The notes beneath the pieces were generated by a model. The model did no database searches and was not told where the DNA came from. It saw only the letters and a program-made list of their open reading frames with translations. Of a stretch of DNA of 39,174 nucleotides, positions 1-39,174 are shown piece by piece. Position 1 is the first letter of the stretch. Each line of letters starts with the position of its first letter. The position numbers and the translations under genes are program-made. The stretch is from contig JAAUSV010000002.1 in NCBI GenBank assembly GCA_012032525.1, positions 1 to 39,174 on the forward strand, given 5' to 3'. The stretch comes from Leptolyngbyaceae cyanobacterium SL_7_1 (GTDB lineage: Bacteria > Cyanobacteriota > Cyanobacteriia > Elainellales > Elainellaceae).

Positions 1-734
1 GGAGCTGGCAGGGTTTCAAATTTCCCTGCTGATTGGAGGCTACAAAGCCTTTCGCCAGTGGGCATTTGCCTTGTTTTAACGAACCGCGATCGATCGCTCG
101 ATCCGTTGGTGGGATGACGGCACTGCAAAACCGCCGTTCTGACAGAGTTGGCAGCCCAGGGGGAACAGGTCCTCGACCTCGAACAGCTCGCCAGCCATCG
201 GGGCAGCAGCTTGGGGGATTGGGGCTACCCCCCCAGCCCACCAATGAGCAATTTGAAAATCGGGTTGCCATGCAGTGGAGCCATTTTCACCCCGATCGCC
301 CCCTGTGGTTGGAGGCTGAAAGCAAACGCATCGGACTTTGCCGCATTCCCGCTGCTATCTTTCAGCAGATGGAACAGGCTACCGTCCTGGAGATCCTCCG
401 CCCTCGTCAGGAACGGCTTGATTTGCTGGTCAAAATCTATGGGACAGCCGCCATGGAGGACTTGGTCGCCGCCACTCAACGGATTGGCAAGCGGTTGGGG
501 GGATTGCGGACTCAACAGGCAATCGCCCTGCTGCGCGAAGGCAAATTGGCAGAGGCATTTGATCTAATCTTGGACTACTACGATAAGACGTACCGCTATG
601 ATCTAGAACGTCGTCGGGTCTCGATTCAGTCTATAGATGCGGCTGGGCTCTCTGACTTAGAAACGGCTCAACGGCTGATTCATCAATATCGACATGGGTT
701 GGCGGAGCCGATCGCCCTGCCGATCGCCCAATAA
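1..734 (+). pseudogene. selU: tRNA 2-selenouridine synthase (SelU/MnmH), 3' part, frameshifted
   Basis: SelU replaces sulfur by selenium in 2-thiouridine at the tRNA wobble position; it has an N-terminal rhodanese domain and a C-terminal P-loop domain. The window opens inside the gene. Base 2 starts the frame that reads GGYKAFRQW, the end of the rhodanese half. The family then continues through three frames: GGMT (about 108-119), HRGSS (196-210) and PPQPTNEQFENR (about 229-264), followed by the usual helical C-terminus to a TAA at 734. Continuity needs four single-base corrections: an extra T at 74-77, a missing G near 119-120, a missing A at 127-130 and a missing G at 221-224. All are in homopolymers. 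As sequenced the gene is broken. I think sequencing error is likelier than decay, because the protein after base 229 is well conserved. The 5' end lies outside the window. Confidence 0.85.
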
Positions 735-757
735 CTCCCTTTATCAGTGCTGTTGTC

Positions 758-1705
758 ATGGAAGCGTCCAGGTTATTGACCAAATTTAGCCAGCGTTTGT
801 TTGACGATTCCAGGGAACAAGCCCAATTTGTTCAGGCATTAAGCCATCCCCAACCCTTCCATCCCTCGATTCTGTGGATGCAGCCGAAACCAGAATCCCT
901 GCCGTTTCCGGTGGAACCACCCCTAGATTGGCAACCTCACTTTGTCGATCGCCTTGCCATGGGTGAAAAACCCGGAAAACACGATCTCCATCAGCAGGGG
1001 AAGTTTTATTGTTTAGATTTCTCTTCTATATTTGCGATTTCTCCGATTTTGACGATCGAGCGATCAACTCCAGTTGTGGTCGATATGTGTGCCTCTCCAG
1101 GAGGTAAAAGTTTGTTTGCCTGGAGAGCGTTACACCCTAATCAATTGATTTGTAATGAGGTAATTGGTAAACGATTGGGAGCGTTAATCTCCAACTTGAA
1201 ACGGTGTCAGGTTGAAAAGCCGCTCGTCCTACACATCGATTCCAAAATCCTAGCCGAAGAAATTGTTGGGAGTGCCGATCTAGTGATTGTCGATGCTCCT
1301 TGCACTGGGCAATCATTGGTCGCTAAAGGCGACAAGGCACCGGGATGTTTCCATCCAGTAACGATCAATAAAAATGCTAATCGCCAAAAACGAATTTTAG
1401 CCAATTCTGCTCAATTGGTTGCGCCCCAGGGCTATTTAGCCTACATGACCTGTGCCTATTCCGTTGAGGAAAATGAGCAAGTGAGTGATTGGCTAATAAG
1501 CCGATTTCCCCAATTCAAACCGATCGCCATTCCCCACTTAACGAGTTACCAATCCCATATCGCAACATTTCCGTGTTATCGCATGTTTCCTCAAACAGGG
1601 TTGGGAGCAGGGGCATTTACTGTGTTGTTTCAGAACAGTGAAGTGGGCGATCGTGCTCCCTATCCTATGGAGTTTTTACAGCGATCGAATGTATTAAAGG
1701 TATAA
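758..1705 (+). CDS. RsmB/NOP2-Sun family RNA m5C methyltransferase
   Basis: A 315-residue class I SAM-dependent RNA methyltransferase that makes 5-methylcytosine in rRNA or tRNA. Visible motifs: the SAM-binding loop DMCASPGGKS (about residues 109-118), motif IV DAPCTGQS, whose Pro-Cys releases or activates the base, and TCAYSVEENEQ, whose Thr-Cys carries the other catalytic cysteine. This two-cysteine arrangement is typical of the RsmB/RsmF (NOL1/NOP2/Sun) family. The protein lacks the NusB-like domain of RsmB and the long RsmF tail, so the exact RNA target cannot be assigned. The ATG at 758 is 23 bases after the selU stop, suggesting cotranscription of two RNA-modification genes. A 33-bp palindrome follows the stop codon. 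Confidence 0.9.
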   Translation: MEASRLLTKFSQRLFDDSREQAQFVQALSHPQPFHPSILWMQPKPESLPFPVEPPLDWQPHFVDRLAMGEKPGKHDLHQQGKFYCLDFSSIFAISPILTIERSTPVVVDMCASPGGKSLFAWRALHPNQLICNEVIGKRLGALISNLKRCQVEKPLVLHIDSKILAEEIVGSADLVIVDAPCTGQSLVAKGDKAPGCFHPVTINKNANRQKRILANSAQLVAPQGYLAYMTCAYSVEENEQVSDWLISRFPQFKPIAIPHLTSYQSHIATFPCYRMFPQTGLGAGAFTVLFQNSEVGDRAPYPMEFLQRSNVLKV

Positions 1706-1716
1706 CTTCAAGAATC

Positions 1717-1749
1717 AGATCCCCGGCTTCTTGGAGAAGCCGGGGATCT
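1717..1749. repeat. 33-bp perfect palindromic repeat, copy 1
   Basis: Two 15-base arms (AGATCCCCGGCTTCT and its exact complement) surround a 3-base TGG loop. An identical 33-base copy lies at 31024-31056. Here it sits between convergent genes (the RNA methyltransferase ending at 1705 and the PPC protein ending at 1768), where the hairpin could stop transcription or protect both 3' ends. No U-run follows on either strand, so this is not a textbook intrinsic terminator. Palindromes of this type are a known class of intergenic repeat in filamentous cyanobacteria (recalled, not searched). Confidence 0.9.
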
Positions 1750-1767
1750 AACGCAACAAGAATTCTA

Positions 1768-2169
1768 CTAACCATTAATCTCTCTAATATTCAATTCCAA
1801 AAATCCTGTTTGCCGATCGATCGCCCGCTCAAACATGACTCCTTCTAGCTCACCAATGACAATCTCTGCTGTAGTGTAAATCAAACAACCCTCCATCAAG
1901 TGTCCGCCAAGAACTGATCCTTGGTTATCCGCGATCGCCATGTGTAAATGCACTCCATGAATTGATAACGTTCCTGCCAGAGAAATCACCTCAAACATAT
2001 CATGAATGATCCGACCTTCTGGTTGATTGGAAAACCGTAGAGTTGCTTGTTTCAAACTACCGATCGCACTCAAAACACATCCTGCTTGCAAAGCATAATC
2101 CTGAGCAAATTGCTTTAAACAGAGTCGTAAATCATCCCCCGGATGCAGTCTTAAAGCAAAGGTTTTCAT
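1768..2169 (-). CDS. PPC (DUF296) domain protein
   Basis: A 133-residue single-domain protein of the PPC/DUF296 family, a trimeric fold found alone in bacteria and fused to AT-hooks in plants. The match rests on the N-terminal LRLHPGDDL, the AGCVLSAIGSL segment and the metal-site-like IHGVHLHMAIAD...GGHLMEGC region with paired histidines near residues 71-76 and 89. The function in bacteria is unclear; it has been called a DNA-binding protein, but no AT-hook is present here. Its ATG overlaps the stop codon of the upstream hydrolase by four bases (ATGA), so the two are almost certainly translationally coupled. Confidence 0.85.
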   Translation of the reverse strand: MKTFALRLHPGDDLRLCLKQFAQDYALQAGCVLSAIGSLKQATLRFSNQPEGRIIHDMFEVISLAGTLSIHGVHLHMAIADNQGSVLGGHLMEGCLIYTTAEIVIGELEGVMFERAIDRQTGFLELNIREING

Positions 2170-3077
2170 GAATACTGGTAGTCCTTCAAACTCAGTTCAT
2201 CCTCAATCCAATCTAAAATCATCTGATTAATTTGCTCAGCACATTCATCATACAAACAGTGCCCCGCATTGGGAATTTCAACCAATTTCAACTGAGGATT
2301 GAGGGAAGGTAATTGCTTGCCCTGGGTCAAGGGAACTACCCGATCGCGTTCTCCCCACAACACTAGAATGGGCGATCGGCACTGCGGCAGGAGCTTCCCA
2401 ATTTCAGGGGTGTAATCTGCCTGTGTTCGTGCCTTTGCCAAGCGAGAAAACACCCCCGCCGCCCCCCGATCGAGCGTCGGAGCCGTAAAGCTGGTAATCA
2501 ATTCATTTGTCACGTAGGTGCGATCGCTATAGGCGGCTGTTAATACCACCTTGAGAAATCGGGGCTGACGGAATAGCCAGAAGGCGGGTCGCAATAGCAA
2601 CGGGTTAGCAAACCATCCCTCAACCGTACTGGCAAGGGCAAACAGTCGAGACGAATTCAACTCCTGTCGGGCAGGTGGCAACGTCAGCAAGACCAAGCCC
2701 GCCATCATCTCTGGGTGCGCCACCGCCGCCGCCAGTGCCACCACTGCCCCCAAGGAATGCCCGATCAACACCATCGGCTGACCAATGAACGATCGCCAAA
2801 ATTCATAAATCTGCTCTGCCCAAAGCTTGGTGCTGTAATTGGTCGCAGCCTTCTCCGATGCCCCAAAACCTAACAGGTCAATTGCATAGATGGTGTGATG
2901 CTGGCTGAGGGCTTGCAGGTTCGATCGCCATTGTTGCAACGACGACCCAAATCCGTGAATAAACACCACTGGCAGAGATGTTTGAGCATCAACAGAGATT
3001 GCCCGAATGTAGGTGTAGCGAATCCGCCATCCTCGCCAAAACCAGTTGCGCTGAGAGCCGATCAGGTGGGGGAACAT
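2166..3077 (-). CDS. alpha/beta-fold hydrolase
   Basis: A 303-residue alpha/beta hydrolase. Visible: the oxyanion loop HGFGSS (41-46), the nucleophile elbow GHSLG (106-110, Ser108), the acid in GERDRVVP (Asp245) and the histidine in NAGHCLYDE (His273), a complete catalytic triad in family order. The helical cap lies between about 135 and 220. Similar proteins in cyanobacteria are annotated only as alpha/beta hydrolases, and some relatives act in chlorophyll or lipid metabolism; the substrate cannot be read from the sequence. There is no signal peptide, so it is probably cytoplasmic or membrane-associated. It is the first gene of a two-gene operon with the PPC-domain gene (4-bp overlap). Confidence 0.88.
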   Translation of the reverse strand: MFPHLIGSQRNWFWRGWRIRYTYIRAISVDAQTSLPVVFIHGFGSSLQQWRSNLQALSQHHTIYAIDLLGFGASEKAATNYSTKLWAEQIYEFWRSFIGQPMVLIGHSLGAVVALAAAVAHPEMMAGLVLLTLPPARQELNSSRLFALASTVEGWFANPLLLRPAFWLFRQPRFLKVVLTAAYSDRTYVTNELITSFTAPTLDRGAAGVFSRLAKARTQADYTPEIGKLLPQCRSPILVLWGERDRVVPLTQGKQLPSLNPQLKLVEIPNAGHCLYDECAEQINQMILDWIEDELSLKDYQYS

Positions 3078-3418
3078 GACAAATATAGGATGGGACAGAA
3101 CAGGGGATGATGAGATTGTAGCGATCGCACCCCCCTTCCGGCTAATCGCTAACCGCTAATTGCTAATTGCTCCTTAGAAGTTTAAGTTTTGAGTTAAGCC
3201 ACCAGAGATCAGCGACAAGCATTGGGAAGGAGTCGTATTCTGAAGGTGAGTACGGTTCAATTAAAACTGCGCCGTGGATGAGGGAGGATTTGGGATTGGG
3301 GGGAATGATGGGTAGCATTGCGGCTGTCATCCCTGCCTTGCGTCTTCCGTCTGATCCATGCCGCTTGTTTCTCTGTGTTGACTGATAGGCTGGGCATCAT
3401 CTACCGATCGCGTTTGCT
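3078..3418. other. gene-free stretch between divergent genes
   Basis: This region lies between the hydrolase gene (minus) and the kinase gene (plus), so it should hold both promoters. I see a HIP1 octamer at 3121-3128 and a heptamer tandem repeat at 3141-3171. A 72-codon reading frame at 3167-3385 overlaps the repeat, matches no family I know and was not called. Confidence 0.6.
3141..3171. repeat. heptamer short tandem repeat, four units
   Basis: Four consecutive 7-base units, GCTAATC, GCTAACC, GCTAATT and GCTAATT, are followed by a partial GCT. Related heptamers occur at 18425-18445 and, in the opposite orientation, at 13487-13507. This resembles the short tandemly repeated repetitive (STRR) elements known in cyanobacteria. 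Confidence 0.8.
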
Positions 3419-5427
3419 ATGAGCCTTTGTATTAATCCCCGTTGCCTTGAACCCGACCACCCTGGTAATGATGGCAATCGATTTTGCCAAAGTTGTGGAT
3501 CAGATTTGATTCTGCAAAACCGCTACCGGGTGCTGCGGCTAATTAGTGACAAAAGCGGTTTTGGCAATGTCTATGAAGCGTACGATCGCAGCATTCCCAA
3601 GATTCTCAAAGTTCTCAAAGATAACTACAACGCCAACAGCAAAGCGGTGGAGCTGTTTCAACAGGAAGCAGAAGTGCTGAGCGAGCTCCACCATCCTGGC
3701 ATCCCGCTGATCGAACCCAAGGGATACTTTCAGTTTCTCCCCCGCGATGGATCGGGGGTGTTGCACTGCATCATTATGGAGAAGATCGATGGTCCCAACT
3801 TGCGGGAGTGGATGAAGCAGCAGGGCAACCATCCCATCAGCGAGAAACAGGCGTTGAATTGGTTGAAGCAACTGGCGGAAATTCTGCACCTAATCCATGG
3901 GAAAAACTATTTTCACCGCGACATCAAACCAGAAAATATTATGCTGCGATCGAGCGGACAACTCGTCCTAGTCGATTTTGGTGCAGCACGGGAGATGACC
4001 CACACCTACCTTGCCCATCTCACCGATGGATCGAGCGGTGTTACTCGCATCAGTTCTGCTGGCTACACTCCCCCAGAACAGGAACAGGGGCAAGCGGTTC
4101 CCCAATCGGATTTCTATGCGGTCGGGCGTACTTTTATCTATTTGCTCACGGGCAAACTGCCCACCGATGCCGGGATCTATGATCCGATTCACAACGCCTT
4201 TCAGTGGCGTCATTACGCAGATATTTCTCCCCAGTTGGCAGATTTCATCGATCGCCTGATTGCTCCCAGTGTTAGCGATCGCCCCCAAACCACTCAGGAT
4301 TTGTTGGACACGCTCACCCATCTAGCGCGATCGCTGCCCAGTAGCCCCACGGGAGTCCCCGCCACTCGTATGCCCGCAGCGACGGTTGCCCAGGTTCTTA
4401 GCCACCCCCTACGTTCCTTAAAAACCGTCAATCGCCACTGGGTCTTTGCAGCCGCCACCTTAGCACTTGGGGTAGTTGGAGTTGGCGTGTGGGGCTACCG
4501 CCTGGGGCTACCTTCCGTAGTGGCGATCGAACAGGTCACTCTGGTGAGGAGCTTGCAAGGTCATCAGGGAAGCATCAATACCCTTGCCGTTAGCCCTGGT
4601 GGGCAAACATTTGTCAGCGGCGGTGCCGATAACACCATTAAGCTGTGGGATTGGCAAAGCACCACACCCCAACAGACACTAGCGGGTCACACCAGCTTCG
4701 TCAACACCGTTGCCGTTAGCCCCGATGGACAGGCGATCGTCAGTGGCAGCGCCGACAAAACCATCCGAATTTGGAATCGCCAAACCGGGGCGATCGAGCG
4801 TACACTCCAGGGACACATCAGTTTGTCAACACCGTGTTGATTAGCCACACCGGACAACTGCTATTTAGCGGTGGGGCGGATGGCGAGATTAAAATCTGGG
4901 ATTTTCAAACGGGTGAATTGCGCAACACACTGACGGGGCATTCCAGCGCCATTAATGCCCTAATCACTAGCCGCGATGGGCGCTGGTTGATCAGCGGCGA
5001 TGCCAATGGGGGGGTGCGATCGTGGGATGTCAGCACAGGCAAGGAGGTTCAAACCTTTGAAGGACACACCAGTCCGGTCAACAGTTTGTTGGTCAGTCTA
5101 GATGGGCAACGCCTCATCAGCGGGGCAGCGGACGGAGTGATCAAGGTATGGAATTTGACCACAGCGGCGGAACTGCTGAGCCTCAAGCAACACACTGCTG
5201 CCATCAATGTGCTGCAACTCTACGATGATGGACACACCCTGCTCAGCGGCAGTGCCGACAAAACCATTAAGGTGTGGGAGCTGAATACGGGCGATGTGCT
5301 ATATACACTGGCAGGGTTCAAAACCCATGTGAACGAGTTTGTGATTGCTCCGACTAATCAAATTGCTACAAATGGGGAGAATGGTACGATCCAGCTTTGG
5401 CAACTCCCTGACCCTGTTGATGATTAA
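3419..5427 (+). pseudogene. Ser/Thr protein kinase with C-terminal WD40 propeller, one frameshift
   Basis: A membrane-bound signalling kinase of a type common in cyanobacteria. Order: an N-terminal four-cysteine zinc-ribbon-like segment (C4, C9, C23, C26); a Hanks-type kinase domain, about 35-305, with the Lys in KILKVLK, HRD at 166-168, DFG at 186-188 and TPPE at 217-220; one transmembrane segment about 341-359; then seven WD40 units from about 374, enough for one complete propeller. The kinase should face the cytoplasm and the propeller the periplasm or thylakoid lumen. The reading frame breaks in the third WD40 unit near 4811-4820. Adding one base there (GHT for GHI) joins it to the frame that runs to TAA at 5427, giving about 669 residues. 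The glycine loop (SDKSGFGNVYEA) is slightly atypical, but the catalytic residues are present. The DUF3445 gene follows after 6 bases. Confidence 0.88.
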
Positions 5428-5433
5428 TCGAAG

Positions 5434-6312
5434 ATGATGAGACCCAAATATCTCCCTTTCATGGATGGCTGGCGATTGGCGCTAGGACTGAAACCCTTGG
5501 CATTTGCCGAGTGGATTGAAATCGATCAGACGTTTGTTGAGCAAGTCACCCTCAAGCACACCCTGCTTACTGAACGGCACAATCAAGTGTTTGCCAGTCT
5601 CCCTGGCAGTCAAGTTGCCCAGCAAGAAGTATTAGATACACTGGTGGCTCATCTACTAGAACATTTTCCCCAGTACTATCAGCGGCAGGGCGATCGCCTG
5701 TACAACACCCTCATCCATCAAAGCTGGAATCTCAACGATTTTAAGGAGAATCCCCTAGATCTGGCAGGTCGGTTGGTTCAAGAAGATCTCTGTTTAATGT
5801 TGCCGAGCGATCGTGGCTATAGTCTCTCTGCCGCCTCCGTTTGCTTCCCTTCGCGCTGGCGGCTTCAGGAGAAGATGGGACAACCGATCACCTCGATCCA
5901 TGAACACATTCCCGATTACCCAAGCAAATTAGAACGCCCGGTGGATCAGTTTTTCGATCGCCTCAAAGTTGAACATCCAGGGTATCGGCTCAATTGGAGT
6001 TTGGTTGATACCCCCAAGCTCTTTCTTGCCGATGCCGCCCCAATGGTGCTTTCTTCCCAAGCGACTCGCGAGAATTTGGGAAAGCACCTGTGGTTGCGGG
6101 TGGAGCGCCAGACTCTACGACGGATGCCCATCAGCGACACTGTTCTATTTACCATTCGCTCCTATCTACACCCACTTGAGCAACTGGTTGCCGATCGAGA
6201 CGTTGCCGAAAAATTGGCGATCGCCATTCAGCAAATGCCTGCTGCGATGCAAGCGTATAAAAGTATCTCGCCAGTGCGATCGATGCTGCTGGAGTATTTG
6301 GAACAGGGTTAG
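5434..6312 (+). CDS. DUF3445 / heme-dependent oxidative N-demethylase-like protein
   Basis: A 292-residue protein assigned to DUF3445 from its overall layout: the N-terminal PFMDGWRLALGLKPL segment, the central FPSRWRLQEKMGQPITSIHEHIPDYP block with its conserved histidine, and a later segment (LWLRVERQTLRRMP...LFTIRSYL). The better-studied family member is the alpha subunit of a heme-dependent oxidative N-demethylase. Whether this protein binds heme cannot be seen. It starts only 6 bases after the kinase-WD40 stop, so the two are likely one transcript. Two adjacent ATGs (5434 and 5437) are both possible starts. Its stop overlaps the stop of the convergent ketopantoate-reductase-type gene in the four bases TTAG at 6309-6312. 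Confidence 0.8.
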   Translation: MMRPKYLPFMDGWRLALGLKPLAFAEWIEIDQTFVEQVTLKHTLLTERHNQVFASLPGSQVAQQEVLDTLVAHLLEHFPQYYQRQGDRLYNTLIHQSWNLNDFKENPLDLAGRLVQEDLCLMLPSDRGYSLSAASVCFPSRWRLQEKMGQPITSIHEHIPDYPSKLERPVDQFFDRLKVEHPGYRLNWSLVDTPKLFLADAAPMVLSSQATRENLGKHLWLRVERQTLRRMPISDTVLFTIRSYLHPLEQLVADRDVAEKLAIAIQQMPAAMQAYKSISPVRSMLLEYLEQG

Positions 6313-7263
6313 CTGCGATTCTGTCGATCGAGAAATTGCAATTGCTGATAAAGCATTTCAATCCGAGGCAACCTAACTTGAGCTTGGGCAGCCATCTGCA
6401 ACGGATTGGCAAAAATTGCCTCTAGCTCCAGTGGGCGGCGTTCGTCAAAATCGATCTTCATGCTGGTGCGGTAGGGCTTCATTTTGGCGGTGTGGTCTAG
6501 CATGGTGTCGATGAAAGAGTCAGGGATGGTGCGATCGCACGCTGCCGCCCCCGCCAACACTTCCGCCATTAGTTCACTTGCCAGTTGGCGCACTGCCGGA
6601 TCTGTCATCATCGCATCGGTCTGAGCGTTCAACACCACCGACAAGCCGTTGAAGGGAATGTTCCACACCAGCTTTTGCCACCGAGCTTGGCATAGATCCT
6701 CCGTCAGTTCGATCGGAATGCTTGCTTGTTCAAAGTCCGTCGCGATTTGCTGAAGGCGATCGACCAATCGCACGGGGAGCATAGCCATCTGCATATTCCC
6801 CAAACACGATCTTCTTGTAATCCAAATGGTGAATTTGCCCTGGTGCAATTTTGTTGGAGCAGATAAAACAGAGTCCGCCAATCACCCGATCGGCTCCCAC
6901 AATTTCCGCCACCCCCGGCTCCATGCCTAACCCATTTTGCAGCAGCAACACCACGCCATCCTCCTTGAGCACCCTCGGCAAAAGCTGGGGAAGTAAATGA
7001 TTTTGAGTGCTCTTTAAAGCAACTACGACTACATCGCAGGCAGGCATAGTCTGGACATCCCGATAGGCATAGACATGAGGTAGGGTAAAATCGCCATCGG
7101 GAGATTTGATCACTAGCCCGTGCTGCCGAACGTAGTCATAATCACTACGCAGAAGAAAATGTACCTCGATACCCGCCTGCTGCAATCGCGCCCCATAGAA
7201 ACCGCCTAATGCTCCGGTTCCTAGAACGGCATAACGACGATGGGCGATCGGGTTATTCATCAC
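6309..7263 (-). pseudogene. panE: 2-dehydropantoate 2-reductase family protein, one frameshift
   Basis: NADPH-dependent ketopantoate reductase family (pantothenate and CoA synthesis). The N-terminal half (7263 down to about 6778) has the Rossmann loop VLGTGALGGFYGARL (residues about 13-27), ALKSTQNHLL and LLQNGLGMEP. The C-terminal half, in another frame, has the family signature TEDLCQARWQKLVWNIPFNG with the catalytic Lys and substrate Asn. The frames join at a G-run on the plus strand (6774-6777). Removing one base gives GEYADGYAP-VRLVDRLQQI and an intact protein of about 317 residues. Cyanobacterial genes like this are usually annotated as putative ketopantoate reductases, so the symbol is family-level. 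As sequenced it is broken, probably by an assembly indel. Confidence 0.8.
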
Positions 7264-7293
7264 CGCAACTCCTTAACCTATCCTCTAGTAGTT

Positions 7294-7370
7294 TGGTAGT
7301 CCTAAACCTGTAATGATTTTGCGGCGGACTGCGCCCGCCCCACAAAATCATTACTCAAATACCACTACCA
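7294..7370. repeat. intergenic nested inverted repeat
   Basis: The outer arms TGGTAGT (7294-7300) and ACTACCA (7364-7370) enclose the inner 12-base arms GTAATGATTTTG (7310-7321) and CAAAATCATTAC (7343-7354). Between those is a GC-rich core containing GGCGG and CCGCC. The structure can fold into a long hairpin. It may be a small cyanobacterial palindromic repeat; no second copy is seen in this window. Confidence 0.65.
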
Positions 7371-7392
7371 GTAGTTTAAGGAGGGATTGGAT

Positions 7393-7426
7393 AAAAAAAT
7401 TCCCGACTTCCTAAAAAGCCGGGAGT
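7393..7426 (-). terminator. intrinsic terminator after ndhD
   Basis: Read on the minus strand, a stem of about 10 bp (CTCCCGGCTT paired with AAGTCGGGAA, one mismatch) has a short loop and is followed directly by a run of seven T. It lies 37 bases past the ndhD stop, so it should end the ndhF-ndhD transcript. Confidence 0.75.
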
Positions 7427-7462
7427 TTGTATTGGAATTCAACCAGTTGCCAATTAAGCCAA

Positions 7463-9046
7463 CTAACTTTCCCCGATCGCGGGCGATCGCTCTGCCTGCA
7501 ACACCTCTGGATTGGCTTTGCGCTCCTCCCGCGTCGTCAGGGAGTTTTGCACCGAGTCGGTGATTTGCAGCGTCTTAGAATCGTAGAGCTGCGTGATCAG
7601 CTTGGGGTAAAATCCAATCCCAATAATTGGAATCAGCAGACAGGCAATGATAAACACCTCCCGTGGTTCCGCATCGACTAGCACCTCGTGGGAGGTGAGT
7701 TCCTTGTTCTCCGGACCGTAGAAGATCTCCCGCAGCATTGATAGCAAGTAGATGGGCGTGAGAATCACACCGACAGCAGCAAGCACGATCGTGATCAGCT
7801 TGAAGGTAAAACTGTAGGCATCGCTGGTGGCAAATCCCACAAACACCATCAGCTCTGCCACAAACCCACTCATGCCAGGTAACGCCAGCGATGCCAGCGA
7901 ACAAGCCGTGAACATGGCAAAGATCTTGGGCATTTGCTTGCCAACGCCACCCATCTCATCCAGGATCAGGGTGTGGGTGCGATCGTAGGTTGCCCCCACC
8001 AAAAAGAACAAACTCGCTCCAATCAACCCGTGCGACACCATTTGCAGCATCGCCCCACTCAACCCCAAGTTGGTGAAAGATGCCATTCCAATCAACACAA
8101 ACCCCATATGGGAGATGGAGGAGTAGGCAATCTTGCGCTTCAAGTTGCGCTGGGCAAACGAGGTCAGAGCGGCATAGATGATATTTACCACCCCCAAGAT
8201 CACCAGGATCGGCGCAAAATAGACGTGGGCATCGGGCAACATCTCCACATTCATCCGAATTAGGGCATAGCCACCCATTTTTAGGAGAATTCCTGCCAGC
8301 AGCATGTGCACCGGAGCCGTGGCTTCTCCGTGGGCATCCGGCAGCCAAGTATGCAGTGGAAAAATTGGTAACTTCACGGCGTAGGCGATCAGAAACGCCG
8401 CGTAGGTGAGCAGTTGGAACTGGAGGGGAAAGTCTTTCGCCATCAGCGATCGCATGTCAAACGTGACCGTATCGCCATAAAACGCCATTGCCAGCGCCGC
8501 CACTAAAATGAACAGGGAGCCGCCCGCCGTATACAAAATAAATTTGGTGGCAGCGTAGAGGCGTTTCTTCCCACCCCAAATCGACAGCAACAAATAGACC
8601 GGGATCAGCTCCAGCTCCCACATCAGGAAGAACAGCAGCATATCCTGCACGGCAAACACCCCAATCTGCCCGCCGTACATCGCCAACATCAAAAAGTAGA
8701 ACAGCTTTGGCTTTAGGGTGACGGGCCACGATGCCAGGATCGCCAGTGTGGAAATAAAGCCAGTCAGCAAAATCAGTGGCATGGACAATCCATCCGCACC
8801 GACTGACCATTTCAGATCCAGCGACGGCACCCATGTGTAGCTTTCCACCAATTGCATTCCTGGATTGGAGAGGTCGTACTGGGTGTAAAAGGCGTAGGAC
8901 AGGATGGCAAAGTCAATCAGCCCAATAATCAGGGCATACCACCGTATCGTCTTACCCTCTTTATCGGGGATAAACGGAATCAATAAAGAGGCAACGATCG
9001 GGAATAGAATCACCGTCGTTAGCCAAGGAAAATTAGCAGTATTCAT
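7463..9046 (-). CDS. ndhD: NAD(P)H-quinone oxidoreductase chain 4 (NdhD, D1/D2 type)
   Basis: A 527-residue, very hydrophobic antiporter-like subunit of the membrane arm of NDH-1, the thylakoid complex for respiration and cyclic electron flow around photosystem I. About 14 transmembrane helices are visible. Family blocks include [15 protein letters not shown] (near residue 140), with the helix-5 glutamate, and [17 protein letters not shown], with the helix-7 lysine just upstream. It sits directly downstream of ndhF on the same strand with a 139-base gap. The F-D order and the absence of a neighbouring cupA point to the constitutive F1/D1 module rather than the CO2-uptake F3/D3 one. A terminator follows. 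Confidence 0.95.
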
Positions 9047-9185
9047 TGGGAGACTATTATGACGATTTAGCTGGGGTTTAGTTATGGGGGCTGGCTAGGG
9101 GCATCAGGTCTTTCAAGCAGGAGTGACCAAGACAACGCAATCTAAAGGGAAAATTTACCGCCTGCCAGCCCACCGATTACACCGA

Positions 9186-11279
9186 TCAGGTAATGCCAGA
9201 TAGCAGAACCAAACTCAACACTGCACCAAATACTATCAGGGCGTAAAACTGTGCTCGTCCATTTTCCAAATATTTTAGTCCTTCGCCCGTAACCAGTGTG
9301 ATGAACCCTGCCAGGTTGACCACCCCATCGACGATCCGCAGATCAACCTCCATCACCTGCCGAGCCAAGCGACGGCTTCCACGGATAAAGACACGATCGT
9401 AGATGTCATCGATGTACCACTTGTTCAAAGACAATTGGTAGAGGGGTTGGATTTGTTTGGCGATCGCCGCCGGGTCAATGCGATGGGTCAGATACATCAT
9501 CACCGCCAGCGTAATCCCAATTAAGCCAATCCCCACCGAGCTACCGCCCATGATCAGGAATTCACCCCACTCAAAATCCGCTGGGATCTCTAGGGGAGGT
9601 AACGCTTCCACCACTTCTCCGGGAGGATGAACAAATGCCTCAAAATAGTTAGCAAATGGTGTTCCCACCAATCCGATCAAAATCGAAGGAATTGCCAACG
9701 CAATCAGCGGCAAGGTCATCGTTGCAGGCGATTCGTGGGGAAACTCGCTGTGATGGTGATCGCCATGGTCGTCGGAGCCGTGTAGCTCATCCGGGGCTTC
9801 CGCCATCAGTTCCTGGGGATTCATTGCGCCTGGACCAAAGGCTAAGCCCATTCGCTGTAGTTGCTCGGTTTTGAGCTGCTGCTTGATCGCAGCATTCCCA
9901 CCTCGAAATGCCCCCTCAAACGTAGAGAAGTACATGCGGAACATATAAAATGCCGTGATCCCAGCCGTGAGGAAGCCCACTAACCAAAGGGCAGGATTGG
10001 CAGCAAAGCTGGCTCCCAAAATCTCATCCTTTGACCAGAACCCTGCAAACGGAGGAATTCCAGAAATTGCCAGCGTTCCAATCAAAAACGTGACTGCCGT
10101 AACGGGCATATATTTCCGCAAGCCGCCCATCAAGCGCATGTCCTGCGCCAGTACTGGGTCGTGCCCCACCACTGCTTCCATGCCGTGGATCACCGAACCA
10201 GAACCCAGGAATAGCATAGCTTTGAAGTAGGCGTGGGTCATCAGGTGAAATAGTCCTGCCCCATAGGCACCTGCTCCCATTGCCATCACCATGTAGCCCA
10301 ATTGGGACATGGTGGAGTAGGCAAGCCCTTTTTTGATGTCGTTTTGGGTAATAGCGATCGACGCCCCCAGAAAAGCCGTAAACGCGCCTGTCCAAGCAAT
10401 CACTGACATTGCAGAAGGCACATGCTCAAACACTGGGAACATCCGGGCAATCAGAAAAACGCCCGCTGCCACCATAGTAGCGGCGTGGATCAAGGCGGAG
10501 ATTGGGGTTGGACCTTCCATTGCATCCGGCAACCACACATGCAGCGGAAACTGGGCTGACTTGGCAACGGGACCAAGAAACACCAGAATCGCAAAGAAGG
10601 CGGCTAGTCCGCTGCTGAGCGCTCCGGATTCGATTAACGATTGCAGGCGATCGCCAATCACCTCAAATTCAAAGCTACCTGTTGCCCAATACAGAGCCAA
10701 AATCCCCAAGAGCAAACCAAAGTCACCAACTCGATTGGTGACAAATGCTTTTTGGCAGGCATCGGCAGCCGCCTTGCGATCGTACCAAAACCCGATCAGC
10801 AGGTAGGAACACATGCCAACCAGTTCCCAAAAGATATAGATCTGCACCAAGTTAGGGCTAATCACCAACCCCAACATTGAGGAACTAAATAAGCTCAAGT
10901 AGGCATAAAACCGGACATAGCCCGGATCGTGTGCCATGTAGCCATCGGTATACACCATCACCAAAAACGCCACCGTTGTGACAATTACCAACATCACAGC
11001 GGTTAGGTGGTCAATGGTGTATCCCATATTTAAATGGAAATCGCCCGCCGACGCCCATTCGATCATACGGGTGTAGGTCGGATGACCTTGAAGTTGACTC
11101 CACAGCAGTGCAAACGAGAAAACCATCGCCGCCCCAATCAAGGAGACAATAAAGGTTGCACTTAAACTGCGGAACTGGGTTGTTGCTTTACCGTAAGAAA
11201 TCAGACCTAGACCAAGCAGCATCGCCCCTAGGAGCGGCAACACTGGAATTAGCCAGGCATATTGATAAATAAATTCCAT
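9186..11279 (-). CDS. ndhF: NAD(P)H-quinone oxidoreductase chain 5 (NdhF, F1 type)
   Basis: A 697-residue distal proton-pumping subunit of NDH-1. Visible: the N-terminal YAWLIPVLPLLGAMLLGLG, the core LVGMCSYLLIGFW (helix 5 glutamate just before it), FPLHVWLPDAMEGPTPISAL, and a C-terminal extension (HRIDPAAIAKQIQPLYQLSLNKWYIDDIYD) that forms the lateral helix and last membrane segment. A histidine-rich loop (HGSDDHGDHHHSEFPHES, about residues 495-515) lies between membrane helices. A good ribosome site (GGGAG, 2 bases before the ATG with flanking GGCGGGAG) supports the start. It heads the ndhF-ndhD unit, and its promoter should lie in the long upstream region. Confidence 0.95.
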   Translation of the reverse strand: MEFIYQYAWLIPVLPLLGAMLLGLGLISYGKATTQFRSLSATFIVSLIGAAMVFSFALLWSQLQGHPTYTRMIEWASAGDFHLNMGYTIDHLTAVMLVIVTTVAFLVMVYTDGYMAHDPGYVRFYAYLSLFSSSMLGLVISPNLVQIYIFWELVGMCSYLLIGFWYDRKAAADACQKAFVTNRVGDFGLLLGILALYWATGSFEFEVIGDRLQSLIESGALSSGLAAFFAILVFLGPVAKSAQFPLHVWLPDAMEGPTPISALIHAATMVAAGVFLIARMFPVFEHVPSAMSVIAWTGAFTAFLGASIAITQNDIKKGLAYSTMSQLGYMVMAMGAGAYGAGLFHLMTHAYFKAMLFLGSGSVIHGMEAVVGHDPVLAQDMRLMGGLRKYMPVTAVTFLIGTLAISGIPPFAGFWSKDEILGASFAANPALWLVGFLTAGITAFYMFRMYFSTFEGAFRGGNAAIKQQLKTEQLQRMGLAFGPGAMNPQELMAEAPDELHGSDDHGDHHHSEFPHESPATMTLPLIALAIPSILIGLVGTPFANYFEAFVHPPGEVVEALPPLEIPADFEWGEFLIMGGSSVGIGLIGITLAVMMYLTHRIDPAAIAKQIQPLYQLSLNKWYIDDIYDRVFIRGSRRLARQVMEVDLRIVDGVVNLAGFITLVTGEGLKYLENGRAQFYALIVFGAVLSLVLLSGIT

Positions 11280-12119
11280 GACTCCCGCCTACTTCAAATT
11301 GCTTGAATTGGCAAAACCGCTTACATTTTGACACACCCTTGCCCTAAGCGTTTGTTACTAGAGAGGTAAAGTGGTTGAATTCATCAAAATTACGGGTTTC
11401 TCTCACAATTTGCCAAACGTCCTCAAAGGGGATGCCTGGGTTGCTGTCAAGACTTCATCAAAACTTTATCGTTACCCCTGCGGGTGCTGAAAGTTACAGG
11501 GTTTGGCTGGGTGCCATGGGTTAGAACACTCCTAGGCTGGTTCGAGGCAATTTTACGGAGCCGCTCCCCAAACCCGCAGAACTTTTTTAACAAGGTGCAT
11601 GACTAAGCTTCGTAAAGTTTATTCACAGTCTTTACAAAGACTAAACCAGAGTCAGAAAAGTCGGGTTACAGTATCAAGAAAGATTGGATCAGTGGATTGT
11701 ATAGTGCATCTACCTGTTCCGTGTCGCTCAACGTGTGTTCCTTTGCAGACGCTACCAAACGCTAGAGAAACTGGCATACAACTGGCATATTGTTGCCACA
11801 GAACGACTCAACTATCTGGGTATCTTTAGAAACAATTCACTTCAGGGGCATGACAGTTTTACCTGGACTAACCTGGACTAATCACTTAGTCGCTTGGGTT
11901 ACTCACTAAGTTCCATTTATGAAATGGCTTTTAGAGAGGGTTGGGGAGGTATCTCCAATGCTGCTTTTGTTAAACCCTGATTTCTGACTGTATCCTCAGT
12001 AATTCATTTTATTGACCTCCTCTGTTCACTGCCAATTTCAAGGCTGGCTATCCAGCTATATCTTTGGCTAGAAGTTCCAACCATCCTTAACCACCATCAC
12101 TTCGATCGAGCAACGCCCA
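11280..12119. other. 840-base gene-free region
   Basis: No convincing gene on either strand between divergent ndhF and the protease gene. A 76-codon frame at 11599-11829 has no recognisable family and no ribosome site. The stretch contains a 10-base direct repeat at 11861-11880 and otherwise unique, moderately AT-rich sequence. It must hold two promoters; a regulatory RNA is possible but nothing identifies one. Confidence 0.55.
11861..11880. repeat. tandem 10-base direct repeat
   Basis: ACCTGGACTA occurs twice in immediate succession, about 240 bases upstream of the protease start. It could be a paired operator or a chance or slippage duplication. Confidence 0.7.
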
Positions 12120-13469
12120 ATGAAGCAACCCTACGTCACTCGCCTTTCGTATTGCGCTCTTTTTGCTGGTTCGCTGCTGCTCACGACTGGTTTGTCTTCT
12201 CTCAATCCCAGTCTTAGTTCCACCGCCAATGCATCATTACAAGACAGTCCAAAGCTTTTGCTGGATGAGGCATGGCAGATCGTCAATCGGGAGTATGTCG
12301 ATCTTGCTTTCAATCAAATTGACTGGGAAGCAGTTCGCCACGATTTATTGGATCGCACCTACGGTTCTCGCGAAGAGGCATACAATGCGCTGCGGGCGGC
12401 ATTGGAGCAATTAAACGATCCCTACACTCGGTTCATGGACCCCGAACAGTATGAACAGTTGACTCGACAGACCTCCGGGGAATTGTCGGGGATCGGTCTA
12501 CGACTTCAACTTGAGCAGGAGACTGGGAAACTGGTGGTAGTAGAGCCAATTCCCAATTCCCCCGCCGCTGCCGCGGGGATTCGATCCGGGGACTATATCT
12601 TGGAAATTGATGGTCAATCGACCGAGGGCATGACTGTAGAAGCAGCATCTACCCTGATCCGGGGTGAAGTGGGAACACGGGTGACACTGCGGATCGATCG
12701 CAACGGGGAAGAAATTCTCAATTTACCGTTAACCCGTGCTCGAATTGAACTTCCCACAGTACGCCACGCCCTCCGGCAAGAAAATGGCACAGATATTGGC
12801 TACATTCGCTTGGGTGAATTTAGCAGCCACGCCGCAGAGCAAATGCAACACGCGATCGAGCAATTAGAGGATCAAGGAGCAGAGGCATTTGTCCTCGATC
12901 TGCGGGGCAACCCCGGCGGGCTACTCTATGCCAGCATTGATATCTCGCGCATGTGGATCGAAAACGGATCGATTGTGCGCACGGTCGATCGGATTGGAGC
13001 CAGCGAAGAGATTCGGGCAAACCAGACTGCCTTGACGAACCTACCCCTCGCGGTTTTGGTAGACGGCAACTCGGCTAGCTCCAGTGAGATCTTGACGGGT
13101 GCGTTGATGGATAACCACCGCGCCACTGTCGTCGGCAGCCAGACCTTTGGCAAAGCCCTTGTGCAGTCCGTTCACTCCTTGTCTGATGGGTCGGGGATCG
13201 CAGTGACGATCGCCCACTACTACACCCCCAACGGCACTGATATCAGTCATTTGGGTTTAACACCCCACGTCCGCATCGACCTGACACAAGCCCAACAGGA
13301 AGAGCTTGCCCTCAATCCCAGCCTAGTGGGCACGATCGCCGATCCCCAGTACACGGGAGCCATTGAGGTGTTACAGGAAACAGTGTTAGCCAATCAAAAC
13401 GAGACTCGTGCCGCTCAGCCCTCTGAGGTCGATCGGGGACATCGCAGCTTGAACACGCTCTTTCGGTAA
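12120..13469 (+). CDS. carboxyl-terminal processing protease (S41 family, CtpB/CtpC-like)
   Basis: A 449-residue secreted Tsp/Prc-type serine protease. An N-terminal signal peptide (about residues 1-38, ending near TANA) leads to the periplasm or lumen. A PDZ domain spans about 105-190 (SGELSGIGLRL...PNSPAAAAGIRSGDYILEIDG). The S41 core follows: VLDLRGNPGGLL, the catalytic serine in DGNSASSSEIL and the catalytic lysine in GSQTFGKALVQS, spaced as in CtpA. Cyanobacteria have CtpA (which matures the D1 protein of photosystem II), CtpB and CtpC. The YYTPNGTDI and GSQTFGKAL wording differs from CtpA as I remember it, so this is probably one of the other two. No good Shine-Dalgarno precedes the ATG. 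A strong terminator follows the stop. Confidence 0.9.
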   Translation: MKQPYVTRLSYCALFAGSLLLTTGLSSLNPSLSSTANASLQDSPKLLLDEAWQIVNREYVDLAFNQIDWEAVRHDLLDRTYGSREEAYNALRAALEQLNDPYTRFMDPEQYEQLTRQTSGELSGIGLRLQLEQETGKLVVVEPIPNSPAAAAGIRSGDYILEIDGQSTEGMTVEAASTLIRGEVGTRVTLRIDRNGEEILNLPLTRARIELPTVRHALRQENGTDIGYIRLGEFSSHAAEQMQHAIEQLEDQGAEAFVLDLRGNPGGLLYASIDISRMWIENGSIVRTVDRIGASEEIRANQTALTNLPLAVLVDGNSASSSEILTGALMDNHRATVVGSQTFGKALVQSVHSLSDGSGIAVTIAHYYTPNGTDISHLGLTPHVRIDLTQAQQEELALNPSLVGTIADPQYTGAIEVLQETVLANQNETRAAQPSEVDRGHRSLNTLFR

Positions 13470-13486
13470 GGCGGCGATTCGTGAAC

Positions 13487-13507
13487 AGCGATCAGCCATC
13501 AGCGATT
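13487..13507. repeat. heptamer short tandem repeat, three units
   Basis: Three consecutive 7-base units (AGCGATC, AGCCATC, AGCGATT) lie directly between the protease stop and its terminator. They are the reverse-orientation relatives of the GCTAATC-type heptamers at 3141-3171 and 18425-18445; AGCGGTTAGC is shared with the complement of the 3141 copy. Confidence 0.65.
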
Positions 13508-13513
13508 GGCAAT

Positions 13514-13543
13514 AGCGGTTAGCCCGTGGGCTAACCGCTTTTT
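13514..13543 (+). terminator. intrinsic terminator after the protease gene
   Basis: A perfect 12-base stem (AGCGGTTAGCCC, 13514-13525, and its complement, 13528-13539) with a 2-base GT loop, followed by TTTT. It is placed between convergent genes, immediately before the moaB stop at 13544. Confidence 0.85.
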
Positions 13544-14044
13544 CTAACCCTTGAGTTGGGTTACGAGGTGACTCAACTCCGGCAGAATGAGTTTATCGAG
13601 AGCCAACCTTACAGCGTTTTGTGAGCCGGGTAAGGAAATCACCAGTTTACTCTGGTAAACCCCCGCTGTGGCTCTAGAGGCGATCGCCCGTGAACCGATT
13701 TCCTGGTAGCTTAACCAGCGAAACACCTCACCAAAACCGGGAAGTTGTTTTTCTAGCAAGCGCTCAATGGCGTCATAGGTTGTGTCCCTGGGAGCAATGC
13801 CAGTGCCTCCATTGAAAATTATTACATCCACATCGGGCTGGTTCCCCAGCGCTTGCAGATGCGCTTCGATCTGAGGGGGTTCATCGCGAACAATGGCGTA
13901 AAATCCAATGCGATGCCCTGCGGCTGTCAAGGTCTCCTGTAACAATTGCCCGCTTTGGTCGGTCTCAGGCGATCGCGTATCGCTCACCGTCACCACTGCA
14001 ACGGCAATCGACAGGGGATGGCGATCGGGATGGGGAGGTTGCAT
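13544..14044 (-). CDS. moaB: molybdenum cofactor biosynthesis protein B (MoaB/MogA type)
   Basis: A 166-residue cytoplasmic molybdopterin-adenylylation family protein in the pathway to the molybdenum cofactor used by nitrate reductase. Signature blocks: VVTVSDTRSPETDQSG (about 18-33), the substrate-binding NGGTGIAPRDTTYDA (about 78-92) and LPGFGEVFRWLSYQEIGSRAI. The ATG immediately follows the psb28 stop with no spacer, so it is coupled to psb28 in one transcript. MoaB and MogA belong to one family and cannot be told apart with certainty by eye. Confidence 0.9.
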   Translation of the reverse strand: MQPPHPDRHPLSIAVAVVTVSDTRSPETDQSGQLLQETLTAAGHRIGFYAIVRDEPPQIEAHLQALGNQPDVDVIIFNGGTGIAPRDTTYDAIERLLEKQLPGFGEVFRWLSYQEIGSRAIASRATAGVYQSKLVISLPGSQNAVRLALDKLILPELSHLVTQLKG

Positions 14045-14377
14045 CTATGATTTGTTAAAGCCCAACCCATGATCTTCGGCGTAGCGCTCCATAAACCGGA
14101 TGAATCGATCCCAGGCTCCTTCACTTTTCATCACGTAGACGGCTTCGATCGCTTCAGGCTGCCCATTGACAAATTTGGCATTGACTTCGCGAGTCACCAA
14201 CTCCCCTTCTTCGTCAATCATATACATGCCTGTGATATCAACCCCGTTCTCACTGAGAGCAGTGGGTTTTTCAAAATAGAATGTCGCGGTTCCATTGCTG
14301 CCGTCTCGCGAACGAGTGAGGCGGACATCGGGCACGACTTCCTCTGTAATACCTTTAGAAAATTGAATTTCAGCCAT
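14045..14377 (-). CDS. psb28: photosystem II reaction center assembly protein Psb28
   Basis: A 110-residue soluble protein that binds the cytosolic face of the CP47/RC47 assembly intermediate of photosystem II. The family is recognisable along its whole length: [20 protein letters not shown] at the N-terminus, [10 protein letters not shown], the [16 protein letters not shown] hairpin, [16 protein letters not shown] and [19 protein letters not shown] at the end. The ATG at 14377 is preceded by GAAAGG, a good ribosome site. It is divergent from ftsW and directly joined to moaB downstream. Confidence 0.95.
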
Positions 14378-14537
14378 AACCTTTCTCTTGCAACACGTTA
14401 TCTTACGCTTAACCTATCATCCCATCTCTGGGAATCGAGTGTAAGAAGTTTTGGCGCTCCCGATCGAAATCAATTTGCGCTACTGTTGTAGGCTAGATTT
14501 GTCCCAACGACCTCCACTGATTATTTTTGAGAACCCG

Positions 14538-15704
14538 GTGAAACTGGCACACTTATTTCCAATTTTTGATCCATCGGTGCAGGACTGGGCGATCGAAGCC
14601 CGCTTGCTGCGCTGGCTGACATTTGTCTGGCTGCTGGTGGGGCTGGCGGTCCTCTTTTCCGCCTCCTATCCCGTAGCAGATGCGGATTTTGGCAACGGCT
14701 TGTATTATTTTGAGCGTCAGTTGATCTGGGTGATGGTGGGGTTGGCTGGTCTGAGCTTGCTGACCCATCTGCCGATCAAATACGTTTTGGGAACCGCCCA
14801 CTGGATGATGGTAGGGCTATTGGGGCTAACATTGCTCACCCTAGTGCCAGGGATGGGGACCACGGTGAATGGAGCAACCCGATGGTTGGCACTCGGACCC
14901 CTGCCACTGCTCCAACCCTCTGAGTTAATTAAGCCGTTTTTGGTGCTCCAAAGCGCTCAAGTGTTTGGATACTGGCAACGCTTGTCGATCGTGAGTCGAT
15001 TGACTTGGCTGGGTATTTTTACCCTGCTGATCGGAGGCATTTTGCTCCAACCCAACTTGAGCACTGCGGCACTGTGTGGCATGGTGCTATGGCTGATTGG
15101 GCTAGCCTCTGGGCTGCCCTATCTCTATGTGGCGAGTACCGCACTGGTGGGGTTCGCCGCCGCTGTGCTCAGCATTAGCCTGCGGGAATATCAACGCGAG
15201 CGGGTGATTTCCTACCTCAATCCCTGGCTCGATCCGATGCAAAATGGCTACCAGTTGATTCAGAGCCTTCTAGCGATCGGGTCTGGTGGGTTTTGGGGAA
15301 CTGGGTTTGGCATGTCTCAACAAAAGTTGTTCTACTTGCCTATCCAATTCACCGATTTCATCTTTGCCGTATTTGCCGAAGAATTTGGCTTTGTCGGTAG
15401 TTCCTTCCTGTTACTGCTATTAGCGGCTTACGCCACGTTGGGATTGCGAGTAGCACTCAAAGCCCGCAATCCGGTGCACCAACTCGTGGCGATCGGCACA
15501 ACCACCCTCTTAGTGGGACAATCGCTATTAAACATTGGCGTCGCAACGGGGGCACTACCCACAACAGGTCTACCTCTGCCCTTGTTTAGCTACGGCGGCA
15601 GTTCGATGATTGCCAGCTTGTTTACAGCCGCCCTCCTGATTCGGGTTGCCCGCGAAAGCAATGAAGCGGATGTGTTGTCCTTGCCCGCTCAACCGCAGAG
15701 CTAG
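14538..15704 (+). CDS. ftsW: cell division glycosyltransferase FtsW (SEDS family)
   Basis: A SEDS-family integral membrane protein that polymerises lipid II into septal peptidoglycan. Ten or so membrane helices are visible. Family motifs include NGATRWLALGPLPLLQPSELIK (about residues 111-132), GYQLIQSLLAIGSGG, FWGTGFGMSQQKLFYLP and TDFIFAVFAEEFG, ending with SYGGSSMI. The frame stays open back to a TTG at 14451, but I chose the GTG at 14538 because the family normally begins directly with a segment like KLAHLFPIFDPSVQDWAIEARLLRW; this gives 388 residues. RodA is the paralogue. FtsW is favoured by the FDPS...EARLLRW N-terminus, which I recall as typical of cyanobacterial FtsW. Confidence 0.88.
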   Translation: MKLAHLFPIFDPSVQDWAIEARLLRWLTFVWLLVGLAVLFSASYPVADADFGNGLYYFERQLIWVMVGLAGLSLLTHLPIKYVLGTAHWMMVGLLGLTLLTLVPGMGTTVNGATRWLALGPLPLLQPSELIKPFLVLQSAQVFGYWQRLSIVSRLTWLGIFTLLIGGILLQPNLSTAALCGMVLWLIGLASGLPYLYVASTALVGFAAAVLSISLREYQRERVISYLNPWLDPMQNGYQLIQSLLAIGSGGFWGTGFGMSQQKLFYLPIQFTDFIFAVFAEEFGFVGSSFLLLLLAAYATLGLRVALKARNPVHQLVAIGTTTLLVGQSLLNIGVATGALPTTGLPLPLFSYGGSSMIASLFTAALLIRVARESNEADVLSLPAQPQS

Positions 15705-15825
15705 GTTTCATTCAGCTCCCAAGGGTTGCTGCCCATCGACCTCCCGTGGAACTGTTTAACCATTCCATCGTCCCGATGCTTGTCTCCATCCATTGTTATT
15801 GTTGTTATCTATTAGTTGTTGTTCC

Positions 15826-16377
15826 ATGCCCCAAGGTTTTTCCTGCCGTCCCATCCTTCGAGTGGCGATCGCTCTCAGCAGTCTGGTAATCAGTGCCTCC
15901 GCCAGCCATGCCCAAGTCATCTCTGCTCCCCGTACTATTTTTGAGAATGTTACCCTCAGTCCCAACTTCTCACCCGATCCGGTTACAGTCCACGGCATCA
16001 GTGGAGGGGAGCAATTGGCAAGCGATGTCTCCGGACGGGCAGACACGGCTACGGGAGCTTGCGCTGGCTTTGTGGACGCGCAACCCGACCACATCATGAC
16101 GCTGACCGAGTATTTTGATTATTTACGATTGCAAGTTCAAAGCCCGGAAAACACGATGATGTTGGTGCGAGGACCGGGCGGCAGTTGGTGTAATGACACC
16201 TACGAGGGCGCCAATCCCGGTATTGCAGGGCAGTGGTTTTCAGGCACCTACCAGATCTGGGTTGGTTCGCTGGAAACAAATAGCTACCACCCCTACGTCA
16301 TCCGCATTACTGCCAGCCCAGAACCGATCGCCCTTCCCACACCCACTACTCAAAATTCAGCCACTCAAAATCAATAG
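15826..16377 (+). CDS. secreted protein of unknown function
   Basis: A 183-residue protein with a clear signal peptide (RVAIALSSLVISASASHAQ, cleavage probably after residue about 31). The mature part contains a beta-rich region with VTVHGISGGEQLASDVSGRADTATG, two cysteines likely forming a disulfide (in GACAGFVD and SWCNDTYEG), and GPGGSWCNDTYEGANPGIAGQW. The block resembles small extracytoplasmic domains seen after proteases (PPC-like), but I cannot name the family. It ends with a low-complexity Pro/Thr/Gln tail. I chose the ATG at 15826, which places the signal peptide at the start. It lies between ftsW and a peptidoglycan-binding protein, consistent with an envelope role. Confidence 0.7.
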   Translation: MPQGFSCRPILRVAIALSSLVISASASHAQVISAPRTIFENVTLSPNFSPDPVTVHGISGGEQLASDVSGRADTATGACAGFVDAQPDHIMTLTEYFDYLRLQVQSPENTMMLVRGPGGSWCNDTYEGANPGIAGQWFSGTYQIWVGSLETNSYHPYVIRITASPEPIALPTPTTQNSATQNQ

Positions 16378-16510
16378 GGCAAGCCCGTTGGATGCCATGA
16401 TTCCCGGTAAAAAACCTTAACCTTTCAGGTAAAGCCAGGTTCCCCAAACCAATCTAGGATTAAATCTTGACGATCGAAACACCTTCCTGCATTTGCGAGA
16501 CCCGGAGACT

Positions 16511-17288
16511 ATGACCCATCCCTCGATCGCTGCGTCCACCCAAAGGCACCAAAAGCATTGGATGACTCGCTTGATTTTAAGTTTACTTGGTAGTGCCACC
16601 GTGGCACTGGTACATCCGGTTGGGGTTGCCCAAGTGCCTGCGAGTGAGTCAAATCAGCCCAGCCAATCGACTGGAGCAGCTCAAACTCGATCGCGCCCCG
16701 TTCTGCAAATTGGTAGTTCGGGAAACGCTGTTACCGAGGTTCAAGGCATCTTGAAGTTATTGGGCTACTACACAGGAGCGGTGGATGGACTCTATGAAGA
16801 GGCAACCGCATCTGCTGTGGTTGCCTTTCAAGAAGCGGCGGGCTTGCAGGTCGATGGCGTTGTAGGACCCATGACGTGGCGATCGCTCCTGCCCAACCCA
16901 ACAACCCCAGCCGAAAACCCAGCCCTAGCCTCGACAACCCCCGGTTCTCCCACACCTAGCCAATCACCGACTTCTACGCCTGCCAATCGTCCCTCAACCA
17001 CTCCAGCATCTCGCCAACCTGCCCCCGGCTCGCCCCGCCCGCCCGTCCGCCCCGACCCCAGAAACCAATTACGTAGAGTTACCTATCCTGCGGTTGGGAA
17101 TGCGCGGACCAGCGATCGAATCCTTACAAAAGCGCTTGCAAGCAGTAGGATTTTTGGATGGAGCGGTGGACGGTATCTTTGGGGCTGAAACCCAAGCCGC
17201 TGTCATCGAGTTTCAACAAACTCACAACCTCAGTGCCGATGGCGTTGTCGGTCCGGCAACCTGGAATGTACTATTTCAAGATTTGTAA
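16511..17288 (+). pseudogene. exported protein with two peptidoglycan-binding domains, one frameshift
   Basis: An envelope protein with an N-terminal signal or anchor segment (about residues 17-38), then a PG_binding_1 repeat (LQIGSSGNAVTEVQGILKLLGYYTGAVDGLYE...VVGPMTWRSLL). A long Pro/Thr/Ser linker follows, and a second PG_binding_1 repeat (LRLGMRGPAIESLQKRLQAVGFLDG...VVGPATWNVLF). The second repeat is in the next frame. The switch must fall in the C-rich linker, about 17021-17043, where one extra base (or two missing) explains it; the second frame reads cleanly through ETNYVELPILRLGMRG. As sequenced, the first frame runs on to 17188 with non-family sequence. No catalytic domain is present, so the protein probably only anchors to peptidoglycan. 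The ATG at 16511 is the likeliest start. Confidence 0.82.
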
Positions 17289-17354
17289 CACCCTACACTA
17301 ACTAGTGGGATTGCCAACCACCGCAGGGCACGGCGATCGCCCCAAGCAGTCTGC

Positions 17355-17549
17355 TTAAACAGTTTCCATCCAATCAAATACTTGATCGAGCTGTTCTAAT
17401 GTGATCAACCCATACTGCCACATCACCATGGGTAGTAGGGTGGGGGCAGCGGGTTCATGGTGGCGTAGTGCCATCGCCACTGAGTCCGCCGGAATGGCTA
17501 AATCATTCTGTAGAAATTGAATCAAACGGGTTTGCATTTTAGTATTCAT
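17355..17549 (-). CDS. DUF2949 family small protein
   Basis: A 64-residue cytoplasmic protein matching DUF2949, a short cyanobacterial family of unknown function: MQTRLIQFLQNDLAIPADSVAMALRH, then PTLLPMVMWQYGLITLEQLDQVFDWME. The frame extends upstream to 17600, but the ATG at 17549 gives the usual family length and N-terminus (MNTKMQTRLIQFL). The fold is predicted to be all helical. It is not obviously linked to its neighbours. Confidence 0.8.
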   Translation of the reverse strand: MNTKMQTRLIQFLQNDLAIPADSVAMALRHHEPAAPTLLPMVMWQYGLITLEQLDQVFDWMETV

Positions 17550-17750
17550 AGTTTCGACCCAAGCAGAGCTACACCAATTCAACGCCACTCTCCGGGACAA
17601 ACCACTTTCTCCCAGAGCTGTTTGATTTAGATTGCACCCTGGACTTTATAAAGAAATGACAAAGAAGTTTTCATAGCCTACTGAGGAATTGTTCAGTGCT
17701 TCCTCCTTCAAAAGACTGATCCCCAAGCCGCTATTGCCTCACCCAATCGT

Positions 17751-18383
17751 ATGAATTCCACCGTGCCAGATTATTCCATCGCCCTACAAGCTCTGAAAGC
17801 ATCTGACCCAATCTTGGCGGAAGTGATCGATCGGGTAGGGGAATGTCAGCTTGATCAGAGCCAGGGCACAGACGATCTGTTCTTTGCTCTGACGGAATCG
17901 ATTTTGTATCAACAGCTCTCCGGTAAAGCGGCGGCTGCGATCCATCGACGGTTTTTGCAACTCTATGGCGATCGCCCCTCCCCCACTGACCTGCTAAACA
18001 CCTCGGACGAGGATTTGCGCGGAGTCGGGATTTCTCGCTCTAAAATTCTCTACTTAAAAGACCTGGCGCAAAAAGTATCAGATGGATTGCCCAGTCTAGA
18101 GCAGCTTGAACCGATGGACGATGAAGCCATCATCAAAACCCTGACTACCATCAAAGGGGTAGGACGATGGACAGCGCAAATGATTCTGATTTTTCGGATG
18201 CATCGCTGGGATGTTTTGCCCGTAGATGATTTGGGCGTGCGATCGGGCATCCAACGACTCTACAACTTAGATGCTTTACCAAATAAAGCAACGGTGGAAC
18301 GCATCGGACAACCCTGGCGACCTTACCGCAGCATTGCCTCCTGGTATCTCTGGCGCAGCGTCGATCTGAAAACGGGGCAATAA
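17751..18383 (+). CDS. DNA-3-methyladenine glycosylase II-like (AlkA, HhH-GPD)
   Basis: A 210-residue base-excision repair glycosylase. The helix-hairpin-helix is LTTIKGVGRWTAQMILIF (about 131-148), followed by the catalytic aspartate in VLPVDDLGVRSG (Asp159/160) at the right distance. The N-terminal block FALTESILYQQLSGKAAAAIHRRF is the usual AlkA-family helix carrying the Gln-Gln. The N-terminal beta domain of E. coli AlkA is absent, as in most bacterial homologues of this length. It removes alkylated purines from DNA. It is monocistronic; a heptamer repeat lies downstream. Confidence 0.9.
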   Translation: MNSTVPDYSIALQALKASDPILAEVIDRVGECQLDQSQGTDDLFFALTESILYQQLSGKAAAAIHRRFLQLYGDRPSPTDLLNTSDEDLRGVGISRSKILYLKDLAQKVSDGLPSLEQLEPMDDEAIIKTLTTIKGVGRWTAQMILIFRMHRWDVLPVDDLGVRSGIQRLYNLDALPNKATVERIGQPWRPYRSIASWYLWRSVDLKTGQ

Positions 18384-18424
18384 CGATCGCATTTAGGCAA
18401 CCGATCGCCATTCCGATTTCGATC

Positions 18425-18445
18425 GCCAACCGCTAATTGCTAATC
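18425..18445. repeat. heptamer short tandem repeat, three units
   Basis: GCCAACC, GCTAATT and GCTAATC in tandem, between the glycosylase and trmFO. Same family and orientation as the four-unit array at 3141-3171. Confidence 0.7.
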
Positions 18446-18519
18446 GCCTCATCTCCCACAACTCCACCACAATCAGATAGCCTAGAAACGAATCATCCCC
18501 AATGTGAGACCCTGAACAA

Positions 18520-19920
18520 ATGACGATCGCGCAACCCATTCAAGTCATCGGTGGTGGATTGGCAGGCACCGAAGCCGCCTGGCAGATTGCCCAGGCAGGC
18601 ATCCCCGTGGTGTTGCACGAAATGCGTCCCCTGCGCCTCAGTCCGGCTCACCACACCGAACACGTAGCAGAACTGGTGTGTAGCAACTCCTTTGGTGCTC
18701 AAGCCACCGATCGCGCCTCTGGGTTGTTGCACGAAGAATTACGCCAGTTGGGTTCTCTAGTCATTGCCAAGGCAGATGAACATGCGGTTCCCGCTGGTGG
18801 AGCATTGGCGGTCGATCGCGCCGAATTTAGCCGCGATCTAACCCAGACACTTGCCAATCATCCGTTGATTGAACTGCGGCGGAACGAAATCACCCAACTA
18901 CCGACGGAGGGAATCGTTGTCCTAACCACGGGACCGTTGACCAGTCCTGCCCTAACGGAGGATTTGCAGCGGTTTACTGGGCTGGATTACATGAGCTTTT
19001 TTGACGCTGCCAGTCCGATCGTGACTGGGGAGTCGATCGATCGCTCCATTGCGTTTATGGCATCCCGCTACGATCGCGGAGAAGCTGCCTATCTCAACTG
19101 CCCGATGAACCGGGAGCAGTATCTTCGGTTTTGGCAGGAACTTTGTGCGGCGGAACAGGCAGAACTGAAGGATTTTGAACGGGAAACGGCTGCTTTTTTT
19201 GAGGGATGCCTGCCAATCGAAGAAATGGCACGGCGCGGCGAAGACACGATGCGCTACGGACCGCTGAAACCTGTTGGCTTGTTTGATGCTCGTAAAGGCG
19301 ATTTTCGTGATCCAGAGAACCGAGCTAATCGCCCCTATGCAGTTGTGCAGTTACGCCAAGAGGACAAAGCCGGACAACTCTGGAATATGGTGGGCTTTCA
19401 AACCAATCTGCGCTGGGGCGAGCAAAAGCGAGTCTTCCAACTGATTCCAGGCTTGGAGAATGCCGAGTTTGTCCGCATGGGTGTGATGCACCGCAACACT
19501 TTTATTAATGCTCCCCAGCTACTGGCTCCCACGTTGCAATTCAAATCCCGCGCCACAGTGTTAGCCGCTGGTCAACTGGTTGGCACTGAAGGCTACACGG
19601 CGGCTACGGCGGGGGGTTGGTTGGCAGGGACAAACGCTGCACGGGTTGCTTTGGGACGGGAAACCCTAGTCTTACCACCCACAACGATGATGGGAGCACT
19701 GTTTGAATTCATCAGCTCCGCATCTCCGAAGCATTTTCAACCGATGCCGCCCAATTTTGGGATTTTGCCAACTCTGCCCGATCGCATCCGTAATAAGCAG
19801 GAACGATATGGTAAATATCGCGATCGCGCTTTTACAGATCTAATTGATTGGGCGACACGCTACCAGTTTCCACTACACGTTCCATCGTTGTATGCTCCGA
19901 TCGCACAAGCCTTGGCATAA
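18520..19920 (+). CDS. trmFO: methylenetetrahydrofolate-tRNA-(uracil-54) methyltransferase TrmFO
   Basis: A 466-residue FAD- and folate-dependent enzyme that makes m5U54 in the T-loop of tRNA. The N-terminal FAD loop [19 protein letters not shown] (residues about 9-27) is followed by the family hallmarks [14 protein letters not shown] (the conserved cysteine) and AGGALAVDR. Later blocks include [35 protein letters not shown] and [20 protein letters not shown]. Length and every block are normal, so it is complete. Bacteria use either SAM-dependent TrmA or TrmFO; cyanobacteria commonly carry TrmFO. Confidence 0.95.
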
Positions 19921-20116
19921 GTGTCTGCGTGTAAACACGGTTAATTACGAGAGCTGTATAATTAATCAAAAAGCGATTCTGGCTTGCTGAGAAGATTTCA
20001 TAGTTTTCAGTGCAATATAAAGCTTGTCTCAAGTTTGTTATCAATTCGCAATGTGCTAAAAAACACCGGGAATCCTTGAAATGGTCTTTATTTGAATCAA
20101 GGACAAACCCACATTT

Positions 20117-20892
20117 ATGAAACGCCTACTTTCAACTCTAGTTCCGCTGATTGGAGCTAGTGGTCTGTTGCTTTCACCGATTGCTCCCGTCGCCCAAGCC
20201 TTCACCTTTGGCTCTACTGAGTTAGCCAGTCCAGTTGGCAATCCAGGCACCTACCGCAGCATTCCTACCGTTAACATCACAACAGCCGATGTTAACCAAT
20301 CCTTCTCCGTCGATTGGTTACTCCCTAGAAACGCGGTGGGTATTTCCGAGGATCTCTCTGCTAGTGGAGTGTTCAAAGTCAACAGCTTGACTTCCAACCT
20401 CCTGAGTCTATCTGTTTTGCTCACCAATACCACCGCTGCCTCGTTTCAAGCGGCAATTTTGGCAACCGGGCTAGGGGTTGAGTCCAATGCCGTTGCCTCC
20501 TATGCCTCTGCTGGGACAACCTTTAAAGACGTTAGTGCTGGGCAAGGTGGACAGCAACAGTTTCCCGGTGGCTTCAAAACATCGATGTTTGTATCTTTGC
20601 TGCCAACAACTGTTCGGGCGGCAGGATTAAGCAAGGGTTGCAATCCGGCGGTAACTCTGACACCTTTACGTTGAACCTTGCCGGAAACTTTGGTTCTACC
20701 CCCTCCGTCAAGCTCGACTCCTTTGCCATGAAGTTCCAAACTCAGCAGGGGAGTTATGAGATCCCTGGCAGTATCCGGATTGAGGAGGAACCGGAACCAA
20801 TTCCTGAACCCACGGCATTGTTGGGCTTGATGGCGATCGCCGGAGCATTCAAACTACTCCGTCAAAATCAGGCTGAACAAAGCGCTAATTGA
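20117..20892 (+). pseudogene. PEP-CTERM surface protein, one frameshift
   Basis: An exported protein with a signal peptide (about residues 1-28, LLLSPIAPVAQA) and a C-terminal PEP-CTERM sorting signal (IPEPTALLGLMAIAGAFKLLRQ: Pro-Glu-Pro, a hydrophobic helix, then a basic tail). It should be processed by an exosortase/EpsH system, not present here. The body is beta-rich and resembles what I recall as the cistern family of PEP-CTERM proteins. The original frame stops at 20674. The correct frame resumes at the A-run 20576-20579, where one missing A restores GGFKNIDVCIFAANNCSGG and then the sequence to the sorting signal, giving about 258 residues. A strong hairpin follows the stop. Confidence 0.82.
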
Positions 20893-20910
20893 TCGCTGAC
20901 ATAGCCAAAT

Positions 20911-20942
20911 AGCGGGGGAGGCGCGATCGCGCCTCCCCCGCT
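20911..20942 (+). terminator. 32-bp perfect palindrome, likely terminator
   Basis: Two exact 16-base arms with no separate loop, followed by CTTTCT-like sequence with a short T-run. At its centre (20923-20930) is the HIP1 octamer GCGATCGC. It lies 18 bases after the PEP-CTERM stop and 36 bases before the stop of the convergent MATE gene, so it can serve either or both transcripts. Confidence 0.7.
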
Positions 20943-20978
20943 TTCTAGTCTTTGCCCCTAAATTTATCCAGCAGTGAG

Positions 20979-22346
20979 CTAATCTCTACAAGTAGTCAGT
21001 CGATGAAAACGCCAGACAAAAATCACTCCCGCAACCGCTACTCCGAGAGATTGCCCCATCCACAACCCAACTCCTTCTAGCCCCAGCCAAAACCCTAAGC
21101 TATAACCAGCAGTCAACCCCACTCCCCAAAAGGCAACCCCACTCAGCATCATCGGAATTCGAGTATCTTGTAGCCCATACAACGCTCCCATCGCTACTCG
21201 TTGCACCCCATCCAGCAGTTGGGCAACCGCTGCCACTATCAGCATAGGGATTGCTAACGCCAGAACAGGCGCATTGGTTGGGTTTTGAACGTCCAAATAG
21301 ATCCCAACTACGGATTGGCGATAGACAATTAGCCCGATCGTCATCAGAACCATGAATCCGGCTGCAACAACAATTCCCACATATCCAGCTTGTTTAGCAG
21401 CCCGTAAGTCATGTCGTCCAAACCAGTGACCTACACGGGCGGTGACGGCATAGGACATCCCCAATGGCACCATGAAAATTAGATAGGCTGTTTGGGAAAC
21501 CGTTTGGTGGGCTGCCAAAATTTCAGTGCCCAAGATGCCCATGAGAAATGTGATCACCGCAAACAAGCCATGTTCCAATGCGATCGTCACAGCGATCGCT
21601 CCACCGATCGCCATTAATCGTCCAATCAGTTGAAATTTAATTCGGTAAAAATCCCGTAAAAACTGATGCTCCCTTAACTGGGGATGCTGCAAAACATAGA
21701 TGAGAAACAGCAGAAACATCAACCAAAAACTCAACCCACTCGCTAAGCCAATTCCTGCCAACTCCATCCGGGGAAAGCCAAATTTGCCGAACCCCAAAAC
21801 ATAATTGCCGCCCACATTGAATAACGTACCGATGGCAACAATCATGATCACCATATGGGCTTGGGACAGCGCCGATACATAGCCCCTGAGCATCGCAAAC
21901 CCCAACGCAGGCACAACTCCCCAGGCAATGAAATGGAAATAGTCAGATGCCAGAGACGCGATCGCTTCCGGCTGTCGCACCATCAATAAGCCCGTATCCA
22001 AATGCCAAATCACACCCATCAAGGGAATACCGAGCAGCAACGATAACCAAAGTCCCTGACGGGCGATCGGTTCAATCTGCTCTCTGCGCCCAGCTCCCTG
22101 CGCCTCTGCGACTAAAGGACTCACCGCCATCACCACGCCACTGGCAATATTGAGCAAAAGCTGAAAAGCGGTCGCGGCTAATCCACCTGCCGCCAAACTT
22201 TCAACCCCCAACCGTCCCATCATGATGCTGTCTACTAAACCAACGGCGGTTTGGGCAACTTGAGCACTGGCAAGCGGAACCGCCAGTTTGAGAAATTCAC
22301 TGCTTTCTAGAGCGATCGCCGATCGCCTAACTGGTTTAGTCACCAT
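20979..22346 (-). CDS. MATE family efflux transporter
   Basis: A cation-coupled multidrug/organic-cation exporter of the MATE family, NorM-like branch, about 455 residues with 12 membrane helices in two six-helix halves. Visible: LAVPLASAQVAQTAVGLVDSIMMGRLGVESLAAGGLA at the N-terminus, with the helix-1 aspartate in VGLVDSIMMGRLG; VAEAQGAGR; and, in the second half, HQTVSQTAYLIFMVPLGMSYAVTARVGHWFG. I chose the ATG at 22346, which has AGGCAGG just before it, over the GTG at 22349. The substrate cannot be assigned. The gene is divergent from the AraC-type regulator, which could control it. Confidence 0.9.
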   Translation of the reverse strand: MVTKPVRRSAIALESSEFLKLAVPLASAQVAQTAVGLVDSIMMGRLGVESLAAGGLAATAFQLLLNIASGVVMAVSPLVAEAQGAGRREQIEPIARQGLWLSLLLGIPLMGVIWHLDTGLLMVRQPEAIASLASDYFHFIAWGVVPALGFAMLRGYVSALSQAHMVIMIVAIGTLFNVGGNYVLGFGKFGFPRMELAGIGLASGLSFWLMFLLFLIYVLQHPQLREHQFLRDFYRIKFQLIGRLMAIGGAIAVTIALEHGLFAVITFLMGILGTEILAAHQTVSQTAYLIFMVPLGMSYAVTARVGHWFGRHDLRAAKQAGYVGIVVAAGFMVLMTIGLIVYRQSVVGIYLDVQNPTNAPVLALAIPMLIVAAVAQLLDGVQRVAMGALYGLQDTRIPMMLSGVAFWGVGLTAGYSLGFWLGLEGVGLWMGQSLGVAVAGVIFVWRFHRLTTCRD

Positions 22347-22527
22347 CACCCTGCCTCTTCATGACAACTCGAACTGATGGTTACAATTTAAGGAATTCCT
22401 TAAGATTGGGGCTACTCAAACCTTGCGCAATTACTAGCAGCATCTTGCGGTAGGTATTCTTTTCAAATCAGGCTTTTTCCAAATCAGGCTTTGTGTAACG
22501 TAAGATCTTTGGAATCAATCCTTGTGA

Positions 22528-23435
22528 ATGGTTTTACCAATGCCATCCTCTTTAATTTCCCACCCAGAGACGACTCAAACCCTAGAGAATCAACTCCAAC
22601 CTCCTGTGCTCTCTAGCAGTTCCTATGGTTGGGAAAATATTTTAGTGGAAGAATTTTCCAGCTGCCAGGGCAGGAAAACTACCAAAGTTCAACTGAACAT
22701 ACCCTTTGCCTATCGTTGAACCGTCGCCCCTCTCGTCTGTTGCAGGTGATTGGCGATCGCCGTCACACCAGCCTATCGAGTAAGGGTGATTTATCGATTG
22801 CGCCCATCGGAGTTTTTTTCTTTAGTCAATGGGAGCAGCAAGACCACTACTTACGCATTCAACTTGCATCTAGTTTTGTAGACCAAGTTGCTCAAACCAC
22901 GATCAATGGTAGCGCCGGTCAAGTAGAAGTATTACCTGAATTTCGCGCTAGAAATCCTGAAATTGAACAAATCAGCCTAATGTTGTTGAGCGAGATCCAA
23001 AACGGTGGAATGGCAGGGCAACTCTACGTCGAATCCCTAACAACCGTACTGGCAGTCAGCCTACTCCGGCACTCCGCCACCCAACCCTGCATCACGCCGT
23101 ACCTTGGCGGCTTGAGTCAGTTTCAACTACTGCAAGTCACCGATTATATTCACGATCGCCTAGCCGACGAGATTCAACTTGCTGATCTAGCTGAGTTATT
23201 GGGATTGAGCCAGTTTCACTTCAGCCGACTGTTTAAGCAATCTGTGGGAGTACCGCCCTATCAATATCTTCTACAACAACGGGTAGAGCGAGCCAAACAG
23301 TTGCTTAAGATGACCGACCAATCGATCATGGAAATCGCATTACGGTGTGGTTTTAGTAGTCACAGCCATTTGGGCAAATGGTTTCGGCACTTTGTGGGAA
23401 TGACGCCCAAAGCCTTTCGCTCTGAACAAGGCTAA
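22528..23435 (+). pseudogene. AraC family transcriptional regulator, one frameshift
   Basis: A DNA-binding regulator of about 300 residues. The N-terminal part has the YGWENILVEEF segment and then, in the next frame, QLPGQENYQSSTEHTLCLSLNRRPSRLLQV, typical of this cyanobacterial AraC group. The C-terminal AraC domain has two helix-turn-helix units: IQLADLAELLGLSQFHFSRLFKQSVGVPPYQYLLQQRV and SIMEIALRCGFSSHSHLGKWFRHFVGMTPKAFR. The frames meet at the T-run 22654-22657 (one base missing). As read, the first frame stops at 22719. It is divergent from the MATE exporter (182 bases between start codons), so it is a candidate regulator of it. Its stop overlaps the convergent kinase stop in CTAA at 23432-23435. 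Confidence 0.85.
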
Positions 23436-24912
23436 GCATCACTGCTGGGTTGATTACTACAGGCTTCAGTCAGGTAAGGCAGACTCAGCACATAGCGATA
23501 GCCAACTTCTGATGATCCTTGAATACTGAGGCTGGCGTTATGTAGTTCTGCCAAACGATGACTGAGCAGCAAGCCCAAATTCTGACGTGAGCTGCTTGAT
23601 TTAAGACAATCTGCATCTGTCGAAGTTTCAGTCAAAACCACTGCTTCAGCCCTTGGGCGGGTGATATCTGTGTCCCATTCTCGCCGACCCAATTCGATCG
23701 GAGGGGAGGCTAGATCAAAGGATGGGGCAGACTCGATCAGCATCCGATGAGCATAGATCTCTGCCTGGGGCAATCCCTCTCCCAACCAGAGATGGGAAGT
23801 CCAAAGAGAGAGATTTAATCGGTTTTGGCGTCGTGAGACATGTAGCCGAATCGTACTGTTTGCACTAGACGAGTGAATGACATTAAACAACAAGTGATAA
23901 AGAATTTGCCGGACTTTGTCCTTGTCCAGCAACCAAAGCCGCGAACCGGGTTCCACGGTCAACTGTATTTGCTGCTCTCGCCGTTGCGCAACGCGATCGA
24001 GGGCTACCAAGATTTGCTGACACAACATTTCAATATCAGTCAATGTCAAATTCAGCCGATCGCTGCGATCGTCTAACGCGCCTAGTTCCAACACTTCATT
24101 CACCAATGCCAATAAATGCTGGCTACTAGTATGGACAATGTTGGTATATTCCCTTTGTTTTTTGGTTAAGGGACCGTAGATCTCCCGTGTCAAGATACTC
24201 GCCATGCCTAAAATCGAGGTCAGGGGAGTACACAGCTCTTGAGTCATCTGGGCAATCAGCGCTGTTTTGGTTGACTGAAGCGTTGTCAGGCTAACGGTTG
24301 ATGCACTGCGATCGCTACTCAGTGATGCTAAACCAGATAAATGCTCATCTAGTTGATGGAGTAGAAAATTTCGTTCAAACTCGCTCATACACCAACGGGC
24401 TACAAGTTCTAGGAAATTAATATCCTTGGCGGCAAACTTGTGCGGGTTGGTATCCATTACGGCTAATGTGCCTAAACAGCACCCTTCGGACGAGATCAGG
24501 GGAACTCCCAGATAGGCTTGAATCCCATAGCGCTGGGCTAACAAGCGATTGGCAAAGTCAGGATGGGACAACACATCGTCCAACATAAATGCTTGCTGAC
24601 TTTCCAACACTTGAGTGCAAAACGATTCCTGTCGGGGGAGTTGGCGGGTTGTGACCAATTCGTTCATCAAGCCGATGCGTGATAGCCCGACTGATGACTT
24701 AAACCAATGACGATCGCGATCGAAAACCCCAAAATGCAGATGGGAATGTCTAAAAAATGGGCGGCTGTTTGGACGGCTTCGTCAAAAACTAGCACTCCAT
24801 TTGCATCGAGTGCCCCCAGCTTAGAGAGAATATTGAGGCGCGTTTGTTCTCGATCGCCTTCCAGCGATGGATCTAGAGGACAAAATAACCTGGTTTCAGG
24901 GTCTATCATCAC
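23432..24912 (-). pseudogene. GAF-domain sensor histidine kinase, degenerate, one frameshift
   Basis: A cytoplasmic sensor: a GAF domain (about residues 29-180 of the joined protein), a dimerisation/H-box region, then a HATPase-like C-terminus, total about 493 residues. The GAF part is split. The first frame ends at 24667, but one missing base near 24721 (plus strand) joins it to DRDRHWFKSSVGLSRIGLMNE, the standard GAF core, in the second frame. Two features argue against normal kinase activity. The H-box reads MTQELCTPLTSIL, with Gln (about residue 225) where the phosphorylated His should be. No DxGxG loop is visible in the ATP domain, although the N-box-like YHLLFNVI and the GLLLSHRLAELH block remain. 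It may act as a pseudokinase or light/redox ligand sensor. It is convergent with the AraC gene (4-bp overlap). Confidence 0.85.
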
Positions 24913-25156
24913 AACCCCATCTTTCGCTTAAACACATGGAACGATTGGTAAAAAAGGTTTAGAGCCCCGATTGCATCAGTGGTCTAGTAAAGCCATAGTT
25001 CCCGCTCCTAGCGGTGAATCAACAGGAGCAATAAGTTTGAACTTCCCCTGTCCGAACCTCAATGCATGAGTAAAATAGTGGATGACGCATAGCTGTATTC
25101 TGGAATTTGTCGCCTTCGCGTGTTGATCCACTTGGTGTGACCTGTCTAAGCTAGGC

Positions 25157-27424
25157 ATGACTCCTCAACCTCCCCCGAAGCCTCCCACTCCTCCAAAAAC
25201 CTTGCTTGGAACGATTACTCAAGTCGTTCAATCAATGCAAGCTAAGGTTAACTTCTCCAAATTAAAGCTCCGACCCAATGCCAGAGTGCCCGAACTGCGG
25301 GTGCAGGATGACGAAGCCCAGAAGGCGGATGTCTATCCATTGTTGGGCGATCGCTACATCTTGGGGCGAAGTTCTAAATCGTGCGATATTGTGGTGCGCA
25401 ATCCGGTAGTTAGCCAAGTCCACCTCTCCATTTCACGGGAGGGAGGTCAAAATGGTAGACACTTTCTGATTAAAGATGAAAACTCTACTAACGGTGTCTA
25501 TCGAGGCAAACGCAGGCTGCGACGAATTTCGTTGCGAAATGGCGACAGTTTGACCCTCGGACCCCCGGATCTCGCCTCCGCTGTGCGACTGCAATACGTT
25601 GATCCACCACCGTGGTATGGCAAAGCTGTTCGCTACGGGTTCTACGGAATGACAGGATTGTCTGCCTTAGTGGCGATGGGCATCGGGCTTCAGTGGCAGC
25701 GGTTTTCTGTCCGTCCTCTGCCTGTGTCTGTCCAAGGACCCGTGGTCATCTATGCACGGGACAATGAGACTCCGTTGCGTACTCCCCGTACCGAAACCCA
25801 CGCTGAGTTTAACAGTCTGTCCAACTTTTCCCCTTACTTGCCTAAAGCAGTGATTGCGTCGGAGGATTCACGGTTTTACTGGCACATGGGAGTCGATCCG
25901 ATCGGCACCCTGCGCGCGCTAGTGACCAACGTGATCGGGGGAGAGATTCGGGAGGGAGGCAGCACCCTAACCCAACAGCTTGCCCGGAGCATCTATCGGG
26001 ATTATGTAGGAACTGAAGATTCCGCAGGGCGCAAAATTCGAGAGGCGATCGTTGCCTTAAAGCTGGAAACCTTTCGTAGCAAAGATTTTTTACTGCTGAC
26101 CTACCTCAATCGCGTCTATTTAGGGATAGATGCCTATGGATTCGAGGATGCGGCGCAATTTTACTTTGGCAAATCAGCACGGGAGTTAACCCTATCAGAA
26201 GCCGCGACACTGGTGGGAATTTTGCCTGCTCCCAATCGGATTAATCCGATCCAGGATTACGATACGGCGGTAGAATATCGCAACCGGGTGATCAACCGCA
26301 TGCTGACCCAGGGCATGGTGTCCCAGGAAGAGGCTCAACAGGCACGTCGATCGCGGATTGAGATCAATCCAGCCGCGATCGAAGAATTGCGAGGAACGAT
26401 CGCTCCCTACTTCTATAGCCACATATTTGACGAATTAGAAGGACTCTTGGGCACGCAACTGGCACAGGAGGGAAATTTTATCGTCGAAAGCACCCTCAAT
26501 CCCCAATTCCAATCGAGCGCTGAGGCGACGCTGCAACGCTCGATCGCCTCCAGTGGAGTTGCCTCTGGATTTTCCCAGGGAGCGTTGGTCACACTGGATT
26601 CCAGCACGGGTGAAGTGTTAGCTATGGTGGGGGGAGTTGATTTTCAGGAAAGCCAGTTTAACCGCGCCACCCAAGCCTTGAGACAACCGGGGTCAACCTT
26701 TAAAGCCTTTGCCTATACAGCGGCGATCGAGCAGGGCATTTCACCAGGAACTTCCTACTCCTGTAGCAGTTTGGAGTGGGGAGGGCAGGTATTTGATGGC
26801 TGTCGTCGGGGTGCCGGAAGTATGGATATGTATGATGGCATCGCCTATTCAGAGAACGTAATTGCCCTACGAGTAGCTCAAGAGGCGGGGCTAAATCGCA
26901 CCGTTGAAGCGGCACAACGGCTGGGCATCCAATCCGAGTTAAATCCGGTGCCGGGGCTAGTGTTAGGGCAGAGCGAAGTTACCTTGCTTGAACTTACCGG
27001 AGCCTATGGAACCCTGGCAAACGAAGGAAAAAAAAACCGTCCCCACGGGATTCGGCGGATCTTGGATAGCAGTGATTGCACCGATCGCAATGACCGACAA
27101 ACCTGTCGAGTGATCTATGACTATGCTCAAGACGCTCGTGCCAACGTTGCAGTCCTCGATCCAGCGGTTGCCAACACCACCACCGATTTACTGCAAGGAG
27201 TAGTGCAGTACGGCACAGGTCGTGGTGCCTATCTAGGGTTGGGAGAGGCAGGCAAAACTGGAACCAACAACGACAATGTGGATCTGTGGTTCGTCGGCTA
27301 TATTCCCCGCCAACAACTCGTGACCGGGATTTGGTTTGGCAATGATGACAATAGCCCCACCAACGGAGCTAGCGCTCAAGCGGCTGAACTGTGGGGAGAC
27401 TACATGGAACAGGTGGCGCGTTAG
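25157..27424 (+). CDS. bifunctional penicillin-binding protein 1A-type with N-terminal FHA domain
   Basis: A 755-residue peptidoglycan synthase. A Pro-rich start (1-15) leads to an FHA phosphothreonine-binding domain (about 44-147: LGDRYILGRSSKSCDIVVRN...VSQVHLSI...NSTNGVYRGKRR) on the cytoplasmic side. One membrane helix follows (about 159-180). The glycosyltransferase (GT51) has the catalytic Glu236 in ASEDSRFYWHMGVD and GGSTLTQQLARSIY. The transpeptidase has the nucleophile Ser513 in PGSTFK, SEN at 565-567 and KTG at 700-702. All catalytic motifs are intact. The FHA domain suggests control by Ser/Thr phosphorylation. Its TAG shares four bases (TTAG, 27421-27424) with the stop of the convergent hppD gene. 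Confidence 0.95.
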   Translation: MTPQPPPKPPTPPKTLLGTITQVVQSMQAKVNFSKLKLRPNARVPELRVQDDEAQKADVYPLLGDRYILGRSSKSCDIVVRNPVVSQVHLSISREGGQNGRHFLIKDENSTNGVYRGKRRLRRISLRNGDSLTLGPPDLASAVRLQYVDPPPWYGKAVRYGFYGMTGLSALVAMGIGLQWQRFSVRPLPVSVQGPVVIYARDNETPLRTPRTETHAEFNSLSNFSPYLPKAVIASEDSRFYWHMGVDPIGTLRALVTNVIGGEIREGGSTLTQQLARSIYRDYVGTEDSAGRKIREAIVALKLETFRSKDFLLLTYLNRVYLGIDAYGFEDAAQFYFGKSARELTLSEAATLVGILPAPNRINPIQDYDTAVEYRNRVINRMLTQGMVSQEEAQQARRSRIEINPAAIEELRGTIAPYFYSHIFDELEGLLGTQLAQEGNFIVESTLNPQFQSSAEATLQRSIASSGVASGFSQGALVTLDSSTGEVLAMVGGVDFQESQFNRATQALRQPGSTFKAFAYTAAIEQGISPGTSYSCSSLEWGGQVFDGCRRGAGSMDMYDGIAYSENVIALRVAQEAGLNRTVEAAQRLGIQSELNPVPGLVLGQSEVTLLELTGAYGTLANEGKKNRPHGIRRILDSSDCTDRNDRQTCRVIYDYAQDARANVAVLDPAVANTTTDLLQGVVQYGTGRGAYLGLGEAGKTGTNNDNVDLWFVGYIPRQQLVTGIWFGNDDNSPTNGASAQAAELWGDYMEQVAR

Positions 27425-28521
27425 GACAGCTTACTGCGTTTCATTTGCTCACGCTCAACCGCTTCAAACAAGGCACGGAAGTTCCCTTCGCCAAATCCTT
27501 CTGCCCGTTGCAGACAACGACTGGTCTGGTAGGTCTGGCGCTCAATTAGCTCAAAAAAGAAGGTAGGTTGGGCAAAAATTGGCTGGGTAAATGCTTGTAA
27601 AAGTAGTGCTTGGGGAGCATCGGGTTGCCAATCCACCAACACTTGTTGAGCGGCGATCGCGTCCCACTCGGCTGGTGCTAGTCCAAACCCCGATCGCTGT
27701 TGCAACTGCTCATAGTAGGTGGGGGGAACGGTTAATAGTGCCAATCCTTGCTGTCTCAAAGTGGCGATCATCTGCACAATTCTGTTGGTATGGAGGGCAA
27801 TATGCTGTACCCCAGCGCCTCGATTTAGATCTAAAAATTCTTGAATTTGGGAGTTGGCAGAGGCAGGCTCGTTGATGGGCAGTTGGGCAGTTCCATCAGC
27901 GTGCATCAGCACTTGACTAGACAGCGCCGATCGTTCAGTGGCGATCGCAAAGGTCTGTTGTCGGTGAAATCCAAAGGTAGTTTCATACCAGGACACCGCT
28001 CGACTGAGATCGCCAATTGCCACGTTTAGCACCACATGGTCGATTGCGGTGAAGGCAAGGCTCTCGGCTCCCTTAGGTGACCTTTCCACCAATAACGGTC
28101 TAGAGCCTGCGATCGGAAGCACAATCTTGTCTGACTGGTCGATTTGCTCGATTAATGTGTGTTGCAGATCGCCCCAACCCGTCACGATCGCCCATTTAGA
28201 CGAGGAGTCGAGATCCCCTGCCTCAGCTTGCAGAACTGGGCAGTCGGCAGCGATCGCCCGGTCAAGCACTTGTGTCAGGGATCGCACTTGAAATGCTACA
28301 TCCGCCACACCAGGGGGGTGGGCTTGCAGATAGTGGGCAACTGGACTATGGGAGGTAAGCGGCGACGCCAACAGAAAGATGACTCCTCCATTTTGTACCA
28401 CTTCGATCGCCGTATCTGGGGTTTGGTATTGGGCGATCGCCGCAAAACTCATGGTGTGAACGAACCAATCTCGCCATGTTGCGGCATTGTCTACATAGAA
28501 ACAAACATGATTCACATTCAT
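27421..28521 (-). CDS. hppD: 4-hydroxyphenylpyruvate dioxygenase
   Basis: A 366-residue non-heme iron enzyme that turns 4-hydroxyphenylpyruvate into homogentisate, the first step toward tocopherol in cyanobacteria. Two VOC-type halves are visible. The iron ligands are His162 (AIDHVVLNV), His240 (GVQHIALHT) and Glu324 (FFFELIERQ), the usual two-His-one-carboxylate set. The frame is open to 28548, but the ATG at 28521 gives the normal N-terminus (MNVNHVCFYVDNAATWRDWF). A terminator for the upstream rpmA gene separates the two, so this gene should have its own promoter. It is convergent with the PBP gene. Confidence 0.92.
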   Translation of the reverse strand: MNVNHVCFYVDNAATWRDWFVHTMSFAAIAQYQTPDTAIEVVQNGGVIFLLASPLTSHSPVAHYLQAHPPGVADVAFQVRSLTQVLDRAIAADCPVLQAEAGDLDSSSKWAIVTGWGDLQHTLIEQIDQSDKIVLPIAGSRPLLVERSPKGAESLAFTAIDHVVLNVAIGDLSRAVSWYETTFGFHRQQTFAIATERSALSSQVLMHADGTAQLPINEPASANSQIQEFLDLNRGAGVQHIALHTNRIVQMIATLRQQGLALLTVPPTYYEQLQQRSGFGLAPAEWDAIAAQQVLVDWQPDAPQALLLQAFTQPIFAQPTFFFELIERQTYQTSRCLQRAEGFGEGNFRALFEAVEREQMKRSKLS

Positions 28522-28554
28522 ACTGTGGCATATCCCATAAGACGGCATAACAGC

Positions 28555-28583
28555 AAAAAGCCACCCAGATGGGCGGCTTTTTG
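28555..28583 (-). terminator. terminator after rpmA
   Basis: A stem of about 13 bp with one G-T mismatch pair (CAAAAAGCCNCCCA and its complement around a GAT loop) with T-runs on both sides, so it can work in either direction. It lies about 30 bases after the rpmA stop and should end the rplU-rpmA transcript. Confidence 0.8.
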
Positions 28584-28613
28584 TGTAATTAATCAGTTGG
28601 ACTCATCCATGAT

Positions 28614-28889
28614 TTAGGCGGATGCCACGTCTACCAGCAGCGGGTAAACACTCACTTTCTTACGACTCTTCCCTTTGCGCTCAAACGTGACTACTCCATC
28701 TACCAAGGCAAACAAGGTATCATCGCTGCCCCGCCCCACGTTGGAGCCAGGGTGAATTTTTGTCCCCCGTTGGCGAATTAGGATATTTCCCGCCTTGACG
28801 ACTTGACCACCATAGCGCTTGACACCCAACCGTTGGGCGTTTGAATCCCGACCGTTGCGGGTACTACCTGTTCCCTTCTTGTGAGCCAT
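28614..28889 (-). CDS. rpmA: 50S ribosomal protein L27
   Basis: A 91-residue protein with the L27 signature [28 protein letters not shown] directly at the start, then [30 protein letters not shown]. The N-terminus begins without a cleavable extension, and its tail reaches toward the peptidyl transferase centre. Second gene of the usual rplU-rpmA pair, 91 bases after L21. The ATG is preceded by AGGGG at a slightly long distance. Confidence 0.97.
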
Positions 28890-28980
28890 AACAACCCCTA
28901 TCTATCAATGTCTATTCTAAACTCAATTAGTTGCTTGGTGTGAAGTCTACCGTCCCCACTCTAGCGTGGATTTGGATGAG

Positions 28981-29454
28981 TTACTCAACTACCTCAACTG
29001 GGGTCGCTTCTAGTGTAGAAGTCTCCACGGCTGCTTCGACTGGCTCCACCGTGGTTTCCGTATCAGCGACTGAGCTAGCAGTTGCGGTCTTGACTGGAGA
29101 CTCACCCGACGTCGCCTCACTCGAAGCAAGAACAACGCCATTCAGTTGGATGGACTCGATCATCAACCGAGTCAATTCTTGGCGATGTCCTTGCTTCTTG
29201 CGGGTCTTCTTCTTGGGACGCATTTTGTAAACGATGATCTTGCGACCCCGAAGGTGACGGAGCACCTGCCCTGTCACCGTTGCTCCAGCTACGAGGGGCT
29301 GACCGATCGACACATCTCCATCATTTTCAATGAACAGGACGCGATCGATGGTGACAACATCTTCCTCATTTACCGCAAGACGTTCTATGTCGTAAAATCG
29401 TCCGGGCTCGACGCGCAATTGCTTGCCGCCTGTCTCAATAATTGCGTAGGGCAT
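28981..29454 (-). CDS. rplU: 50S ribosomal protein L21 with long C-terminal tail
   Basis: A 157-residue L21. The core (1 to about 106) is normal: MPYAIIETGGKQLRVEPGRF, then GRKIIVYKMRPKKKTRKKQGHRQELT, the rRNA-contacting basic region. It is followed by about 47 residues rich in Ala, Thr, Val, Ser and Glu with no basic residues except one Lys, probably disordered. Cyanobacterial L21 proteins often carry an extension, though this one is long compared with E. coli L21 (103 residues). A strong ribosome site (AAGGAG, 6 bases before the ATG) and a consensus-like promoter support the start. First gene of the rplU-rpmA unit. Confidence 0.95.
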   Translation of the reverse strand: MPYAIIETGGKQLRVEPGRFYDIERLAVNEEDVVTIDRVLFIENDGDVSIGQPLVAGATVTGQVLRHLRGRKIIVYKMRPKKKTRKKQGHRQELTRLMIESIQLNGVVLASSEATSGESPVKTATASSVADTETTVEPVEAAVETSTLEATPVEVVE

Positions 29455-29552
29455 GGATTCTCCTTCGCCGTACAGGTATCTAGTTCAAACCCAGCAAGGT
29501 GAACAGGATTTTGCTAACACCTGATCCGAGCAAATAAATAACACAATCTACA

Positions 29553-29581
29553 ATTATGCTTTACCGTAAGCATTTCGTCAA
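29553..29581 (-). promoter_or_regulatory. sigma-70-type promoter of rplU-rpmA
   Basis: On the minus strand TTGACG (29581-29576) and CATAAT (29558-29553) are separated by exactly 17 bases. The predicted start would leave a leader of about 90 bases before the rplU ATG at 29454, ending with GGCGAAGGAG as ribosome site. Confidence 0.7.
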
Positions 29582-29604
29582 TTCAAATTACCTAGTCGAG
29601 CAGG

Positions 29605-30048
29605 CTAAACAATAAAGCTAGCTGCCTCACCCTGGGCTGCTTGCCAACTACGAGCGTCATAGTAGAGGTCTTCGAGGGAAATTTCATAGAGGGCTTGCTT
29701 CAGCTTTTGATGCAGTCGATTCCACAGGGTAAACGTCACCCAATCTCCGGCTTGGGTTTGATCAGGAGCGTAGTGGGGGAGTGGATCGACCGTCTCTCCT
29801 ACAGCTTCCAAAATTTCCCCTAACGAAATATCCGCAGGCGATCGCGCCAACTGATATCCCCCCTGGGCACCTCGCACCGAAACCACCAATTCCGCCCGTC
29901 GCAGTTCAATCAGCAACTTCTCTAGGTAAGCGGATGGCAAGGCTTGGCGCTGGGCGATCGCCTTTACTGATCGGGGGGCATATCCAGGTTGCAAACATAG
30001 ATCCAGCAATGCTTTTACACTGTAATGTCCACGGGTTGTTAACTTCAT
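29605..30048 (-). CDS. Rrf2 family transcriptional regulator
   Basis: A 147-residue winged-helix regulator with the Rrf2 N-terminus MKLTTRGHYSVKALLDLCLQ and the recognition and wing region PSAYLEKLLIELRRAELVVSVRGAQGGYQLARSPADISLGEILEAVGE (about 39-86). Family members such as IscR bind an Fe-S cluster through three cysteines in the later part. Here the only cysteine is Cys18 in the first helix, so no IscR-type cluster can form. It may sense another signal or bind DNA constitutively. It lies directly upstream of rplU on the same strand, but with its own intergenic space (150 bases) and the rplU promoter in between. Confidence 0.9.
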   Translation of the reverse strand: MKLTTRGHYSVKALLDLCLQPGYAPRSVKAIAQRQALPSAYLEKLLIELRRAELVVSVRGAQGGYQLARSPADISLGEILEAVGETVDPLPHYAPDQTQAGDWVTFTLWNRLHQKLKQALYEISLEDLYYDARSWQAAQGEAASFIV

Positions 30049-30408
30049 CTCGATCGCACATTTGATCCACTTTACTTCTGTAATTAGATCTAACCAGTTT
30101 ATTTGCCTTTGTTAATCCTCAGTAGGGCAACTGGGCTAAGTTTTTTAAGGAGCGTGTAGAGTCCATCGTGCCAAAAAAAGTTTGGCTGGTTTGGCAATGG
30201 TTTAGATCGATCCTTCTCTCTCTATTCAACATAGAACTTTTGATCAATCAGACATTTGAATCCTCTAAAAAATAAGGTAAAAAAGGATAATATTCGTATA
30301 ATATGTTGGTTATGTTGTTGTACGTTAGGATTGCTCTTTATAAATCTAACGATCGACACCTTAAAGTCTTCCGTCAGCTCATACAGACAGTTCATCAGAG
30401 TTAAGTTA
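30049..30408. promoter_or_regulatory. divergent regulatory region between Rrf2 and cyAbrB genes
   Basis: AT-rich 360-base space between two divergent regulator genes. A perfect TATAAT (30297-30302) lies about 107 bases before the cyAbrB start and is a candidate -10 element, but I see no good -35 at the right distance. No gene is supported: the frame open from 30256 is an upstream extension of cyAbrB without family sequence. Confidence 0.45.
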
Positions 30409-30801
30409 ATGACTAAAAGAAAGAAGATCGAACCTTTGACAGGTGAAGCTCTTTTAGCCAAGGTTAAGGAACTAGACCACCTTGGCAAAGAGGAAAAGGC
30501 GAAGGAATGTGGCTACTACACCATTACGAAAAATGGTGTCGAGCGCGTCAATATGATGAAATTTTTAAATGCTCTGATTGACGCAAACGAAATTCAGCTA
30601 GATAGCAAGCAGGCGGCAAATGGACGGGGGGGGCGCAGCGCTAGCTATCGAATTACGGTACAGTCAAACGGCAATTTGTTGATTGGCTCAGCCTACACAA
30701 AGCAAATGGATTTGAAGCCAGGGGACGAGTTTGAGATCTCCCTTGGTCGCAAGCACATTCGCTTAAAACAAATTGACCGAGATGAGTTTGACGAAGAATA
30801 A
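30409..30801 (+). CDS. cyAbrB-type transcriptional regulator (AbrB family)
   Basis: A 130-residue cyanobacterial AbrB-like DNA-binding protein. Family blocks: PLTGEALLAKVKELDHLGKEEKAKECGYYTITKNGVERVNMMKFLNALIDA at the N-terminus, GRGGRSASYRITVQSNGNLLIGSAYTKQMDLKPGDEFEISLGRKHIRL as the AbrB fold near the C-terminus (the reverse of the Bacillus order), and an acidic end. Relatives (cyAbrB1/CalA and cyAbrB2) control carbon-nitrogen balance, hydrogenase and heterocyst genes. The sequence looks closer to the CalA branch, from memory. The open frame begins at 30256, but the family start is the ATG at 30409. Monocistronic. Confidence 0.92.
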   Translation: MTKRKKIEPLTGEALLAKVKELDHLGKEEKAKECGYYTITKNGVERVNMMKFLNALIDANEIQLDSKQAANGRGGRSASYRITVQSNGNLLIGSAYTKQMDLKPGDEFEISLGRKHIRLKQIDRDEFDEE

Positions 30802-31106
30802 CCTCCTACCGATCAATGCATTTGTCAATTCATTCAGGTGCGCCATCTCCTATTGCAGCGAATGCCATCTTATCAACCTTCACAAACAGCCCTGCCCACC
30901 CAGCTTTCTATCTAGCTAAATGGATGAAAATGGTTGATTTCTTTGGGGAGTTTCCCTTATTGGCAAATGGCTGGATGAATCTAGTCTCGTTTCTATTGCA
31001 ATCCTAAATCAACTGTGAAACAAAGATCCCCGGCTTCTTGGAGAAGCCGGGGATCTGGTGCGGCAGGATTTCATGATTTAGACAGGATTGCTATATTGCT
31101 GAATGC
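30802..31106. other. gene-free stretch with palindromic repeat
   Basis: Between convergent cyAbrB and CHAT genes. It contains the second copy of the 33-bp palindrome (31024-31056). A 63-codon frame at 30816-31007 shows no family and no ribosome site and was not called. Confidence 0.6.
31024..31056. repeat. 33-bp perfect palindromic repeat, copy 2
   Basis: Identical over all 33 bases to 1717-1749 (15-base arms, TGG loop). The flanks differ beyond the palindrome. Again it lies between convergent genes: cyAbrB ends at 30801 and the CHAT gene at 31107. Confidence 0.9.
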
Positions 31107-32450
31107 TCACCAAGGACTGCCTACTAATGTGAACGCCGCCCAATAGTAGGGACTTGAAAAGTCGAGTCGCTCAATTTGCCCTAGCTCGCTGGGTAAGGGT
31201 AATTGACCATGGGAGTTGTACAACTGTCCCTTCTCAATGTAAACTTGCCCGCTCAGCATAGCTTGTTGAGTACGTTGTAGTGCTTCGGCTTTGGTGGTGA
31301 CATCGGGGCGCGATAGTTGCCAGTAAAATTCTCGCATCAGCGCCAATGTACCTACATCACTGACGTACCAAAGGCTAGCCAGCGATGATTTGACCCCTGC
31401 TTGGAATGACAATCCGGCAAAGCCCAACTCAGCTTGACGATCGCCCAAGGCGGTCCGACAGGCACTCAGTACCAACAACTCAACCGGCAGCTCGCTCCAA
31501 TTGAGTTGTTGCAATTGGTCTAGGGTGAGCCGATCGCTCTGCCACAGTTGAATGTAGGACTGTGTGGGGGAGCCTGGTTGAAACTCGGCGTGGGTAGCAA
31601 GATGGACAATCCCAAATCCTTTGGATGCCAACTGTTGTCTGAGGTTTTCTAGGGTAAATTCTTGATTCAAAAAGATATTGCCCTGCCACTGGTTTTGAAT
31701 GATAGCGGACAACTCAGCCGGGACAGACGGCAGGTCGCTCAATTCTTGAAACTGGGAGGCTCCCATCGCCAACACTTGGGCTGATTTGATCCCACGATAC
31801 TCAGAGTTAGTCAAGCTAAATGCCGGAATCACCCCTAGGCTGTAGTTTTCTACCAAAAACTGGTGTCCGTCATAGAGGGCAGCTAGGGGAGCCGATCGCA
31901 CTCCTTCCCCCACACAGAAAATCAGCGTGTCGATTTGGTGCGCTTCTAGGGCAGGCTCTAGCGGGGCAACAATCCATTGGTAAAGTTGGGTGGCGGCGGG
32001 CAGGTAGGCTTGGGTGATGATGGCGCGGGTAATGTGGGACTGAAACTCATTTAGCACCGTGGTGACGATCGCTTGGGGAGCTTCCGGTATGATTCTGCGC
32101 ACCGGCTCGGCTCCCGGAATCACTAACACCAACTCCAACGCCTCTGGTTGGGGAAAGACGTAGATTAACGCCAAATGCTTTCCAGTCTGATTGCCCAACT
32201 GCGCCAATGTGTTGTTGATCTGAGTGGCGGAGAGAGGGGTATTGCCTGACCGGGTCCCCAGGTGGGTTTCGTACTGCTGTTGCCACGTTTGCTCGATCGC
32301 CGTAATTCGACTGTCTATTTCCGCAACCGCACGGCTCACCGCAGTTTCAACCGTTGTGCTAGGAATTGCCGCTTCAGTGGAGCTGGAGAGGGCGATCGCC
32401 AGTACCAATCCCAGTAAAACCCTGATGCTCCGACGCCATTGTTTATTCAT
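31107..32450 (-). CDS. secreted CHAT-domain (caspase-like) protein
   Basis: A 447-residue protein with an N-terminal signal or anchor (VLLGLVLAIALSSSTEAA, about residues 11-28) and a CHAT peptidase domain over about 150-447. The catalytic dyad is visible: His287 in VHLATHAEFQPG and Cys331 in LVLSACRTALGD. The C-terminal block SSPYYWAAFTLVG is the standard CHAT end. In many cyanobacterial CHAT proteins TPR repeats precede the domain; here the N-terminal part is short and has no obvious TPRs. CHAT peptidases are caspase/separase relatives, and the best-studied act in defence or cell death. No partner gene (gasdermin, Cas or TPR substrate) is adjacent. It is divergent from the SbcC-like gene. 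Confidence 0.88.
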   Translation of the reverse strand: MNKQWRRSIRVLLGLVLAIALSSSTEAAIPSTTVETAVSRAVAEIDSRITAIEQTWQQQYETHLGTRSGNTPLSATQINNTLAQLGNQTGKHLALIYVFPQPEALELVLVIPGAEPVRRIIPEAPQAIVTTVLNEFQSHITRAIITQAYLPAATQLYQWIVAPLEPALEAHQIDTLIFCVGEGVRSAPLAALYDGHQFLVENYSLGVIPAFSLTNSEYRGIKSAQVLAMGASQFQELSDLPSVPAELSAIIQNQWQGNIFLNQEFTLENLRQQLASKGFGIVHLATHAEFQPGSPTQSYIQLWQSDRLTLDQLQQLNWSELPVELLVLSACRTALGDRQAELGFAGLSFQAGVKSSLASLWYVSDVGTLALMREFYWQLSRPDVTTKAEALQRTQQAMLSGQVYIEKGQLYNSHGQLPLPSELGQIERLDFSSPYYWAAFTLVGSPW

Positions 32451-32632
32451 AGGACAGCAATCAAAAAACTTTTGGCTAGGGTTAATGGTGTACTCACCAT
32501 TAGGATCAACGGTTGCACTAGCTATCTTTCCGGGCGATCGCTGATTAATTTCTTGTGGCGTTGGCGGTTTTTCAAAAGAGTATGATACAACCGTTCTAGC
32601 ACTACGGCGTCACTCCCTTAGCACAGCGGCTC

Positions 32633-35393
32633 ATGGAAATCCTTTCGGTCACACTCAAAAACTTTAAATCCCACGGCGATCGCCACTTTGTTTTTCAACC
32701 AGGAACTAACGCCATTTGTGGCGAAAATGGGGCGGGCAAAACTAGCATTCTAGAGCGATCGCGTGGACTTTATTTAATTACCGGGGTGATTATCGTAACG
32801 AAGACCTGATCCGCAATGGGGCGGGTAGTGCGCAGGCGATCGTCGCTTTCATTTCCAACCGCGATGGGCGCACCTATGAAGTCCAACGCTGTACCACCAA
32901 AGGGTATACCTTGTTTGATCCCCAGTTGGGTCAACGCTTGGAATACAAACACATTGATGAAGAGGTGATGCCCTGGCTACGGCAACAGTTTGGTGTAGCG
33001 CCGGGAACGAATTTAAGCAAATTGTTTGCCAATACGATCGGAGTGCCGCAGGGAACGTTTACGGTTGATTTTTTGCAAACGGCTGAAAATCGCAGGAAGG
33101 TGTTTGATACCATCCTCAAGGTAGAAGACTACAAACTGGCATATACCCAATTAAATAGTCTAGAAAAATATGCCAGAGCAGCCGCCGATCTCTTAGAACA
33201 GTCGATCGCCCAATACACCGAAGAACTGCAAGCATTGACTCCCCTGCAACACCAACATCAGCAGGTCTCCCAGGAAATTGCTGATAATCAAGCCACATTG
33301 CACTCCCTGCACGCCCAACTAGAACAACTCCAGCAGGAAAAAGATCGACTAACAACCCAAGCAAAGCTAATCGAGCAATTGGAACAGCAACTGACTGGGT
33401 TGAAGATGCAAATCAATACCCATCAGCAGACCCATCAACTGTTACAACACTCAGTCGATCGGGCGCAGCAAGCCGCCGCAGTCTGTAGCAGCCAACAATC
33501 AAGCTATGAAGCATTTTTGAGTGCAGAGGCAGTGTTGTTGGATCTCGATCGCCATCTCAAACAACGCCAGACCTTACTCACTCAGCGAGACGCCCTCCAG
33601 CAGCAATTAACAGCAGGACAGGGAGCACTGACCCGTCTCCAACTTCAGCTAGAATCCCTCAACCTAGCGCAACAGGAAATCACCACACTCCAACCGCTTG
33701 TACAATCCCAGCACACTTTGGAAGCGGCTCAAGCATCCATCATCGAGACGCTTCAACGCTTACAGGCAGCCAGGCTAGAATATCAAGCCCTGACAAAACA
33801 CCTTGACAAACTCCAAGGCGAGTTAGAACGGTTAACAATAGAGATCCAGCGGATTCACGCTCTGCAAGGCGAAGTTGCTCAGCTAGATGCCCTAGAACAG
33901 CAGCGCCATCGCCTACAGGAACAACTCAGCCGCATTGACGCCGCCAAACAATTTGAATTAGATTTGCGGCGGCTGGTTGAGGTGGGGGAACAGGAGCGCG
34001 ATCGCCATCACACTCAAGCAGAACAAGCCCTGACCACCCTGCGGCAAATTCAACAAAGCGTTCCCCTGCTTGCCACCGCAGCCGTTGATCAGGCATTGCA
34101 GGCGATCGAGGCAGGCATGGGGATCAATCAAGCTCTGCTGCGATCGTTGCAAGGGATTCTTGCTGACCTAGCAGAGCAAACCGCCACAACCAAACTGCAC
34201 CACCACTTAGACACCTTAAATACCCAAATTAAATCGCTCTACCACTACCAAGCTGAGGTAGCCACACTAGAGGCGAAAGTCTTGCAATCTAACCAACTGC
34301 GTCAGGAAATTGAACAATACCAAACCCAACTTACAGCTCTACAGCAAACACTAGCCGATGAAATTGAGCTGCAAACTCAGCGATCGCATCTGGGGGATCA
34401 ACTCGATGCATTGAATGATCCCCGCAGTCGCATCCAACTCTTGCAACGCTCATTGACCCAGCAGTCTACGTTAAATGCAGCCTATGACAGCGCCCAACAA
34501 AACCAAGCGGTTCTTGAAAAGCAACTTCATGAATTAGAGGATCAGTTAGGTCAGTTTGCTGAATTAGACCAAGCAGTTGACACCCAGAAACACCAGCGAC
34601 AGCTCCATCAATCGGGTTATCTTTGTTACCTGCAATCCAAGCCCGATGCCGATCGCTGGCAGAGTTTGACGGCAGAGTTAGCCACAGCCACTACCCAGCT
34701 CAACGCTCTACAGACAAAGCTTACAGACTATCAGCAGCATTGCGAGACGGCATACCAGTCCTACGATCCCCAAGAGCAGCAACGCGTCGAAGCCATATAT
34801 ACCGATACTCGCAGCCAAGCCGATCGCTTACTAGGCAGCCTACCGCAACAACAAAAATTGCTACAAGAATTGGATCGTCGTCTAAGGGCACTTCAGGAAA
34901 TAGGCGAGAAACGCGATCGTGCCCAACGAATCTTCAAACAGAAACAGCGGATCAGCAAGTTCATCAGATTTTCCCGCGATGCTTATAAAAAAGCGGGTCC
35001 ACGCATCACCGAACGCTACATTCAGAGCATTTCGCGGGAAGCCGATCGCCTCTTCCGGGAGTTGCTCAACCGCCCCAATGTGGCATTGGAGTGGACACGG
35101 GATTACGAGATTCTTGTGCAGGAGGGAGCACACCTTCGCCGCTTCATCAATCTATCGGGTGGAGAACAAATGTGTGCTGCCTTGGCGGTGCGACTAGCGC
35201 TATTACGGGTCTTGGCTGACATTGATGTTGCCTTTTTGATGAACCCACCACCAACATGGATCGTCCCCGTAGGGAGAGTTTGGCGGAGGCGATCGCCAAT
35301 ATTCGCAGTTTCCGCCAACTGTTTGTAATTAGCCACGACGACACATTTGAGAAAGTAACCGAGAACGTCATCCTTGTCGAACGAGAATTATGA
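32633..35393 (+). pseudogene. SbcC/Rad50-like ATPase, two frameshifts
   Basis: A Rad50/SbcC-type SMC ATPase of about 920 residues, probably for DNA repair. It begins MEILSVTLKNFKSHGDRHFVF with Walker A CGENGAGKTSILE. It continues after a frameshift at 32755 (one missing G, GAGGCG read as GAGCG) as WTLFNYRGDYRNEDLIRNGA. Long coiled coils follow (Gln/Leu-rich, about 33200-34950). The distal ATPase half has the ABC signature FINLSGGEQMCAALAVRLAL. A second missing G at 35238 breaks Walker B: the corrected frame reads VAFLDEPTTNMDRPRRESLAE, then the H-loop VISHDD, to TGA at 35393. No CxxC zinc hook is visible at the middle of the coiled coil, and sbcD is not adjacent. Cyanobacterial homologues are often labelled SbcC. 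Confidence 0.87.
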
Positions 35394-35796
35394 TTACTTC
35401 GTGACAAATGAGGATTTTATAACAAAGGAAGATTCTTCACAAAATCTTTAACAGAATTAAGTTTTTCATTAGATTCCTTTTATAATTTGGGAGTTGATGT
35501 CATAGTTTGCAGCAGTCCCATCGCTACTGAAGCGATTTAATGCCAAGAGCGTGCATTACCTGATCGTCACTGCTGGCAATATTGGACGTTATTATTCTTC
35601 GTCTATAGCTATTGCGTCGTTTTTTTGATGGTTACCCTGTGATGGTTCGCGAGGTCTAGGTTTTCCCATAGTGGGTACGGCGAATGTCTACCTTATGGAC
35701 GGCAGCCGTGTTGTTCCGATGGTCTACACTACTTAAAAAATCTTAGGACATCGCCCGACCGTAATACACCATTAGCAAGTCGTAGAGAAGGTAAAA
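35394..35796. other. 403-base region upstream of sucrose-phosphate synthase
   Basis: No gene seen. A TATAAT hexamer at 35481-35486 in an AT-rich stretch is a possible -10 element, but no convincing -35 accompanies it. The sps ribosome site AGAAGG lies at 35786-35791. Salt-responsive control would fit the enzyme, but nothing in the sequence proves it. Confidence 0.45.
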
Positions 35797-38009
35797 ATGA
35801 CAGGCACTAAAGGTTTGTATATCTTGTTGGTTCATGTTCATGGCTTGTTTCGAGGACATAACCTTGAACTTGGACGAGATGCAGATACAGGTGGACAAAC
35901 AAAATATGTGCTTGAACTTGCCCAAGCGCTGGCACAACATCCCCAAGTAGAACGGGTTGACATTGCAACTCGTTTGATTATCGATCCCAAAGTCAGCCCT
36001 GATTATGCTGAACCTGTAGAGGTCTTGTCTGACAAACTACGCATCGTCCGACTCGCCTGTGGTCCTCGACGCTATCTCCGCAAAGAGGTGTTGTGGTCTT
36101 ACCTCGACACCTTTGCAGACGAGCTATTGCGCCATATCCGTCAAGTCGGCGATCGCCCGACATCATTCATAGCCACTATGCGGATGCTGGCTATGTGGGT
36201 TGTCGCATCGCCGGGTGGTTAGGAATTCCCCTAGTGCACACGGGGCACTCCTTGGGGCGGGTCAAGCAGCAACGCTTGTTGGAGCAAGGCACAAAGCCTG
36301 AGGTAATTGAGGAAAATTTCCACATTAGCACTCGAATTGAGGCAGAAGAAATCACCCTTGCCAGTGCTGCCTTGGTGATTGCAAGCACGCGCCAAGAGGT
36401 CGATCAGCAGTACAGCATCTACGATCAATATCAACCCCAACGCATGGTCGTCGTACCACCCGGCGTAGCCTTGGAAAATTTTACCCCGCTCCTAGCGATT
36501 GGCAGGCTCCCCCAATCCAGCAACAACTCAATCGCTTCTTCACTGATCCTAGCAAGCCCATCATCATGGCGCTTTCCCGTCCTGCCATGCGCAAAATGTC
36601 AGTACCCTTGTCAAGGCCTATGGTGAAGATCCAGAGCTCCGAAAGTTGGCGAATCTGGTTCTTGTACTGGGGACGCGAGACGACATCAGTGGCATGGAAA
36701 GCGGTCCTCGCCAGGTGATGACGGAAATTTTGATGCTGATCGATCGCTACGATTTGTATGGTCACGTTGCCTACCCCAAGCGTCATGGGGTTGATGAAGT
36801 CCCCGATCTATACCGATTGGTGGCTAAGAATCGTGGTGTTTTCATTAACCCAGCTCTAACAGAACCCTTTGGTCTGACTTTAATTGAAGCAACCGCCTGT
36901 GGTGTACCACTCATTGCCACCGCCGATGGCGGTCCTCGCGATATTATTGGGGCTTGTCACAATGGCGTTTTGATTGACCCCTTGGATATTGGTGATATTC
37001 AAAAGTCTCTCCGTCAAGCACTGACCGATCCAGAACAATGGCAGCAGTGGTCGAGCAATGGGTTGAGTAATGTGCGCCAGCATTTTTCGTGGCCAAGCCA
37101 TGTGGAGCAGTACTTGCAATATGTCAACCAATTGCCCCAACGACGGGTTCAACCCGTGCTCAGTCCCTTGCCCAAAGCACCCGCCGCTGACCAACCCGAT
37201 TGGAAGGTGCCCGATCGCAATCGCCTCCCCTCCGCCGATCGCTTCTTAATCTGTGAAATCGACAACACCTTGCTGGGCAATCAAGAAGCCCTGCAATTAT
37301 TGATTCAACGATTGCAAGAGCACGGCAAGAGCACGGGGGTAGGAATTGCCACCGGACGTAACCTCCAGAGCACGTTGGCAGTGTTGGAAGAATGGCGCTT
37401 CCCCATGCCCGATCTGCTGATCACCTCCACGGGAGCAGAAATCTACTACGGTCCCCAAGTCGTCACCGACACAAACTGGCAGCGACACATTGACTATCGA
37501 TGGCAGCCCAATGCTATTCGAGCGGCAATGGAGGAACTGCCAGGGCTGGAACTGCAACCACCAGACTGCCAACGCACCACAAGATTAGCTACAACATTGT
37601 GGATCTAGAGGCGGCTCCCAGCCACAGAGAAATCATGCGACACCTGCGCCGCTGCAAGTTGCACGTCAAAGGCATCTATTCCCACAGCATGTACCTTGAT
37701 CTATTACCCATCCGGGCGTCTAAGGGAGATGCACTGCGCTACTGTGCACTAAAGTGGGGGCTGCCTGTCTACCGCTTCTTGGTGGCAGGGGCGTCAGGCA
37801 ACGACGAGTCAATGCTGGCAGGCAACACGATGGCGATCGTCGTCGGCAATCATAGCAGTGAAGTTGAAAAGCTCAAAGGTCGTCCCCAAATCTATTTTGC
37901 CAAAGGGCACCATGCCTGGGGCATCTTAGAAGGACTCGATCACTATCGTTTTTTCGAGAGTTCAACGTTGACAAAGCCTGAGTTTCCAGAGATGCTAACG
38001 GCGTCGTAG
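35797..38009 (+). pseudogene. sps: sucrose-phosphate synthase (with HAD-like domain), four frameshifts
   Basis: Makes sucrose-6-phosphate from UDP-glucose and fructose-6-phosphate, a compatible-solute pathway. GT-B glycosyltransferase (GT4) motifs in order: GGQTKYVLELAQALA, HSHYADAGYVGCRIAG, HTGHSLGRVK, PPGV, and the EX7E motif EPFGLTLIE. The C-terminal HAD-like (SPP) domain begins DRFLICEIDNTLLG; the first Asp of DxDxT is Glu here. The family runs through four breaks, each one missing base: C at 36156-36158, G at 36488, A at 36593-36596 and C at 37577-37578. Corrected length is about 738 residues. The ribosome site AGAAGG supports the ATG at 35797. Domain order and length match bidomain cyanobacterial SPS. 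As sequenced it cannot make a full protein. Confidence 0.9.
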
Positions 38010-38063
38010 GCACGTCGTAGGCGGAGGGCTAGGCAGTTAGCAACCCACAGACTAGGCAATCAA

Positions 38064-39174
38064 TTAGATTCCGGCTTGACCTGAAGAATAGGTCAAGCCG
38101 TTTTTGCTTGAAGACGATGGTGATTCCAGCGTGGCGAGAATTTCCTTTACTTGAGCCGCAACCAGGCGATCGGGATCGGTTTGCAGTAGGGGCAACATGG
38201 CACGCAACACCAGAGGAGATGCCACCTGGAGGTAACTAATGGCAGCTTCTCGGACAAAACTAACTGGATGGCGCAAACAGGCAAGGGTCTGGTCAGGGGT
38301 AAGGCTCCAACGGTAGTCGCGTGCTAGATGGAAGCAACACGCCAACGTCCAATCAGAGAGAAAATGGCGCAACTCTAAGAGGTGGCGGAGGCGATTGCTT
38401 GGAGACATCGGCGTGTAGCTGATGATGTCTGAGAGACTCTGCAATTTCTCTTGATTGGAGCGGCGATCGAGAATCGTTAACATCGCCCGTTTTCCGGCAA
38501 TGTCCAATGTGTTATCCAAAATTTCAATTCCTCTAGCCACCCCGTCCTGAGAGGAAGATTGCAAATTAAAAGCAGCCGCTTGAATGGTGCTAGACGAATA
38601 GAGAAACCGCATCAGCAAAAATAGCCGCTCCAAGGTGTCAACCTGTTGATCCTGCAATCCTCCCCGCAATAGATCGGCTTCGCGCCCATAGACAACATCA
38701 GTCGAGAGATCGATTAACCCTGCATAGAGTTGTCCCATCAGTCCCAACTCTTGATTGATCAAGGCTTCGATGCCGCTCCTACCCAACAGATTGGACACTG
38801 CCTCGATTCCGGCTTCTTGGGGGAGTTTGAGTAAGATCCGCAGGATGCTGCGTCGAGTAAACCCCCAAGCGATCGTCAAATGTCCGACCAAAATATCCAA
38901 GGCTTCGGAAGTACCAATTTGCCCAATCGTATTCCAAGCATGGGTTCTGACTACTTCAGGCGCGTAGCTATCTTCAGCCAATTTCACCAACATTGGTAGC
39001 GCTTCGTTTTCCAGACGAATCAGAGCCTGGACTGCCGCCTCGCGGGTCGATTTGTAGTACAACCCCTTGAGCAGGGAAGGATAATATTCCTCTAGATGAG
39101 TTGCTGCGATTGCCTCCAGCAATGCCCGCCGCACTCGCAGGGACTCATCTTGCAATAGACGGTTTGATGTAAAG
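38064..39174 (-). CDS. HEAT-repeat protein, C-terminal part (cut by window end)
   Basis: An open frame that continues beyond the right edge of the window (in frame up to base 39173 with no start codon needed). Visible: repeated two-helix units, for example LRVRRALLEAIAATHLEEYYPSLLKGLYYKSTREAAVQALIRL and SFVREAAISYLQVASPLVLRAMLPLLQ, the pattern of HEAT repeats, over at least 330 residues. The block LDNTLDIAGKRAMLTILDRRS and the FLSDWTLACCFHLAR helix recall the cytoplasmic C-terminus of cyanobacterial MFS/Npt-like nucleotide transporters with HEAT tails, but the membrane part would lie outside the window. It is convergent with sps, and its last codons overlap the sps terminator. No signal sequence can be judged. 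Confidence 0.8.
   Translation of the reverse strand, partial: FTSNRLLQDESLRVRRALLEAIAATHLEEYYPSLLKGLYYKSTREAAVQALIRLENEALPMLVKLAEDSYAPEVVRTHAWNTIGQIGTSEALDILVGHLTIAWGFTRRSILRILLKLPQEAGIEAVSNLLGRSGIEALINQELGLMGQLYAGLIDLSTDVVYGREADLLRGGLQDQQVDTLERLFLLMRFLYSSSTIQAAAFNLQSSSQDGVARGIEILDNTLDIAGKRAMLTILDRRSNQEKLQSLSDIISYTPMSPSNRLRHLLELRHFLSDWTLACCFHLARDYRWSLTPDQTLACLRHPVSFVREAAISYLQVASPLVLRAMLPLLQTDPDRLVAAQVKEILATLESPSSSSKNGLTYSSGQAGI
38072..38105 (+). terminator. intrinsic terminator of sps, inside the 3' end of the HEAT gene
   Basis: An 11-base perfect stem (CGGCTTGACCT and its complement, 38090-38100) with a 7-base loop and five T after it. It lies about 60 bases past the sps stop and overlaps the last 14 codons of the convergent HEAT gene. 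Confidence 0.85.

Follow-up and report, generated by a model that had tools for sequence, protein, structure and literature searches.

Pseudo-histidine kinases are already known: DivL and CSK are of this kind, and RetS, a regulator of GacS, is a kinase-like regulator. DivL has neither kinase nor phosphatase activity and binds DivK~P, according to the available part of the published account (PMC4211667). CSK, in an excerpt of the study describing it, binds ATP despite a modified ATP-binding (CA) domain and carries Tyr or Gln at the phosphoacceptor site in green algae and Glu in higher plants (PMC5054060). Here we describe a widespread family of cyanobacterial pseudo-histidine kinases without the phosphoacceptor or the main ATP motif, in which a Gln at the phosphoacceptor position is, as judged from its codons, demonstrably kept by selection. 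One member is encoded in the stretch of 39,174 nucleotides from Leptolyngbyaceae cyanobacterium SL_7_1 that was analysed here, called the window throughout.

A GAF pseudokinase gene in the window

The gene and its parts lie on the minus strand, as follows.

23432-24734, minus strand: main piece of the pseudokinase gene; the listed open reading frame (ORF), 23432-24670, encodes 412 residues from a TTG, and the frame is open up to 24781
24735-24909, minus strand: N-terminal piece with the beginning of the GAF domain, starting from an ATG at 24909 and in a different frame; it aligns with the family profile at positions 1-62 (E 8.2e-17)
24723-24734, minus strand: run AAAACCCCAAAA (plus-strand letters); the reading frame shifts in or close to this run, a place where the frame of relatives is unbroken
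24386-24637, minus strand: remainder of the GAF domain (Pfam PF01590, residues 12-95 of the 412-residue ORF; E 3.6e-14)
24071-24268, minus strand: DHp (HisKA) domain (Pfam E 3.2e-14)
24209-24247, minus strand: H-box MTQELCTPLTSIL, read from the sequence
24239-24241, minus strand: codon CAA, which places Gln at the phosphoacceptor position, as in 144 of 158 relatives
23474-23926, minus strand: degenerate CA domain, resembling an ATP-binding domain but scoring under the Pfam cut-off (23.6 vs 26.4 bits)
23768-23803, minus strand: WTSHLWLGEGLP, standing where the DxGxG (G1) motif would be; this replacement is conserved in the family

The preliminary description had treated 23432-24912 as a single gene frame. 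The gene is instead spread over two frames, with the change at or near AAAACCCCAAAA, and the first listed start codon in the kinase frame is the TTG at 24670. The accompanying view that other parts of the fold are kept was borne out: in a Pfam scan of the window protein, GAF and HisKA score above their cut-offs and HATPase_c just under, giving an architecture of GAF sensor, HisKA-like and CA-like parts, and the fold of a GAF-DHp-CA histidine kinase is predicted. Pfam found GAF and no PAS domain in the window protein and the relatives scanned. On one side of the gene, an AraC-type regulator gene (22629-23435, plus strand) is convergent with it, the two ends overlapping by four bases; on the other, a large ORF is taken, from its sequence, for a putative penicillin-binding protein.

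The family across cyanobacteria

By its sequence, the window gene belongs to a conserved family of pseudo-histidine kinases in cyanobacteria, with GAF, DHp and CA domains. It is single-copy in its own genome, because the next match of the protein there reaches only E 1.3e-15. Among 40 genomes, its own included, 29 others carry a copy at E below 1e-90 (L009-L037; the L034 match covers residues 1-304 only), with a few more-diverged copies below these. A scan of named genomes with peptide patterns that do not include the site gave 329 relatives, 80 of which were kept, from Leptolyngbya-like cyanobacteria, Nostoc and its kin, Argonema, Phormidium and others. Of 292 genomes drawn evenly across the phylum, 62 have the family at E <= 1e-60. 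Gln was not required in any of these searches.

For reading the site, 174 best ORFs were taken and those identical over the last 200 residues merged, which left 159; one of these (L179) has no residue at the site, so that 158 could be read. The alignment used below (A2) has 124 rows; L029, L177, L178 and L179 were left out, and the Nostoc-like loci L067-L117 were thinned to every third number. Five genomes (group f24, L172-L176) carry a GAF-less version of about 296-299 residues directly upstream of ictB. No GAF part was found within about 2.5 kb on either side of it in these five genomes, and Gln and the DHp-CA part are retained.

Glutamine is retained at the phosphoacceptor position

The H-box of the window protein has Gln, encoded by CAA, and not His at the phosphoacceptor position, as the preliminary description had claimed, and this Gln is conserved. 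Across the 158 distinct cyanobacterial relatives the site is Gln in 144, His in 6, Glu in 3, Ile in 2 and Arg, Ser and Asp in one each; the codons are 76 CAA, 68 CAG, 6 His codons and 8 others. A sequencing error, suggested at the outset as a possible source of the codon, is ruled out, since Gln is found in independent genomes. The suggestion that cyanobacterial relatives share the wording QELCTPL held as far as the Gln goes and not for the wording itself, which is not fixed: EL is followed by Arg in 83 of 124 rows and by Cys in 20. Chance is likewise ruled out as the source of the Gln within the genome. Of its 68 HisKA matches, the 67 others have His in 65, Gln in one (of a DICT-domain family) and an unreadable site in one, in a broken frame; five rows were read as His by eye, where the automatic pattern had taken the wrong residue.

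The codons at the site were followed on a tree of the 124 family rows, with six kinases of the window's genome as outgroup and the site column removed. The tree requires at least 31 changes between CAA and CAG, at least 10 between Gln and non-Gln and at least 5 between His and non-His, counts that are approximate minima because the tree is a quick one with many open forks and joined long branches. With at least 31 silent changes against 10 that exchange Gln for another residue, the codon record indicates that Gln at this site is kept by selection.

Homologues with His had been named beforehand as evidence that would tell against a pseudokinase. They do occur, in 6 of the 158 relatives, but all six lack DxGxG and carry HPWL[GE][DE]G, and those in the tree (L035, L087, L130, L133 and L134) are scattered at tips among Gln rows. 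From this scatter we infer the polarity: Gln would be the ancestral state of the family, and His appears to have arisen late and repeatedly. The proposal of an inherited, conserved pseudokinase family therefore stands, on the Gln of 144 of 158 relatives, the selection indicated by its codons and the DxGxG motif found in 0 of 124 rows.

Linkage to gun4 and ictB

The product of gun4 regulates chlorophyll synthesis, and that of ictB is a membrane protein. The pseudokinase family is genetically linked to both genes. In the 62 even-draw genomes, a set used to lessen bias from close relatives, 36 genomes, from 13 of 19 family groups, have ictB directly downstream (same strand, within 2.5 kb) and 15 genomes, from 11 groups, have gun4 directly upstream, so that one or both are neighbours in 16 of the 19 groups; these are raw counts of gene adjacency, which is not proof of co-transcription. 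gun4, identified by Pfam GUN4 and GUN4_N, was first found upstream in one genome per group (20 loci plus the window). Among 80 named loci and the window, an IctB-family gene follows on the same strand in 51 of 81, as the first gene in 49 and the second in 2. Neither gene is a neighbour in groups f1 (that of the window), f20 and f26; in the window's genome, ictB and gun4 are on contigs other than that of the pseudokinase. ictB itself was found in all 62 genomes searched. Synteny with genes for a DegT aminotransferase, an exosortase and SmpB, seen in the Nostoc-rich named set, was discounted as coming from close relatives.

A REC-GerE (NarL-type) response regulator gene stands within 4 kb upstream of the pseudokinase, on the same strand, in 8 of the 62 genomes. 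Counted by its position relative to gun4, a NarL-type regulator gene is upstream and on the same strand in 10 of 62 genomes (G321, G230, G106, G262, G166 and others), and is a possible candidate for a regulator of gun4. As it adjoins gun4 in two genomes in which the pseudokinase is elsewhere (G039 and G065), its tie may be to gun4 alone. The linked regulator was also considered as Rre1/Ycf29, to our knowledge a universal regulator. Of 68 genomes, 21 have matches at E <= 1e-45; the three smallest of those tried (G025, G149 and G172) have none. The linked gene therefore probably encodes a different NarL-type regulator.

The linkage is a first lead to the process that the family serves. It is also a new clue to IctB, a protein of unsettled function. 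IctB was named a bicarbonate transporter, a role that later work challenged, and has been moved into crops, as related in the available part of PMC7861388. Fully segregated mutants of slr1515 and Synpcc7942_0357 were not isolable, according to an excerpt of PMC4594306.

Predicted fold and proposed role

An AlphaFold2 model of one relative (L009; 124 rows) has a mean pLDDT of 82.9 and a pTM of 0.55, and its predicted fold is that of an ordinary GAF-DHp-CA histidine kinase. Structure comparison with VIA-align matched the GAF part to the diguanylate cyclase 4zmu_B (Z 22.5, rmsd 2.3, 168 aligned) and the DHp-CA part to GacS 7z8n_A (Z 19.3, rmsd 4.7, 221 aligned), DivL 4q20_B (Z 18.0, rmsd 5.9, 215 aligned), HK853 5uht_A (Z 17.7, rmsd 6.6, 225 aligned) and RetS 6dk7_E (Z 17.6, rmsd 4.1, 210 aligned). 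By sequence profile, the nearest solved structures are the GacS chain (7z8n), RetS and HK853. The matches of the modelled kinase part are tied or nearly so and show a common fold, not a function.

The best-conserved part of the protein is the lower half of the DHp, that is, the stretch after the site, the loop and the start of helix 2. Averaged over each part, the frequency of the commonest residue is 0.84 in lower helix 1, 0.85 in the loop, 0.74 in lower helix 2 and 0.77 in upper helix 2; it is 0.70 in the GAF domain, 0.70 in the CA core, 0.51 in upper helix 1 and 0.28 in the lid. As ordinary HisKA kinases conserve the lower DHp too, this pattern argues weakly for docking.

A role other than phosphotransfer would follow from the missing residues, since both the phosphoacceptor His and DxGxG are gone. 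We rank first, and hold with somewhat more belief than doubt, that the protein is a phosphotransfer-dead docking protein that works in the manner of DivL and RetS, under the control of its GAF domain, and that it probably signals by binding a partner rather than by passing phosphate; a phosphatase ranks second, a cryptic kinase third and a decaying relic last. The GAF domain would sense a ligand, and the resulting change would travel down the helix into the dimeric DHp bundle. The face of the DHp, retained even though it is not phosphorylatable on His, would then dock a partner, either an active histidine kinase or a response regulator, whose activity would change without phosphotransfer by the pseudokinase, as with DivL and RetS. 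The process served might, as a guess from the linkage to gun4 and ictB, be tetrapyrrole supply or the function of IctB.

Several observations support docking. First, Gln is present in 144 of 158 relatives, with at least 31 silent changes against 10 changes of residue; DxGxG is found in 0 of 124, and a conserved substitute motif has taken its place. Second, the predicted histidine kinase fold lies near DivL, RetS, GacS and HK853, the lower DHp is conserved, and gun4 and ictB are neighbours. Third, the f24 genomes, although without the GAF part, retain the DHp-CA part with its Gln. DivL, which is neither kinase nor phosphatase, is a precedent for a role that needs no phosphotransfer (PMC4211667). 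The docking proposal is weakened by the His of six relatives and by the missing linkage in groups f1, f20 and f26. A more specific scheme, which we regard as speculative and rather improbable, would read the locus of response regulator, gun4, Gln-type pseudokinase and ictB as a conserved signalling unit in which the pseudokinase reads the phosphorylation of the regulator (or removes the phosphate, with Gln taking part), tying Gun4 control of chlorophyll precursors to IctB.

An alternative is a response-regulator phosphatase, an explanation that we consider unlikely while giving it more weight than any other competitor. Directly after the site, position +1 is Glu or Asp in 112 of 124 rows and position +4 is Thr or Asn in 109, so that the family has, as a sequence motif only, the E/D-x-x-T/N of phosphatase-competent HisKA proteins; the same Glu and Thr may, however, be retained for structure. 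The Gln would block phosphotransfer and may place an attacking water, as a Gln helps to do in some other regulator phosphatases such as CheZ, and it is itself under selection. The NarL-type regulator gene upstream in 8 of 62 genomes agrees with this reading, but it is also found beside gun4 where the pseudokinase is elsewhere. The phosphatase activity of HisKA kinases is, moreover, often aided by an ATP- or ADP-bound CA domain, and the CA domain looks degenerate here. Finally, DivL, the best-studied pseudokinase, is without phosphatase activity and stabilises DivK~P, as far as the available part of PMC4211667 reports.

A rewritten ATP-binding domain

The DxGxG (G1) motif is absent from the C-terminal part of all 124 members aligned in A2. 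The glycine loop, which the preliminary description could not recognise in the window protein, is thus missing throughout: where it would be, the window protein has WTSHLWLGEGLP and the family a conserved HPWLG[DE]G stretch. Against the kinases of the window's own genome, the G1 Asp maps to residue 377 or 378 of the reference row; residue 377 is Val, Thr or Ala in 105 of 124 rows and residue 378 is Ser in 98, followed by His (115), Pro (118), Trp (110), Leu (116) and Gly (112). At the N-box, 98 rows have Ser in place of the Asn and 4 have Asn, the residue found in the window protein. The G2 motif has lost its first Gly; its second Gly survives in 100 of 124 rows. HATPase_c does not reach the Pfam cut-off in either the window protein or L009, and Pfam gave no HATPase_c match in a further relative, L164. 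Structure prediction, proposed earlier as a check on the ATP pocket, gave a confidently predicted CA fold in the L009 model with a low-confidence lid, a long and variable region in which pLDDT is under 50 for residues 404-442.

From these alignments, the main ATP motif is lost or rewritten in the family, and ATP binding by the family appears unlikely, although it might still occur because the N-box Asn is kept in the window protein and CSK, in the excerpted source, binds ATP with a modified CA domain (PMC5054060). The protein could be a cryptic kinase or ATPase that holds ATP in the rewritten site and places phosphate on a partner or on a different residue, as proposed for CSK. We find this improbable. 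The confidently predicted CA fold, the second Gly of G2 and the ATP binding that the same excerpt reports for CSK whose site residue is Gln, Tyr or Glu (PMC5054060) would all agree with it. The complete loss of DxGxG, the N-box Asn of 4 in 124 rows and the HATPase_c scores, under the cut-off in two proteins and without a match in the third, speak against it, as do the six His-bearing relatives, none of which has regained DxGxG.

The frame break in the window copy

The two frames of the window copy were read separately. The assembly, of 500 contigs, seems indel-rich. Its ictB (contig C385:1323-2446, L183) consists of two overlapping pieces in different frames, with the end in yet another frame, and the DICT kinase gene on contig C475 is also broken, into two frames that overlap; the 29 best relatives of this kinase have open frames of 426 to 645 residues. 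Because these two genes are split in the same assembly, an assembly indel is the likeliest cause of the break at 24723-24734.

One member of another family group (L029, genome G031), with Arg at the site, is interrupted at the same place in the gene, near 1440-1460, in a run of G and T and in the opposite direction. This prompted us to consider a programmed frameshift, which seems less likely: an assembly error is simpler, because the two breaks are opposite in direction and the other relatives read at this place are unbroken. That the two interruptions share one place is left as a coincidence, only partly explained. A decaying relic, of which the two frames of the window copy and the interruption of L029 with its Arg would be signs, is very improbable, as most relatives have one intact frame, Gln is retained far better than drift would allow and the split ictB and DICT kinase point to assembly indels.

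Comparison with known systems

In the open-licence literature, searched without locus tags, we recognised no paper describing the Gln-type family or its linkage to gun4 or ictB. As far as that literature goes, three things are new: the Gln-type family, its combination of a selected Gln with a rewritten G1 box, and its tie to gun4 and ictB.

The window's genome holds a second Gln-type family, represented by the DICT-HisKA-HATPase kinase (contig C475:7384-8956; L251:1385-2957). Its H-box, GQELRTPLTT, has Gln as in the family described here, and Gln is present in 28 of 29 relatives read. It has DICT instead of GAF and, unlike the family, an intact ATP domain, with DxGxG in 29 of 29 and HATPase_c at 104.9 bits; such an ATP-competent kinase without a His of its own could act on a partner.

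CSK, the homologue of cyanobacterial Hik2, shares with the family a GAF sensor, the loss of His and modified CA motifs, as set out in the available part of PMC5054060. On the same partial source, CSK retains part of G1 and binds ATP, whereas the family is without any DxGxG; the likeness to CSK and Hik2 is a likeness of features. The DHp-CA part of RetS (Pseudomonas) is among the nearest to the family by both sequence and fold. The sensor region of RetS differs from the GAF domain of the family; according to the title of structure entry 7n0e, RetS binds another kinase, GacS. In DivL, as in the family, the phosphoacceptor His is conservedly replaced and the histidine kinase fold is kept, with poor or no use of ATP to be expected; DivL combines PAS domains with Tyr at the site (in Caulobacter), where the family has GAF and Gln.
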